A stretch of DNA of 64,000 nt from Morganella morganii (GTDB taxonomy: Bacteria > Pseudomonadota > Gammaproteobacteria > Enterobacterales > Enterobacteriaceae). The DNA lies in the NCBI RefSeq assembly GCF_019243775.1, contig NZ_CP069157.1, positions 2,987,418 through 3,051,417 on the forward strand. The letters run 5' to 3'. The notes below the pieces were generated by a model. The model saw only the letters and a list, made by a program, of their open reading frames with translations. It was not told where the DNA came from and made no database searches. The translations under genes and the position numbers were made by a program. Below, piece by piece: positions 1-64,000 of the stretch (within the stretch, counting starts at the first letter, position 1; every line of letters starts with the position of its first letter).

Positions 1-28
1 GCCGTTTTTATATTCACAACCGGACACA

Positions 29-568
29 TTACTCTTCCAGCAGTGTCACATGGCCGATATACGGCAGGTGGCGGTAGCTCTGGGCGTAGTCGATGCCGTA
101 GCCGACCACAAATTTGTCTTCGATTGCGTAACCGACCCAGTCAACCGGCACATCCACCTCACGGCGGGACGGTTTATCCAGCAGGGTGCAGATAGCCACG
201 GAGTTCGGGCCGCGCAGAGACAGAATGTCGCGCACACGGTGCAGTGTATTTCCGGAATCAATGATATCTTCCACGATCAGCACGTCTTTGCCGCGGATAT
301 CTTCGTCCAGGTCTTTGACAATTTTCACATCACGGGTGGACGAGGTGCCGCTGCCGTAACTGGATACCGTCATAAAATCGACTTCATGCGGAACATCAAT
401 TTTACGGCACAGATCGGCCATAAAAATAAAAGATCCTTTCAGTAACCCGACTAAGACCAGCTCTTTGTTGCTGTGACGATAGTGTGCGGAAATTTCGCTG
501 CCGAGATCGGCAACGCGCTGCTGAATCTCAGCTTCGGAGATCATTGTATCTAAGGTGTGTTTCTTCAT
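29..568 (-). CDS. hpt: Hypoxanthine phosphoribosyltransferase
   Basis: Purine salvage enzyme that joins hypoxanthine (and less well guanine) to PRPP in the cytoplasm, giving IMP or GMP. The 179-residue protein matches the usual enterobacterial Hpt length. The PRPP-binding loop [10 protein letters not shown] lies at residues 99-108, followed by [10 protein letters not shown] and the C-terminal [10 protein letters not shown] typical of Hpt. It reads leftward and ends 28 bases from the window edge. In E. coli, hpt, cueO and yacC are also close neighbours, with gcd between; gcd is missing here. Function is secure from motif and overall similarity; regulation is not visible. Confidence 0.96.
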
Positions 569-676
569 GATTTTTTTGTCGTCAACGGTACGCTGTTTCA
601 GTGGTTCGGCATTAAACCCGGTTTAATACCGGTCAGAAAGCGCGTTAGTTTAGCATACCACGGACAGATAAACAGT

Positions 677-703
677 ATCCGCGCCATGACTGACGCGGAT
701 TGT
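677..703 (-). terminator. Possible terminator of cueO
   Basis: Downstream of the cueO stop, the arms ATCCGCG (694-700 read leftward) and CGCGGAT (677-683) can form a 7 bp stem with a 10-base loop. The T tract after it is broken (ACTGTTTATC), so termination would be modest. Seen in sequence; function inferred. Confidence 0.35.
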
Positions 704-721
704 CGCCGGTTAATTTTATAT

Positions 722-2326
722 TCAGGCCGTGACAGTAAAGCCGGTCATCATACCGGTATCTTCATGTTCCAGCAGGTGACAGTGCGCCATAAACGGATGC
801 GCATTGGTGGCCGGATGGTCGAATTTCACCAGCACTTCGCTGACATTGCCTTCGATCCGCACCATATCTTTCCAGCCCTGCCGGTGGGCCGCAGGTGTGC
901 GTCCGCCCTCGCTGAGAATACGGAAACGGGTACCGTGAATATGGAACGGGTGCAGCATCATGTCGCCGACACCGGAGATAATCCAGCGCTCCGCCTGCCC
1001 CTGTTTCACATCAAAGGCACTTTCGGTCATGGAGAACGGGATGCCGTTGATGCTGTTGGCATTCATCAGATCAACCTCACCGGAGCCGCAGTGGCCGCCG
1101 CGCATACCGCGCCCCATACCATTATTATTCATTCCGCCCATGTGTCCGCCGCTCATATGGCCGCCCATGCCGCCGTGCATGCCCATCCCGGCCATCGCCT
1201 GCGGGCCGTATTTGTCGGTCAGCATCATCATGCCCTGCATGTCGAGGCGCATATCCATCATCAGACGGAACTCACGCACCGGCAGATGGGAGGTGTCGAT
1301 CAGGGCAGGCATGGCGGCCAGCACATCCGGCAGCTTACCACGCGCGGCATCGAGAGTCGGGCGGATGGACAGCACCGGCAGCGGGCCGTCAAACGGTGCC
1401 AGGGTCATCCCCATCTGACGAACCGGCAAGGTGACAATATCAAAGAATTTTCCGTCCGATGTATCCACCAGCACTTCAAACCGTTCCCCCGGCAGCATCG
1501 GCAGCTCCTGCACTTTTACCGGTTCGGCCAGCAGGCCGCCGTCACTGCCGACCACATACAGCGGACGCCCGTCACCGGCTGCCATCTGCAGACTGCGGGC
1601 GTTACAGCCGTTGAGCAGCCGCAGACGCAACCAGCCGCGCGGGGCCATATGCTGCGGGTAAACCGCACCGTTGGTGAGCATAGTGTCACCAAACCAGCCG
1701 ACCGCCGCTGACATCACATCCAGCTGATAATCAATTTCGCCGTCTGCAGTCAGACGCTTATCCTGCAATACCACCGGGATATCATCAATGCCCCACTCAC
1801 CCGGCAAGCCGGTTGAAGCGGTATTGTCATCCTCAATCAGCACCAGCCCGGCCAGTCCCATCGCGACCTGATGGCCGGTTTTGCCGTGGGTGTGCGGGTG
1901 GAACCAGCAGGTGGCTTCCGGCTGATCCGGCGTGAAACTGACCGTGCGGGTGCCGCCCGGGGCGATAATGGCCTGCGGCCCGCCATCCTGCTCTCCGCTG
2001 ATCTCCAGACCGTGCCAGTGAACCGTGGTCGCTTCCGGCAGTTTATTGACGATATCCACCGTCACCGGTTTACCGCGCCGCAGTTTCAGTGCCGGGCCCA
2101 GTAAATCACCGTTATATCCCCAGGTTTGGGTGGTTTTGCCGGGAATAAACGCCATTTTCCCCTGCTGAATATTCAGGGTGATTTTTTGGGCATTATCCGC
2201 TGTTAACAGGGGCGGAATACCGAGAGCCGGGCGTTCCTGTGCCGCAAAAGCAAACCGGCTCCATGCCGGCAGCATCGTGGCAGCACCTAGGAATGCGCTA
2301 TATTTCAAAAAATCGCGTCGTTGCAT
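722..2326 (-). CDS. cueO: Multicopper oxidase CueO
   Basis: Periplasmic copper-tolerance oxidase that turns Cu(I) into the less toxic Cu(II). The 534-residue protein starts with a twin-arginine signal ([14 protein letters not shown]). Copper ligand motifs are in order: HWHG at 103-106, HPHTHG at 143-148, HPFHIHG, and [13 protein letters not shown] near 515-527. A methionine, glycine and histidine-rich insert around residues 355-410 corresponds to the CueO Met-rich lid over the substrate copper. Slightly longer than E. coli CueO (516) mainly through that insert. A MerR-type promoter lies upstream at 2392-2422, which fits copper induction. Confidence is high. Confidence 0.96.
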
Positions 2327-2391
2327 GATATGCTTCCTTTATCATCAGTGGTGATATGCTATGACAAAATGATTGGGTTCTGTTATAGCGC

Positions 2392-2422
2392 AGGCTAAAC
2401 CCTGCCCTAAGGGCAAAGTCAA
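2392..2422 (-). promoter_or_regulatory. MerR/CueR-type promoter of cueO
   Basis: On the minus strand TTGACT (-35) and TAGCCT (-10) are separated by 19 bp, the overlong spacing used by MerR-family activators. The spacer holds the dyad GCCCT-T-AGGGC. The layout matches the CueR promoters of E. coli copA and cueO, although the half-sites are TTGCCCT rather than ACCTTCC. It lies about 65 bp before the cueO ATG. Control by CueR is inferred; the regulator gene is not in the window. Confidence 0.7.
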
Positions 2423-2539
2423 TGTATTCCCTTCTCCGGAATAAGGGCTTTACACCACTTTAGTCAGCGGATGACATTCGCGACAAAACTATTAAAATCT
2501 TCACATAAACTGACAGGCGCCACCGGTAAACTACTTACT

Positions 2540-2884
2540 ATGAAAATATTCATTCACGCTTTATTCAGCTGTGCCCTGCTGCTTTCCCTGCCCGCGAAAG
2601 CGCTGACGCCGTCACAGGCTGAAGACCTCGCCGGACTGACTGCGGTTTTTATTTATCTGAAAAATGATTGCGGCTACGGGGATTTACCGAATGCCCGTAT
2701 CGAAAAAGCGATCTTACTGTTTGCCAAAAGTAACCGCTGGGATATGAGCAATTATGATACCCGGCAGATGGCGGAAATGAATAAAGATAACTATTTCGAC
2801 ATCAAACATATAAAGCTGCCGGAAAACTACAAATGCACCGCACTGGCCCGTGATTCACTGCCGTTGCTTGCCTATGTGAAATAA
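2540..2884 (+). CDS. yacC: YacC family pilotin-like periplasmic protein
   Basis: 114-residue exported protein of the YacC family. I chose the ATG at 2540 because it is followed by a clean signal peptide (MKIFIHALFSCALLLSLPAKA); an upstream ATG at 2471 would add 23 unrelated residues. The mature part carries LTAVFIYLKNDCGYGDLPN, SNRWDMSNYDTR and the C-terminal ALARDSLPLLAYVK, which closely follow E. coli YacC, and two cysteines that could form a disulfide. YacC resembles type II secretion pilotins, but its own role is not established. It is divergent from cueO, as expected from synteny. Confidence 0.88.
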   Translation: MKIFIHALFSCALLLSLPAKALTPSQAEDLAGLTAVFIYLKNDCGYGDLPNARIEKAILLFAKSNRWDMSNYDTRQMAEMNKDNYFDIKHIKLPENYKCTALARDSLPLLAYVK

Positions 2885-3028
2885 TTTACCTGCAACCGAA
2901 TCGGTTAAGCGGTAAAAAAACAGCCGGGGAGCGGATTTCTGTATGAATATCCTCGATTATCACCCGCTATATTGATATAACCTCTGTCAATAATTGATCC
3001 CTTTCTGCTGATAATACGCTGTCCGGAC

Positions 3029-3658
3029 ATGATAAAAATAGCGCTCATCGATGACCATGTAGTTGTGCGATCCGGTTTCGCCCAGCTCCTGACACTGGAG
3101 CCGGATATTACCATCGCCGGACAATATGCCAGTGCGGCGGAAGCCTGGCCCGCACTGACCCGTCCGGATATTGATGTGGTGATCATGGATATTTCCATGC
3201 CGGATGAAAACGGATTACAGCTGCTCGCCCGCCTGCGGGAGCGCAAAACCGCCTTCCGAACCATCATTCTCAGTATTTATGATACCCCGGCCTTTGTGCA
3301 GAGTGCGCTGGACGCCGGTGCCAGTGCGTATCTCACCAAACGCTGCGGCCCGGAAGAGCTGGTTCAGGCGGTGCGTTCCGTGCATCAGGGTGGCTGCTAT
3401 CTGTGTGCGGATGCCATGCGCGCGCTGCGTCAGTCACCACCGGAAAACCGGGCGCTGGAAGAGCTGACCCCGCGTGAACGTGAGGTGTTTGATCTGCTGG
3501 TGGCCGGGATGAGTGTGAGGGCGATTGCGGATAAACTCGAACTCAGCCATAAAACTGTGCATGTCCACCGCGCCAATGTGCTGGGCAAACTGCAGTGCGA
3601 CAGCACGATCGATCTGGTTCATTTTGCCCTGGCGCACCACCTTATCGCGGGACAATAG
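3029..3658 (+). CDS. uhpA: Hexose-phosphate response regulator UhpA
   Basis: NarL/LuxR-type response regulator of 209 residues that activates hexose-phosphate uptake genes. The receiver has the acidic pair D8-D9, the phosphoacceptor D54 (VIMDISMPDENG) and a conserved Lys in LTKRCGPEEL. The C-terminal helix-turn-helix runs through LTPREREVFDLLVAGM and LSHKTVHVHRANVL. The start and the LIDDHVVVRSGF segment match E. coli UhpA. It is followed after 3 bases by uhpB, so the two are co-transcribed. Its natural target here is probably the adjoining uhpC-afuABC genes because no uhpT is present. Confidence 0.92.
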   Translation: MIKIALIDDHVVVRSGFAQLLTLEPDITIAGQYASAAEAWPALTRPDIDVVIMDISMPDENGLQLLARLRERKTAFRTIILSIYDTPAFVQSALDAGASAYLTKRCGPEELVQAVRSVHQGGCYLCADAMRALRQSPPENRALEELTPREREVFDLLVAGMSVRAIADKLELSHKTVHVHRANVLGKLQCDSTIDLVHFALAHHLIAGQ

Positions 3659-3661
3659 GCC

Positions 3662-5209
3662 ATGAGGCGCGGCGCTCGTCTGCTGTTACAGTCGGTATTT
3701 CTGCTGTTTACCTATTCCCTGACCTGGATTGGTCTGTGGATCATCGGTTTTTACCTCAGTCAGAACAGTGTGCTGTCAGCGTTTTTTCTGCCGGAAGGAT
3801 TGCGGCTGGCGCTGATGATCCTGCTGTGGCGGCGCTTCTGGCCGACCCTGCTGCTGGCGGAGCTGCTGCTGAATATCTGGCTGGCACAGGAACAATTGCT
3901 GTCACAGCCGGTGATCCTGCTGTCGCCGCTGCTGAGTCTTATCACCGCCTTTATTATCCAGACCACCTGGTGGCGCTACACCCTTTACTGGCAGCGCCTG
4001 TTACTGCTGATCGCCGGTGTCGGTATCAACAGCCTGCTGCATACCCTGGTGTTCAGCCTGCTGACGCCGCTGAGTGTGACCCAGATTTTCCTCACCACGC
4101 TGACCGGCGGTATTCTGCTGACACCGTTTGTCTATCTGATCTATGAATATCTCCATGAACAGCATTTCCGCCTGATCCTGGATTACGGCACGCCGGATCC
4201 GCAGCTGCGCACGTCGCTGCTGATGTGGTGTTTTCTGTTCTGCCTGGCCGGGCTCAGCGCCCAGCTCTTTTTTACCCCGGAAATTGAACGCCTGCTGGTG
4301 CTGCTGGTATTTATCCCCAATGTCTTTATGGCCTACCGCTACGGCTGGCAGGGCGGCGTACTCTCTGCCCTGCTCGGCAGTCTGATTATCACCTTTGCCC
4401 GCCAGTTTAACGGCGCATTTGCCGATTTACAGGAATTGCAGATGTTTATGAGCACCCAGGCGCTGATTGGTATCGGCCTCGGGATTGCCATCAGCCGTCA
4501 GCAGCAACTGTCACGTAATTTACAGCGCTACCGCGAACGGCTGGAGCAGGAGTTACAGGCGCGGCGGGATCTGATGCAGCAGTTGGTGCATACGGAAGAG
4601 GATGTCAAAAAAGCGATTGCCCGCGAGCTGCATGATGAAATCGGCCAGAACATCACGGCAATTCAGATCCAGTCGATGCTGGTCAGAAAAACCGCGCCGG
4701 ATCCGCAAAGCAGCCGTGCGGCAGCACAAATCAATGAACTGGCACAGAAAATTCATCAGTCCACCCGCCAGCTTTTACGGGAACTGCGTCCGCCGGTGCT
4801 GAGTGAAATGTCTCTTGAAAATGCACTGCGCCATCTGATTACGGAATTTGCGTTCGGGGAAAACGGCATTCAGTGCGAGTTTCATTATGAACTGAAACAG
4901 CCGCCGGAAAATGAAACTGTGCTGTTCACGCTTTACCGGCTTGTACAGGAATTGTTAAATAATATCAGTAAGCATGCCGGAGCCACCCACATCCTCATCA
5001 TACTGAGACAGCAACGTGACACGATACAGCTCCATGTCTCTGATAACGGTATCGGTATCCCGGAGAGCAAACGCCGCGGCGGCTTTGGTCTGCGCGGTAT
5101 TGAGGAACGGGTCAGGGCACTCGGCGGCGACTGGACACTGACCACCACCGGCGGGACCCGGATTATTGTTAACCTGCCCACATTTTCTGATGAAAATCAC
5201 GAAAACTAA
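3662..5209 (+). CDS. uhpB: Hexose-phosphate sensor histidine kinase UhpB
   Basis: 515-residue inner-membrane kinase that phosphorylates UhpA when told by UhpC that glucose-6-phosphate is present outside. The first 290 or so residues form a MASE1-like block of about eight to ten membrane helices. A HisKA_3 dimerisation domain follows, with the phospho-His near residue 324 in ARELHDEIGQN. The ATPase domain shows the N box (LVQELLNNISKHA), the DNGIG segment and the G box GGFGLRGIEERV. The length matches UhpB. It lies 3 bases after uhpA and 86 bases before uhpC. Confidence 0.92.
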   Translation: MRRGARLLLQSVFLLFTYSLTWIGLWIIGFYLSQNSVLSAFFLPEGLRLALMILLWRRFWPTLLLAELLLNIWLAQEQLLSQPVILLSPLLSLITAFIIQTTWWRYTLYWQRLLLLIAGVGINSLLHTLVFSLLTPLSVTQIFLTTLTGGILLTPFVYLIYEYLHEQHFRLILDYGTPDPQLRTSLLMWCFLFCLAGLSAQLFFTPEIERLLVLLVFIPNVFMAYRYGWQGGVLSALLGSLIITFARQFNGAFADLQELQMFMSTQALIGIGLGIAISRQQQLSRNLQRYRERLEQELQARRDLMQQLVHTEEDVKKAIARELHDEIGQNITAIQIQSMLVRKTAPDPQSSRAAAQINELAQKIHQSTRQLLRELRPPVLSEMSLENALRHLITEFAFGENGIQCEFHYELKQPPENETVLFTLYRLVQELLNNISKHAGATHILIILRQQRDTIQLHVSDNGIGIPESKRRGGFGLRGIEERVRALGGDWTLTTTGGTRIIVNLPTFSDENHEN

Positions 5210-5295
5210 GACTTATTCCTAGTCATCTACTACCTTCTCTCATCCTTTTTATTGACAGATTGATTACATTTGCAGCCTGAACGGGACATAACGTA

Positions 5296-6624
5296 ATGGC
5301 CGGAAAACAGACCAAAACCATGGATAAAACCTATCGATTCTGGCGCAATAAACTGATGTTATCGATGATAATCGGTTACGCCACGTTTTATCTGACCCGC
5401 AAGAGCTTTAACTTTGTGATGCCGGTGATGCAGACAGAACTGCATCTCGATAAAAGCGATATCGGCCTGATAGCGACCGCATTTTACCTGAGTTACGGCA
5501 TCTCAAAATTTGTATCGGGGATTTTCCACGATATCACCGGTTACCGCTGGTTTATGGGCGCCGGGCTGTTTATGACCGGCGTGCTGAATATTGTCTTTGC
5601 CTGGTGCCTGTCATTTCCTGCCCTGCTGATTGTCTGGACACTGAACGGGTTTTTCCAGGGCTGGGGCTGGCCGCCGTGCGCGCGCATCCTGACACACTGG
5701 TATTCGCGCAATGAACGCGGCTTCTGGTGGGGATTGTGGAATATCTCCATCAGCCTCGGCGGCATTACCCTGCCGCTGCTGACCGCCTGGCTGGCAACCC
5801 GTTACAGCTGGCAGACCGCCCTGATAGTGCCGGGCATTATCGGGATGGTGACCGGCCTGTGGCTGTGCAGCCGGTTACACGGCACGCCACAGGAGGAAGG
5901 ATTACCGACTGTCGGACAATGGCGGCATGACCCGTCAGAACTGCGTCAGGAGCAGTTATCCCCGCCGCTGCCGATGCGGGTGATCCTGAAAGAGACAATT
6001 TTATGTAACCGGATGATCTGGTTACTCGGTTTCTCCTACATTCTCGTTTATCTCATCCGGATGGCGATCAATGACTGGGGAAACCTGTGGTTATCCGAAA
6101 CACACGGCAGCAATCTGCTCAGTGCCAATGCCACATTGTCACTGTTTGAACTGGGCGGTTTGCTGGGTGCGGTCTGTGCGGGCTGGGGGTCGGATATTTT
6201 ATTCCGTGGTCAGCGCGCCCCGATGATTCTGCTGTTTTCCCTCGGCCTGTTTATTGCTGTCAGCGCCCTGTGGTTAATACCGATTCATCACTACGGACTG
6301 CTGGCGGCGTGTTTCTTCAGTACCGGCTTTTTTGTATTCGGGCCGCAAATGTTAATCGGACTGGCGGCGACAGAATATTGCCATAAAAAAGCCGCCGGTA
6401 CGGTAACGGGTTACCTTGGTCTTTACGCCTACTTAGGGGCGGCAATGGCCGGGTGGCCGCTCGCGCAGGTCATGGCACATTACGGCTGGCAGGGCATGTT
6501 TACCCTGCTGACCAGTGCCGCGGCACTGACGGGATTACTGCTGATGCCGCTGCTGATAGCTAATGTCAGCAAGCGGGAACATCTGGCAGGCTCTGTTTCA
6601 CTCTCCGATGACAGAACCCTATAA
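5296..6624 (+). CDS. uhpC: Hexose-phosphate sensor/transporter UhpC
   Basis: 442-residue major facilitator protein of the organophosphate:phosphate antiporter group, predicted to have 12 membrane helices. FYLTRKSFNFVMP, INDWGNLWLSET, FELGGLLGAVCAGWGSD and FVFGPQMLIGLAATE match the sensor UhpC better than the transporter UhpT. UhpC binds external glucose-6-phosphate and signals to UhpB. The 86 bp before it contain a perfect TTGACA and no strong ribosome site. afuA follows after 17 bases, so the sensor is co-transcribed with the ABC importer. UhpC versus a dedicated transporter is a family-level call. Confidence 0.88.
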   Translation: MAGKQTKTMDKTYRFWRNKLMLSMIIGYATFYLTRKSFNFVMPVMQTELHLDKSDIGLIATAFYLSYGISKFVSGIFHDITGYRWFMGAGLFMTGVLNIVFAWCLSFPALLIVWTLNGFFQGWGWPPCARILTHWYSRNERGFWWGLWNISISLGGITLPLLTAWLATRYSWQTALIVPGIIGMVTGLWLCSRLHGTPQEEGLPTVGQWRHDPSELRQEQLSPPLPMRVILKETILCNRMIWLLGFSYILVYLIRMAINDWGNLWLSETHGSNLLSANATLSLFELGGLLGAVCAGWGSDILFRGQRAPMILLFSLGLFIAVSALWLIPIHHYGLLAACFFSTGFFVFGPQMLIGLAATEYCHKKAAGTVTGYLGLYAYLGAAMAGWPLAQVMAHYGWQGMFTLLTSAAALTGLLLMPLLIANVSKREHLAGSVSLSDDRTL

Positions 6625-6641
6625 TAAGGAATGAACTGATA

Positions 6642-7673
6642 ATGAAACTCAAGACCCTCTCTGCTCTCGCTGCCGCCGGTTTATCACTGGCTGCTGTTAC
6701 CACATCCGCTAATGCCGCCGGTCGTCTGGTGGTTTACTGCAGCGCGACCAACGCCATGTGTGAAGCTGAAACACAGGCTTTCGCCAAAAAATACGATGTG
6801 AAAACCACATTTGTCCGTAACGGTTCCGGCAGCACCCTGGCCAAGATCGAAGCGGAAAAACGTAACCCGCAGGCTGACGTCTGGTACGGCGGTACATTAG
6901 ATCCGCATTCACAGGCGGGTGAGATGGATCTGCTGGAGGCGTACAAATCCCCGAATTTAGATCAGATCATGCCGCAGTTCCGTGATCCGGCCAAACGCAA
7001 AGGCAACTACTCTTCTGCGGTTTATGTCGGCATCTTAGGTTTCGGTGTGAACAAAGATCGTCTGAAAGAGAAAGGCCTGCCAATCCCGACCTGCTGGAAA
7101 GATCTGACCAAGCCGGAATACAAAGGTGAAATCCAGATTGCTGACCCGCAGAGCTCCGGTACGGCTTACACTGCGCTGGCGACATTTGACCAGCTGTGGG
7201 GCACCGATCAGGCATTCGATTACCTGAAAAAACTCAACAGCAATATCTCCCAGTACACCAAATCCGGTATTGCCCCTGCGCGTAACGCCGCCCGTGGTGA
7301 ATCCGCTATCGGTATCGGCTTCCTGCACGACTATTCCCTGGAAGTGGAAAACGGTGCACCGCTGGAGTTAATTTCCCCGTGTGAAGGAACCGGTTATGAA
7401 ATCGGTGGTATCAGTATCCTGAAAAATGCCCGTAACATGGACAACGCCAAACTGTTCGTGGATTTCGTGCTGTCCAAAGAAGCCCAGGAAATCAGCTGGA
7501 AAGAGGGTAAATCTTACCAGATCCTGACCAATACCACGGCTGAATCCTCACCAATGTCACTGAAACTCTCTGATCTGAAACTGATCAACTACGATATGGA
7601 TAAATACGGTGATGCTGAAACCCGTAAGAATCTGATCAACAAGTGGGTCACCGAAGTCAAAATGAGTAAGTAA
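6642..7673 (+). CDS. afuA: Hexose-phosphate ABC transporter binding protein AfuA
   Basis: Periplasmic solute-binding protein of 343 residues with a standard signal peptide (MKLKTLSALAAAGLSLAAV, cleaved after about residue 25, SANA-AG). The mature start GRLVVYCSATNAMCEAET and the later ISPCEGTGYEIGG and KSYQILTNTTAESSP match AfuA of pathogenic enterics. AfuA was once thought to bind iron but is known to bind glucose-6-phosphate and related sugar phosphates. Three cysteines are conserved in the family. A strong hairpin follows (7683-7705), which probably lets the binding protein be made in excess over the membrane parts. uhpABC upstream supports the substrate. Confidence 0.92.
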   Translation: MKLKTLSALAAAGLSLAAVTTSANAAGRLVVYCSATNAMCEAETQAFAKKYDVKTTFVRNGSGSTLAKIEAEKRNPQADVWYGGTLDPHSQAGEMDLLEAYKSPNLDQIMPQFRDPAKRKGNYSSAVYVGILGFGVNKDRLKEKGLPIPTCWKDLTKPEYKGEIQIADPQSSGTAYTALATFDQLWGTDQAFDYLKKLNSNISQYTKSGIAPARNAARGESAIGIGFLHDYSLEVENGAPLELISPCEGTGYEIGGISILKNARNMDNAKLFVDFVLSKEAQEISWKEGKSYQILTNTTAESSPMSLKLSDLKLINYDMDKYGDAETRKNLINKWVTEVKMSK

Positions 7674-7682
7674 TGTTGTCTG

Positions 7683-7716
7683 CCGCGCGGTGTTCTGCCG
7701 CGCGGTCTTGTTTTTA
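7683..7716 (+). terminator. Hairpin between afuA and afuB
   Basis: Two copies of the self-complementary octamer CCGCGCGG (7683-7690 and 7698-7705) form a GC-rich stem with a 7-base loop, followed by TCTTGTTTTTATTAT. It looks like a leaky intrinsic terminator or an mRNA-stabilising 3' stem. In binding-protein operons such stems commonly raise the level of the first gene over the permease genes. Function inferred. Confidence 0.6.
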
Positions 7717-7779
7717 TTATAATAATTATATTGTCTTGTCTCATTCTCCTGAATGAAGACGGGCAAGGGAGATTCTTTA

Positions 7780-9858
7780 ATGTCTGAAACCCTGACTCTG
7801 CCTTCAAAACAGGGACGGGATTCCATCTTCTTATGGCTGCTGATCGCGTGGCTGGGCTTTGCCCTGCTGCCGTCCTGGAGCCTGGATTATGGTTTAACCG
7901 ACTCCACATCAGATGAAATTCTTGCCGCTTACGGCTGGCACGGGCTGAATGTCAGCTGGCTCTGGTATCTGCTGCCGTCAGTACTGTTTTTCCGCTCACT
8001 GACACCGGCTTCCCGCGACCAGCGCGGACGTCACTATACCGATATTGCGATCGCCGTTCTGACGGCAGTGGTGGCGGTTGTCAGCGCCGTATGGGAAGGG
8101 AAAGGTCTCGGCTATTCCGCCATTGTGCTGTTTATCTCGCTCGGCATGATTATGACCCTCGCCCTCAAACGCCTGGAGTGGCTGGGCGGCGACCAGTTTG
8201 TTATCGGCTCACTGATTGCGGTGGTCGGGCTGATTGCGCTGTTTATTGTATTCCCGAGTATCGCGATTTTTATCCCGATGTTCACCGACAATAACGGGGA
8301 TTTCGCGCCGTTCGCATTTGTATCGATTCTCACACAGTCCCATATTGTGCAGGTCATCTGGAACTCCGTGATACTCTCACTGGCAGTCGGTGCGGGCTGT
8401 ACCTTCTTCGGTCTGATTCTGGCGATTTATACCAGCCGTATCGCAAAACGTTCGGCAATTATCGGCCGTGTGTTCTCCATCCTGCCGATTGTCACCCCGC
8501 CGTTTATTGTCGGCCTGGGTGTCACCCTGATGATGGGACGTTCCGGTTATGTGACCGAATTCCTCGCCACGTATGCGGGGCTGGAAAACACCAACTGGCT
8601 GTACGGCTTTACCGGGATCTGGCTGGCCCAGGTGCTCGCCTTTACGCCGATGTCCTTTATGATCCTCGACGGTGCCATCAAAACCATTCACCCGTCGCTG
8701 GAAGAAGCGTCTTACACCCTGCGCGCCAACCGTTTCCAGACGTTCTTCAACGTCTTTATGCCGCTGCTGAAACCGGCGCTGGCTAACGCCTTCCTGATTG
8801 TGATTGTACAGTCACTGGCAGACTTCAGTAACCCGCTGGTCCTCGGCGGTAACTTTGACGTGCTTGCCACCCAGATTTACTTCTATATCACCGGCTCCCA
8901 GCTCGATTATCAGGCGGCCAGTACCCTCGGCGCCTCCCTGCTGGTCTTCTCGCTGCTGGTCTTCTGTGTGCAGTATATGTGGATCGGCAAACGTTCTTAT
9001 GTCACGGTGTCCGGTAAATCTTACCGCGGTGATGTACAGCCGCTGCCTGCCGCGCTGGTTGCGTTTGTCACCACCTTCCTCACCATCTGGGTTGTCTTCA
9101 ACCTGGTACTGTACGGCAGCATCTTCTACGGCAGCTTTACCGTGAACTGGGGCGTGGATTACACCTTAACCCTGGATAACTTTATCAAGCTGTTCGGTCA
9201 GGGCATGAATGACGGCGCATGGCCTTCACTGCTCGATACCCTGCTCTACGCCGGGATTGCCGCACCAATCACCGCCGTGCTCGGCCTGCTGATCGCCTAC
9301 ATTGTGGTGCGCCAGGAATTCCGCGGCAAAAAGACCATCGAATTTACCACGATGCTCTGCTTCGCGGTGCCGGGAACCGTGGCGGGTGTGTCTTACATCC
9401 TCGCCTTTAACGATTCTCCGTTCTATTTAACCGGGACGGCGGCAATCGTGATTATCTCCATGACGATGCGAAATGTGCCGGTCGGGATCCGCGCCGGTAT
9501 CGCCGGTCTGGGGCAAATCGACAAATCCCTGGACGAGGCGTCACTCAGCCTGCGTGCCGGTTCGATGCGGACAATCTTCCACATCCTGCTGCCGCTGCTG
9601 CGTCCGGCAATTCTGTCGGCACTGATTTACAGCTTTGTCCGCGCCATCACCACGGTCAGTGCCATTGTGTTCCTCGTGACACCAGACACCCGTGTGGCAA
9701 CCGCCTATATTCTGAACCGCGTGGAAGACGGCGAGTACGGCGTGGCCATTGCCTATGGCTCAATCCTGATCGTCGTGATGCTGGCGATTATTTTCCTGTT
9801 CGACTTTTTGATTGGCGAAGCCCGTGTTTCACGTTCCAAAGCCAAAAATGCACAGTAA
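7780..9858 (+). CDS. afuB: Hexose-phosphate ABC transporter permease AfuB
   Basis: Membrane component of the sugar-phosphate importer. The ATG at 7780 is preceded by AAGGGAG and gives 692 residues; an upstream ATG at 7753 is less likely. It is a double-length permease: two BPD_transp_1 halves sit in one chain, each with an EAA-type loop that contacts the ATPase ([15 protein letters not shown] in the first, [16 protein letters not shown] in the second). About a dozen or more membrane helices are visible, including an extra N-terminal block. afuC follows after 16 bases. Confidence 0.9.
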
Positions 9859-9874
9859 TCATGGAGTAACCGAC

Positions 9875-10924
9875 ATGACACAACAAAGTTTTGTTGAATT
9901 AAAAAATGTGACTAAACGCTTTGGCACCAACACGGTCATCGACGATTTAAGTCTTTCTATTCCGGCGGGCAGCATGGTCACCCTGCTCGGCCCGTCCGGC
10001 TGCGGAAAAACCACCGTGCTGCGTCTGGTGGCGGGGCTGGAAAAACCGACCGAAGGTAAGATGTTCATTGACGGCGAAGATGTCACAGACCGTTCCATCC
10101 AGCAGCGTGATATCTGTATGGTGTTCCAGTCTTACGCGCTGTTCCCGCATATGTCCCTCGGCGATAACGTCGGTTACGGGCTGAAAATGCTGGGCCGCCC
10201 GAAAGCGGAAGTGAAAGAGCGGGTGGAGGAAGCACTGGAGCTGGTGGATCTGGCCGGATTCGCGGATCGCTTTGTCGATCAGATCTCCGGTGGTCAGCAG
10301 CAGCGTGTTGCACTGGCCCGTGCCCTGATCCTCAAACCGAAAGTGCTGTTATTTGATGAGCCACTGAGTAACCTCGATGCCAACCTGCGCCGCAGCATGC
10401 GGGAAAAAATCCGTGAATTGCAGCAGCAGTTTAATATCACCTCTCTGTATGTGACCCACGACCAGAGCGAGGCCTTTGCGGTCTCGGATATGGTACTGGT
10501 GATGAACAAAGGGAAAATTATGCAGCTGGGATCGCCGCAGGAGCTGTATCGTCAGCCTGCCTCGAAGTTTATGGCGAGCTTTATGGGTGATGCCAATATC
10601 TTCCCGGCGACACTGACCGGTGATGCCGTTGAGATTTTCAGCTACCGTCTGCCGCGTCCGCCGCAGTTCGTCACGGACAAAAGCAGCGTTACTGTCGGTG
10701 TCCGTCCGGAGGCCATTACCCTGAGTTTGCTGGGTGATGAGAGCCAGCGCTGCACCGTGTCTCATGTGGCCTATATGGGGCCGCAGTATGAAGTGACCGT
10801 CGACTGGCACGGCCAGTCCATGCTGCTGCAGATTAATGCCACACAATTGCAGCCGTCTGTCGGCGACAGTCTGTTCCTGCAAATCCACCCTTACGGTATG
10901 TTTATTCTGCCGGAAGAGCAGTAA
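9875..10924 (+). CDS. afuC: Hexose-phosphate ABC transporter ATPase AfuC
   Basis: ATP-binding subunit of 349 residues that powers AfuB. I chose the ATG at 9875 behind TGGAGT; an in-frame start at 9812 lies inside afuB. Walker A is GPSGCGKTT, the Q loop is QSYALFPHM, the signature is [14 protein letters not shown], Walker B is [12 protein letters not shown], and the switch His is in [13 protein letters not shown]-like C-terminal domain follows ([10 protein letters not shown]). It is the last gene of the uhp-afu cluster and is followed by a strong terminator. Confidence 0.92.
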
Positions 10925-10940
10925 TTTTCCCCTGAAATAC

Positions 10941-10970
10941 AAAACCGCTTCCTCACGGAAGCGGTTTTTT
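10941..10970. terminator. Bidirectional terminator after afuC
   Basis: The arms AAAACCGCTTCC and GGAAGCGGTTTTTT enclose the loop TCAC. The stem is flanked by A and T runs, so it can stop afuC transcripts rightward and transcripts of the converging amidohydrolase gene leftward. Confidence 0.88.
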
Positions 10971-10994
10971 GTGTTGCTCACACTGCCCGGTCAA

Positions 10995-12611
10995 TTATTT
11001 TTTATAGCTGTAACCGGCTGAGAAATTCTCACGCGCCTGCTCCTGAGCGGCATCGAAGAAGGTTGCCACCTCTTCTGCTGTCTGTTTCGGCAGCTTTTTC
11101 GCCGCTTTCTGAATACGGCGCAGTGCTTCTGTCGCATCAGAACGGATTTTGTCGGTATTCTGCTGTGTCAGCTTACCAAAGCGTTTTTTCACATCGCCGT
11201 TGATAATCACCGTATCCACACCGGATGATGTGGTCTGCAGAACCACTGAGCCCGCCGGATAACTGGACGGTACGAAGGCTTCTTTCTGGGAAACGATAAT
11301 AATATCCGCTTTTTTACCTTTGGTAATCGAGCCGATCTCTTTCTCCATCCCCATCGCTTCCGCACTGCCGTGTGTTGCCCAGGTCAGCGCATCGCGCACA
11401 CTCAGGTCAATTTTGGTGGTGGTTTTGCCGGTGCGGTTTGCTTCTGCTTCGCTGTCCATACAACGCTGGAACTGAAGACCCAGACGCATCTGCGAGAACA
11501 GGTCACCGGAGCCGACACAGACAATATCGCTGCTCAGGCCGGGTTTAAAACCGTGGTCAAGACTGGCGCGGAACGGCGGACGCCCCATCCCCATCTGCAT
11601 TTCAGTTTCCGGCGCGATAGAGACTTTACCGCCGGTCTCTTTCAGGATTTTCCACTCGCTGTTATCCAGCGAAGTACAGTGAATGTGGAGATGGCCGGGC
11701 TTCAGCAGATTATTGTGTTTCAGCTCATGTAACCCTTTCAGCAGAATGGATTTTTCTGCCGCACCGGTATGAGATGCCACAAAGATACCCAGGTCATTGG
11801 CCAGCTCAATCTCTTTCGCGGTATGCGCAAACGGAATGGTACCGAAATCACTCAGCAGCACACCCATCTGGTTCAGGGTTTTATTACCGGAACCATAATA
11901 TTGCTGATGAATATTTTTCATCACATCCAGGCGCTGCTGATGGCTGCGGAACCGGTTACTGCCTTTATAATCATAGGCCTGCATACCATAAGCATAGATA
12001 CTGCGGATCCCGGAGGCACGCAGGGATTCAATCGCCGCCGGCGCATGATCCGGTGAGTTAACACAGTCACAGCAGTCAAGAATGGTGGTTACCCCGGCAT
12101 TCAGTGCCTCAACCGATCCCACCAGTGCCGCCATGCGGATATCTTCCGGCTCCATGACTGAACCGATGCCGTAGAAAGTAGAGCCGAGGAAACCGGCCAG
12201 TGACATATCCGCGGAGATCCCGCGCAGCAGTGACATCCAGGTATGACGGTGGCTGTCGATAATCCCCGGCAGGATAATACCGCCGTCCGCATCAATCAGC
12301 TCCGCATCAACCCCGGCAAATTTGGACACCGGGCCGACATCGACGATTTTATCGCCGTCAACCAGCACCGCACCGTCTTCAATATCACCATACTGCTCAT
12401 CCATAGTGATAAGATAGCCGTTATAAATCAGCTTCTTACGCTTATCTGTTTTGATATAACTTTTATTTTTATCATCTGCCCCTGTCAGCACGGCATTGCC
12501 GCCTGCTAATGCAGAATGGCTGCCGAGCGCACCGGCCGCCAGCCCCATTGTGCCGAGACCGGCATTTTTCAGGAAAGATCGTCTTGAAGGATCCTGCGCT
12601 TTTTCTGTCAT
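10995..12611 (-). CDS. Tat-exported amidohydrolase family protein
   Basis: Metal-dependent hydrolase of the TrzN/atrazine chlorohydrolase/cytosine deaminase-like group, 538 residues. The ATG at 12611 has GAGGAG before it. The N terminus carries a twin-arginine signal (SRRSFLKNAGLG) ending near ALA, so a folded, metal-loaded enzyme is probably exported to the periplasm. Metal ligands are visible as DSHRHTW (HxH), SHTGAAE, HIHCTSLDN and the Asp of SSDIVCVGSGD. The substrate is unknown; the family acts on ring amines, halides and amides. Two operator-like palindromes lie 40-100 bp upstream, so expression is probably inducible. Export of such an enzyme is unusual. Confidence 0.82.
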   Translation of the reverse strand: MTEKAQDPSRRSFLKNAGLGTMGLAAGALGSHSALAGGNAVLTGADDKNKSYIKTDKRKKLIYNGYLITMDEQYGDIEDGAVLVDGDKIVDVGPVSKFAGVDAELIDADGGIILPGIIDSHRHTWMSLLRGISADMSLAGFLGSTFYGIGSVMEPEDIRMAALVGSVEALNAGVTTILDCCDCVNSPDHAPAAIESLRASGIRSIYAYGMQAYDYKGSNRFRSHQQRLDVMKNIHQQYYGSGNKTLNQMGVLLSDFGTIPFAHTAKEIELANDLGIFVASHTGAAEKSILLKGLHELKHNNLLKPGHLHIHCTSLDNSEWKILKETGGKVSIAPETEMQMGMGRPPFRASLDHGFKPGLSSDIVCVGSGDLFSQMRLGLQFQRCMDSEAEANRTGKTTTKIDLSVRDALTWATHGSAEAMGMEKEIGSITKGKKADIIIVSQKEAFVPSSYPAGSVVLQTTSSGVDTVIINGDVKKRFGKLTQQNTDKIRSDATEALRRIQKAAKKLPKQTAEEVATFFDAAQEQARENFSAGYSYKK

Positions 12612-12651
12612 TTGATTATTACTCCTCACACGGTTAACAGACACCATAAGT

Positions 12652-12707
12652 GTACTAATTAGTACGGTTTTTAAAGTCTAACAAGACTCATTTGTATTAA
12701 CCAGTAC
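12652..12707. promoter_or_regulatory. Paired operator-like palindromes
   Basis: GTACTAATTAGTAC (12652-12665) is a perfect 14 bp palindrome. GTATTAACCAGTAC (12694-12707) is a related site with three differences. Their centres are 42 bp apart, about four helical turns. They lie in the 204 bp spacer between the amidohydrolase (leftward) and the lipoprotein gene (rightward). This is a typical layout for a TetR-like repressor. The TetR gene at 14477-15127 is the nearest candidate, but its own promoter carries a different dyad. Confidence 0.6.
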
Positions 12708-12815
12708 ATATTGTGTGATTTCCTGAATTGACAGATACCGGGCACAGTTTTTGTTGTGATCTTTTTTTATACTGGCAAACTTATTTTTTGCATGAATATC
12801 AGGGAAGAAACCATA

Positions 12816-13298
12816 ATGCGCCTGTCTCATTCATTTCTCAGGGGAACCGTTGTACTGCTGCTGTGCGGGATGTTAAGCGGCTGCGGGGTGTTTTATGGTG
12901 CCATGTGCGGCGGTATGGCTATATTTACGCCGTCAGAATCGGTGACCAAAATCCCGGCACCGGATGCGGTGACCGGTCAGCCGTATGAGCAAACGATTGA
13001 AATCACCCGGCACGCAGGAATGATCCCGTTTTATGTCAGTGAGAAACCGGACTGGATGACGGTCACACTGATGTCAAAAAATGAGGCCGGGGAATGGATA
13101 CCGCTTATCACCGGTGAGGAGTGGCAGACACGGGTGATGAAAGCCGATCAGCGCCCGCTGATCGCTGCCCGTTTGCAGGGAACACCGGCGGAGCGCGGGA
13201 AAGTCAGGGTAAATATCAAAGGAATGTCTTACCGCAACATGTGCGGAAACTCAGACCCGGTCTATTCTGTGCGGCTGACAGTGAAAAAAGCGGAGTAA
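12816..13298 (+). CDS. Predicted lipoprotein of unknown function
   Basis: I do not recognise this gene. From the ATG at 12816 it encodes 160 residues beginning with a lipoprotein signal (LLLCGMLSGCGVFYG; lipobox LSGC), so the mature protein should be lipid-anchored in the envelope. Two further Cys (MCGGM, MCGNS) could pair. The body looks beta-rich and immunoglobulin-like, with the PAPDAVTGQPYEQTIEI start and the ending YSVRLTVKKAE. An upstream in-frame ATG at 12777 is possible. Its stop codon directly abuts the stop of the converging AbrB gene. Protein reality is well supported by the signal and codon use; the function is unknown. Confidence 0.75.
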   Translation: MRLSHSFLRGTVVLLLCGMLSGCGVFYGAMCGGMAIFTPSESVTKIPAPDAVTGQPYEQTIEITRHAGMIPFYVSEKPDWMTVTLMSKNEAGEWIPLITGEEWQTRVMKADQRPLIAARLQGTPAERGKVRVNIKGMSYRNMCGNSDPVYSVRLTVKKAE

Positions 13299-14327
13299 TT
13301 ACTTACTCCTCCGTTCCTGAATATACAGCACCACTGACGGCACGCTCTGAATAATCAGCATGCGGAGAATATGGTTAAGCATGACAAAACCCGCATCTAT
13401 CCCCATCGCAATTGCGGCGAATGTCATGGCTTCCATGCTGCCGGGCGCCCAGGAGAGCAGCAGCATCGGGAAGGAAAAACCGGTCAGGTGAGACGCCCCG
13501 AATGCAATCAGTGCAGTCAGCACAATATTGATCAGCACCACCTGAGCGGACGTCACCATATTGCGCAGCAGTGATCTCAGCGGAAACAGAACAAAATAGC
13601 TCCCGATATACATGCCGATCAGCGTCATACTGATATCATTCAGCAGCAGCGGGAAAACAATGTAAGTACTCACCATGCTCTGCACCGCAATCGCCGTGCC
13701 CAGTGATGTCAGCATAAACGGTGCCGGGACATTGATTTTTTCCAGCGCTTTGCCGGACAGATACCCGCACACCACAATCACCAGCAGCCACAGCACGGAC
13801 ACCAGACTCTGCGGCGGAATATCCGCAGGCGGCGGGACAGGATGATCACTGCCGACCACCACACCCGCCAGCATAATCAGAATAATCAGGCGGATAGTAT
13901 GAGAAATCACTACCTTCTGCGGCGGTGTACCGGTGTGATCCATCAGCGCCAGAATTGCCGCCATTGCCCCCGGCACCGCTCCCAGCAGAGATTCCTGAAC
14001 TGACCACCCCACCCGTTTGCGGAACCAGAGAAAACTGACGGTAAACTGCACCGCCAGACACGACACCATGATGAGCATAATCAGCAGAAGATGATCAAAC
14101 TGACTGAGATCGACACGGGTAAACATCAGCCCGACGGATGTTCCGAGCACCATCTGAACAAAGGTTAATGTTCCCTTAGGAATAGTGAGCGAAACATTGA
14201 AACGGTGCGCAATAATAATCAGAATGATGGGGCCGAACATCAGCGCCATCGGCACGTTCAGGTATGCCAGCAATAATCCGGCCGCAAAACAGGCCGAAAT
14301 CCCTGCTGCAGTTTTGATAATATTCAT
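13299..14327 (-). CDS. abrB: AbrB family membrane protein
   Basis: 342-residue integral membrane protein with about ten helices arranged as two AbrB repeats. The first half holds LLGAVPGAMAAILALMD and the second LLSWAPGSMEAMTFAA, the paired PGAM/PGSMEAM signatures of the family. These proteins were once called putative ammonia monooxygenases; they are more likely transporters or transport regulators, and no substrate is established. The gene ends flush against the lipoprotein gene (stops at 13296-13298 and 13299-13301), and the sequence across the join (GGAGTAA-TTAC-TTACTCC) can form a short hairpin on both transcripts. Confidence 0.85.
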   Translation of the reverse strand: MNIIKTAAGISACFAAGLLLAYLNVPMALMFGPIILIIIAHRFNVSLTIPKGTLTFVQMVLGTSVGLMFTRVDLSQFDHLLLIMLIMVSCLAVQFTVSFLWFRKRVGWSVQESLLGAVPGAMAAILALMDHTGTPPQKVVISHTIRLIILIMLAGVVVGSDHPVPPPADIPPQSLVSVLWLLVIVVCGYLSGKALEKINVPAPFMLTSLGTAIAVQSMVSTYIVFPLLLNDISMTLIGMYIGSYFVLFPLRSLLRNMVTSAQVVLINIVLTALIAFGASHLTGFSFPMLLLSWAPGSMEAMTFAAIAMGIDAGFVMLNHILRMLIIQSVPSVVLYIQERRSK

Positions 14328-14405
14328 ATTGTTATAATGTCAGCCGGTTGCCGGAACAGAAAATCAGTCTATCACCGGAATCAATTAATTACAGGGGATA
14401 TAATT

Positions 14406-14462
14406 ATGCGCGTAACTTTCTCACCGTCAGAGGCGGAAATCAGTGTGGTGCACGGAAGATAA
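14406..14462 (+). CDS. Possible 18-residue small ORF
   Basis: A short reading frame of 18 codons begins at an ATG placed 8 bases behind AGGGG, a good ribosome site, and ends just before the TetR terminator hairpin. I do not recognise the peptide (MRVTFSPSEA...). It could be a small protein or the 5' stub of a lost gene; nothing downstream is on the same strand. Confidence 0.25.
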   Translation: MRVTFSPSEAEISVVHGR

Positions 14463-14485
14463 GAGAACAGCCGTGATTACGGCTG
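14461..14485 (-). terminator. Terminator overlapping the TetR stop
   Basis: Read leftward, CAGCCGT-AATC-ACGGCTG followed by TTCTCTTATC spans the stop codon of the TetR-family gene. The stem is 7 bp with a pyrimidine-rich, imperfect T tract, so it is a plausible intrinsic terminator. Confidence 0.5.
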
Positions 14486-15127
14486 CTCATCCTGTTGTGC
14501 CCGGCTGTCCGCCATGGCCTGATTCAGAATCGCTTTTGCCATCCACTGGGTAATATCGATGACTTCACCGTCATTCATCTTCCAGATATCTTTCATCACC
14601 AGGAACACTTCCGAACCGTACACCAGCGAGAATGCACGGATCACTTTATCCAGTGTTTCCTGATCGACATGCGCCTTCAGCGGCTCGGTGACATTAGCCA
14701 GAATCGCCTTGCGGTGCCCTCTGACCAGTTTTTTCTCATCATTAGTCTGGGATTTGGCCGAAGCCGAGCGATCCTGCGCCCACTGCTGCAACGACACATA
14801 CAATGCCGCACGCAGTGCACCTTCGTGGCGGAACATCTGCGGATAAGCGAAAGCCAGCAATTGCTCCATCCGGTCGCGGGTTTCCGGGCTGTCGGAGCGC
14901 CAGGTCAGAATCGGGCCGAGGCTCGCATCCACGGTGGCGGCGATTAAATCACTTTGTGCCGGAAAATAGCGGTAAGCCGTTGCCCGTGACACACCGGCTT
15001 CCGCTGCCAGTTCAGAGACTGACGGCATCGCGCCCTGTTCAAACAGTGCCAGCGCGGTATTAACCAGCAGATTAAATGTCCGCTTCCGTGTGCCGGAGTA
15101 AGGTGCCCCATCATCAGTACAGGCCAT
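14477..15127 (-). CDS. TetR family transcriptional regulator
   Basis: 216-residue repressor-type protein. I chose the ATG at 15127, which has AAAGGAAAA before it; the frame stays open to 15223 but the extra residues do not look like a regulator. The N-terminal helix-turn-helix is clear (SVSELAAEAGVSRATAYRYFPAQSDLI). The C-terminal part is an effector domain with no recognisable ligand. It is divergent from the UPF0261/TIM-barrel pair, with a dyad at 15248-15265 between them, so it probably represses that operon and responds to one of its metabolites. This role is inferred from position only. Confidence 0.85.
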   Translation of the reverse strand: MACTDDGAPYSGTRKRTFNLLVNTALALFEQGAMPSVSELAAEAGVSRATAYRYFPAQSDLIAATVDASLGPILTWRSDSPETRDRMEQLLAFAYPQMFRHEGALRAALYVSLQQWAQDRSASAKSQTNDEKKLVRGHRKAILANVTEPLKAHVDQETLDKVIRAFSLVYGSEVFLVMKDIWKMNDGEVIDITQWMAKAILNQAMADSRAQQDEQP

Positions 15128-15247
15128 AACTGATTTTCCTTTAACAATTTTCTGTGAATTTTGCGCGGCTATCTTACACAACATCCCCGCCGGCAACACC
15201 CTTATGGTGTTTTTTTTTATCAAAAAACTGATTTAAAGATAGACAAA

Positions 15248-15265
15248 TTGAGATGCATGTCTCAA
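15248..15265. promoter_or_regulatory. Operator-like dyad upstream of UPF0261 gene
   Basis: TTGAGA-TGCATG-TCTCAA: 6 bp inverted arms around a 6-base centre, in the 220 bp spacer between the TetR gene and its divergent neighbours. It is a plausible TetR operator covering both promoters. A nearby AGACA...TGTCT pair (15241-15245, 15258-15262) overlaps it. Confidence 0.5.
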
Positions 15266-15347
15266 AATCAGCCAAACAAAATGATACTACAGTCTCATTC
15301 TGGTTATGATGCGTTATCAGACATCCGATATCCCTTTGAGGTTAACC

Positions 15348-16562
15348 ATGAACAGCAATAAAGGCGCTGTCTATATCGCCACAACGCTCGATACCAAAAG
15401 TGATGAGATTTTTTATGTCAGTGAGCTGATCCAGCGCACCGGCCTGGCTGTAAAGACTGTGGATTTAACCACAAAACCCGGTCAGCTGACCCGGGAAGCG
15501 GATGTCTGCGCCCGCGACGTCGCCGCCTGTCACCCTGACGGCGAAAGCGCGGTTTTCTGCGGCGACCGCGGCCGTGCTATCGCGGCAATGGCTGTCGCCT
15601 TTGAACGTTTCCTTGCAAAACAAAATGATATTGCAGCACTTCTCGGTTTGGGCGGATCCGGTGGAACGGCACTGATTACACCAGCAATGCAATCCCTGCC
15701 TGTCGGCATCCCTAAACTCATGGTTTCCACCATGGCCTCCGGTGATATTTCCGGCTATATCGGCGCAAGCGATATTGCCATGCTCTACTCTGTCACTGAT
15801 GTCTCCGGCCTGAACCGAATTTCACGTAAAGTTCTCCGTAATGCGGCTAATCAGATTGCCGGGGCGGTTTATTTCTGTCAGGAAGAGCAGGTTACTGATA
15901 AACCCGCCATTGCCCTGACTATGTTCGGCGTCACCACACCGTGTATCCAGCAAATCAGCAAAGAACTGGAAGCGGATTACGATTGTCTGGTCTTTCATGC
16001 GACCGGCAGCGGCGGTAAAGCGATGGAAAAACTGGCGGATGACCATCTGTTCGACAGTATCCTTGACCTGACCACCACGGAAGTGTGTGACTATCTTTTC
16101 GGCGGCGTTCTGGCCTGTGATGAAGACCGTTTCGGCGCCATTGCCCGTTCGCAGACGCCGTATATCGGCTCCTGCGGCGCACTGGATATGGTCAATTTCG
16201 GCCGCCCGTCCACCGTACCGGAAAAATACGCCGATCGTCAGTTCTATCACCACAACGCCCAGGTCACCCTGATGCGTACCACCCCGGAAGAAAATGCACA
16301 GATGGGGCGCTGGATTGCGGAAAAACTCAACCAGTGTCACGGCGATGTCATTTTTATCATTCCGGAAGGCGGTTTCTCCGCCCTGGATGCTGAAGGTATG
16401 CCTTTCTGGTCGCCGGATGCAGACCGCGCCTTTATTGAGGCGTTCGAAACTCATTATAAACAAACAGAAAAACGTATTTTACGCAAATGCCCGTATCACA
16501 TTAATGACCCGGAATTTACCCGTTTTGTCATTGATCAACACCAGCAATTACGGGCGAAATAA
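15348..16562 (+). CDS. UPF0261 (Tm-1-like ATP-binding) family protein
   Basis: 404-residue protein of the UPF0261 family, from the ATG at 15348 (GAGG before it). It opens with [18 protein letters not shown] and has the glycine-rich [17 protein letters not shown] and [16 protein letters not shown] segments, MFGVTTPC and [11 protein letters not shown], all hallmarks of the group. The N-terminal half of tomato Tm-1, which binds a tobamovirus replication protein, belongs here; the bacterial role is not known. The TIM-barrel gene follows after 11 bases, and in Tm-1 the two form one polypeptide. The pair probably acts together on a small metabolite. Confidence 0.85.
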
Positions 16563-16573
16563 GGAGACACAAG

Positions 16574-17401
16574 ATGCCACTTTCCCGTGACGCATTACTG
16601 AAAAAATTCAATGACATGATTTCACGCGGCGAGCCGATTATCGGCGGCGGTGCCGGTACCGGTCTGTCAGCAAAATGTGAGGAAGCCGGCGGTATCGATC
16701 TCATCGTTATCTATAACTCCGGCCGTTACCGCATGGCAGGACGCGGCTCACTGGCCGGTCTGCTGGCTTACGGTAATGCCAACGAAATCGTCATGGATAT
16801 GGCAAAAGAAGTGCTGCCGGTCGTGAAACATACGCCGGTTCTGGCGGGTGTCAACGGCACGGATCCGTTCTGTCAGTTTGATAAATTCCTGGACGATATC
16901 AAAGCCACCGGGTTTTCCGGCGTGCAGAACTTCCCGACAGTCGGCCTGATCGACGGTAAATTCCGCGCCAATCTGGAAGAAACCGGCATGGGTTATGCGC
17001 TGGAAGTGGAGATGATCCGCAAGGCACATGAAAAAGATCTGCTGACCACACCGTATGTCTTCAGTCGTGAAGATGCCATTGCCATGACCGAAGCCGGTGC
17101 GGATATTCTTGTGCCGCATATGGGTCTGACCACCGGCGGTAATATCGGGGCGGAAACCGCCACCACGCTGGATGACTGTGTTGAGATGATCAATGACTGG
17201 GCGAAAGCGGCCAAAGCTGTCCGTCCGGATATTATTGTATTGTGTCACGGCGGCCCTATCGCGACCCCGGAAGATGCACAATACATTTTAGATCGCTGCC
17301 CGGACTGCCACGGTTTTTACGGTGCCAGTTCCATGGAGCGTTTACCGACAGAAGTGGCATTAAAAGCCACCACAGAAGCGTTTAAAAATATAACAAGATA
17401 A
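16574..17401 (+). CDS. TIM-barrel PEP hydrolase-like protein
   Basis: 275-residue TIM-barrel protein of the phosphoenolpyruvate hydrolase-like family. Visible segments are [41 protein letters not shown] in pieces (phosphate-type glycine loop, then the YNSGRYRM motif), [24 protein letters not shown] and [11 protein letters not shown]. The C-terminal half of plant Tm-1 is of this type, so it is the expected partner of the upstream UPF0261 gene. The catalysed reaction is not established. Ends at a strong terminator. Confidence 0.85.
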
Positions 17402-17433
17402 TTAAATTATTTATTTTTTAAGTCAACACCGGG

Positions 17434-17465
17434 TGCCTGCAATATATATTGCAGGCATTTTTTAT
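17434..17465 (+). terminator. Terminator after the Tm-1-like pair
   Basis: TGCCTGCAATAT and ATATTGCAGGCA form a long stem with almost no loop, followed by TTTTTTTATATC. It ends the UPF0261/TIM-barrel operon and faces the end of mtr. Confidence 0.85.
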
Positions 17466-17537
17466 ATCAAAAATCCGCCCTCATGAGTCAGCGGACAGGA
17501 TCATTAATCTCAACAATCCTGCCGCTTAAGTAATGGC

Positions 17538-18782
17538 TTACCGGTAAACCGGCAACAGGCTGAAACTCGACAAAATATGTACCACCGCGTTCAGTATCCC
17601 GAAGCCCAGGATCAGCCAGATCATAGGCTCACCACCCCAGACCCGGAACTGCGGGCTGCCGAAGCGTTTACGGGATGCGCGGGCCAGCAGAGCCGGGACA
17701 ATCGCCGCCCAGACCGTCGCCGCCAGACCGGCAAAACCGATGGCGTAAATAAAGCCGTTCGGATAGATCAATCCGCCCAGCATCGGCGGGATAAAGGTGA
17801 CACCGGCGGTTTTCAGGCGGCCAATTTTACTGTCATCAAATTTGAATAAATCCGCCAGATAATCAAACAGCCCCAGCGTCACCCCGAGGAACGAACTGGC
17901 CACCGCAAAGTTTGAGAACACAATCAGCAGCAGCTCCAGTCCCCGGCTGTGCAGCACGCCGCTCAGCGCCTGAACCAGCACATCAATATTGCCGCCCTTC
18001 TCCGCAATCGGAATAAAGTCCGGACGCGGAATATTCCCCATCGTGCCGAGCATCCAGATGATATAGAGCACCAGCGCCATCAGTGTGCCGATTGTCAGAC
18101 AGCGGCGGATTTTGCCGGGTTCTTTGCCGTAATATTTCATCAGGCTCGGCACATTACCGTGGAACCCGAAAGAGGCCAGACAAAACGGCAGGGTAAACAA
18201 TACATAAGGCAGATAAGAAGCGTCCGGCTGTGCCACGTTCAGTAATACCGCCGGTTTCACATTCCACAGCAGACCGCCGAATGTCATAAAGAATGTCAGG
18301 ATTTTGGCACCGAGCACAATCGTCGTCATCCGGCTGACCGCTTTGGTACTCAGCCAGACAATAAAGGCGACCGCCAGGGCAAACAGAAATCCGCCCAGCC
18401 GTGCCGGAAGCGTGATCCCCGCCTGTGCAAAGGTGTGGCTCAGCACCGATCCGCTGGCGGAAATATAGGCATAAGTCAGAATATACAGGACGAACGCAAT
18501 GGTCAGGCCGTTAATAATATTCCAGCCGTTTCCCAGCAGATCGCGGGTGATCGTGTCAAAACTGGAACCAATCCGGTAATTCAGGTTAGCTTCGAGGATC
18601 ATTAATCCTGAGTGCAGCATACAAAACCAGGTGAATACCAGTGCTGCAATCGACCAGAAAAACCATGCACCGGACATTACCACCGGCAGGGAAAACATCC
18701 CCGCACCAATGATAGTTCCGCCGATAATCATTGCTCCGCCGAATACGGACGGCGAAACAGAGGACGCAGGAACAGTAGCCAT
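17538..18782 (-). CDS. mtr: Tryptophan permease, Mtr type
   Basis: 414-residue inner-membrane amino-acid/proton symporter with 11 predicted helices that imports tryptophan (and indole). [53 protein letters not shown] and the ending [12 protein letters not shown] follow E. coli Mtr rather than TnaB. It lies 81 bases after tnaA on the same strand, the place where E. coli has tnaB. It probably feeds tryptophan to tryptophanase within one tna operon controlled by tnaC. In E. coli mtr is a separate TrpR/TyrR-controlled gene, so the arrangement is different here. Confidence 0.9.
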
Positions 18783-18863
18783 AAGAGTACCTCTGGTGGC
18801 TTAGTATTATCATTATGTTTGAAATCAGGAGGATGCAGCGCATCCTCCTGTAAGACGACAGGG

Positions 18864-20261
18864 TTACATGACAGGTTTCAGGCGGGCGACAAAGTGACGC
18901 AGAACCGGTGGCTCATAGGTGAATGTCAGCCCTTTGATATCCGCCGCTTTCTCTTTCAGCCGGATAAAGGCATCCGCGATATAATCCATATGGTCATTGG
19001 TATAGACACGGCGCGGAATTGTCAGGCGCAGCAGCTCCATCGGTGACGGCTTCTGAATACCGGTTTCCGGGTCACGCCCCAGCAGCAGTGAGCCGATTTC
19101 CACCCCGCGGATGCCGGATTCCAGGAACAGCTCATTGTTCAAGGCATGCGCCGGGAACTGATCCCCCGGGATATGCGGCAGCATTTTCTTCGCATCGACA
19201 AAGACCGCATGGCCGCCGACCGGATACTGAATCGGGATCCCCGCTTCGCGCAGGCGCTCACCCAGATATTCCACCTGAGTGATACGGTAGCGGAGATAAT
19301 CCTCATCCATCCCCTCTTCCAGCCCGATAGCCAGCGCCTCCATATCACGTCCGGCGAGACCACCGTAGGTGACAAAGCCTTCCATCGGCACACAGCGGGT
19401 GCGCACTTCGTTAAACAGATCTTCGTCATCACGGAAACAGCACAGACCGCCGATATTCACCAGTGAGTCCTTTTTCGCCGACATTGTCAGCATATCGCCG
19501 TATTTATACATTTCTTTGACGATCTCTTTCACCGACTTATCCGCATACCCTTTTTCGCGCTGTTTGATAAACCAGGCGTTTTCACAGAAGCGTGCGGAGT
19601 CAATCACCACCGGGATATCATGCTTTTTGGCAATGTCATACACGGCTTTCATATTTGCCAGTGATATCGGCTGACCGCCGGAGCTGTTACAGGTCACGGT
19701 GGTGACAATTGCGGCCACATTTTTTGCGCCGTGCTCTGCGATTGCCGCATTGAGCAGATCTAAATCAAAATCCCCTTTCCAGTCATAATAGGTTGTTGTA
19801 TCAAAGGCTTTCGGTGTGACCACGTTGATCGCTTTCGCGCCGTTTAACTCCACATGGGCGGCAGTGGTATCAAAGTGGAAGTTAGAAATAAAGACCGGTT
19901 TATCCGCCCCGGCTTTACGGCGGCGGGCGATCAGTGACGGGAACAGGATTTGCTCGGCACCGCGCCCCTGGTGTGTCGGGATAGTGAACGGGTAGCCAAT
20001 CAGTTTTTTCACCTGATCACAGAGATGATAATAGTTACGGGAACCGGCATACGCCTCATCCCCCATCATCAGCCCGGCCCACTGGCGGTCACTCATGGCA
20101 CCGGTACCGGAATCGGTCAGCAGGTCAATAAAGACCACATCGCCCGGTAATAAAAACGGGTTATATCCGGCTTCTTTCAGGGCAACTTCCCGCTCATTAC
20201 GGGTTGTCATACGGATATTTTCAACCATTTTAATACGGAACGGTTCTGGAATACGTTTCAT
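18864..20261 (-). CDS. tnaA: Tryptophanase
   Basis: PLP-dependent enzyme that splits tryptophan into indole, pyruvate and ammonia. The ATG at 20261 follows GGAGAATAAAATA; earlier in-frame codons give a non-homologous tail. The 465-residue protein has [41 protein letters not shown], the PLP-lysine segment [13 protein letters not shown] and the end [16 protein letters not shown]. These choose tryptophanase over the related tyrosine phenol-lyase, which has a different sequence around HQGRGAENLL and its C terminus. The tnaC leader upstream confirms the call. Indole production is expected of the host. Confidence 0.96.
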
Positions 20262-20395
20262 TATTTTATTCTCCGGTTTCGGGCTGCCGGATATATTTAT
20301 CCGCTGCATTTTTTTGAAAAGAAAATACAGGAATGCAGCCACGTTATATCAGCGTGTTTTTAATTAGTTTTCGTGGTAAATACGCAGACGGAGAA

Positions 20396-20494
20396 TCACT
20401 CAGGGAAGAAATTGGAAATACGATGATCAATATTAAACCATGCCTGCACAAAGCAGACACCGGCAAGACGACTTGGGATGGATAAGAAATTCAT
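20396..20494 (-). CDS. tnaC: TnaC tryptophanase leader peptide
   Basis: 32-codon leader upstream of tnaA. It contains WFNIDHR, matching the conserved WFNID core of known TnaC peptides. Trp19, Asp23 and Pro31 have the same spacing as W12, D16 and P24 of E. coli TnaC (W to P 12 residues, D to P 8). As in Proteus TnaC, the Pro is not the last residue; one Glu follows before the stop. In E. coli the nascent peptide binds free tryptophan, stalls the ribosome at the stop codon and blocks Rho, switching on tnaA. The Lys before the Trp in E. coli is Ala here. Ribosome site AGAGGG. Confidence 0.88.
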   Translation of the reverse strand: MNFLSIPSRLAGVCFVQAWFNIDHRISNFFPE

Positions 20495-20822
20495 ACACAA
20501 AGCCCTCTGGGTGGATAAGTAATGCACAAAATTACATTGAATAATCCTTTTGTCTATGATGAACATCTCAAAATTGCCACATTAAACTATTAAATAATTA
20601 CGATGATTTCATAAAAAAAATCAAAATACATTAAGCGCAGCTAATCAATTGCTTCGGTAATTAATTACGCGTTCTTTTTTTATCTTCGCACGGCATGGAG
20701 AAAAATAAGAATAACATCAGAAAGCGTCCGGCTTGTTTGCTTTTTATGTATTCACAGAAAAAATAAACAACAATAACATTACGTATATAACAGTTAATTT
20801 AATTATCGGTTTTGCAGACAAT
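20495..20822 (-). promoter_or_regulatory. tna promoter region (no gene seen)
   Basis: AT-rich spacer between the ddh terminator and tnaC. The tna promoter must lie here on the minus strand, but I cannot fix its -35/-10 boxes. A half CRP-like site (CTGTGAATA) is present near 20750-20758 without a convincing second half. No open frame of note. Confidence 0.4.
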
Positions 20823-20848
20823 AAAAAAGGGATTTTCATCCCTTTTTT
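20823..20848. terminator. Terminator of ddh
   Basis: AAAAAAGGGAT and ATCCCTTTTTT form an 11 bp stem with a 4-base loop, flanked by A and T runs on both sides. It lies 26 bases after the ddh stop. Confidence 0.85.
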
Positions 20849-20874
20849 ATTACTGTTTTGTGACTGAAATATCA

Positions 20875-21768
20875 CTACACCAGTTTGCTGATCCAGCTGT
20901 TGATATCCCCGGCCAGGAAGTTTACCGGCGGGATTTCGATCACACTGTATGCACCCGGCTGCTGACGGCAGGCCGCCCGTGCCGAAGACACCATGAACTG
21001 GGAGGTCAGTGCCGGGTTATTGATGTGCATGCTGTATTCAAACAGCTGGTTATGGGTCTTACCGGACACGCCTTTGTGCGTCATGGAAACACCGTGTCCC
21101 ACATCTTTCAGGGCGTCCACACTGTCCACCTGACGGACGTGCGTCTCATCAGAGGCAAAATAGCTGTCGGCTTTCAGCGCGGCGGTCACGGTATCAATAT
21201 CATGCCCCGGCTCCAGCTCAACATAGACCATACGGCGGTGAACACCGGTGCCCAGCGGGATTGTCATGGAAAGTGCATCCTTCACACCGGGAATCGCTTT
21301 GGCGGCAACACTGTGCCCCATGCTCATCCCAGGCCCGAAGTTGGTGTACGTCAGCCCTTTCGGCGCCATTGCCTGCATCAGCGTGCGGATAATGGAATCC
21401 GACCCCGGATCCCAGCCTGCGGAGATGATCGCCGTACACTCACCGGTGCGGGCAATCGGGTCAAGGTGCTCTTTCAGCGCGACAATTTCACTGTGAACAT
21501 CAAAACTGTCCACGGTATTAATCCCCAGCGCGAGGATCTCTGAAGCAACCGCACGGATGGCGCGGGTCGGCGAGCACAGCAGTGCCACATCCACCTTGCC
21601 CAGTTCACGGATATCCGCCACCACCGGATACACGGAATCTGTATCAGCTGCAGACGGGTTGCGGCGCACAATCCCTGCAATCTCAAAATCAGCGGCAGCT
21701 TCCAGCGCCTCAATCGCATACTGTCCGATATTGCCGTAACCAACGACGGCGGCTCGTATTTTTTTCAC
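20875..21768 (-). CDS. ddh: meso-Diaminopimelate dehydrogenase
   Basis: NADPH-dependent enzyme that aminates tetrahydrodipicolinate straight to meso-diaminopimelate, a one-step branch of lysine and peptidoglycan synthesis, or runs the reverse. The likely start is GTG at 21768, giving KKIRAAVVGYGNIGQYA as the N terminus; an ATG at 21834 would add 22 non-homologous residues. The Rossmann motif GYGNIG, IVRRNPSA, CSPTRAI, SAGWDPGSDSIIRTLMQA and TNFGPGMSMGHS fit the family; 297 residues is within range. The branch is rare in enterobacteria but known in Proteus. Divergent from the MATE gene. Confidence 0.88.
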   Translation of the reverse strand: MKKIRAAVVGYGNIGQYAIEALEAAADFEIAGIVRRNPSAADTDSVYPVVADIRELGKVDVALLCSPTRAIRAVASEILALGINTVDSFDVHSEIVALKEHLDPIARTGECTAIISAGWDPGSDSIIRTLMQAMAPKGLTYTNFGPGMSMGHSVAAKAIPGVKDALSMTIPLGTGVHRRMVYVELEPGHDIDTVTAALKADSYFASDETHVRQVDSVDALKDVGHGVSMTHKGVSGKTHNQLFEYSMHINNPALTSQFMVSSARAACRQQPGAYSVIEIPPVNFLAGDINSWISKLV

Positions 21769-21967
21769 GGAATTCTCTCTGTCATCATTGATTAGTCTGA
21801 TAAGGAAATCATACTTATTTATGAAAGGAAACATTGATTTCTTAATTAGTTATGAAAAAAATGTTTTATTTTTCACCTTTCGCTATTCTCAGTAATATTA
21901 TCCTGGTAGAATCCGGCTCCCTGTATCCGTCCCGGAACAAAAATCACACTCTTTACAGAAGGTCGTC

Positions 21968-23314
21968 ATGCATCAGTCTGATGTGACAGAGCGCGGGCTC
22001 TTTTCCTTAAGCTGGCCGATTTTTATCGACCTGTTATTACACTTTTCCACCTTCCTGATTAATACCTGGATGGTCAGCCATGTGTCGTCAAAATATCTGG
22101 CGGCAATGGCGGTCGGCAATCAGGCGTTTGACCTGTTTATCACTATTTTCAACTTTATCAGTGTCGGGTGCAGTGTGGTGATCGCCCAGTATATCGGAGC
22201 GGGCAGACGGGATAAGGCCAGTCAGGCTATTCATATTTCCATCGCGTTTAACCTGCTGCTGGGATTATTGTCCGCCGGGTTTACCATTATTTTCGGCTAT
22301 AAAATTCTGGAACTGATGAATACGCCGGAACATCTGATGGAAGATGCCTTTAATTATCTGCATATTCTGGGGATCTGTTTAATTCCGGAAGCAGTAACCA
22401 TCATCCTAGCGGCCTGTCTGCGGGTTTACGGCAGAGCCAAACCGGCGATGTATGTCACGCTGGTCGCCAACGTGGTGACTGTCGTCGGTAACTGCATTGT
22501 GCTGTACGGCCTGTTCGGTCTGCCGCAGTACGGGCTGGTCGGTGTCGCCTGGTCCACGGTGGCAGGGCGTCTGATTGCCGTGGCGCTGCTGTGCGGCCTG
22601 CTCTTTTACGGTCTGCGGATTAAATTTGTGCCGCGCATGCTGTTTCACTGGTCCAAAAATATGCTGAAGCAGATCCTGCATGTCGGTCTGCCGTCTGCCG
22701 GGGAAAACCTGGTCTGGATGCTGCATTATATGGTCGCTATCGCCTTTATCGGACTGATGGGCGAGACCGCACTGGCGGCGCAGACCATCTACTTCCAGTT
22801 ATCACTGTTTATTATGTTGTTCGGAATAACCATCAGTATCGGGAATGAAATCCTGGTCGGGCATCTGGTCGGGGCAAAACGTTTTGAGGATGCCTATCAG
22901 CGCGGCATGAAAAGCCTGAAAACCGGCTTTTTCAGCACCATCCCGATTGTCTTTCTGTTCTGGCTGTTCCGCGACCACCTCGCTTACGGGCTGAGTGACG
23001 ATCAGGCGGTGATAAAACTGCTGCTGCCGCTGTTCCTGCTGTCAGTCTTCCTCGAACCGGGCCGGACCCTGAATATTGTGATGGTGAACGCCCTGCGTGC
23101 CGCCGGCGACGCCCGTTTCCCGCTCTGTACCGCCCTGTTCTTTATGTGGTGTGTGGCGCTGCCGGTCGGCTATGTGCTGGGGATCAAACTTGAGATGGGG
23201 ATACTGGGGATCTGGATTGGTTTTCTGTGTGATGAGTGGCTGCGCGGGCTCGTCAACACCTGGCGCTGGCGTTCGAAAAAATGGCAGTCAAAACGGCTGG
23301 ATATTGAGGGCTGA
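21968..23314 (+). CDS. MATE family efflux transporter
   Basis: 448-residue inner-membrane protein with 12 predicted helices in two MatE repeats. The N-terminal repeat begins LFSLSWPIFIDLLLHFSTFLINTWM and the second half holds LHVGLPSAGENLVWMLHY and LNIVMVNALRAAGDARFP. Family members expel drugs, dyes or metabolites by Na+ or H+ antiport. It resembles the YoeA/NorM-like branch, but no substrate can be named. It stands alone, divergent from ddh, with about 200 bp of AT-rich promoter region before it. Confidence 0.88.
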   Translation: MHQSDVTERGLFSLSWPIFIDLLLHFSTFLINTWMVSHVSSKYLAAMAVGNQAFDLFITIFNFISVGCSVVIAQYIGAGRRDKASQAIHISIAFNLLLGLLSAGFTIIFGYKILELMNTPEHLMEDAFNYLHILGICLIPEAVTIILAACLRVYGRAKPAMYVTLVANVVTVVGNCIVLYGLFGLPQYGLVGVAWSTVAGRLIAVALLCGLLFYGLRIKFVPRMLFHWSKNMLKQILHVGLPSAGENLVWMLHYMVAIAFIGLMGETALAAQTIYFQLSLFIMLFGITISIGNEILVGHLVGAKRFEDAYQRGMKSLKTGFFSTIPIVFLFWLFRDHLAYGLSDDQAVIKLLLPLFLLSVFLEPGRTLNIVMVNALRAAGDARFPLCTALFFMWCVALPVGYVLGIKLEMGILGIWIGFLCDEWLRGLVNTWRWRSKKWQSKRLDIEG

Positions 23315-23325
23315 TCCTCCGGCAG

Positions 23326-23355
23326 AATTCCTGCTGCGGCCGCGCAGCGGGAATT
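23326..23355. terminator. Hairpin after the MATE gene
   Basis: AATTCC-T-GCTGCG and CGCAGC-G-GGAATT form a 13 bp stem (one G-T pair) around GCCG. It lies 12 bases past the MATE stop but lacks a T tract, so it could terminate weakly or protect the 3' end. Confidence 0.5.
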
Positions 23356-23736
23356 ACCTGATAAACCAGCTGATAACACCACAACCAGGCAAATAAGAGA
23401 AAAAATACAGAGTTATGCTCTGATAAACAGCCATTAACGCAGTTTTTCGTGACTGCTGTCACGGGGTCTCATCACACTTTTTTATTTATGCATAACATAA
23501 TGCATACAAATCATATTCAATACTTTATTTAAATCAAATAGTTAGATAAGTATTTTTGTCTCTTTCCACCGCCGGACAATTTCTTGCTTTTTTCCCCCCT
23601 ATCCGCCCTATTTTTTATTTCCGGGAGAAAGTTTTTCTCCGGATTCTGCAAATACCCCTGAATTGTGAAAGGATTTTTCTGCTTCCCTTTCGGTACACTG
23701 AGCCGCATAACGGATTCGCGTATTTAAGGCTGAAAA
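23356..23736. other. Gene-free spacer before cyuA
   Basis: About 380 bp, AT-rich in the middle. It holds a short repeat TTATGCATAACATAATGCAT (23488-23507) that reads nearly the same on both strands and may be a regulatory site for the cysteine desulfidase gene. No supported ORF or RNA gene. Confidence 0.4.
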
Positions 23737-25044
23737 ATGGCAACACATCACACCCCTGCTCAATGGAACAATTTTGTCGCGGCACTGCGTCAGTCAGTCA
23801 AACCGGCGACAGGCTGCACCGAGCCGATTTCTCTGGCACTGGCCGCCGCGAAAGCCGCCGCCTGCCTCAGCGGTGCACCGACTAAAATCCGCTGCTATGT
23901 TTCCCCGAACCTGATGAAAAACGGCCTTGGCGTGACTGTTCCGGGAACAGGTATGACCGGCCTGCCGGTCGCTGCGGCACTCGGCGCTATCGGCGGACAG
24001 CCGGATGCCGGCCTGAATGTCCTGTGCGGGGTGACTGCGGACGATATCGCCGCCGGGAAAGCATTTCTTGCCTCCGGTGCGGTGTCTGTGGAAATCAAAG
24101 AGCCGTGCAGCCAGGTACTTTACTCTGAAGCCACCGTATACAGCGGTGACGAGCAGGCCACCGTCACTATCTGCGGCGATCATACCCATGTGACGGAAAT
24201 CAGCCACAACGGCACGATTATTTATCAGGATGATGCGGTCACACATCAGAGCGGCAGCGATAACCCGTTCGCGGATGCCTGCGCCCGTGATATTTATGAT
24301 TTTGCCACTCAGGCACCGGTTTCGATGATCAATTTTATGCGTCAGGCCGCTGATCTGAATGATGCCCTGGCCCGCGAAGGTATGTCCAACCCGTACGGAT
24401 TACAAATCGGCCGTTCGCTGGAAAAACAGCGTGAGCGCGGATTGCTGTCAAAAGACCTGCTGTCCGACATTATGATCCGCACCTCATCAGCCTCGGATGC
24501 CCGTATGGGCGGCGCACAGCTGCCTGCCATGAGCAACTCCGGCTCCGGTAACCAGGGGATCGCCGCTACCCAGCCGGTGGTGGTGGTCGCGGAATATTTA
24601 CAGGCGGATGAAGAACAGCTTATCCGTGCCCTGACATTGTCCCACCTGATGGCGATTTATATTCACAGCCAGTTCCCGCCGCTTTCCGCCCTGTGTGCGG
24701 CCACGACCGCCTCAATGGGGGCGGCAGCCGGTATCGCATGGTTATTTGAAGGGAAATATGAGCCGGTGGCGATGGCTATCAGCAGCATGATCGGGGATAT
24801 CACCGGTATTATCTGTGACGGTGCCTCCAACAGCTGCGCGATGAAAGTCTCCAGCGGTGTCAGTGCAGCCTATAAAGCGGTGCTGATGGCGATGAATCAG
24901 CAGTGTGTCGGCGGTAACGACGGCATCGTCTGTACCGATGTGGATAAATCCATTGCTAACCTCTGTGCGCTTGCCAGCCTGTCCATGCAGCACACCGACG
25001 TGCAGATTATTGAAATCATGGCAAACAAGGCAAAATCAGCCTGA
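23737..25044 (+). CDS. cyuA: L-cysteine desulfidase family protein (CyuA/YhaM)
   Basis: 435-residue enzyme of the UPF0597/CyuA family, which breaks cysteine into pyruvate, ammonia and hydrogen sulfide with an iron-sulfur cluster. Segments [52 protein letters not shown] and [16 protein letters not shown] carry the cluster cysteines and the serine-glycine loop related to serine dehydratases. In E. coli cyuA is next to the transporter cyuP and regulator cyuR; neither is adjacent here. It has its own promoter region and terminator, so it is probably monocistronic. Confidence 0.9.
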
Positions 25045-25085
25045 TTTTTCCGGGTTTGGCTTTTTAAGGAAGCCCCCTTTCCTTT

Positions 25086-25109
25086 ACCGGCCGCACCGGC
25101 CGGTTTTTT
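25086..25109 (+). terminator. Terminator after cyuA
   Basis: ACCGGCC-GCACC-GGCCGGT followed by TTTTTC. A clear intrinsic terminator 42 bases after the cyuA stop. Confidence 0.85.
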
Positions 25110-25134
25110 CATGCTTTATTTTTACAACGACCTG

Positions 25135-25152
25135 AGCGGGTGAATACCCGCT
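25135..25152 (-). terminator. Hairpin after yjiA
   Basis: AGCGGGT-ATTC-ACCCGCT lies directly after the yjiA stop read leftward. A T-rich stretch (TTGTAAAAATAAAG) comes only some bases later, so the termination strength is uncertain. Confidence 0.4.
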
Positions 25153-25156
25153 GTTA

Positions 25157-26116
25157 TCATGCCGTCAGCGTGGCAAACGCATTACGGATTTCCTGCTCCG
25201 GCAGTTGCATGCCGATAAAAATCAGCACACTCTGTTTTACATCATCCTCACGCCATTCGCGGTCAAAATCCGCACTGTAAAGACGCTGAACGCCCTGGAA
25301 TAACAGGCGGCGCGGCTCATCTTTAATCCAGAGTAACCCTTTGTAACGCAGCATATTATCGGCATAGCTGAGCAGAAGGGTCTCCATCGCGCGGGAAATG
25401 GCACTGATTTCCACCGGTTTATCCATGGTGATCACCAGAGACTGAATGTCATTCTGCTGTTTCGGTGCAAAGCGGAACAGCGGCTTGCTGACCTCCACAT
25501 TATCATCCAGCATAAAACCGCCGACATTAAACAGCAGATTCATGTCGATATCGCCGTTAATCACCTTATACACCGGCGCTTTGGCATTAATCCGCTGTAA
25601 CCGGGCGAGCAGCGCCTCATTATCCGGCTCAACGTCCGTTTTGGTCAGCAGAATGCGATCCGCGTAACCAATCTGCGCCTGGGCGATAGTGAACTGATCC
25701 AGCTGCTGCTGTGCATGTACTGCATCCACCAGCGTGATAATGCCGTCCAGCACATAGCGCTCACACAATTTTTCATTGGAGAAGAAGGTCTGTGTAATCG
25801 GGCCGGGATCAGCCATACCGGTGCATTCAATCACCAGGCGGTCAAAATCGATTTTGCCGCTGTCCAGGTTTTCACACAGGTCGAGCAGCGCATCTTCCAG
25901 CTCACTTGAGCGGCTGCAGCAGATACACCCGTTGCTCAGGGTTTTTATCTGCGTGGCGCGGTCACCGATAATTTCATCATCGATCGGCACCTCGCCGAAT
26001 TCATTTTCAATCACAGCAATTTTCTGCCCGTGCTCCTCGTGGAGAATATGGCGCAGCAGTGTGGTTTTACCGGCACCCAGGAAACCGGTCAGGATAGTCA
26101 CGGAGATAGGTTGCAT
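25157..26116 (-). CDS. yjiA: COG0523 family GTPase YjiA
   Basis: 319-residue P-loop GTPase of the CobW/COG0523 group, thought to insert or traffic metals such as zinc. The ATG at 26116 follows AAGGA. Walker A is GFLGAGKTTL, then ENEFGEVPIDDE, the metal-binding NGCICC at about residue 63, ECTGMADPGP, and the guanine-specificity LLTKTD. The match to E. coli YjiA is close along the full length. As in E. coli it lies downstream of btsT, but the small yjiX gene normally between them is absent: only 139 bp separate the two. Confidence 0.92.
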   Translation of the reverse strand: MQPISVTILTGFLGAGKTTLLRHILHEEHGQKIAVIENEFGEVPIDDEIIGDRATQIKTLSNGCICCSRSSELEDALLDLCENLDSGKIDFDRLVIECTGMADPGPITQTFFSNEKLCERYVLDGIITLVDAVHAQQQLDQFTIAQAQIGYADRILLTKTDVEPDNEALLARLQRINAKAPVYKVINGDIDMNLLFNVGGFMLDDNVEVSKPLFRFAPKQQNDIQSLVITMDKPVEISAISRAMETLLLSYADNMLRYKGLLWIKDEPRRLLFQGVQRLYSADFDREWREDDVKQSVLIFIGMQLPEQEIRNAFATLTA

Positions 26117-26255
26117 AATCGGGTCCTTCTTACAGACAGACAGCGGAACAAAGGCTGTCAGAGTAACAAATAACACGGATAATAAAAAAATATCCCCGTA
26201 CAATGTGACTGACATCATACGGGGGATGAGACTTCAGCGTTACTGCATGCTGTTA

Positions 26256-28406
26256 TCAGTGTGAGGAGGAGACTTTAATTCCCTCTTCCGGAACCGGGAT
26301 ATACGGTGTTTCGTTGTCAGTACGTTCCGGGTTTTTGCTCGCTTTCATCGCAGTACGGATGCCGTAGAAGATGATGCTGTACACAACAACCAGGAAGATA
26401 ATACTCAGACCGGCGTTGGTGTAGTTGTTCACCACGATGTGCTGCATATTGGCGACCTGCTCAGGCGTTAACGCGACACCTTCAGCAATACGGCGTTTGT
26501 ACTCATTCGCCAGCCAGAAGAAGCCTTCCAGTTGCGGGTTGTCACTGAACAGTTTCAGACCCAGCGCCCATGTGGTACAAATCAGCAGCCATACCGCAGG
26601 AATAGTGGTTACCCAGATATATTTGCTGCGCTTCATCTTAATCAGAACGACGGTGGACAGAACCAGGGCAACAGCCGCCAGCATCTGGTTGGAGATACCG
26701 AACAGCGGCCACAGGCTCTTAACGCCGCCCAGCGGATCGACCACGCCCTGATACAGCAGATAACCCCACAGACCCACGCAACCGGCAGTACCGATCACAC
26801 CGGCAATAAAGGAGTCAGTTTTCTTCAGGAACGGAACGAAGTTACCCAGCAGATCCTGGAGCATAAAGCGGCCGGAACGGGTACCCGCATCCAGTGCAGT
26901 CAGAATAAACAGTGCTTCAAACAGGATCCCGAAGTGATACCAGAAGCCCATATCCGCCGCAGGAATGATTTTGTGGAACACATGCGCGATACCTACCGCC
27001 AGTGTCGGTGCACCACCCGCACGGTTCAGAACAGACGGCTCACCGATATCTTTGGCGGTCTGTAAAATCTCTTCCGGCGAAATCACAAAGCCCCAGGAAC
27101 TGACCGTCGCGGCCGCCTGAGCGGTCACATCTTTCAGCTGTGCCATGATCATCGGTGCATCTGCGGTACCGAGGTTATGCAGATCCGGCATGGTGATACC
27201 CAGCGCCGCAGGCGGGGTGTTCATCGCAAAATAGAGACCCGGTTCGATAATGGAGGCTGCAACCAGCGCCATAATCGCCACAAAGGATTCCATCAGCATA
27301 GCGCCGTAACCGATATAACGGGCATCGGTTTCACAGGCCAGCAGTTTCGGTGTGGTACCGGAAGCAATCAGGGCGTGGAAGCCGGAAACCGCACCACAGG
27401 CAATAGTAATAAACAGGAACGGGAACAGAGCACCTTTCCAGACCGGACCGGTTCCGTCAACGAACTGTGTCATGGCCGGCATTTTCAGATCCGGGTTGAG
27501 GATAACGATACCCACAGCCAGACCGACGATAACACCGATTTTCAGGAAGGTTGCCAGATAGTCACGCGGAGCCAGAATCAGCCACACCGGCAGCAGAGCG
27601 GAAACAAACGCATAGCCGATCAGTGCATAAGTGATAGTGGTATCTTTAAAGGTCAGCGCAGGGCCCCAGTACGGGTCATGTGCAATCACACCACCGAACC
27701 AGATAGCCGCTACCAGCAGCACAATACCGATGACAGACACTTCACCGACACGTCCCGGCCGGAGATAGCGCATGTAGATCCCCATAAACAGGGCAATCGG
27801 CACAGTGGATACGACGGTGAACACCCCCCACGGACTTTCTGCCAGCGCTTTCACCACAATCAGTGCCAGCACGGCGAGGATGATGATCATAATCAGGAAG
27901 CAGCCGAAGAGCGCGATAGTGCCCGGCACGGTTCCCATCTCTTCTTTAACAATCTCACCCAGAGAGGCACCGTTACGGCGCGAGGAGATAAACAGCACCA
28001 TAAAGTCCTGTACCGCCCCCGCCAGCACCACACCGGCCAGCAGCCAGAGTGTGCCCGGCAGATACCCCATCTGCGCGGCAAGTACCGGCCCGACTAACGG
28101 ACCCGCACCGGCGATCGCGGCAAAGTGGTGACCGAACAGAACGTTACGGTTAGTCGGAACATAGTTCAGACCATCATTATTAATCACCGCCGGTGTTGAC
28201 CGGGTCGGATCCAGTTTCATAACCTTTGTTGCGATATACAGGCTGTAGTAGCGGTACGCCACCAGATAGACTGATACCGATGCAACAATGATCCATAATG
28301 CACTGACATGCTCGCCGCGGCGTAATGCGACAACGCCGAGACAGAAAGCACCTATAATCCCCAGGATAAACCAGGGAATGTGCTTAAATAAGCGATTAGA
28401 GTTCAT
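26256..28406 (-). CDS. btsT: Pyruvate/H+ symporter BtsT (CstA family)
   Basis: 716-residue inner-membrane carbon starvation-type transporter with many helices; BtsT imports pyruvate under BtsSR control in E. coli. HIPWFILGIIGAFCLGVV, the HHFAAIAGAGPLVGPVLA motif, FMVLFISSRRNGASLGE and the end ETPYIPVPEEG are near identical to E. coli BtsT and distinguish it from CstA. BtsSR is not in the window. It probably forms an operon with yjiA. A 343 bp spacer upstream must hold its promoter. Confidence 0.93.
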   Translation of the reverse strand: MNSNRLFKHIPWFILGIIGAFCLGVVALRRGEHVSALWIIVASVSVYLVAYRYYSLYIATKVMKLDPTRSTPAVINNDGLNYVPTNRNVLFGHHFAAIAGAGPLVGPVLAAQMGYLPGTLWLLAGVVLAGAVQDFMVLFISSRRNGASLGEIVKEEMGTVPGTIALFGCFLIMIIILAVLALIVVKALAESPWGVFTVVSTVPIALFMGIYMRYLRPGRVGEVSVIGIVLLVAAIWFGGVIAHDPYWGPALTFKDTTITYALIGYAFVSALLPVWLILAPRDYLATFLKIGVIVGLAVGIVILNPDLKMPAMTQFVDGTGPVWKGALFPFLFITIACGAVSGFHALIASGTTPKLLACETDARYIGYGAMLMESFVAIMALVAASIIEPGLYFAMNTPPAALGITMPDLHNLGTADAPMIMAQLKDVTAQAAATVSSWGFVISPEEILQTAKDIGEPSVLNRAGGAPTLAVGIAHVFHKIIPAADMGFWYHFGILFEALFILTALDAGTRSGRFMLQDLLGNFVPFLKKTDSFIAGVIGTAGCVGLWGYLLYQGVVDPLGGVKSLWPLFGISNQMLAAVALVLSTVVLIKMKRSKYIWVTTIPAVWLLICTTWALGLKLFSDNPQLEGFFWLANEYKRRIAEGVALTPEQVANMQHIVVNNYTNAGLSIIFLVVVYSIIFYGIRTAMKASKNPERTDNETPYIPVPEEGIKVSSSH

Positions 28407-28749
28407 AACGCACCTTAAATGTGACTGTGATAATCAAAAGGATCCGTATCCGTACGGAAAAAGTGTTTCAGCCGAATAAAATAGAAACTTCCTGCAAGTG
28501 TGTTTTATGATAGAAAAATCAAGGCGGGAAACGGGGATTATCCCGTAAGCGGTTGTATAGCAGATTAAGCGGTCACTTTTTACAGCCGGGCGGTTTTATC
28601 CGCCTCCCGGGACGGTAAAATTTGTGATCGGGTTAACGTTATGTTTTTTAAATTTTTTCGTGCTTTTTGTTAATTTTTTATGAAAGCGTGCTTTTATCCG
28701 CTTTTCTCCGTGATTTATGACCTGAAACCGACAGAAGACAGTAACCGAT
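28407..28749. other. Divergent promoter spacer btsT / DUF3592 gene
   Basis: AT-rich spacer without ORFs. ACGGG-GATTAT-CCCGT (around 28530-28546) is a small dyad. A TCACATTT half-site close to the btsT start might belong to a CRP site, but the other half is poor. I cannot place promoters with confidence. Confidence 0.4.
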
Positions 28750-29265
28750 ATGACTAAAAAACCCGGCACACCTCCCGGCAATTTCCGTGCTTATACTGAT
28801 AAGCAGACACAACGCAACATGCTGTTTCAGCGGGTTCTCCGCCTGCTGACCTTCAGTGTGGTTTTCCTCGCCGGGTTTATGATTTATCAGACCTGGCAGA
28901 CACAACAGAATGATGTCTATGCTGACGGGCAGATAACCGGTTATCTGCGGACAGAAATGCGTGATACCCGCTCAGGGCAGCAACTGGTCGGCTGGCCGGT
29001 GGTGAAATTCGTGACAGCGGATAATAAAATCGTGACCTTTACCTCAACAGATCAGTTACTGTGTCAGTCACAGTGTGAAAACGGTCCGGTGGGTGTTTAT
29101 TATCAGAAGGATAATCCGGGCAAAGCACAGATAGCGGACTTCGGTGCCCGCTATGGTGAAATGATTGTCTGGGGAGTGGTCGCCTTTATTCTGCTGGTGA
29201 CCTATATTCTGCACAGCTGGCGCCTGCGGATTCTGGCCCGCCGCCGTTATGGCGCGGCATCATAA
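28750..29265 (+). CDS. DUF3592-like membrane protein
   Basis: 171-residue protein with a cytoplasmic N terminus, a membrane helix (LLTFSVVFLAGFMIYQTW), a periplasmic beta domain and a second helix (MIVWGVVAFILLVTYIL) before a basic tail. The beta domain has the DUF3592-like pattern: a KFVTADNKIVTFTS stretch, then VGVYYQKDNPGKAQIADF just before the second helix. Two Cys (LLCQSQCENG) may pair. The function is unknown for the family. Its last 6 bases overlap the end of the converging WG-repeat gene. Confidence 0.75.
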   Translation: MTKKPGTPPGNFRAYTDKQTQRNMLFQRVLRLLTFSVVFLAGFMIYQTWQTQQNDVYADGQITGYLRTEMRDTRSGQQLVGWPVVKFVTADNKIVTFTSTDQLLCQSQCENGPVGVYYQKDNPGKAQIADFGARYGEMIVWGVVAFILLVTYILHSWRLRILARRRYGAAS

Positions 29266-29781
29266 GCGGCTGTCCGGCGGTGGTGTCCGGCCGAATCCGG
29301 TGATAAGGCCGTAAGGTGAAATACGGAACCAGTGACCGCCGATCCACCAGGAGTGTTCGCCGTCGGTTTCCTCTTCACACCCCACGCCGACTTCGGCGGT
29401 ACCGTTAGCGAAACCGTACGTGCAGTCATAAATAGCGGGGATCACCACCCGCCCGGTGACACTGTCCGCATAACCGATTTTATTGCCGGAGCGGATACGG
29501 TAACGCCCGTCTTCCGGTTCATCCGGCGCACTGTCGAAATAGTACGGCTGATACGGCTCCTGCAGATTACGGTCGACGAAATGGCTGCCGAAAGTGTCTT
29601 TATCCCGGTACAGACAGAGCTCAAAGGGATTATCCGGCCTGAAGCAGTTATCCGCCACTGACGGTTCATCCGCGCGGGCCCGTATCCATTCACGGGCTTT
29701 TTCTGCCTGCACATCCGTACCGGCAAATGCGGTCAGCGGCAGCAACATCACAAATACGATTCCCGGTATTCTGCATCTCAT
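29260..29781 (-). CDS. Exported WG-repeat-like protein
   Basis: 173-residue protein with a signal peptide (FVMLLPLTAFAGTD, cleaved after AFA). The central part, RSGNKIGYADSVTGRVVIPAIYD, reads like a WG beta-hairpin repeat in which a bacterial surface or periplasmic protein restates a 'G-Y-D-G-K-V-I-P-Y-D' pattern; only one or two repeats are present. Four Cys in the mature part suggest disulfides. Function unknown. It converges on, and overlaps by 6 bp, the DUF3592-like gene. Confidence 0.7.
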   Translation of the reverse strand: MRCRIPGIVFVMLLPLTAFAGTDVQAEKAREWIRARADEPSVADNCFRPDNPFELCLYRDKDTFGSHFVDRNLQEPYQPYYFDSAPDEPEDGRYRIRSGNKIGYADSVTGRVVIPAIYDCTYGFANGTAEVGVGCEEETDGEHSWWIGGHWFRISPYGLITGFGRTPPPDSRL

Positions 29782-29862
29782 CGGTTATTCCTCTGCCTGA
29801 CCACGGTCTGTGATACCTTCCTCTTTATATATACGGGAAGGCTATCACTGATATTACCCCGG

Positions 29863-31041
29863 TCAGCCGGTGACGACTACTGATGCCGCAGCCTGTTTTG
29901 CCGCGTCCACCGCTTCCTGAACAGAAGGTGCCAGCGCCAGGGCAACGCCCATGCGCCGGGAGCCGTCAATCTCCGGTTTGGCAAACAGACGCAGTTGCAC
30001 AGTCCCGGTCAGAGCGTGCTCCAGCCCGCTGTAACGGACATCACCGCTGCGCAGTGACGGCAGGATCACGGCTGAGGCAGCCGGACGGTACTGCACTATC
30101 TCTCCGGCCGGTAATCCGAGAAACGCCCGCACGTGCAGGGCAAATTCAGAGATATTCTGTGAAATCAGGGTGACCAGCCCGGTATCGTGAGGACGCGGAG
30201 AAACTTCATTAAAAATAATATCCTCACCACGGACAAACAGCTCAACACCGAACAGGCCATAGCCGCCCAGCCCGTTAACGATAGTCTCCGCCACCTGTTG
30301 TGCCCGTGCCAGAACAGCATCCGGCATGGCCTGCGGCTGCCAGGATTCACGGTAATCCCCGCGCTCCTGACGGTGTCCGACCGGCGCACAGAAATGCACA
30401 CCATCTGCCGCACGGACAGTCAGCAGCGTGATTTCATAATCAAAATCAATCATCCGCTCAACAATCACCCGCCCTTTTCCGGCACGTCCTGCTTCCTGAG
30501 AGGCCAGCCAGGCATCGTGCAATGTGTTCTCATCGCGGATAATGCTCTGCCCTTTACCCGATGAACTCATCACCGGCTTGATAATGCAGGGAAATCCAAT
30601 CTCACCGGCGGCACGGATAAAAGACGCCTCGTCATCCGCAAAGCGGTATTCTGATGTCATCAGCCCCAGCTCTTCCGCAGCCAGGCGGCGGATCCCTTCG
30701 CGGTTCATGGTCAGTTTTACCGCATTGGCACAGGGCACGACATGAAAGCCCTCCTGCTCCAGCCGGTATAATGTGTCTGTCGCAATCGCTTCAATTTCCG
30801 GCACAATATGGTCAGGCTGCTCTTTCCGGATCACGGCTTCCAGCTCCGCACCGTCCAGCATATTGATCACATAACGGCGGTGCGCAATATGCATAGCCGG
30901 TGCATTGTCATAACGATCAACGGCAATCACTTCAATGCCGAGCCGCTGGCACTCAATCGCCACTTCTTTGCCTAATTCACCTGCGCCCAGCAGCATCACC
31001 TTTGTGGCACCCGGGCGTAATGCCGTACCTAATGTTGTCAT
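29863..31041 (-). CDS. purT: Formate-dependent GAR transformylase 2
   Basis: ATP-grasp enzyme of purine synthesis that formylates glycinamide ribonucleotide with free formate and ATP. The ATG at 31041 gives 392 residues, the E. coli length. [20 protein letters not shown] starts the PreATP-grasp fold; [11 protein letters not shown] is the ATP loop; [19 protein letters not shown] is the PurK/PurT signature. A PurR box sits at 31088-31103, so the gene is probably repressed by PurR with hypoxanthine or guanine, which ties it to hpt salvage. Confidence 0.95.
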
Positions 31042-31087
31042 CACTGTCACCTGTTCAGAAATACCGGAAAATTGCGCGCCATTATAT

Positions 31088-31103
31088 ACGCAATCGTTTG
31101 CTT
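31088..31103. promoter_or_regulatory. PurR operator of purT
   Basis: ACGCAATCGTTTGCTT, differing from the consensus ACGCAAACGTTTNCNT at one fixed base, lies 47 bp before the purT ATG, the expected promoter position. PurR itself is not in the window. Confidence 0.8.
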
Positions 31104-31141
31104 TAGTCACGAAATAAGCAAATCACCGGCTGTCACAGCGC

Positions 31142-32050
31142 TCAGCGGGGTTTTATGCCCAGACCGGCTTTTGCTGTATTTTTCCGGTAATGGCGGATAA
31201 GAGACAGGATACAGAACAGCAATCCCAGCCAGATCAATGAGAAACTGACGCCTTTGACAGCATCAAAATGCTCATTAAAGAGGAATACCGCCAGCAGGAA
31301 CTGAATGGTCGGCTCGAGATACTGTGCCAGCCCGATAGTGGTCAGTGTGGTGGAACGCACCGCAGCCGTGAAGAACAGCAGCGGCAGCAGCGTGACAGGC
31401 GCGGTCAGTATAAAACAGATTCGGGTAAAGGTATCTGCAGTGCTGAATGTGCCCGCTCCGCTGTTTTCAAGCCAGAAATACAACACAATAGCCACCGGCA
31501 GCAGCCAGAGACTCTCAATCAGCAGTGAGGTCGTCAGGTCATAACGGATAAATTTGCGGATAAAGCCGTACAGTGCAAACGCAGAGCCCATCATCAGCGC
31601 CAGTTTCGGCAGGCTGCCGTACTGATAAAGCTGATAACCCACCCCGGCACAGACAAAAATCAGCGCGGTTTTCTCTGCCGGTTTCAGGCGTTCATGCAGG
31701 AAGATGACACCCAGTAAAATAGAAAACAAGGGGGTGATGAAATATCCCATGCTGGCTTCCAGCACCAAATCATGGGTCATTGAATAGGTAAAGGTGCACC
31801 AGGATATTGCCATCACACTGGTACTGAGCAGACAAAGCAGCAGCGAGCGTTTATCAGCCCATACCGCTTTTACCCGGGTACGGTTTTTTAAAAAGAAACG
31901 GACAAATAATAACAGCGGAATTGACCAGAGGACGCGCTGGGATAATAACTCCAGCGGCTGCACCCCCGGCAGCAAGCGGTAAAAAAGCGGTGTGATCCCC
32001 CAGAGAAAATAAGAAAAAATTGCCAGCATCGCGCCGGATCGCAAAAACAT
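31142..32050 (-). CDS. rarD: RarD, EamA family transporter
   Basis: 302-residue membrane protein with ten helices in two EamA repeats. GAMLAIFSYFLWGITPLFYRLL and LSQRVLWSIPLL at the start and TIGLAQYLEPTIQFLLAVFLFNE near the end match RarD. The family is annotated as chloramphenicol-sensitive protein RarD; its physiological substrate is not established. AACGTT-centred operator-like sites lie 190-490 bp upstream in an otherwise empty spacer, so it may be controlled by the LacI-type protein encoded beyond. Confidence 0.88.
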   Translation of the reverse strand: MFLRSGAMLAIFSYFLWGITPLFYRLLPGVQPLELLSQRVLWSIPLLLFVRFFLKNRTRVKAVWADKRSLLLCLLSTSVMAISWCTFTYSMTHDLVLEASMGYFITPLFSILLGVIFLHERLKPAEKTALIFVCAGVGYQLYQYGSLPKLALMMGSAFALYGFIRKFIRYDLTTSLLIESLWLLPVAIVLYFWLENSGAGTFSTADTFTRICFILTAPVTLLPLLFFTAAVRSTTLTTIGLAQYLEPTIQFLLAVFLFNEHFDAVKGVSFSLIWLGLLFCILSLIRHYRKNTAKAGLGIKPR

Positions 32051-32304
32051 GGTTCAGCCAATCCTGTTTATCATTATGTTATGACTATCATACCCCCCTG
32101 CATTAAAAATCCCATGCGCCTGCTCAATTTATTTCCCGTCGCCGGTCTCTCCCGTGCACATCATATTATGTTCACTGAAACCACGCTGTTTACTACGCAG
32201 ATATAACTATAAAATATCAGTTTCGCTTGATCTTTACATTGATAACGTTAACATAGCAATTATCATTAACACATCATTTTTGGGTATAATTCCTAATATC
32301 TGAT

Positions 32305-32316
32305 GTTAACGTTAAC
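32305..32316. promoter_or_regulatory. LacI-type operator candidate
   Basis: GTTAACGTTAAC is a perfect 12 bp palindrome with the central CG typical of LacI/GalR operators. It is the best of three copies of the motif in this spacer and lies 255 bp upstream of rarD. Confidence 0.55.
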
Positions 32317-32731
32317 TTTGAGTAGTTATAGCTAGATAGATCCCCTGATTTTTTATACTCTGTAAATCACAGTCACTCGCAATACATTGATGATAAAAGA
32401 TAAATAATCATTTAATGTTCATTACCGCGATAAACAGAGTAACACGTTGGACATTTCCCTCCGGAGATTGAAAAATCTTTCGTGCGGTAGCTTTGTCTCT
32501 GAAAAATATCGTCACCTTTTTTTAATTAACTATTTTAACGTTAATATTGAAAGATAAGTAATAATAAATACCACTACGAACCCAAAATCAAAGAAATAAC
32601 ATTAAAATACAACATTGAAAGTTTTGTGTTTAGCTAAAGCGAAATTAACGCTTAATGTTGCACTCAAAACGACAGATAAATCCGTAATTACAAAAATAAC
32701 GCTGCGCTGATTTTTTATCCGGCTGCCTGCC

Positions 32732-32758
32732 TTTGGTTAATTAAAAAAATTAACCAAA
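32732..32758. terminator. Hairpin downstream of the LacI gene
   Basis: TTTGGTTAATT and AATTAACCAAA are exact inverted arms of 11 bp around five A residues. It lies about 55 bases beyond the stop of the leftward LacI gene. There is no T tract after it on either strand, so it is a structure with uncertain terminator role; it could also be an operator. Confidence 0.45.
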
Positions 32759-32813
32759 CGTGAACGGATAAAAATCAGAAAAAAAGAGAAAGGATTGTGT
32801 GACTGCCGGGGGA

Positions 32814-33812
32814 TCAGAGTGACTTTCTGCTGAGCATCCGGCAAGGGATATAAGTCCGCCCTGACGAAACCCGTACTTCAATAAGATGCAGTGCCGCTGT
32901 TTCACCCAGCAGGCGATACGGAGAGCGGATAGTGGTCAGCGGGGGATAAAAAAGTTCTCCGGTACCGGTCATATTTTCACAGCCGAGAATACCGGCCTGC
33001 TCCGGAACAGAAATACCGCGGGTTAATAAAACCTGATACACAACAAAGGCTATCTGATCATTACCGCAGATAATACAGTCAAATAACGGTGAATTACCGT
33101 CAATGTATTGATCTATCAGTGTCACAACGTCCCGGTAATAAATATCAGATAATGTGATGTTGTGCTGATTCAGCTGACCGGCTGACAATCCCGCATTCAG
33201 CCACGCATTCTGAACCGCATCACGGCGCAGACCGGATGAAAGGCACTCCGCCGGCGGCCAGATACAAAGCGGACGACGATACCCCCGCTGAATAAGATAT
33301 TCTGTTGCATCATACTGAGCGTGGTAATCATCCGGAATATAAGACGGTAACGCTGTATTTCCGGGATCATAGCAGTTTGTTAATACCAGGTTTCTGTCGC
33401 GGAGTAACTCAGGAATGTTTATCTCACGCAATTCTGCACTGGTAATAATAATACCGTCAGGACGGCGGGATAAAATCTGGCGGACAGCCGGAACCGGGTC
33501 ATCTCCGGATGAAATATTAACAACAAAGTGGTCCCAGCCATATTTTCCTGCACACTGCTCAATAGCCAGCAGTATTTCAACAGAAAACGGGGCTGAGGCG
33601 GTATCAATTGCTAATACCCCCATGCACGACAGATTTGTATTTTTACCTCTGATTTTCCGGGCTGATAAATCCGGTACATAATTCAGAACATCAATAGCAT
33701 GCTGAACCTGTCTCAACGTCTCAGGCTTCAGCAATTCCGGATTATTTATTGCCCTTGACACAGTCATCAGTGAGACTGATGCCAGCCGGGCAACATCTTT
33801 CAGTGATGCCAT
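32814..33812 (-). CDS. LacI/GalR family transcriptional regulator
   Basis: 332-residue regulator, full length for the family. The ATG at 33812 begins the DNA-binding domain MASLKDVARLASVSLMTVSRAINNP, followed by the hinge YVPDLSARKIRGKNT. The periplasmic-binding-like effector domain includes RRPDGIIITSAEL, FDCIICGNDQIAFVVYQVL and ISVPEQAGILGCEN. The effector is probably a sugar or nucleoside, not identifiable by eye. No sugar genes are nearby. Similar operators lie between its 3' end and rarD. Lower G+C than the surrounding core genes suggests acquired or fast-changing DNA. Confidence 0.85.
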   Translation of the reverse strand: MASLKDVARLASVSLMTVSRAINNPELLKPETLRQVQHAIDVLNYVPDLSARKIRGKNTNLSCMGVLAIDTASAPFSVEILLAIEQCAGKYGWDHFVVNISSGDDPVPAVRQILSRRPDGIIITSAELREINIPELLRDRNLVLTNCYDPGNTALPSYIPDDYHAQYDATEYLIQRGYRRPLCIWPPAECLSSGLRRDAVQNAWLNAGLSAGQLNQHNITLSDIYYRDVVTLIDQYIDGNSPLFDCIICGNDQIAFVVYQVLLTRGISVPEQAGILGCENMTGTGELFYPPLTTIRSPYRLLGETAALHLIEVRVSSGRTYIPCRMLSRKSL

Positions 33813-34206
33813 ATTATTATCAGTAGAAAATAAGTGTTGGTTCTGTCGCGTGAAAAAGAAAAAATGTGAGCTGACATTTATAACATACTGTGTCTGTAAC
33901 CCCAAGAGCAAATGTAAATGTTTATTTCATAAAAAACCCCTTACTCCATAAATTAAACAAACTTTAAACAATAGCAACATATTGTTTTATAAAAATAAAA
34001 ATAAAAAACATCCACATTATTTTGCTTTTATTAAAAAACACACACCGATTCCGAAATGAAATTTACTTATCCATTTAAACATTTCCTCGACGTTATCTTA
34101 TCTACAATACATAAAATTTGCGTAGATAAACCTAAGTAATTATGCCCTTATTTTTATCCGTTAATATCGGTTTGTTTTGTGTCCTATTTTAATTGAGGAG
34201 TAACTT
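33813..34206. other. AT-rich divergent promoter spacer
   Basis: About 390 bp of strongly AT-rich DNA between the LacI gene (leftward) and the FixJ-like gene (rightward). It must hold both promoters. No ORF or clear palindrome found. The high AT content would suit H-NS silencing, which is inference. Confidence 0.4.
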
Positions 34207-34836
34207 ATGGATGCCGTTATTCATTTAATTAACTGTGCTGATTTACCAGGCAACAATATCAATTTCATGCTTGATAATATGAATTGTGAAGTAAAATCTT
34301 ATTCATCTGAGCAGGATTTTCTGAAATATTATGTTAATACGCCAAAAGAGCATGCCCGTGAATGTATTATTCTGGAAGTGGGAGAATCATCTGCTGAGGC
34401 ATTCTATCTTATCGATGAACTCAAACGCCTGAAAAGCATTATTCCTGTGATTGTTATCACCGCTTATCCGTCTTTTGAGACCTGCCGTCGTGCATTTAAA
34501 GCGGGTATTCTGGAATTCTTCAAGAAACCGATTAATTCAGAGCTGTTAGTTAATGCGATTCATGACGCATTTAATCAATATGAAAATAGCCTCACTAAGT
34601 ACCATAGATATCAACGCTTTAAAGATAAATTCAGCAAGTTATCTGCCCGTGAGAAAGAGGTCATGGATATGATTCTGGAAGGAAATAGCAGTAAAGAAGC
34701 TGCACAAAAATTATCATTGTCGCCGCGCACTGTTGAAGTACACCGTTCTAATATGTATACCAAGCTGCGTATTAAATCATTACCACAGCTGGTGCAGGAA
34801 TATGATTTTTATAAAAACTATTCAGATTCAATCTGA
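34207..34836 (+). CDS. FixJ/NarL-like regulator with degenerate receiver
   Basis: 209-residue regulator. The C terminus is a LuxR-type helix-turn-helix (LSAREKEVMDMILEGNSSKEAA, then LSLSPRTVEVHRSNMYTKL). The N terminus is a CheY-like fold in which the conserved Thr85 (VITAYPS) and Lys107 (FFKKPI) remain, but the phosphoacceptor Asp is Glu57 (CIILEVGE) and the acidic pocket is lost (LINCADL instead of a D-D pair). It is therefore probably not switched by ordinary phosphorylation. No kinase is adjacent. GAGGAG precedes the ATG. Low G+C like its surroundings. Its targets are unknown; the coiled-coil operon is the nearest. Confidence 0.8.
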   Translation: MDAVIHLINCADLPGNNINFMLDNMNCEVKSYSSEQDFLKYYVNTPKEHARECIILEVGESSAEAFYLIDELKRLKSIIPVIVITAYPSFETCRRAFKAGILEFFKKPINSELLVNAIHDAFNQYENSLTKYHRYQRFKDKFSKLSAREKEVMDMILEGNSSKEAAQKLSLSPRTVEVHRSNMYTKLRIKSLPQLVQEYDFYKNYSDSI

Positions 34837-35409
34837 GTATTTCCGGCTTTATAATACACTTTATATTCCTGTCTTGTAGTTAATAAATATACCGATGATT
34901 TTACCTGCTTTTACTTTCTTATTTAACTACTTCTGATGCTTCACTGTTAATACAGATTGTCTTTCTTATCATATTCCGGATTGCGCCAGTGTTACTGCTG
35001 GTGACAAATTGTAATACAATGATAATACACCAGAGTCTTACTCAGATATTAACGATACATACCGGCAGTCATATGTTCCGGAAAATCTGACATAATGAGA
35101 CCTGACACTCCGCAATACAGATATAAAACTTCATTAATAGTATTTGATACCTATTACTCATTTTAATATCTTGTTACGAATGAGAAAATACACTTTACTC
35201 CTTTGTCGGGTGAGCCGGAGTTGTTTGCGCCCTGAAAATCCCCCTCTCTTTATACCACTCTTTCCCTGCGTGTTTTCATGCTGATACTGACAATCAGCAA
35301 TAATGACATGCCCCGCTGTTATCCCCTGAAGTTCGCTGTATTCCTGTAATAATACGCCATAAAAAAGCATCCGTTACAGGATGCTTTCAGTATCAACATA
35401 ATCACCGGA
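34837..35409. other. Gene-free AT-rich spacer
   Basis: About 570 bp between the ends of two converging genes. A 70-codon leftward frame at 35158-35370 has no start context or composition to support it. No convincing terminator; GCATCCGTTACAGGATGC-like sequence near 35367-35384 (GCATCC...GGATGC) can form a small stem after the coiled-coil gene. Confidence 0.4.
35367..35390 (-). terminator. Possible terminator of coiled-coil gene
   Basis: Read leftward, AGCATCC-TGTAAC-GGATGCT is followed by TTTTTTATGG, an intrinsic terminator shape located 20-40 bases after the stop of the coiled-coil/FKBP gene. Confidence 0.75.
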
Positions 35410-38205
35410 TTATTCTATTTTCAGCACGTTCAGTTTGATCATAGACATTGAGTTCGGTGGTATCTGCCCTTCGATACCGGCAACACCATAACCGCCTTCC
35501 GGTTTGATATACACATCAACCGCACCGCCTGCGCCGGCAAGTGAAACGAATTTAGCCAGGTCACCCGGTAATTCATTGAACGGAATAACCGCCGGTGCAT
35601 TTACCGGATATGACACGGTTACTTTACCGTCAGTTAGTTTCTCATGCATCGCAAATGTGACTGTTTTTCCTTTCAGCGCTTTATATTTCTGTCCCTGTTT
35701 GGTGATACGGTAATAAACGTCCGGCGTCATTTTGGAATAATTCTGGCGCTCCAGGCGGGCGATCAGCTCCTGGTTTTTCCGTTTATTCAGCTCACCAACC
35801 TGCTGGAAAGTATAAGCCGTCACGGCTTTATTTTTTTCTTCTGCTTTCGCAATTTGCGTATTCAGCGTGGTATTTTCAGTCCGCTGTGCACTGACAACCG
35901 CCTTTTGCTTATCCATTTCTTTCTGCAATGCGGTATATTTTGCCGTGAGATCAGCATTTTCTTTCAGCTTAGCCGCCGCTTTGGCAAGTTCTGCATCTTT
36001 ATCTGCCAGCTGCTTTTTCTGGTTATCAAGCTGAGTATTCAGCTTAATTAATTCCGCATCAGATTTTGCCAGTGCTTCAATCTGCTGTGTTTTCTCTTTT
36101 AAGGCTTTATCCAGCTGATCAGCCCGCTGCTGTTCTGCGGCTAATTTTTTATTCAGCTCAGCATTATCCGCCTGAACAGTTCTGCTCTCTTTATCTGCAC
36201 CGGATACTTTTGCCGACAGCAATTGCTTATCCGCCGTCAGCTGCGCAATTTTTTGTTCCAGTGTGGCTTTATCCACGGTCAGCGCAGCCACCTCTTTTTT
36301 CAGATTATCGCTCTGGCGGGTATTATCCGCCTCACGGCTCTGTAACTGAGCAGTCAGCTTAAGTTTATCAGCCTCACGCTGCTGTAATTCTTTTTCCAGT
36401 GTCTGCAACTGAGCCGCCATTTTTGCGTTATCGCTATTTTGGGCGTTCAGCTCTGTAATCTGTTTTTCCAGCGCGGTTTTATCGGCGGCCAGAGTGCTGA
36501 GTTCTTTTTTCAGCTTGTCACTCTGTGCTGCCGCGTCTTTATTCTGACCGGCCAGCTGTTCGGCAAGCTTCTGTTTTTCTGTTTCGGCGTTTTTCAGCTT
36601 CTGCTCAGTATCGCTCAGGTCGCGGGTGACTTTCGCCAGATCGGCGTTTTTGTCATTCAGCAGCGCCGCATTTTTCTCTGACTGTGCTTTATCTGCCGTC
36701 AGCTGTGTAATCTGTTTTTCCAGCGCAGTTTTATCCGCAGCCAGAGTGCTGAGTTCTTTTTTCAGCTTGTCACTCTGTGCTGCCGCGTCTTTATTCTGAC
36801 CGGCCAGCTGTTCGGCAAGCTTCTGTTTTTCTGTTTCGGCGTTTTTCAGCTTCTGCTCAGTATCGCTCAGGTCGCGGGTGACTTTCGCCAGATCGGCGTT
36901 TTTGTCATTCAGCAGCGCCGCATTTTTCTCTGACTGCGCTTTCTCTGCCGTCAGCTGTGTAATCTGTTTTTCCAGCGCGGTTTTATCCGCTGCCAGGGCG
37001 GCGAGCTCTTTTTTCAGCTGTGCACTCTGTTTGTCACTGTCAGCATTACCGGCCGCAATCTGTGCCGCCAGTGCCTGTTTTTCTGTATCACTCTGTTTCA
37101 GTTGCTGTTCCAGCGTATTCAGTTGCTGAACCATTTTTGTCATATCTGCATTTTTACTGTTCAGTTGTGCGATACTTTTTTCAGCCTGTGCCTGCTCTTC
37201 GGTCAGCCGGGTGATTTGCCCGGTCAGCGCCGCTTTATCAGCGGCCAGTGCGGTCAGTTCTTTTTGCAGCTGCACATTCTGCTGCTGGTTATCGGTGGTT
37301 TTCTGCAGTAATTCAAGCGCGATACGCTGTTTTTCCGCTGTGCTTGCTTTCAGCTGTTTTTCCAGCTCTGCAACCTGCGCGGTGGTTTTCTGCATTTCTG
37401 CTGTTTTCGCATTCAGCAGTTCGGTATTTTTGGCTGAGGCGCTGCTTTTGTCTGCGGTCAGTGCAGTGATCTGTTTTTCCAGTGCTGCTTTTTCTGCCGT
37501 CAGTCCGTCGAGAGATTTTTTCAGCTCTGCGCTCTGTTTCGCACTTTTACTGCCCTGCTCCGCCAGTTGTGCGGTCAGTGCCAGTTTTTCGGTATCACTT
37601 TGTTTCAGCTTACTTTCTGTTGCCGTCAGCTGTTGCGTAAGTTTTGCGAGGTCGGCATTTTTACTGCCGAGCAGCGCGAGGTTCTCGTCAGCCCGGCTCT
37701 TCTCTGAATTCAGCTGTGCAACCTGTTTTTCAAGCGCCGATTTATCCGCTGTCAGCGCGGTGATCCTTTTTTCCAGATCGGCTGTCTGTTTACCGTTTTC
37801 GGTTTCCTGAGATTGCAATTTTGCTGTCAGGCGCTGTTTTTCCGCATCCTGAGCCTGCAATTGCTTTTCCAGCTCCGTCAGCTTCTGCGTGACTTTTGCC
37901 ATATCGGCATTTTTATCCTGCAACAGCGCGAGATTTTTCTCTGCCTGAGCATTATCGGATTTCAGCCCGGCTACCTGTTTTTCCAGTGCCGCTTTTTCTG
38001 CCGCCAGCGCTGTCAGATCTTTTTTCAGCGCGTCACTCTGTTTGCTGTATTCACCGGTCAGTGCGAGGATTTTGTCATTCAGCTGCTGTTTTTCCGCATC
38101 CCGCTGAGCCAGCTGTTTTTCCAGCTCCGTCAGCTTCTGCGTGACTTTTGCCATACCGGCATTTTTATCCTGCAACAGGGCGAGATTTTTTTTCCGCCTG
38201 AGCAT
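35410..38205 (-). CDS. Giant repeat coiled-coil protein, C-terminal part with FKBP-like domain
   Basis: 931-codon frame that is the downstream part of a gene split by a frameshift near 38190. Residues 1 to about 800 are nearly pure coiled coil, rich in Ala, Lys, Gln, Glu, Leu, built from 84-residue repeats (12 heptads) of the type LAADKTALEKQITQLTADK...KNADLAKV...LKKEL. The last 100 or so residues form a globular domain: VYYRITKQGQKYKALKGKTVTF, KLTDGKVTVSYPV, VIPFNELPG, VDVYIKPEGGYGVAG, IPPNSMSMIKLNVLKI. This follows the FKBP peptidyl-prolyl isomerase pattern, though the catalytic pocket looks altered. Its ATG at 38205 overlaps the upstream part but has no signal peptide. I do not know this protein. 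Confidence 0.75.
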   Translation of the reverse strand: MLRRKKNLALLQDKNAGMAKVTQKLTELEKQLAQRDAEKQQLNDKILALTGEYSKQSDALKKDLTALAAEKAALEKQVAGLKSDNAQAEKNLALLQDKNADMAKVTQKLTELEKQLQAQDAEKQRLTAKLQSQETENGKQTADLEKRITALTADKSALEKQVAQLNSEKSRADENLALLGSKNADLAKLTQQLTATESKLKQSDTEKLALTAQLAEQGSKSAKQSAELKKSLDGLTAEKAALEKQITALTADKSSASAKNTELLNAKTAEMQKTTAQVAELEKQLKASTAEKQRIALELLQKTTDNQQQNVQLQKELTALAADKAALTGQITRLTEEQAQAEKSIAQLNSKNADMTKMVQQLNTLEQQLKQSDTEKQALAAQIAAGNADSDKQSAQLKKELAALAADKTALEKQITQLTAEKAQSEKNAALLNDKNADLAKVTRDLSDTEQKLKNAETEKQKLAEQLAGQNKDAAAQSDKLKKELSTLAADKTALEKQITQLTADKAQSEKNAALLNDKNADLAKVTRDLSDTEQKLKNAETEKQKLAEQLAGQNKDAAAQSDKLKKELSTLAADKTALEKQITELNAQNSDNAKMAAQLQTLEKELQQREADKLKLTAQLQSREADNTRQSDNLKKEVAALTVDKATLEQKIAQLTADKQLLSAKVSGADKESRTVQADNAELNKKLAAEQQRADQLDKALKEKTQQIEALAKSDAELIKLNTQLDNQKKQLADKDAELAKAAAKLKENADLTAKYTALQKEMDKQKAVVSAQRTENTTLNTQIAKAEEKNKAVTAYTFQQVGELNKRKNQELIARLERQNYSKMTPDVYYRITKQGQKYKALKGKTVTFAMHEKLTDGKVTVSYPVNAPAVIPFNELPGDLAKFVSLAGAGGAVDVYIKPEGGYGVAGIEGQIPPNSMSMIKLNVLKIE
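36491..36994 (-). repeat. Near-identical tandem 252 bp repeat
   Basis: Positions 36491-36742 and 36743-36994 are almost the same sequence over 252 bp (84 codons). They encode two copies of the coiled-coil unit LAADKTALEKQITQLTA...KLKKELST. About nine units of this length, most more diverged, make up the rod. Such recent duplication suggests unequal recombination changes the rod length. Confidence 0.85.
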
Positions 38206-39460
38206 TATCGGATTTCAGCCCGGTAATCTGTTTTTCCAGTGCCGCTTTTTCTGCCGCCAGTGCTGTCAGGTCTTTTTTCAGCGCATCACTCTGTTTACTG
38301 TTTTCACCGGTCAGTGCGAGGATTTTGTCACTCAGTTGCTGTTTTTCCGCATCCCGCTGAGCCAGCTGTTTTTCCAGCTCCGTCAGCTTCTGCGTGACTT
38401 TTGCCATATCGGCATTTTTGCTTTCCAGCAGCGCGAGATTTTTATCTGCCAGCGCTTTTTCTTTATTCAGCGCCGCAATCTGTTTTTCCAGGGAGGCTTT
38501 TTCGGCTGTCAGGGCCGTGACCTGACCTTCCGCCTGACCAAAACGGGCCAGGTTTTCGCTTATCTGCTGATTGAGTGAATCAATCGTTTTGCGGTTCTGT
38601 TCCAGCTCGGCGGACAGTTTGGCGCTGTCGCCTTTTGCCGCAGCCTGTAACTCATTATTTGCCAGAGTCAGATTGCTGAGTTCTGTCTCTTTTTTCGCAA
38701 TATCTGCGAGCGCCTGTTCATAATTATGCTGAACATTCCGGTACTTTTCGTTCAGTGACGCGAGTTCACGCTTCACGTCCTGTAATTTCAGGCGGGTGAG
38801 GCGCAGTTGTTTCTGCGGATCAGACGGCGTAAACCAGGTTTCCGGTTTCAGCACACGGGCAACCGTCAGCGGCAGATCAGAGAAATACGTCATTGAACGG
38901 AAAGGTTCACCCAAAATGGCAAACAAGGCTTCCGGTGTGAGAGTCAGTGAGGAGGTCATACGGGAAGGAACCGGCGAAAACACAAATCCCCGGTGATTTC
39001 CGCCCCATTTCTGGCTGTCACGGACCAGATAAGCCGGAGACCACTGCGGGTATCCGACCGGAACAGGATTGGTCACAACAACCGGTTCCCTGACCACAAT
39101 ATTTTCGCATTGTGCCGGTACGGAGATCCCCGGGGTTGTTGTGTCAGTTTTCTGTGCGGCAGCTGTTTGTGTCCGGCTTTCCTGTGCGGACGAAACAGTG
39201 CGTTTTCCTGTGCGGGCAGCTTTACGTGTGCCCTGACGCTGTGACTGAGTGGCCTTACCCGCCGTATTTACCGGCGGTGTAACCCGGGTTTCGGGAGACC
39301 TGCCAGGTTGCTGCACTGATACCGGAAAATTGCCTGATGCTTTTTCAGCCTGAATATAACGGTCAAAATCTTCAATAACCTGATTAAATTCAGATGCAGT
39401 TGCCGGTTGCACTGCCGCAAACAATGCGACAGTAATACACAACCTGATGTTCAGTCTCAT
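38165..39460 (-). CDS. Giant coiled-coil protein, N-terminal part with signal peptide
   Basis: 431-codon frame forming the start of the same gene. It begins with a signal peptide (RLCITVALFAAVQPATASEF), so the protein is exported. A proline, threonine and serine-rich stretch follows (residues 45-110), then a globular segment of about 100 residues with VTNPVPVGYPQWSPAYLV and PSRMTSSLTLTPEALF, then coiled coil from about residue 205 and the first 84-residue repeats. After the A8 tract it runs out of frame and stops at SRPVAG. Joined to the downstream frame it would be about 1350 residues. The start overlaps the lipoprotein stop by 4 bases (ATGA), so translation is coupled. Confidence 0.75.
   Translation of the reverse strand: MRLNIRLCITVALFAAVQPATASEFNQVIEDFDRYIQAEKASGNFPVSVQQPGRSPETRVTPPVNTAGKATQSQRQGTRKAARTGKRTVSSAQESRTQTAAAQKTDTTTPGISVPAQCENIVVREPVVVTNPVPVGYPQWSPAYLVRDSQKWGGNHRGFVFSPVPSRMTSSLTLTPEALFAILGEPFRSMTYFSDLPLTVARVLKPETWFTPSDPQKQLRLTRLKLQDVKRELASLNEKYRNVQHNYEQALADIAKKETELSNLTLANNELQAAAKGDSAKLSAELEQNRKTIDSLNQQISENLARFGQAEGQVTALTAEKASLEKQIAALNKEKALADKNLALLESKNADMAKVTQKLTELEKQLAQRDAEKQQLSDKILALTGENSKQSDALKKDLTALAAEKAALEKQITGLKSDNAQAEKKSRPVAG
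38186..38193 (-). other. A8 tract with one-base frameshift
   Basis: Eight T on the plus strand (eight A on the coding strand) inside repeat unit 2. Matching points of neighbouring repeats are 252 bp apart elsewhere but 253 bp here (38033 against 38286), so one base is inserted. With seven A the frame reads AEKNLALLQDKNA, as in the next unit; with eight it reads AEKKSRPVAG and stops. It may be a sequencing error, a mutation, a phase-variable switch or a slippage site. Confidence 0.85.
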
Positions 39461-39918
39461 AACCCGTTAACCTTCTCCAGGGTATTCTCAATAGACAGAA
39501 CAGAATAATAACGAACCTGGGCACACATCACTTTGGTTTTCGCTTCAATCGACATCTTCAGTAATTTAAGCGTATCCGGGCTGGCGGTTCTTTCGAGCTG
39601 ACGATACAGTCTGTTGATCTGGCTGATTTCGCTGAAACCGGCGACCATCTGACTGTAATCTTTCGGAGAAATAGTTTTGAGCGAGTCGAGTTCTTTAACA
39701 CACATACTCAGCTCAGGCGAAATCTGTCCGGAGGGTTGCTGTAATTCAGGTCTTGGCAAAGGTGCAGTCGTTCTCACCGGCTCCTGCTCCGCCGGCTGAA
39801 CCGGTTGTGCCGCAGGCTTCGGCGCAGAGGGTGTCGTTAATGAACAGCCGGACAGGGTTACAACGCCTCCCAACAGGAGTATCCCCGCCATTTTGTTCAG
39901 TGCTGTCTTGGATAACAT
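39457..39918 (-). CDS. Small lipoprotein coupled to the coiled-coil gene
   Basis: 153-residue predicted lipoprotein: KMAGILLLGGVVTLSGCSLTT has lipobox LSGC, with Cys25 or so becoming lipidated; Ser at +2 favours the outer membrane. A Pro/Ala/Gln-rich linker (residues 30-65) follows, then a helical domain with two Cys (SMCVKELDS and KVMCAQVRYYS). TAAGGTG before the ATG is the ribosome site. It overlaps the giant gene by 4 bp, so the two proteins are likely made in step and may form one envelope complex, the lipoprotein acting as the outer-membrane anchor. Not recognised from any named system. Confidence 0.78.
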   Translation of the reverse strand: MLSKTALNKMAGILLLGGVVTLSGCSLTTPSAPKPAAQPVQPAEQEPVRTTAPLPRPELQQPSGQISPELSMCVKELDSLKTISPKDYSQMVAGFSEISQINRLYRQLERTASPDTLKLLKMSIEAKTKVMCAQVRYYSVLSIENTLEKVNGL

Positions 39919-40687
39919 AGTTTCACCTTAGAGAAATAATTTGGCCACTGCTGCGTTGTGCAAAAATAGGCACCAATTGTATAGCCAGAGCCGTGGAAAA
40001 TAAACTCTGACGTGTCACAACTCAGGCTTATGTAACATACACTACGTCGCGGGCGAGTCTGAACTATTCGTTTTTTGTTATCCGAACACCTTACTGCAGC
40101 CGCACAATCTGAATTCTCACGCTTGTCATCGTCAACGATTTGGCTTCGTTATTATTCTGCTCTGCCGGTCTGTTTCTTACAGGCCGAGAACATAAATTAG
40201 TCAGTTTACCTTACAAAACGGTACCGGAATATTTGCCGGACAGTTTGTAACAAGTCTTAAAAATAAGTATCACCCGGTATCTGTCCATCATAAAAAGAAT
40301 ATAAGCACAGTTGTACCTGAGGCGGCATTATATCTTATTCACGAATAAAATCGATTAACCGCCGCAGACAACCATTCTGTAAATATGAAAATAAAACGAC
40401 AGACACAGAACAAATACATAACCCGCTGTTATCCCGGATGATTCACGGCAGTATAAATGAATAATTCCGTTATGGATTCTCTTTTTTTCAATTATGCGAC
40501 CGGGATTCCGTTCCTTTTTCCGGGTTGATTATTATCATTATTTTCTTAGTAATCTATTATCTTCTTATAATTTAAAAGCGACAGAATTTATCAGGCTTAT
40601 TACGCATTATATGATTAGTAACGCTATCAAACTATAAATTATCATTCTGCTTCTGCGGTACTCCGGGATTATCAATACAGACACATT
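39919..40687. other. Gene-free spacer
   Basis: About 770 bp, increasingly AT-rich, between the lipoprotein gene and the xdh control region. TATACA near 39977-39982 on the minus strand may be the -10 of the lipoprotein promoter. GGTCTGT-TTCTT-ACAGGCC (around 40167-40185) is a small stem. No supported ORF; a small RNA cannot be excluded by eye. Confidence 0.4.
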
Positions 40688-40708
40688 TTTCTCTCAATAT
40701 GAGAGAAA
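40688..40708. promoter_or_regulatory. Candidate activator site upstream of xdhA
   Basis: Perfect inverted repeat: TTTCTCTCA and TGAGAGAAA around ATA. It sits about 95 bp before the sigma-54 promoter of xdhABC, a usual enhancer distance. The central TCAATATGA is repeated in a palindrome in the ygeV-ygeW spacer (47815-47831), so both may bind YgeV. Confidence 0.6.
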
Positions 40709-40802
40709 GCGGGACAGGAAAATCCGCCGTTTCCTGCCGGACACCCTTATTTTTTTTACCTCAGTCACAAATCCCCCGATAAATTGCTGTTTTTCTCCCT
40801 GC

Positions 40803-40818
40803 TGGCGTATTTATTGCT
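40803..40818 (+). promoter_or_regulatory. Sigma-54 promoter of xdhABC
   Basis: TGGCGTATTTATTGCT matches the -24/-12 consensus TGGCACGNNNNTTGCW with GG and GC at correct spacing, about 45 bp before the xdhA ATG. Needs an AAA+ activator; ygeV in this locus encodes one. Confidence 0.75.
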
Positions 40819-40863
40819 TGTTTTTATGCATGCTTACTTTTTCCTGAAGCCGGAGAAATAATA

Positions 40864-43170
40864 ATGTCTGAAGCAGTCGGAAAACGCGCGCTGGGTACGC
40901 CTTACCTGCGCGTTGATGCCCTGAGCAAAACATCAGGGCGGGCGCGCTACACGGATGATCTGCCGATGCCGGGTATGCACTACGCCAAATATGTCCGCAG
41001 TACCATTGCCCACGGGATGGTAACATCCGTTGATGCGTCACAGGCGCTCGCCATGCCGGGTGTGGTCGCGGTATTCACCTGTAACGATGTGCCGCAGATC
41101 CCGTTCGCCACCGCCGGTCACGCCTGGTCTCTGGAACCGGCCAAACGTGATGTGGCAGACCGCCTGCTGCTGAACCGCCATGTGCGCCACCACGGCGACG
41201 GTGTGGCGATTGTGGTTGCCCGTGACGAACTGACTGCCGAAAAAGCGGCGGCACTCGTCAGCGTCACTTATGACGAGCTGCCGGTTATCACCTCACCGGA
41301 GGCGGCACTGGCCGCAGATGCCCCGCAAATCCACAGCTGCGGTAACCTGCTGAAACGTACCGCTATCAATGCGGAAAGCGCCAGAGCGACGGTCAGTCAG
41401 TCGCCGTTCCGGTTCCGCGGCCATTTTGATACCCCGGTGGTTCAGCATTGCCATATGGAAGGCGTCACCTGCTACGCCTGGCAGGAGGCGGATAATAAGA
41501 TTTCCGTGGTATCGAGTACCCAGATCCCGCACATTGTGCGCCGTGTGATAGGCCAGGCGCTGGATATGCCGTGGTCGCATATCCGGGTGATTAAGCCGTA
41601 TATCGGCGGCGGTTTCGGTAATAAACAGGACGTGCTGGAAGAGCCGATGGCCGCCTGGCTGACCCTGAAACTCGGCGGTATTCCGGTGAAAGTGGAGCTG
41701 AGCCGCGAAGAGTGTTTCTTTGCCTCGCGCACCCGTCACGCCTTCCATATTGATGCGGAGATGGGACTGACCGCCGACGGCACACTGAACGGTTATCATC
41801 TTGATGTTCTGTCCAATACCGGCGGCTATGCCTCTCACGGACACTCCATTGCGGCTGCGGGCGGGAACAAAATCCCGTACCTGTATCCGCGCTGCGATTA
41901 CGGCTATTCCGCCGCCACCGTCTATACCAACTACCCGTCAGCGGGCGCAATGCGCGGCTACGGAGCACCACAGGTCACGTTCGCCCTCGAATGCCTGATG
42001 GATGATGCCGCCGCACAGCTGAATATCGACCCGGTGGATATCCGTCTGCGTAATGCGGCGCGGTCCGGTGACTGTAACCCGGTCAATAAGAAAACGATTT
42101 ACAGTGCGGGGCTGATTGAGTGCCTGAAACGCGGTAAAGAGCTGTTCGGCTGGGATGAACGCAAAGCAGAGGCGCTGGCAACACGCGGAGACATCCGCCG
42201 GGGCGTCGGTGTAGCCTGTTTCAGTTATTCATCCAATACCTATCCGGTCGGCGTGGAAATCGCCAGTGCCCGTCTGCTGATGAACCAGGACGGTAATATC
42301 AATGTGCAGGTCGGTGCGACGGAAATCGGCCAGGGCTCGGATACCGTGTTCTCGCAAATGGTGGCGGAAACCCTCGGCGTGCCGGTCAGTACCATTCAGA
42401 TGATCTCCACCCAGGATACGGATATCACGCCGTTTGACCCGGGCGCATTCGCGTCACGGCAGAGTTATGTCACCGCACCGGCACTGAAAGAAGCGGCGTT
42501 GTCACTGCGGCAGAAAATCCTCGAACACGCCTCGCTGATGACACACCAGGCCGCGTTTAATATGACCATTCTCGACGGCAATGTGGTGCTTGAGGCGCAG
42601 CCGGACGTGGTTGTCACCACCGTCGCGGAAGTGGCAATGCACAGTTTTTATCATCAGGAGATCGGTGGTCAGCTTTCTGCTGAATCCTCTCATAAAACAC
42701 AGACCAACCCGCCGGCCTTCGGCTGTACTTTTGTCGATGTCACCGTGGATATTCCGATGTGTCAGGTGACCATTAACCGGATCATCAATATGCACGATTC
42801 CGGCCGGATCCTGAACCCGCAGCTGGCGGAAGGCCAGGTCCACGGCGGAATGGGAATGGGGATCGGCTGGGCGCTGTTTGAAGAGATGCTGATCAACGAG
42901 AAATCCGGGGTTGTTCATAACCCGAACCTGCTCGACTACAAAATGCCGACCATGGTTGACCTGCCGGATCTGGAGTGCGGGTTTGTCGAAACCTACGAGC
43001 CGCAGTCCGCATACGGCCATAAGTCCCTGGGTGAGCCGCCGATTATTGCGCCGGCTGCCGCTATCCGTAACGCCGTGCGTATGGCGACGGGTATTTCTGT
43101 CAATACTATCCCGCTGACACCAAAACGGCTGTACCGGGAATTTGTTAATGCCGGGCTTATCAGGGGGTAA
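40864..43170 (+). CDS. xdhA: Xanthine dehydrogenase molybdenum subunit
   Basis: 768-residue large subunit that binds the molybdopterin cofactor and oxidises purines such as hypoxanthine and xanthine. RVDALSKTSGRARYTDDL begins the first domain. Family motifs are GGGFGNKQDVLEEPMAAWL, MRGYGAPQVTFALE, GATEIGQGSDTVFSQMV and, near the end, KSLGEPPIIAPAAAIRNAV, whose Glu is the catalytic base. Close in length and sequence to E. coli XdhA (752). xdhB starts 5 bases after its stop. Expressed presumably from the sigma-54 promoter upstream. Confidence 0.93.
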   Translation: MSEAVGKRALGTPYLRVDALSKTSGRARYTDDLPMPGMHYAKYVRSTIAHGMVTSVDASQALAMPGVVAVFTCNDVPQIPFATAGHAWSLEPAKRDVADRLLLNRHVRHHGDGVAIVVARDELTAEKAAALVSVTYDELPVITSPEAALAADAPQIHSCGNLLKRTAINAESARATVSQSPFRFRGHFDTPVVQHCHMEGVTCYAWQEADNKISVVSSTQIPHIVRRVIGQALDMPWSHIRVIKPYIGGGFGNKQDVLEEPMAAWLTLKLGGIPVKVELSREECFFASRTRHAFHIDAEMGLTADGTLNGYHLDVLSNTGGYASHGHSIAAAGGNKIPYLYPRCDYGYSAATVYTNYPSAGAMRGYGAPQVTFALECLMDDAAAQLNIDPVDIRLRNAARSGDCNPVNKKTIYSAGLIECLKRGKELFGWDERKAEALATRGDIRRGVGVACFSYSSNTYPVGVEIASARLLMNQDGNINVQVGATEIGQGSDTVFSQMVAETLGVPVSTIQMISTQDTDITPFDPGAFASRQSYVTAPALKEAALSLRQKILEHASLMTHQAAFNMTILDGNVVLEAQPDVVVTTVAEVAMHSFYHQEIGGQLSAESSHKTQTNPPAFGCTFVDVTVDIPMCQVTINRIINMHDSGRILNPQLAEGQVHGGMGMGIGWALFEEMLINEKSGVVHNPNLLDYKMPTMVDLPDLECGFVETYEPQSAYGHKSLGEPPIIAPAAAIRNAVRMATGISVNTIPLTPKRLYREFVNAGLIRG

Positions 43171-43175
43171 CTGCC

Positions 43176-44054
43176 ATGTATGATTTTGAAACTTATCACC
43201 GTGCAGAGAGTGTCGCACATGCCGTCTCACTGCTGACGACGGATCCGCAGGCCAGATTGCTGGCGGGCGGAACGGATGTGCTGATCCAGCTTCATCACCT
43301 CAATGAACGCTTCCGCCGTATTGTGGATATCCATGATTTGCCGGAACTGCGCGGGATCAGCTGTGATGATGCGGGACATATCCGTATCGGCTCCGCGACC
43401 ACCTTCTCCGAACTGATTGACAGCCCGGTGATCAACAAGTGTCTGCCCGCGCTGAGCGAAGCGGCTGCCACCATTGCCGGACCGCAGATCCGCAACGTTG
43501 CCACTTACGGCGGCAATATCTGTAACGGCGCCACCAGCGGCGACTCTGCCTGTCCGTCCCTGGTTTATCAGGCAGAGCTGGAGATAGCCACCCCGGACGG
43601 CATCCGCCGCAGACCACTGCGCGGCTTCCATACCGGTCCGGGTAAAGTGGCCTTTGAACCGGGTGAACTGCTGATCGCGTTCCATTTCTCACCGGAGAAT
43701 TACCGTGGTAAAGGCTCCGCCGCTTATAAATACGCCATGCGCGGCGCGATGGATATCGCCACCATTAACTGCGCGGCTCTGTGTGATATCAGAGAAGGAC
43801 GTTTTGAGGAACTGCGCCTCGCCTTCGGGGTTGCCGCACCGACACCGGTCCGCTGTGAACACGCGGAAGCGGCTGCGATCGGAAAACCGGTCACCGCAGA
43901 CACTCTGAAAGCTGTCAGTCAGGCGATTGAACAGGATGTGGCACCGCGCACGTCATGGCGGGCAGAGAAAGAGTTCCGTTTACACCTGATCCGCGTCCTG
44001 AGCGAGCGGGTGATCCGCGCGGCGGCTGAACGTCTGGGAGAAAAAATCGCATGA
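43176..44054 (+). CDS. xdhB: Xanthine dehydrogenase FAD-binding subunit
   Basis: 292-residue flavoprotein subunit that passes electrons from the iron-sulfur subunit to its acceptor. The FAD-binding loop [13 protein letters not shown] is at about residues 30-42, then [26 protein letters not shown], which covers the flavin pyrophosphate. A CO dehydrogenase flavoprotein C-terminal domain follows ([17 protein letters not shown]). It overlaps xdhC by 4 bases (ATGA), so the two are translationally coupled. Confidence 0.93.
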
Positions 44055-44530
44055 ATATCAAAGAATGGAAAACCATCAGCTGCACACTCAACGGACAGGT
44101 ACGGGAACTGACGGTGTCACCGGCGGCACGGCTGTCCGATGTCCTGCGTGAGCAGGGGCTTATCAGTGTCAAACACGGCTGCTCTGTCGGTGAGTGCGGT
44201 GCCTGCACAGTGCTTATCGACGGTATCGCGGTGGATACCTGCCTCTATCTGGCAGTCTGGGCGGACGGTAAGCAGATCCGCACCGCCGAAGGTGAGATGA
44301 AACACGGTAAGCCGTCCGCGGTACAACAGGCTTATGCGGACAGCGGCGCGGTACAGTGCGGGTTCTGCACCCCGGGCCTGATTATGATGACCACCGCCCT
44401 GCTGGAAAAACACAAAGGGCAGACCCTGACCATCCGTCAGATCCGCCACGGCCTGGCCGGTAACCTGTGCCGCTGCACCGGTTATCAGATGGTTGCCAAT
44501 GCAGCGGATAAACTCCAGCGTAATCAGTAA
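44051..44530 (+). CDS. xdhC: Xanthine dehydrogenase iron-sulfur subunit
   Basis: 159-residue subunit with two [2Fe-2S] clusters. The plant-ferredoxin-like N-terminal cluster ligands are in [17 protein letters not shown] and DTCLY; the C-terminal helical cluster ligands are in [12 protein letters not shown] and NLCRCTGYQ. It carries electrons from molybdenum to FAD. Last gene of xdhABC; the convergent HxlR gene follows after 23 bases. Confidence 0.94.
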
Positions 44531-44534
44531 ACCG

Positions 44535-44572
44535 CAAAAAACAGACACCGTCTTCAGGACGGCGGTGTCTGT
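44535..44572. terminator. Terminator between xdhC and the HxlR gene
   Basis: ACAGACACCG (44541-44550) and CGGTGTCTGT (44563-44572) form a 10 bp stem. Read leftward it is followed by TTTTTTGC, a strong terminator overlapping the last codons of the HxlR gene; rightward it lacks a T tract but may still stop xdhC transcripts. Confidence 0.7.
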
Positions 44573-44925
44573 TGCTGCAAAAGTACCGGCAGGGCGTGTT
44601 CTTCGCCCCAGCTTTTCAGCATCAGTAAGATCGGTACCAGCGACTGCCCGGCGTCCGTCAGGCTGTATTCCACTTTCGGCGGCACCTCCGCATAGACCTT
44701 GCGGTGGACAAGTCCCGCCATCTCAAGCTCCCGTAACTGTTTTGTCAGCATACGCGGAGTAATAAATATCAGCAGCCGTTTCAGCTCGTTAAAGCGTTTG
44801 ATGCCGCTTATCAGATGGTAAAGGATCATTCCCTTGCCCTTTCCGCCCATCATTTCCAGTGTTGCCTCAACCGGACAGGCTTCATAGGCATACGATTCAT
44901 AACGCGTCTTTCTGACAGTATCCAT
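44554..44925 (-). CDS. HxlR family transcriptional regulator
   Basis: Winged-helix regulator of 123 residues from the ATG at 44925 (an ATG at 44943 is also possible). The family pattern is clear: EACPVEATLEMMGGKGKGMILYHLISG in pieces, with the N-terminal Cys, then FNELKRLLIFITPRMLTKQLRELE and a wing with VEYSLTDAGQSL. HxlR proteins often sense aldehydes or redox-active compounds through that Cys. It is divergent from a nitroreductase gene 97 bp away, a common pairing, and probably controls it. Confidence 0.88.
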   Translation of the reverse strand: MDTVRKTRYESYAYEACPVEATLEMMGGKGKGMILYHLISGIKRFNELKRLLIFITPRMLTKQLRELEMAGLVHRKVYAEVPPKVEYSLTDAGQSLVPILLMLKSWGEEHALPVLLQQQTPPS

Positions 44926-45022
44926 TTTGTACCTATATACCAAAAATGTACGTACTTGTTAAAAACATATCATAGTTTATCATTGCGCCGGTTAATGTAA
45001 ATTACCTTATAAGGACGTCATC

Positions 45023-45676
45023 ATGACCATCACTCAGGCTGTAATGCAGCGTTATTCCACCAAATCCTTTGATCCGGCGAAAAAAATCAGTGATGAGGTG
45101 ATGAACAGTATCAAAACATTGCTGCGCTACAGCCCGTCCAGCGTCAATATCCAGCCGTGGCATTTTATTATTGCGGCCAGTGAGGAAGGGAAAAACCGGA
45201 TCGCCAAGTCCACCCGCCCGGGCTTTGAATTTAATACCGCAAAAATCACCGACGCCTCTCATGTTGTGCTGCTGTGCGCAAAAACAGATGTGGATGAAGC
45301 CTACATGAACAGCGTGCTGGAACAGGAAGACAAAGACGGCCGTTACGCCACACCGGAACACAAAGCGATGAATAACGGCGGCCGGACTTTCTTTGTTAAT
45401 CTCCATAAAGAAACACTCGCTGATCTGCCGCACTGGGCGGCAAAACAGGTTTTCCTGAACATGGGGACATTACTGCTGGGTGCTTCCGCGCTGGGTGTGG
45501 ATGCTGTTCCGATGGAAGGAATGGATTTTAATACCCTGGATACCGAATTTGGTTTATCCGCCAAAGGGCTGGCACCGGTAGCCGTTGTGTCGCTCGGTTA
45601 CCGCAAAGAGGATGACTTTAACGCCGCGCTGCCGAAATCCCGCCTGCCGGAAGAGCAGATCATGACCGTTATCTGA
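45023..45676 (+). CDS. nfsB: Oxygen-insensitive NAD(P)H nitroreductase
   Basis: 217-residue FMN enzyme of the NfsB/NfnB group that reduces nitroaromatics, quinones or flavins by two electrons. QAVMQRYSTKSFDPAKKISDE at the start, YSPSSVNIQPWHFIIAASEEGK (FMN site), and the end ALPKSRLPEEQIMTVI match E. coli NfsB. The cofactor-binding KQVFLNMGTLLLGASALGVD and PMEGMDF are present. It stands between xdhC and ygeV, where E. coli has no such gene, so it is an insertion into the purine locus together with the HxlR regulator. Confidence 0.9.
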   Translation: MTITQAVMQRYSTKSFDPAKKISDEVMNSIKTLLRYSPSSVNIQPWHFIIAASEEGKNRIAKSTRPGFEFNTAKITDASHVVLLCAKTDVDEAYMNSVLEQEDKDGRYATPEHKAMNNGGRTFFVNLHKETLADLPHWAAKQVFLNMGTLLLGASALGVDAVPMEGMDFNTLDTEFGLSAKGLAPVAVVSLGYRKEDDFNAALPKSRLPEEQIMTVI

Positions 45677-45680
45677 TACG

Positions 45681-45716
45681 AAAAAGCCGCGCGGACCGGT
45701 AACATCCGTGCGGCTT
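45681..45716 (-). terminator. Terminator of ygeV
   Basis: Read leftward, AAGCCGC.CGGA ... TCCG.GCGGCTT forms a stem of about 11 bp followed by TTTTTCG. It stops ygeV transcripts and lies just after the nitroreductase stop on the other strand. Confidence 0.75.
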
Positions 45717-45746
45717 CGGCACACACACATTTTCTTCCGCTTTCTG

Positions 45747-47597
45747 CTACCCGGCGGATAACTCGTACTTCTTAATCTTCCGGTACAGAGTGGCAATACC
45801 GATCCCCAGCTCCTCTGCTGCCTGACGTTTGTTGTCATAGCGCTGCAGTGCTTCGCGGATCATCTGTTTTTCCATCTCTTCCAGCATGGTTTCCCCGTGC
45901 AGTGCCGGATCCTCATCCGCTGCTGCCGCAGGTACGCTTCTGACCGGAATGGTAATTTCGCTGCGGTGAATATCCCCGGTATTCTGAACCGGTGCGGCAG
46001 TGCCGCTTATCATCTGCGCCGCATGTCTGGCAAAGTTCGGCGGCAGCAGTGAGATATCAATCACCTCACCCGGCGGCACCACGTTCACCAGATATTCCAC
46101 CAGGTTACTCAGCTCACGCAGGTTACCCGGCCACGGCCATGCATTAATGACCGCCATCACCTCATCCGAAATGCCCGGATACACCAGACCGAGGCGCCTG
46201 GTATGCACATTGAGGAAATGGTGCACCAGCAGCTCCACATCGCCGTGACGCTCACGCAACGGCGGCAGGGCAATCGGGATAACATTGAGGCGGTAATAGA
46301 GATCCTCGCGGAATTTACCTTCACTGACAAACTGTTCCAGATTCTGGTTGGTTGCGGACACAATCCGGATATCGACCGGAATAGTCCGGCTTGAGCCAAT
46401 CGGCTGCACTTCGCGTGATTCTATCGCACGTAATAATTTCGCCTGAACAATCAGCGGCATATCGCCGATTTCATCCAGGAACAGCGTGCCTTTATCTGCC
46501 GCCTGAATCAGACCCTGTTTTCCGTTGGCGGACGCGCCGGTAAACGCGCCTTTCACATAACCGAATAATTCACTTTCCAGTAACTGCTCCGGTATCGCCG
46601 CACAGTTGATAGCGATAAACGGTTTTTCACTGCGGTTACTCAGCTTATGGATAGCCCGCGCCACCACTTCTTTACCGGTGCCGCTCTCGCCGGTGACAAG
46701 AATACTCGACGGGCTCGGTGCCACACGGGAAATCAGGTGTTTCAGCTGACGGATAGGTTCGGATTCCCCGACCAGGTGTTCAATCAGCAATCCGTTTTCA
46801 TCACGGCGCACTTCATTCATATCAATCGCCGCATGAGACTGATGGAACGCCATCAGGAACATCTGACAGCCGTTAACCACATGAAGCTGCCCGATAATAA
46901 TATTGCTCTCCCCTTCCCAGGAGACAATATGCTGTAAATGCCCGCGGTTCAGACTCTTGAAATAGGTCAGCGGACGGATGGCAATGGTTTTGCCGGAAAT
47001 CTTTTCATGCGGGACATTGAGGATCTTCAGAGCATGCGGATTGGCAAATTTCAGATGATTTGCCTCATCCAGGATCAGAACGCCCTGATCCATAAACTCT
47101 ATCAGGCTCAGTAATACCTTCTGCGCGGCATTACGTCCTTCCTGTTCATCCAGCAGCTTAGCCACAAAAATATTGGAAATATGCTGCACATAATCCGAGA
47201 AGTCATGGATGTTATCCCGGATCCGCTCCTGCTGTTCAGAGGTGACGGCCACCAGGCTGATAACCCCGATACAGCGATCCTGGAAGATGATCGGTGTACC
47301 GATAAACGCTTTCTCCTTACAGTTATCTTTATCCGCGCAATTGAGGCAGAGCGGATCAAAACAGGAGTGCGTGACTATCTTTTCTTTTTTGGTATCCAGC
47401 ACATAGCGGAGCAGCTGGGAATTATTGGTCAGACGATGTCCGAGGTGCTGGTTAAACAGCCCTGTTCCGGCAATCCTTGTCAGTTTGTCATCAACGATTT
47501 CAACATCAAGCTGTAACACACTGGCGAGCATTTTGCTGAAGTGAACAATCGTCGGCTGTATCTGCATCAGCACAGATGGTGATTTTTCAGTGATCAT
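45747..47597 (-). CDS. ygeV: Sigma-54 dependent activator YgeV
   Basis: 616-residue enhancer-binding protein. The first 280 residues form a sensor with a GAF-like cysteine-bearing part (SCFDPLCLNCADKDNCKEK, a possible metal or redox site) and a PAS-like part (GVLILDEANHLKFAN). The AAA+ core has Walker A GESGTGKE, the sigma-54 contact loop GAFTGAS and DEIGDMPLIVQAKLLR. A Fis-type helix-turn-helix closes the protein (KRQAAEELGIGIATLYRKI). In E. coli ygeV is in the same purine locus and needed for its use. It is divergent from ygeW and probably activates both sigma-54 promoters here. Confidence 0.9.
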   Translation of the reverse strand: MITEKSPSVLMQIQPTIVHFSKMLASVLQLDVEIVDDKLTRIAGTGLFNQHLGHRLTNNSQLLRYVLDTKKEKIVTHSCFDPLCLNCADKDNCKEKAFIGTPIIFQDRCIGVISLVAVTSEQQERIRDNIHDFSDYVQHISNIFVAKLLDEQEGRNAAQKVLLSLIEFMDQGVLILDEANHLKFANPHALKILNVPHEKISGKTIAIRPLTYFKSLNRGHLQHIVSWEGESNIIIGQLHVVNGCQMFLMAFHQSHAAIDMNEVRRDENGLLIEHLVGESEPIRQLKHLISRVAPSPSSILVTGESGTGKEVVARAIHKLSNRSEKPFIAINCAAIPEQLLESELFGYVKGAFTGASANGKQGLIQAADKGTLFLDEIGDMPLIVQAKLLRAIESREVQPIGSSRTIPVDIRIVSATNQNLEQFVSEGKFREDLYYRLNVIPIALPPLRERHGDVELLVHHFLNVHTRRLGLVYPGISDEVMAVINAWPWPGNLRELSNLVEYLVNVVPPGEVIDISLLPPNFARHAAQMISGTAAPVQNTGDIHRSEITIPVRSVPAAAADEDPALHGETMLEEMEKQMIREALQRYDNKRQAAEELGIGIATLYRKIKKYELSAG

Positions 47598-47814
47598 GCT
47601 TACGACTTCCTATGCTCTTAAAACGACATATCGAAAAGAAAGTTCATAACGCGACAAATTAATGATTTTATTATAGTTATTTATCAACGGGCTGAATTAT
47701 CACCCACCGATAGCACAAGATTGCCAGATCTTTATCACCGAAACTCTAACGTATGTACAAAAATCACACTTTTCTTCAGATTTGATAATGAAACTGGAAT
47801 CTCCGTCACTCTAT

Positions 47815-47831
47815 TTTATCAATATGATAAA
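47815..47831. promoter_or_regulatory. Candidate activator site between ygeV and ygeW
   Basis: TTTATCA-ATA-TGATAAA, 7 bp arms around ATA, about 200 bp before the ygeW sigma-54 promoter. It shares the core TCAATATGA with the longer palindrome upstream of xdhA, suggesting one regulator, probably YgeV. Confidence 0.55.
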
Positions 47832-48034
47832 TCCGCCGGGGTGTTTATCATTCTGGCCCCGCTTCCGGCGGTTCCGCCCTCTCACCGGTCTGATACCGGC
47901 GACTTTTCACCCTTGCTGAAAATAACTTTTATTCGCATTTGTCACACATAACCCAGCCATCAGCCCCTGATAATTGTGATCACTCTCCCGAATCCGCCCT
48001 GCATTTCACCCCCGGAAGATCATTCCGGCTGATT

Positions 48035-48050
48035 TGGCATGCTTATTGTT
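48035..48050 (+). promoter_or_regulatory. Sigma-54 promoter of the ygeW operon
   Basis: TGGCATGCTTATTGTT fits the -24/-12 pattern (TGGCA...TTG) with one weak base at the -12 GC. It lies 83 bp before the ygeW ATG within the 535 bp divergent spacer with ygeV; the rest of that spacer shows no gene. Confidence 0.65.
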
Positions 48051-48132
48051 AATAGTCACAGTACACATGCAGAAATGCCTTCTTCTCACTGCATATTCAA
48101 TTGTCACCGGCCATTTCACATAGGATTTAAAG

Positions 48133-49320
48133 ATGAAAAACGTTAATGAATTATTGAAAGATATCGCCAGACTGAAATCTAATCTTCATCAAAAGGATTT
48201 TTTGCTTACCTGGGAACAGAGTCAGGATGAACTGACGATGGTGCTTGATATTGCAGCTGCACTGAAAGGGCTGCGTGCCGATAACATCGCAACCAACGTA
48301 TTCACAAATGGCCTTGGCATCTCTGTTTTCCGTGACAACTCCACCCGTACCCGTTTCTCTTATGCTTCTGCACTGAATATGCTCGGCCTGGCCCAGCAGG
48401 ACCTCGACGAAGGTAAGTCTCAGATTGCTCACGGCGAAACCGTACGTGAAACGGCCAACATGATTTCATTCTGTGCGGATGCCATCGGTATCCGTGACGA
48501 TATGTACCTCGGTGCCGGTAACGCCTATATGCGTGAAGTGGGTGCGGCTCTGGATGAAGGTTTTGAGGAAGGCGTTCTGCCGCAGCGTCCTGCGCTGGTT
48601 AACCTGCAGTGTGATATCGACCACCCGACACAGTCTATGGCTGACCTGGCCTGGTTACGTGAGCACTTCGGTTCACTGGAAAACCTGAAAGGCAAGAAAA
48701 TCGCCATGACCTGGGCGTATTCACCAAGCTACGGTAAACCACTCTCTGTACCGCAGGGCATCATCGGTCTGATGACCCGCTACGGTATGGATGTGACGCT
48801 GGCGCATCCGGAAGGTTATGACCTGATCCCTGACGTTATTGATGTGGCGAAAAACAACGCCAAACAATCCGGCGGCAGCTTTAAGCAGGTTACATCGATG
48901 GAAGAAGCGTTCAAAGATGCGGATATCGTGTATCCGAAATCCTGGGCACCTTACAAAGTCATGGAACAGCGTACCGAACTGCTGCGTGCCAATGACCATG
49001 ACGGCCTGAAAGCCCTTGAGCAGCGCTGCCTGGCACAGAACGCCAACCATAAAGACTGGCATTGTACTGAAGAGATGATGAAGCTGACCAAAGACGGCGA
49101 AGCGCTGTACATGCACTGTCTGCCTGCGGATATCACCGGTGTTTCCTGTAAGGAAGGGGAAGTGGAAGAAGCTGTATTCGAGAAATACCGTATCGCCACT
49201 TACAAAGAAGCCAGCTGGAAGCCGTATATCATCTCCGCCATGATTCTGGCCCGCAAATTCCCGCAGCCTGCCCTGGTTCTTGAGCAACTGCTGAAAAACG
49301 CACGTAAACGTATTTTATAA
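48133..49320 (+). CDS. ygeW: Knotted carbamoyltransferase YgeW
   Basis: 395-residue member of the aspartate/ornithine carbamoyltransferase family, of the knotted YgeW group. FRDNSTRTRFSYASALNMLG is the carbamoyl phosphate site, DIDHPTQSMADLAWLREHFG the family's central motif, and MHCLPADITGVSCKEGEV the second substrate loop. In the proposed pathway it removes carbamoyl groups from a purine-ring product by phosphorolysis to give carbamoyl phosphate for YqeA. First gene of ygeW-ygeX-ygeY-hyuA-yqeA. The natural substrate is not settled. Confidence 0.93.
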   Translation: MKNVNELLKDIARLKSNLHQKDFLLTWEQSQDELTMVLDIAAALKGLRADNIATNVFTNGLGISVFRDNSTRTRFSYASALNMLGLAQQDLDEGKSQIAHGETVRETANMISFCADAIGIRDDMYLGAGNAYMREVGAALDEGFEEGVLPQRPALVNLQCDIDHPTQSMADLAWLREHFGSLENLKGKKIAMTWAYSPSYGKPLSVPQGIIGLMTRYGMDVTLAHPEGYDLIPDVIDVAKNNAKQSGGSFKQVTSMEEAFKDADIVYPKSWAPYKVMEQRTELLRANDHDGLKALEQRCLAQNANHKDWHCTEEMMKLTKDGEALYMHCLPADITGVSCKEGEVEEAVFEKYRIATYKEASWKPYIISAMILARKFPQPALVLEQLLKNARKRIL

Positions 49321-49328
49321 ATCCGGAT

Positions 49329-49355
49329 CCCGGCCGTCACCGGCCGGGTTCTTTT
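49329..49355 (+). terminator. Hairpin between ygeW and ygeX
   Basis: CCCGGCCG-TCAC-CGGCCGGG followed by TTCTTTT. A strong GC stem with a short T-rich tail inside the operon; likely partial termination or 3' end protection that makes ygeW mRNA more abundant. Confidence 0.65.
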
Positions 49356-49379
49356 CCCGATGATATGAGGTGAGGCTCT

Positions 49380-50582
49380 ATGTCTGTCTTCTCACTGAAG
49401 TTAGATATTTCAGATAACCGTTATTTCAACGGTAAACACTCCCCGCTTTTTTCCCGTGAAGAAGCACATAAGGCGCTGAAGTTTCATGAGAAAATTACGG
49501 GTTACCATCCGACACCACTGTATGACATGAAAGATCTCGCCGCGCTGTTCGGCGTGCGTAATATCCTGGTGAAAGATGAGTCACAGCGTTTTGATCTGAA
49601 TGCATTCAAAATTCTGGGCGGCTCTTATGCTATCGCCCACCTGTTGTGCGAAAAGTACAACATGGATATTAACGATTTCTCTTTCGAGAAACTCAAAAGC
49701 ACTCTGACTGAAAAAATGACGTTCGCCACCACCACTGACGGTAACCACGGCCGCGGTGTGGCCTGGGCGGCACGCGCACTCGGTCAGAAAGCGGTGGTGT
49801 ACATGCCGAAAGGCTCCGCACAGGAACGTGTGAATCACATTACCGGCCTCGGGGCGGAGTGTATCGTCACAGATATGAACTACGACGATACCGTCCGTCT
49901 CACCATGGAAAATGCCAAAAAACACGGCTGGATCGTGGTTCAGGATACCGCCTGCGAAGGATACACCAAGATCCCGACCTGGATTATGCAGGGCTACACC
50001 ACACTGGCTGCCGAAGCGGTTGCCCAGATGAAAGAGATGAAGATTCAGCGTCCGACCCACGTGCTGTTACAGGCCGGTGTGGGTGCGATGGCCGGCGGTG
50101 TGCTGGGCTATCTGGTCGATGAGTTCGGGGCAAAAAATCTGCATTCCATTATTGTCGAGCCGGATCTGGCTGACTGTCTCTACCGTTCCAGCCTGAAAGG
50201 CGAAATCGTCAATGTCGGCGGCGATATGGCCACCATCATGGCGGGTCTGGCCTGCGGCGAGCCGAACCCTATCGGCTGGGATCTGATGCGTAACTGCGCG
50301 ACACAGTTTATCTCCTGTGAAGATGCGGTGGCTGCCCTCGGCATGCGTGTCCTCGGTAACCCGTACGGCAAAGACAGCCGCGTGATTTCCGGTGAATCCG
50401 GCGCGGTCGGTCTCGGTGTGCTGGCTGCGGTTAACTATCATCCGGAACGTGCGGAACTGATGGCAAGACTCGGCCTGAACAGTGATTCCGTCATCCTCGT
50501 GATCAACACCGAAGGTGACACAGATACCAAACATTACCGTGAAGTTGTCTGGGAAGGTAAAAACCCGGCGCAGAAATATTAA
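49380..50582 (+). CDS. ygeX: 2,3-Diaminopropionate ammonia-lyase
   Basis: 400-residue fold-type II PLP enzyme that turns 2,3-diaminopropionate into pyruvate and two ammonia. The PLP lysine is in LNAFKILGGSYA (residues about 76-87), the phosphate-binding glycine loop is in QAGVGAMAGGVLGYL, and TTDGNHGRGVAWAARALG is the family's substrate loop. The full length matches E. coli YgeX. It is the step that brings the purine-derived carbon into central metabolism. 59 bases after ygeW, 19 before ygeY. Confidence 0.94.
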   Translation: MSVFSLKLDISDNRYFNGKHSPLFSREEAHKALKFHEKITGYHPTPLYDMKDLAALFGVRNILVKDESQRFDLNAFKILGGSYAIAHLLCEKYNMDINDFSFEKLKSTLTEKMTFATTTDGNHGRGVAWAARALGQKAVVYMPKGSAQERVNHITGLGAECIVTDMNYDDTVRLTMENAKKHGWIVVQDTACEGYTKIPTWIMQGYTTLAAEAVAQMKEMKIQRPTHVLLQAGVGAMAGGVLGYLVDEFGAKNLHSIIVEPDLADCLYRSSLKGEIVNVGGDMATIMAGLACGEPNPIGWDLMRNCATQFISCEDAVAALGMRVLGNPYGKDSRVISGESGAVGLGVLAAVNYHPERAELMARLGLNSDSVILVINTEGDTDTKHYREVVWEGKNPAQKY

Positions 50583-50601
50583 CTAATTGGAGTATTGAAA
50601 T

Positions 50602-51819
50602 ATGGCTAAGCAAATCCCGTTTGATGAAATTGTCAAAAAAGCTGAACACTATAAAAAAGATATGACCCGTTTTCTGCGCGACATGGTGGCAATTCCCAGC
50701 GAAAGCTGCGACGAAAAACGCGTGATTCACCGTATCAAAGAAGAGATGGAAAAAGTCGGCTTTGATAAAGTGGATATCGACCCGATGGGTAACATTCTGG
50801 GTTATATCGGTCACGGTCCGCACCTGATTGCCATGGATGCGCACATCGATACCGTGGGTATCGGTAACATCAAAAACTGGGAATTCGACCCGTACGAAGG
50901 TATGGAAAACGACGAAATCATCGGCGGACGCGGTACCTCTGACCAGGAAGGCGGCATGGCCTCTATGGTCTATGCCGGTAAAATCATCAAAGATTTAGGT
51001 CTGGAAGATCAGTATACTCTGCTGGTGACAGGTACCGTACAGGAAGAAGACTGTGACGGTCTGTGCTGGCAGTACATCATCGAGCAGGACAAAATCAGAC
51101 CGGAATTCGTGGTCAGTACCGAACCGACTGACTGCCAGATTTACCGCGGCCAGCGCGGCCGTATGGAAATCCGCATTGATGTTCCGGGGATCAGCTGCCA
51201 CGGCTCCGCACCGGAGCGCGGTGACAACGCAATCTTCAAAATGGGTCCGATTCTGGGTGAACTGCAGGAGCTGTCAAAACGTCTGGCCACTGACGATTTC
51301 CTCGGCCAGGGCACACTGACTGTTTCTGAAATTTTCTACACCTCACCAAGCCGCTGTGCTGTTGCTGACAGCTGCGCAGTCTCTATCGACCGCCGCCTGA
51401 CCTGGGGCGAAACCTGGGAAGGCGCACTGGAAGAAATCCGCGCATTACCGGCTGTCAAAGCAGCGAAAGGCGTGGTCTCTATGTACACCTATGAGCGTGC
51501 CTCCTGGACCGGTCTGGTCTATCCGACAGAGTGCTACTTCCCGACCTGGAAAGTGGAAGAAGATCACTTCACCGTGAAGACACTGGATCGCGCTTACCGC
51601 GGCCTGTTCAACAAAGAGCCGGTTGTTGATAAGTGGACTTTCTCCACCAACGGTGTTTCTATCATGGGTCGTCACGGCATTCCGGTTATCGGTTTTGGTC
51701 CGGGCAAAGAGCCTGAAGCTCACGCACCAAACGAAAAAACCTGGAAAGATCACCTGGTTACCTGTGCGGCAATGTATGCGGCCATTCCGTTAAGCTACAT
51801 GGCTGAACTGAAAAAATAA
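50602..51819 (+). CDS. ygeY: M20 family peptidase/deacylase YgeY
   Basis: 405-residue zinc hydrolase of the M20 (ArgE/DapE) group. Metal-site motifs are [41 protein letters not shown] and [18 protein letters not shown]; the dimerisation domain has [18 protein letters not shown]. In the purine locus it probably cuts an acyl or carbamoyl amide from a diaminopropionate derivative, but the exact substrate is not known. Sits between ygeX (19 bases) and a terminator-like hairpin. Confidence 0.92.
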
Positions 51820-51832
51820 TCTTGTCTTACCG

Positions 51833-51859
51833 GCCCCGTACTGATGTGCGGGGCTTTTT
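51833..51859 (+). terminator. Intrinsic terminator between ygeY and hyuA
   Basis: GCCCCG and CGGGGC (10-base loop) followed by TTTTT, just before the hyuA ribosome site AGGAG. A full intrinsic terminator shape inside the operon; hyuA and yqeA must be made by read-through or a separate start. Confidence 0.75.
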
Positions 51860-51873
51860 CAGGAGTACCCCCT

Positions 51874-53265
51874 ATGCGCACACTGATTATCAACGGCACC
51901 GTTGTCAATGCGGACGGACAATACCGGCAGGATGTTCTGATTGAAAACGGCCTGATCTCACAGGTTGCACCGGATATTGCACCGGAGACAGATGACCGCG
52001 TTATTGATGCACAGGGATGTTATGTTTTTCCGGGCGGTATTGATGTTCATACCCATTTTAATATTGATGTCGGCCTTGCCCGCAGCTGTGATGATTTTTA
52101 CACCGGCACGCGTGCGGCAGCCTGCGGCGGTACCACCACCATTATCGATCATATGGGATTTGGTCCGGCGGGTTGTTCACTGCACCACCAGCTTGAGAAT
52201 TATCACCGCTACGCCAAAGGACGCGCCGTTATCGATTACAGTTTTCACGGCGTGATCCAGCATATCAACGACGATATTTTAAATGAAATTCCGCTGATGG
52301 TGGCGGACGGGATCAGCAGCTTCAAACTCTATCTGACTTATCAGTACAAGCTCGATGATCCGGATATTTTACGTGCCCTGCAACAGCTTAACCACGCCGG
52401 GGCGCTGACCACCGTGCATCCGGAAAATGATGCGGTGATAGCACAGCGCAAAGCGGAGTTTGTGAAGAAAGGACAAACCTCACCGATTTTCCATGCCCTG
52501 AGCCGTCCGGCAGAATGTGAGGCGGAAGCAATCGGCAGGATGATTAATCTGGCGCATATCTGCGGCAATGCGCCGCTCTATATCGTCCACCTTTCCAACG
52601 GATTGGGTCTCGATTACCTGAAGATGGCGAAAGCCCGCCACCAGCCGGTCTGGATAGAAACCTGTCCGCAGTATCTGTTCCTTGATGAACGCTGTTATGA
52701 GCGCGATGACGGCCTGAAATTTATTCTCAGCCCGCCGCTGCGTAACCGCCGGGAAGCCGATGCCCTGTGGCTGGGTATTGATGACGGCGCGATTGATGTG
52801 GTCGCCACCGATCACTGCACCTTCCCGTATCAGCAGCGTCTGGCGCTGTCCGGCGGGAATTTCACCCGCTGTCCGAACGGCCTGCCGGGTGTTGAGAACC
52901 GTATGTTACTGCTGTTTTCTGCAGGCGTGATGCAGGGACGGATTTCACCGGAACACTTTGTTTCCCTGACCAGTGCAATGCCGGCAAAACTGTTTGGTAT
53001 CTGGCCGGAGAAAGGCGTGATCCGCCCGGGCGCAGACGGTGATATCACCATTATCGACCCGGCGCAGGAAACCACTATCCGCCATGCGGATCTGCATGAT
53101 AACGCGGACTACAGCCCGTACGAAGGCATGACGGTACAGGGCGCAGTCCGCTGCACACTGTCGCGCGGTGATATTGTTTACCGTGACGGCGAATTTACTG
53201 CTGAACCCGGCCGCGGCCGTTTCCTGAAACGCCGTCCGTTTAAGGCTCCGCACCGGTGTTATTAA
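51874..53265 (+). CDS. hyuA: D-hydantoinase/dihydropyrimidinase-like HyuA
   Basis: 463-residue cyclic amidohydrolase. The ATG at 51874 is set by AGGAG 8 bases before it; an upstream in-frame ATG lies within the terminator. Metal ligands are GGIDVHTHFN, the carboxylated Lys of SFKLYLTYQYK, TVHPEND, YIVHLSNGLG and VATDHCTFPY. E. coli HyuA (461 residues) opens the phenylhydantoin ring in vitro; in this pathway it is thought to open a purine-derived ring. 46 bases before yqeA. Confidence 0.93.
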   Translation: MRTLIINGTVVNADGQYRQDVLIENGLISQVAPDIAPETDDRVIDAQGCYVFPGGIDVHTHFNIDVGLARSCDDFYTGTRAAACGGTTTIIDHMGFGPAGCSLHHQLENYHRYAKGRAVIDYSFHGVIQHINDDILNEIPLMVADGISSFKLYLTYQYKLDDPDILRALQQLNHAGALTTVHPENDAVIAQRKAEFVKKGQTSPIFHALSRPAECEAEAIGRMINLAHICGNAPLYIVHLSNGLGLDYLKMAKARHQPVWIETCPQYLFLDERCYERDDGLKFILSPPLRNRREADALWLGIDDGAIDVVATDHCTFPYQQRLALSGGNFTRCPNGLPGVENRMLLLFSAGVMQGRISPEHFVSLTSAMPAKLFGIWPEKGVIRPGADGDITIIDPAQETTIRHADLHDNADYSPYEGMTVQGAVRCTLSRGDIVYRDGEFTAEPGRGRFLKRRPFKAPHRCY

Positions 53266-53311
53266 TTTTTTCCGATTATCGTTTCAACTAATTCATTACG
53301 GGTAAAAAAGG

Positions 53312-54244
53312 ATGAAAAAAACAATCGTATTAGCACTGGGCGGCAACGCACTGGGAAATGATCTTCCGGGACAGATGGCTGCCGTCAAAACCACCTCTGT
53401 CGTGATTGCCGACCTGATTGCTCAGGGATACCGCGTTGTGGTCACACACGGTAACGGCCCGCAGGTGGGGATGATAACCGGCGCATTTGAGGCTGCCAGC
53501 AAAACCGAAGCCAAATCACCGGTTCTGCCGATGTCAGTCTGTGTGGCACTGAGCCAGGGATATATCGGTTACGATTTGCAGAACGCACTGCGTGAAGAGC
53601 TGCTGAACCGGGGTATCAATAAGCCGGTTGCCACTATCGTGACACAGGTGGAAGTGGATGCGGCGGATCCGTCATTTAAAAACCCGGCCAAACCTATCGG
53701 CGCGTTCTACAGCAAAGAAGAAGCGGAAGCCCTGAGCAGGAAAGGGTTTGAGATGCGCGAAGATGCGGGCCGTGGTTACCGCCGCGTGGTCTCATCACCG
53801 AAACCGGTTGATATTATTGAAAAAGAAACCGTCAAAGCCATGCTGGATGCTGATCAGCTGGTGATCACTGTCGGCGGCGGCGGTATTCCGGTGATCCGCG
53901 ACGGCAACACCCTGCGCGGGGCCAATGCGGTTATCGACAAAGACTGGGCGAGCGCCAAACTGGCAGAGATGATCGATGCGGATATGCTGATTATCCTGAC
54001 CGCCGTGGAAAAAATTGCCATCAACTTCGGCAAACCAAACGAGCAGTGGCTGGATAAACTGACATCTGCGGATGCACAGCGTTATATCGATGAGAAACAT
54101 TTTGCACCGGGATCTATGTTACCGAAAGTGGAAGCCGCGCTCTCCTTCAGCCGCAGTAAAAAAGGCCGCAAGGCACTGATTACTCTGCTGAATAAAGCCA
54201 AAGACGGTATTGAGGGTAAAACCGGTACTATTATCGGCGATTAA
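53312..54244 (+). CDS. yqeA: Carbamate kinase YqeA
   Basis: 310-residue amino acid kinase-fold enzyme that takes the phosphate of carbamoyl phosphate to make ATP, leaving CO2 and ammonia. LALGGNALGNDLPGQ, VVTHGNGPQVGMITGAFEAA, VVSSPKPVDIIE, VGGGGIPVI and LLNKAKDGIEGKTGTII follow carbamate kinases. As the last gene of the set it explains how carbamoyl groups freed by YgeW yield energy under anaerobic conditions. Followed by a strong terminator. Confidence 0.94.
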   Translation: MKKTIVLALGGNALGNDLPGQMAAVKTTSVVIADLIAQGYRVVVTHGNGPQVGMITGAFEAASKTEAKSPVLPMSVCVALSQGYIGYDLQNALREELLNRGINKPVATIVTQVEVDAADPSFKNPAKPIGAFYSKEEAEALSRKGFEMREDAGRGYRRVVSSPKPVDIIEKETVKAMLDADQLVITVGGGGIPVIRDGNTLRGANAVIDKDWASAKLAEMIDADMLIILTAVEKIAINFGKPNEQWLDKLTSADAQRYIDEKHFAPGSMLPKVEAALSFSRSKKGRKALITLLNKAKDGIEGKTGTIIGD

Positions 54245-54262
54245 TCTTCCTTTTGTTAATAT

Positions 54263-54288
54263 AACGGCCGGGTTTCCCGGCCGTTTTT
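54263..54288. terminator. Terminator after yqeA
   Basis: AACGGCCGGG-TTT-CCCGGCCGTT followed by TTTCT. Strong 10 bp stem that ends the ygeW-yqeA operon and lies next to the converging end of the DUF4139 gene. Confidence 0.88.
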
Positions 54289-54300
54289 CTGCTGCAATAA

Positions 54301-55929
54301 TTATAAACCACTGATTGGTTTTTCTTTCGGATATTTCAGTGTGTAACTCAGCGGCAGTTCCATTACCTGCTGCGGCTTCAGCTCCACTTTCCATTCCACT
54401 TCACCGGTCTGTTTATTAACGGTCCCTTCTCCGGTTTTAACATCTTTCACCAGGATATTGGTATCCTGACTGACCGGGATCTGATCAAACACCGTTACCA
54501 CCAGCGGCGCTTTGGCGAAAGATGACAGGGTAATCATATAACCTTCGCTCTGTTCAACCGCAGAGCCCAGAATACCCGGCTGTTTTGTCAGTTTACTGTC
54601 CACCTTACGGCTGACCTGAATATCTTTATTCATGCCGAACGGCAGTTCCAGCTCATTGGTGATCAGGCCGGAATCGATATAAGTCTGCCCGATATAACGG
54701 TTATCAAAATAGATATTCGCCTTACCGCTGAGCAGACTCAGCGCCGGTGCGTTTTCCACAACCGCCTGTAAATACACATGTTCGTCCATCTTAGGCCGTG
54801 TGATATAACGGTATTTTCCGTCCAGCGCCGTCTGTTTGATCGTCAGTGAGCGCGACTCCGCAACGGACGGCAGGGAGTACGGTTTATCAATGCGGTATGT
54901 CAGGCTGATACCGTTACTCTCTGCGGTAACAAACGACGAGATCCCGCCGGCAGGGGCTTGTTTCGCTGAGCGGTTGCGGCTGTACTCCTTCTTGTCCTCC
55001 GCCATCATAGCCACCGGGGCAGGCGCCATTTCACCCATCACCGCATACTCATTGATCAGTGACAGATACTGCGGATAAAGTTGCGGCGGGGCAATACTCT
55101 GTACCGGGTCGGCGGATGACAGCACCAGATCCACCTGATCCCAGTCAATACCGGTGTTCTGGATCACATCCGCTTTGTAGGTCAGCGTCACCGGCTTATC
55201 CATACCGGCGCTGCGGATATCATAGGACGGCGCCCAGGCCGCATCCGGCGTGATATAGTCGATATCCAGTTCCGCTGCCACCGCTTTTTTCGCGGACACA
55301 TTCAGCACCAGCTGCGTGCGGCGCTCCTTAAACTGTGTGACTTTCTCTTCATACTGCGCTTTCAGCAGTGCCAGTGCTTCGGTTTTTTCTTTGATTTGCC
55401 GGGAATATTCCAGCTGCTCCGCATAGATTTTTGCCATCTGAGTGCGGATAAAATCCAGCTTCTGCACGGATTGCTCCTGTGTCAGCGGCGCACCGCCGGT
55501 GCCGAAGAAATCCTGATCACGCAGCAGACCCAGCTGCTCGTTATTCACTTCCGTCTGCATATTCAGTTGCTGAATCGCCAGATCCTGCTCCTCAATCTGC
55601 GCCTTCATAGCATTGATTTCGTCTGAATACACCGGCTTTTCAATTTCGCTGCGCAGATTGACGGACTGAATGATGACATCATCATTATTCAGCATAACGG
55701 ATAAGCTGCCGGGATTAATATTTCCGGCCACATTAGTCAGGATCACATCACTGTCACCGGCAGGCAGATTCAGTGTTGCGCTGTTACTCAGCTCTGCCCC
55801 GCGCAGGAAAATCGTGGCTTTGTTAAGTTTTACATCCTGAACAATTACATTCGGTTTGCCCGCCGCCGCGGCTGTTACCGCCATACCGGCGATCAGCAGG
55901 GTACTTTTAACGCCAAAGGTTAATGTCAT
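54301..55929 (-). CDS. DUF4139 family (MuiA-like) exported protein
   Basis: 542-residue protein with a signal peptide (STLLIAGMAVTAAAAGKP). The N-terminal DUF4140 part (VNLNKATIFLRGAEL-like, here DVKLNKATIFLRGAELSN) is followed by a coiled coil (residues 105-205) and the DUF4139 beta domain (YITPDAAWAPSYDIRS, ...EWKVELKPQQVMELPLSYTLKYP). These are known as mucoidy inhibitor A-like proteins; the molecular role is not known. GGGAG precedes the ATG. Stands alone; it ends close to the yqeA terminator. Confidence 0.85.
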   Translation of the reverse strand: MTLTFGVKSTLLIAGMAVTAAAAGKPNVIVQDVKLNKATIFLRGAELSNSATLNLPAGDSDVILTNVAGNINPGSLSVMLNNDDVIIQSVNLRSEIEKPVYSDEINAMKAQIEEQDLAIQQLNMQTEVNNEQLGLLRDQDFFGTGGAPLTQEQSVQKLDFIRTQMAKIYAEQLEYSRQIKEKTEALALLKAQYEEKVTQFKERRTQLVLNVSAKKAVAAELDIDYITPDAAWAPSYDIRSAGMDKPVTLTYKADVIQNTGIDWDQVDLVLSSADPVQSIAPPQLYPQYLSLINEYAVMGEMAPAPVAMMAEDKKEYSRNRSAKQAPAGGISSFVTAESNGISLTYRIDKPYSLPSVAESRSLTIKQTALDGKYRYITRPKMDEHVYLQAVVENAPALSLLSGKANIYFDNRYIGQTYIDSGLITNELELPFGMNKDIQVSRKVDSKLTKQPGILGSAVEQSEGYMITLSSFAKAPLVVTVFDQIPVSQDTNILVKDVKTGEGTVNKQTGEVEWKVELKPQQVMELPLSYTLKYPKEKPISGL

Positions 55930-56137
55930 TACTTAACTCCCTGATTATTATCATCACGATTCCGGCACCGTATACCGGCAGGCCGCTGTGTACACCATAA
56001 CTCACCATAGTAGAACAGCTGCGGTAACGAAGATAACGGAATAACCCTAAAAGCGCGGCTGCCCGCCGTTTGCCGGGCTTTTTATATGTTACTGTTTCTT
56101 TAAAACGGTATTTTATGATTAACATTTGTACGTTTAT

Positions 56138-56155
56138 TGTTTAGTATACTAAACA
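56138..56155. promoter_or_regulatory. Perfect 18 bp palindrome before the MFS gene
   Basis: TGTTTAGTATACTAAACA is fully self-complementary and lies 34 bp before the ATG, where it would overlap the promoter or its start site. It is an evident repressor site. The MFS protein resembles nicotinate transporters, so an NAD-responsive regulator such as NrtR is possible, but I cannot confirm the motif. Confidence 0.75.
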
Positions 56156-56189
56156 CATTTTCTTCTGACGGATAAAAAAGGTCGCAACC

Positions 56190-57419
56190 ATGACGACACT
56201 CCGGACACACACGGCAGCGCCTGCCACTTCACGTAACAAGCTGTTATGGATAGCCGGGATGGGCTGGACATTTGACGCCATGGATGTCGGGCTGCTGGCA
56301 TTTCTGCTGGCCGCCTTACAGGCAGACTGGGGGCTGAGTGCCGCACAGCTCGGCTGGATCGGCAGTCTTAATGCCGCCGGGATGGCAGTCGGTGCCTTTG
56401 TTTTCGGTCTGATGGCAGACCGGAAAGGCCGCAAACCGGTGTTTATTATCACCCTGCTGCTGTTCAGTCTGGGATCCGGACTGACCGCTGTCGCCGGTTC
56501 GCTCGCCGTGGTGCTGGTGCTGCGCTTTTTCATCGGTATGGGACTGGGCGGGGAGCTGCCGGTAGCCTCCACGCTGGTCAGTGAGAGCGTAGCCCCTCAC
56601 GAGCGCGGCCGTGTGGTCGTGCTGCTGGAGAGCTTCTGGGCCGTGGGCTGGCTGATTGCGGCACTGATTGCCTATTATGTTATCCCTGATTACGGCTGGC
56701 GTACGGCGATGCTGCTCAGTGCCCTGCCTGCGCTGTATGCCCTCTGGCTGCGGGCAAAGCTGCCGGAGCCGGTATCCCGCTATACCGCACAGGAGCGCCC
56801 GAAACTCACCATTGCACAATCGATGGCACTGATCTGGTCGCCGCAGTACCGCCGTGCCACCCTGATGCTGTGGATCCTGTGGTTCTGTGTGGTGTTTTCC
56901 TATTACGGTATTTTTCTCTGGCTGCCGGGCGTGGCGATCCTCAAGGGATTCAGTCTGATAAAAAGCTTTCAGTATGTGCTGATCATGACACTCGCCCAGT
57001 TGCCCGGCTATTTCAGTGCCGCCTGGCTTATCGAGCGTTACGGCCGCAAATTCGTGCTGGTCACCTATCTCGCCGGAACAGCAATCAGTGCTTACGGGTT
57101 CAGTTGCGCGGAAACCGCCACGGCACTGGTCATTTCGGGCATGCTGCTCTCATTCTTTAATCTCGGCGCCTGGGGCGCGCTCTACGCCTACACGCCGGAG
57201 CAGTATCCGGACAGTGTCCGCGCCACCGGTGCCGGTACCGCCACCGCAATCGGTCGGATAGGCGGGATCCTCGGCCCTCTTCTGGCCGGTTACCTGATTC
57301 AGTATCAATTTGCTGTCAGCACGATTTTCCTGATCTTCAGTGCCGCGGTGGTTATCGCCATTCTCTCCGTCATTTTCCTTGGCGCGGAAACCCGTAACCG
57401 CGAGCTCAGTACCATTTAA
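56190..57419 (+). CDS. MFS transporter, NiaP/aromatic acid:H+ symporter-like
   Basis: 409-residue major facilitator with 12 helices. [21 protein letters not shown] has the D-x-x-D type first-helix motif of acid symporters; [16 protein letters not shown] is the classic loop 2-3 motif; [17 protein letters not shown] and [20 protein letters not shown] fit the nicotinate/benzoate (NiaP, sugar-porter related) branch. The most likely cargo is nicotinate or another small aromatic acid. A perfect palindrome lies upstream. The exact substrate is inference. Confidence 0.75.
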
Positions 57420-57565
57420 CATCTGTTCTGACGGCGGTTATTCCGCCGTCAGAGCCTGATGCAGCGCATAGTTATCGCTGTCATTCCTCCCCTTTACCGC
57501 AACAGGCGCGTATAATTCAGCCATTATGTCACTGCCGGATCGCCGGCGAAAACCGTAAAAAGAAA

Positions 57566-58117
57566 ATGAATCAATACGATAAAATCAGTAAATTTCTGAG
57601 TTATGTCCTGCGGCACCAGCCGGACTCCATCGGGATCCGCCTCGACAATGAAGGCTGGACAGATATCACCGTGCTCCTGCGTCAGGCCGCTGCTCACGGC
57701 ACACCGTTTGACCGTGAAACGCTGGAAAAGGTGGTGGAAACCAATGACAAAAAGCGGTTTACGATCTCATCCGACGGCATGTATATCCGTGCGGCACAGG
57801 GGCATTCTGCCGGACAGGTGGCGATCGATTACCCGCCGCAGACACCGCCGGATATTCTGTATCACGGTACCGCTATCCGGTTTATCAGTGATATCTGTGA
57901 ACTGGGATTAATTGCCGGATCACGGCACTATGTGCACCTCAGCGCGGATGAAGATACCGCACTGACTGTCGGTGCCCGTCACGGCAAACCGGTGGTACTC
58001 ACCATTGCCGCCGGGGAGATGCATAAAACCGGTTATCCGTTCTATCTGGCGGATAACGGCGTCTGGCTGACGCCGCATGTACCGATCAAATACCTGTCGC
58101 AGAAAAAACCCGGCTGA
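57566..58117 (+). CDS. kptA: RNA 2'-phosphotransferase KptA
   Basis: 183-residue Tpt1/KptA enzyme that moves an internal RNA 2'-phosphate to NAD+. The N-terminal winged-helix begins [25 protein letters not shown], with the Arg-His pair that binds the 2'-phosphate; the C-terminal NAD domain has [26 protein letters not shown] and [13 protein letters not shown]. Bacteria have no known tRNA-splicing use for it, and its role may be in RNA repair. Monocistronic, ends against fghA. Confidence 0.93.
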
Positions 58118-58125
58118 CCGGGTTT
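58103..58125 (-). terminator. Terminator of fghA
   Basis: AAACCCGG-TCAG-CCGGGTTT followed by TTTCTG, read leftward, ends fghA inside the last codons of kptA. On the other strand the same stem follows kptA with a short T run. Confidence 0.75.
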
Positions 58126-58954
58126 ATGCGTTAAGACGTGCTGCATGCCACGCGATATGATCCGCGATAAAACTCGCAATGAAGTAATAGCTGTGATCAT
58201 AACCGGCATGCACACGGATGGTGTGCGGGATATTGTGTGTTTCGCAGGCGGATTTCAGTAACCCGGTTTTCAGCTGCTTACTGAAGAAGGTATCGGCAAG
58301 CCCCTGATCAACCAGCATATCCGTCACCCGGTGGCCGGATTCAATCAGTTTCACCGCATCATACTGTTCCCACGCCGCTTTATCCTCTCCCAGATAGGCA
58401 GAAAACGCTTTTTCGCCCCACGGCACCTGTGACGGTGACACAATCGGCGCAAATGCCGACACGCTGAGAAATGCATCCGGATTACGCAGCGCCAGCACCA
58501 GTGCGCCGTGCCCGCCCATCGAGTGCCCGCAGATACCGCGTTTTTCCGATGTGCCGAAATGTCCGCTTACCAGGGTGTGCAGCTCATTCAGAATATAATC
58601 ATACATCTGATAATGCGCTTTCCACGGCTCCTGTGTGGCATTGACATAAAACCCGGCGCCCTGGCCAAGATCGTACTCTTTATCATCCGCCACCTGACTG
58701 CCGCGCGGACTGGTATCCGGCGCGACAATCACCAGACCGAGCTCCGCTGCATAACGCTGCGCCCCGGCTTTGGTGATAAAATTCTGCTCGTTGCAGGTCA
58801 GCCCGGAAAGCCAGTACAACACCGGACATTTCTCTGTTTTTGCCTGCGGCGGCAGAAACACGGAAAAGGTCATCGGCGTACCGGTCACCGCAGAATGGTG
58901 ACGCCAGACTTCCTGGCTGCCGCCGAAACAGGCGTGATGTTCAATCCGTTCCAT
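58124..58954 (-). CDS. fghA: S-formylglutathione hydrolase
   Basis: 276-residue serine esterase that frees formate from S-formylglutathione, the second step of glutathione-dependent formaldehyde removal. The nucleophile is in CGHSMGGHGALVLALRN, the oxyanion segment in LYWLSGLTCNEQNFITKAG, and the catalytic His in HAGYDHSYYFIASFI. Overall match to E. coli FrmB/YeiG is clear. It follows frmA by 21 bases on the same strand, so the pair is an operon. No frmR repressor gene is next to it. Confidence 0.93.
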   Translation of the reverse strand: MERIEHHACFGGSQEVWRHHSAVTGTPMTFSVFLPPQAKTEKCPVLYWLSGLTCNEQNFITKAGAQRYAAELGLVIVAPDTSPRGSQVADDKEYDLGQGAGFYVNATQEPWKAHYQMYDYILNELHTLVSGHFGTSEKRGICGHSMGGHGALVLALRNPDAFLSVSAFAPIVSPSQVPWGEKAFSAYLGEDKAAWEQYDAVKLIESGHRVTDMLVDQGLADTFFSKQLKTGLLKSACETHNIPHTIRVHAGYDHSYYFIASFIADHIAWHAARLNA

Positions 58955-58975
58955 ATTATCTCCCTGAATACGTTA

Positions 58976-60369
<1,394 letters not shown>

Positions 60370-60390
60370 TAACGAAAAAAACGAAAACCA

Positions 60391-61605
60391 TTATCGTCCG
60401 GCCCGGTAACGCAAATTCGCCAGATCATGACCGGACGGTTGCTGGTAAATATCCAGCCGGAAATATTTTGCCGACGCATTCACATATTCAAATATCTGCG
60501 ACTGAGTTTCCTCATAATCAACCCAGGTGGTGGAGCGGGTAAAACAGTATATTTCAACCGGCAATCCCTCCGGTGTCGGCGACATGGTTCTGATCACCAG
60601 ATACATATCCGCCCGCACATCACCGCGCATTTTGATCCAGTTAAGAAGATATTTGCGGAACAGCTGTAAATTAGTGACCCCTTTTGCAGCCATCCACTCT
60701 TTTACGTCATCATAACCGGTATTTTCCGCCAGTATTTCATCCAGTGACTGACGAAACGATTCCTGATTCCGCAGCTCCGCTAATAACGTTTCATCAGCAA
60801 ACGATACTGAGGACTGATCAATATAAAAACTGCGTTTAATACGGCGGCCGCCGGAAGAGAACATCGGCTGCCAGTTAGTGTATTTTTCGGTCAGGAAATC
60901 TTTTGTCGGGATCCTTGAGATCGTATTATCCCAGTTGCGGACAGTAATGGTATGCAGCGCAATATCAATCACTTCACCGCTGATATTACTGCCGGGCAAT
61001 TCTATCCAGTCATACAGTTTCAGCACCTTACCGTTGGAGACCAGAATATTGGCCACAAAGGATAATAAGGTGTGCTGAAAGACAAACATCAGAACAGCTG
61101 CAACGGCACCGAAACCGGAAATAATAATCAGCGGCGACTGCGAGGTCATTAACGCAATAATCAGGATAAAGGAAACAATCCACACCCCGATTTTGGCAAT
61201 TTCAATATACCCCTTTATCGAGCTGTTACGGTACGATGAACGCCCGGTATGGCGCAGGATAAATATATCCAGCCCGTCATTAACCAGTGAAGCCAGATTA
61301 ATAATCAGGAATGCGCTGCATACGGTATTAAACAGAATATTCATTTCTGCCGAAAAGGTCGGCAGCATTTTATTAATGTACAGCACCAGCGTGACAGCCA
61401 CGACAGAGGCACTTTTCTTGGCAATACTGTGGATCATGCTGTCGTCAGTCAGGTTAGTAAATAACGACAACAAACGTTTTGCCACGCGCAGAAATATAAG
61501 CCGCCCGAGAAACCAGGTGACCAGCAGAATAACCACCAGAATCACCGCTGATAAAACGGCGCTCGCGGTAATAAAATCATATAATTCAGATAATTTTTCC
61601 ATCAT
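60391..61605 (-). CDS. MscS-family mechanosensitive channel, YbdG-like
   Basis: 404-residue channel. Five or so membrane helices occupy the first 185 residues, the last being the pore-lining one (FGAVAAVLMFVFQHTLLSFVANILV), followed by the MscS beta domain (LKLYDWIELPGSNISGEVIDIALHTITVRNWDNTISRIP, in pieces) and a C-terminal cytoplasmic domain with WQPMFSSGGRRIKRSFYID. The TNWQPMFSSGGRRIKR and STTWVDYEETQSQIFEY segments resemble E. coli YbdG (MscM). It releases solutes on hypo-osmotic shock. The ATG at 61602 is an alternative start. Confidence 0.88.
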   Translation of the reverse strand: MMEKLSELYDFITASAVLSAVILVVILLVTWFLGRLIFLRVAKRLLSLFTNLTDDSMIHSIAKKSASVVAVTLVLYINKMLPTFSAEMNILFNTVCSAFLIINLASLVNDGLDIFILRHTGRSSYRNSSIKGYIEIAKIGVWIVSFILIIALMTSQSPLIIISGFGAVAAVLMFVFQHTLLSFVANILVSNGKVLKLYDWIELPGSNISGEVIDIALHTITVRNWDNTISRIPTKDFLTEKYTNWQPMFSSGGRRIKRSFYIDQSSVSFADETLLAELRNQESFRQSLDEILAENTGYDDVKEWMAAKGVTNLQLFRKYLLNWIKMRGDVRADMYLVIRTMSPTPEGLPVEIYCFTRSTTWVDYEETQSQIFEYVNASAKYFRLDIYQQPSGHDLANLRYRAGR

Positions 61606-61714
61606 ATCTCACAGCATACATCAAAATATCAGCAATAGAGTCTGACACAGGTAAAATGTGTGTGTTTGATTACAGGTGATATCAGGCTGTTACCGGTTAT
61701 TTCCGGCGGGAAAT

Positions 61715-62091
61715 TCAGGATTTTTCCTGCGGCTCACAGACCATATGCCCCGGTGATTCCGGATTCAGATCACGGGTGCCGAAGCGGCGGACAGAATAAT
61801 CAGAGCGGATACAGTGATAAACCCGGCCTGATGCGGCAGAGGATACCGTAAAATCAATATTCCGCTTACCGGTAACGGACGGCGGATTTTCTTTAATATT
61901 GCTGATGGTGAGATCTGATATATCCCCCACCTGAAAATCGCGGTTAATCGCAGCCTGTGCATGCATTTTCAGGGAATCCGGCGTATAGAGAAGTCCTGTA
62001 CCCGGTATCATCCGAAATCCGCCGGTACTACGATCGCACAATTGTGATAATCCCGCATCGCGATAAGGAATATAGTGATAATAGTTCTCAT
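61715..62091 (-). pseudogene. Frameshifted lipoprotein-like gene
   Basis: A leftward frame (open 61715-62131) encodes a plausible mature exported protein: MIPGTGLLYTPDSLKM, then DISDLTISNIKENPP, FTVSSAASGRVYHCIRSDYS, ending VCEPQEKS. Its own N terminus is not a signal. In another frame at 62091 starts [12 protein letters not shown], a signal-like sequence that meets [12 protein letters not shown] of the first frame after a one-base shift. It therefore looks like a lipoprotein gene broken by a frameshift, or a gene starting inside at MIPGTG. Function unknown. Its 5' end overlaps the mntH promoter. Confidence 0.5.
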
Positions 62092-62113
62092 TACGATCAC
62101 GGACGGATTTATC

Positions 62114-63472
62114 ATGCTGAATACACCGCAACTCAGTCTGGCTGAAATCAATAATACCGTGCCGGTTGCCGGGGCAAAATCCGGTTTTCTGCGCAAGCTG
62201 TTTGCCTTTTCCGGCCCGGGTGCACTGGTGGCGGTGGGATATATGGATCCCGGAAACTGGATCACCTCGATTCAGGGCGGGGCGCTGTACAGTTATCTGC
62301 TGCTGTCGGTAATTTTGCTGTCCAGCCTGATTGCGATGCTGTTACAGGCAATGTGCGCAAAACTCGGGATCGTCACCGGCCAGGATCTGGCGCAGGCTAC
62401 CCGGGCACGGGTCGGGCCGAAGCTGGCGGCGCTGTTGTGGATCACCACTGAACTGGCGATTATGGCGACCGAGATTGCGGAGGTGATCGGCAGTGCGGTG
62501 GCACTGAACCTGCTGTTCGGCATTCCGCTGATGGCCGGTGTGCTGCTGACAGTGCTGGATGTATTTCTGCTGCTGGTGCTGATGAAACTCGGTTTCCGCA
62601 AAATTGAAGCCTTTGTGTTTGTCCTGATCTTAACGATTTTCCTGATTTTTGCCTACGAGGTGATGCTGTCGGACCCGGACATGAGTGCAGTATTGCGCGG
62701 CTTTATTCCGTCGGAGAAAATCTTCACCGCCACACTGGCCGGGCAGGATTCCGCCCTGCTGATCGGGCTGGGGATTGTCGGGGCAACGGTGATGCCGCAT
62801 AACCTCTATCTTCACTCTTCTATTGTGCAGAGCCGTCAGTATGACCGCCGCAGTGAGGCCGGGCTGCGCGAGGCGATCCGCTTTGCAACAATTGATTCCA
62901 ATATCCAGCTCGGGTTTTCATTTATTATCAACTGTCTGCTGCTGGTGCTCGGTGCAGCGCTGTTTTTCGGTAACGATCCGTCTGACCTCGGACGTTTCAC
63001 CCAGCTGTATGACGCGCTGCAGAATCCGGGTATCGTCGGCGGTATCGCCAGTGCCACGCTCTCCACACTGTTCGCGGTGGCGCTGCTCGCCTCCGGGCAG
63101 AACGCCACAATCACCGGTACACTGACCGGGCAGATTGTGATGGAAGGCTTTATTCATCTGCGGCTGCCGATGTGGCTGCGCCGGGTGATCACCCGTGGTC
63201 TGGCCGTGATCCCGGTGATTATCTGTATTTACCTGTGGGGGGATCGCGAGGATGTGGTGGAAAGTCTGCTGATTTATACCCAGGTGTTTCTGAGTATCGC
63301 CCTGCCGTTCTCCATGATCCCGCTGCTGCTGCTGACCTCGAGCAAAAAAATCATGGGGGTGTTTGTGAACTCGCAGCTGACGATCATACTCGGGACTGTT
63401 TCCACTGTAGCACTGGTGATCCTCAATTTACAGTTGATCCGGGAAGTGGCCGGGATGCTGTTCCGTGCCTGA
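62114..63472 (+). CDS. mntH: Manganese/proton symporter MntH
   Basis: 452-residue Nramp transporter with 11 helices that brings in Mn(II) (and Fe(II)) with protons. The metal site is in [15 protein letters not shown] (helix 1) and [14 protein letters not shown] (helix 6); the transport signature [23 protein letters not shown] is present. The ATG at 62114 gives a normal N terminus; a GTG at 62075 is also in frame. GATAATAGTTCTCATTAC around 62078-62095 resembles a weak Fur box. Family call is firm; regulation is tentative. Confidence 0.93.
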
Positions 63473-63477
63473 ATAAT

Positions 63478-63499
63478 CCGGGTACGGTGCCGTACCCGG
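63478..63499. terminator. Hairpin between mntH and yqeB-like gene
   Basis: CCGGGTACGG-TG-CCGTACCCGG, a perfect 10 bp stem between the converging genes. It has no T tract, so it may stop both transcripts only partly or protect their ends. Confidence 0.55.
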
Positions 63500-63510
63500 A
63501 AAATCCGTGA

Positions 63511-64000
63511 TCAGCACTTCGGGGCGCTGTCCATTTTATTCAGCCGTGTCATGATGGCCTCCAGCACGCCGCCGCCGATCGCGCGGGCTTTGTCAGAAAC
63601 CGAACGGAAGTCCGCCAGTGCACCGCGCGGGTCAACGTCAGCGATTTTAAACCCTTCCGGCACACACAGCCCTTCATTGAGCAGGCCGCGTACCATGCCG
63701 TCCATCGGCGAGAGAATTTCTGTGTCACCAATACGGGCAATCACATCCCCCTCGTGTACCAGGTCGCCGATATTCACATGGCGCGTCATCATGCCGCTGT
63801 GCGGTGCGCGTAACACGCGTTCGGTGGTTTTGCCGTTGATATTGCCCGGAATACCGGTATTCGGTGCCGCGCTGCCGTGGGTGATCACCCGTCCGAGGTG
63901 ATGACCGCGCTGAGTTTCAATCACCGCATCACAGTCCACACCGGCCTCAAAGCCCGGTCCGAGGGCAATGGTGCAGGGAGCCATCTTGCGGTGGGTACCG
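63511..64000 (-). CDS. yqeB: YqeB/EF2563-like molybdenum hydroxylase maturation protein (partial)
   Basis: Partial gene, 5' end beyond the window; the frame is open to position 64000 and 162 codons are visible. IALGPGFEAGVDCDAVIETQRGHHLGRVI, HGSAAPNTGIPG, ERVLRAPHSGMM and a biotinyl-like HVNIGDLVHEGDVIARIGDTEI, then SDKARAIGGGVLEAIM, match the EF2563/YqeB family of the selenium-dependent molybdenum hydroxylase system. In E. coli yqeB lies in the purine locus beside yqeA. Here it is 9 kb away but probably supports the same xanthine dehydrogenase-type enzymes. The exact biochemical step is not known. Confidence 0.8.
   Translation of the reverse strand, partial: GTHRKMAPCTIALGPGFEAGVDCDAVIETQRGHHLGRVITHGSAAPNTGIPGNINGKTTERVLRAPHSGMMTRHVNIGDLVHEGDVIARIGDTEILSPMDGMVRGLLNEGLCVPEGFKIADVDPRGALADFRSVSDKARAIGGGVLEAIMTRLNKMDSAPKC

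Follow-up and report, generated by a model that had tools for sequence, protein, structure and literature searches.

Here, we describe a gene pair of Morganella morganii, located in a window of 64,000 nucleotides (the whole stretch of DNA that was analyzed), that encodes a lipoprotein and a long exported protein ending in an FKBP-fold domain that has lost its catalytic pocket. We assign a probability of roughly 0.45 to the interpretation that this pair represents, in the genus Morganella, a widespread and so far undescribed module, which would be anchored in the outer membrane and would serve adhesin subunits, or their machine, as a scaffold or holdase without catalytic activity. A function as a fimbria or adhesin helper is probable because, in other bacteria, the pair lies beside or inside fimbria and adhesin gene sets.

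The locus and its two proteins

The lipoprotein gene (39457-39918, minus strand, 153 aa) was delineated as an open reading frame (ORF) with the lipobox LSGC followed by S. Its stop codon and the start codon of the long gene (39460) overlap by 4 bp in a common ATGA, and the ORFs confirm the arrangement proposed in the first-pass annotation, namely, a 153-residue lipoprotein overlapping an exported long gene by 4 bp. The lipoprotein consists of the lipobox Cys25, a Pro-rich linker (residues 26-67) and a three-helix domain (residues 68-151), and its AlphaFold model comprises a flexible tail and the three-helix domain, with helices at 68-83, 85-108 and 114-151 and pLDDT mostly >90. In the family alignment (n = 59), Cys25, Cys73 and Cys132 are invariant, the lipobox Cys is present in 59/59 members, and the residue at +2 is never Asp; a lipobox lacking Asp at this position is consistent with a predicted location in the outer membrane. 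The lipoprotein is present in 6/6 genomes of the genus, with dN/dS of 0.07-0.17 between the window copy and its genus relatives. No Pfam family was matched, the NCBIfam scores were low and spurious, sequence matches to the PDB were nearly all confined to the signal-peptide end, and a Foldseek search with the model yielded no match at E 0.001 or better and no known fold.

The long gene starts with a Sec signal peptide, MRLNIRLCITVALFAAVQPATA (39392-39460, minus strand; read directly from the sequence), followed, in residues 24-215 (38816-39391, minus strand), by the motif SEFNQVIEDFDRYIQ and a linker that were recognized from alignment with relatives and from composition, with P, S and T together making up 30% of this 192-residue region. 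The motif is retained in Proteus- and Providencia-type relatives, and other relatives have, at this position behind the signal peptide, an equivalent conserved segment of short length (PALLQFAEQYQQ is one example); the order of parts in the relatives is signal peptide, short segment, disordered linker, coil, FKBP_N and FKBP_C. In the window, the linker leads into a continuous coiled coil of ~1000 residues (35746-38815, minus strand), built, according to periodicity and repeat analysis, of 84-aa units (12 heptads, 252 bp). The coiled-coil rod that had been proposed earlier is borne out by hydrophobic periodicity at 3.5 residues (power 6.0 vs a maximum of 0.85 in 500 shuffles) and by the complete lack of proline in 976 residues. 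Coil length varies between species of the genus. Crescentin, SMC, FUSC and similar proteins were considered as relatives of the coil and rejected, the similarity being one of coiled-coil composition only.

In this genome, a one-base frameshift divides the long gene into an ORF of 431 aa (38165-39460) and one of 931 aa (35410-38205), both on the minus strand; the break, located from the ORFs and by comparison with relatives, falls in an A8 run of the coding strand (38186-38193, minus strand). The joined protein of about 1350 residues described in the first reading is thus real in its parts, but was obtained by bridging this frameshift. Among five genus relatives, three possess the long gene as a single ORF (1364, 1600 and 1086 aa), the fourth copy runs off its contig, and the fifth has several breaks and comes from an assembly that contains another broken gene; in the closest relative, the frame is open at the A8 site. 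The break may stem from an error in sequencing or a mutation of recent origin, or the tract may be slippery. Programmed frameshifting or phase variation at the A8 run was also considered, a sequencing error being at least as likely because the inverse-autotransporter gene of the same genome (L102:9961-17503) is also split at a homopolymer, a G7 run, the second such break. Given the frameshift, the long gene may be silent in this genome.

The 5' leader of the operon (39919-40118, minus strand) is far better conserved in the genus than the remaining intergenic region: in the six genus genomes compared, its first 73 bases are identical (73/73), with lipoprotein dS of up to 0.5. The leader has no Rfam match and is limited to the genus, with no clear counterpart outside it. 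A gene for a response regulator with a LuxR-type HTH (34207-34836, plus strand) is convergent to the long gene and is retained beside it in the five genus genomes whose locus extends to this point; in other genera, too, the pair repeatedly has LuxR-type regulators as neighbors. A search of the plasmid collection identified no copies of the window region.

The FKBP-fold domain and its pocket

The C-terminal domain (35413-35745, minus strand) adopts, as initially suggested, the FKBP fold, which is supported by a Pfam FKBP_C match above the gathering score (E = 1.5e-4), an AlphaFold model in which a long helix leads into the FKBP sheet (pLDDT 93.5), and Foldseek matches of this model to the structures of LpMip and FkpA (E about 2e-9 to 3e-9). 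FkpA of E. coli was the first match for a profile of the domains of canonical relatives (E = 2e-45) and is therefore the nearest known relative; it is probably the source of the pseudo-FKBP family. The FKBP_N dimerization domain was found in relatives (L025, L026, L027 and L029) and not in the Morganella proteins.

The pocket was scored at nine positions (Y26, F36, D37, F46, V55, I56, W59, Y82 and F99 in human FKBP12 numbering), which are occupied in the window protein by M, T, V, I, L, P, L, Y and I, in this order. In the family (44 domains), substitutions at seven of the nine (Y26, F36, D37, F46, V55, I56 and W59) are essentially universal: the Ile56 site is Pro in 44/44, Phe36 and Asp37 are absent from the family counts, and Trp59 is kept once. 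The pocket is essentially intact in 53 FkpA control proteins from the same kinds of bacteria, defined as genome-scan matches (narrower alignment A4) below about the first 25 that looked like true FkpA. With dN/dS of 0.04-0.10 (0.04-0.07 in comparisons with genus relatives), the FKBP domain is subject to strong purifying selection, and no other part of the gene is as constrained. Because the pocket is lost family-wide and yet the domain is strongly constrained, it appears to be a conserved pseudo-enzyme, and a working isomerase tip is not supported. The public annotation 'FKBP-type peptidyl-prolyl cis-trans isomerase' is probably wrong; a chaperone function without catalysis is possible.

FkpA of E. 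coli and Mip of Legionella are the best structure matches of the family, and FkpA is the best sequence match. Like these proteins, members of the family are Sec-exported and possess the FKBP_C fold and, in most relatives, the helical part FKBP_N; unlike them, they have lost the catalytic pocket, carry a linker and a coil of up to about 1000 residues or more, and are usually accompanied by a co-translated, putative outer-membrane lipoprotein, and the Morganella member has no detectable FKBP_N. The PPI subunit of the type 9 secretion translocon (PDB 6h3j, 8gl8), an FKBP-fold protein in an outer-membrane translocon complex, matches in structure and sequence at the level of the FKBP domain only and belongs to another channel and another lineage; by analogy, it shows that such a role would be feasible for an FKBP-fold protein.

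Distribution and gene neighborhoods

The lipoprotein family was identified in 101/295 genomes and 60/154 genera sampled of the GTDB family and is hardly present outside it. The pair of lipoprotein and coiled-coil protein, for which the first-pass annotation had proposed a search beyond the genus, turned out to be widespread, including Proteus- and Providencia-type loci; it is not a Morganella oddity and is common in gut-type bacteria. Among 70 loci examined, which were chosen by score in mutually related genomes, 43 contain the FKBP partner, and in 30 the downstream gene has the same 4-bp ATGA overlap. The partners range from 354 to 1600 aa, some of them (354-409 aa) lacking the long coil, and in operons of E. 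coli and Salmonella, the FKBP gene can occur without an adjacent lipoprotein gene. In two related genomes (L101, L104), the FKBP pair is accompanied, at a distance of several kb, by a second, distant lipoprotein of the family; no autotransporter was detected in the stretch examined there. This spread, the kinship with FkpA, the gene-order link to chaperone-usher fimbriae and the link of the lipoprotein family to inverse autotransporters had all been missed in the first reading.

An usher was found in 14/43 pair loci; at 10.8 ushers per genome, the expected share is about 5% (p about 2e-8, with relatedness ignored), and pairs are six times commoner near chaperone-usher operons than expected; the corresponding count in FkpA control loci was 0/55. 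On replicons of E. coli, E. albertii and Salmonella, the FKBP gene is inside the usher operon, and in the E. coli chromosomal operon, it overlaps both neighboring pilin genes; this version is rare in the species (16/5426 genomes matched). In Serratia entomophila, the FKBP gene is located between two usher operons; no FKBP or isomerase is mentioned in a paper on sef, the fimbria encoded by the amber-disease plasmid of Serratia. A DsbA-family gene 3' of the E. coli operon with the FKBP gene is likewise a folding-type factor encoded with fimbriae; DsbA-family proteins are thiol oxidoreductases, whereas the long protein described here looks like a pseudo-isomerase scaffold. In about two thirds of the pair loci, the Morganella, Proteus- and Providencia-type ones among them, neither an usher nor an autotransporter lies within about 10 kb.

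Where the lipoprotein lacks an FKBP partner, an inverse autotransporter is present in 8/27 loci vs about 1.4% expected from about 2.8 per genome. Inverse autotransporter loci (intimin/invasin type) are adjoined by the same lipoprotein family, mostly without the FKBP partner, unlike the Morganella pair. The two other family lipoproteins of this genome flank its inverse-autotransporter locus, one on each side. An inverse autotransporter with two family lipoproteins was observed at G000:C1:394950-409020 (L102, L031), L100, L108, L109, L117 and L089; the two often lie one on each side of the autotransporter and are convergent in L100 and L109. Small HTH (MrpJ-like) regulators also occur at the inverse-autotransporter locus of the window's genome.

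In two loci, a Pfam-tested Wzy_C/Wzy_C_2 gene (L085:10390-12183, which also matches PglL_A, and L094:7977-9653) is directly upstream of or overlaps the lipoprotein gene, and L088 and L092 contain genes resembling it. Wzy_C/Wzy_C_2 domains are typical of O-oligosaccharyltransferases, and this placement suggests that a fimbrial subunit or the P/S/T-rich linkers may be glycosylated.

Judging from gene order, the common denominator of these neighborhoods appears to be the export or assembly of surface adhesins at the outer membrane. The neighborhood fits an assembly helper, quality control or a surface component alike and does not discriminate among them. The searchable literature (few subscription journals) yielded no description of the pair or of an FKBP in fimbrial operons, in agreement with the earlier statement that no described system has this shape.

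Proposed role and alternatives

Under the scaffold or holdase interpretation, the long protein would be an FkpA relative that lost its isomerase pocket and acquired, ahead of the FKBP domain, a disordered linker followed by a coiled-coil arm whose length varies freely. Both proteins would be exported by Sec, and, as the lipobox and the model suggest, Lol would place the lipoprotein in the outer membrane, where a flexible linker would carry the three-helix domain, in which Cys73 and Cys132 probably form a disulfide. Docking of the long protein to this domain, or to an outer-membrane assembly platform, may occur through the conserved short segment that follows its signal peptide; the coil would dimerize and lie along or fold within the periplasm, and the pseudo-FKBP end may bind client segments of pilins or adhesins, or the usher or barrel, without isomerizing them, such that bound clients would be concentrated or held at the export site. 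FkpA itself binds the passenger of the autotransporter EspP (PMC8151025). The Morganella pair would act in trans, because no adhesin genes adjoin it at the Morganella locus; with the locus being solitary, its role there is an extrapolation from relatives.

A broader version of this interpretation, which we consider speculative and somewhat doubtful, is a general Enterobacterales adhesin-export module, in which one lipoprotein family would serve both chaperone-usher fimbriae and inverse autotransporters, and the coiled-coil pseudo-FKBP would be a periplasmic arm, variable in length and without catalytic function, that captures subunits for the outer-membrane machine or itself couples to this machine.

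An unlikely alternative is a surface fiber, with the lipoprotein anchoring or exporting the long protein, the repeat coil forming the stalk and the pseudo-FKBP the binding tip. The strong variation of repeat copy number in the genus (1086, 1364 and 1600 aa), which is common for surface proteins, an arm longer than the periplasm is deep, the P/S/T-rich linkers and the PglL-like O-glycan ligase gene that adjoins the pair in some operons are all compatible with a fiber. However, no outer-membrane export signal was seen, the closest relative, FkpA, is periplasmic, the partners of 354-409 aa without the long coil could not form a stalk, and the FKBP gene lies among assembly genes in some operons. 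It is less probable still that the pair functions as a general isomerase-independent holdase for outer-membrane proteins that is not adhesin-specific, as might be expected from the solitary position of the Morganella, Proteus- and Providencia-type copies and from the participation of FkpA in the general OMP chaperone network (PMC8151025), but not from the enrichment of fimbriae and adhesins in the gene order. We give slightly less credence to an envelope tether or spacer, whereby the continuous coil would link the outer membrane, via the lipoprotein partner that is frequently translationally coupled to it (4-bp overlap in 30 loci), to peptidoglycan or the inner membrane: no peptidoglycan-binding or transmembrane domain was found, and the wide range of arm length, from none to >1000 residues across relatives and with differences even in the genus, disfavors the fixed-length ruler or spacer considered initially. 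Finally, an active periplasmic prolyl isomerase or chaperone on a long arm, as annotated, is very improbable, the fold being secure and the database annotation favoring it, but the pocket count speaking against the activity.

Few surface systems have been studied as well as chaperone-usher fimbriae and adhesins of the intimin/invasin type. The lipoprotein family is present in about a third of the sampled genomes, yet no description of it was found in searchable papers, and its pseudo-isomerase partner sits inside some fimbrial operons under the annotation of an active enzyme. If the link to these adhesins holds, the pair would represent an uncharacterized accessory step in adhesin biogenesis and a clear case of the FKBP fold being reused without catalysis, along with an annotation error to correct.
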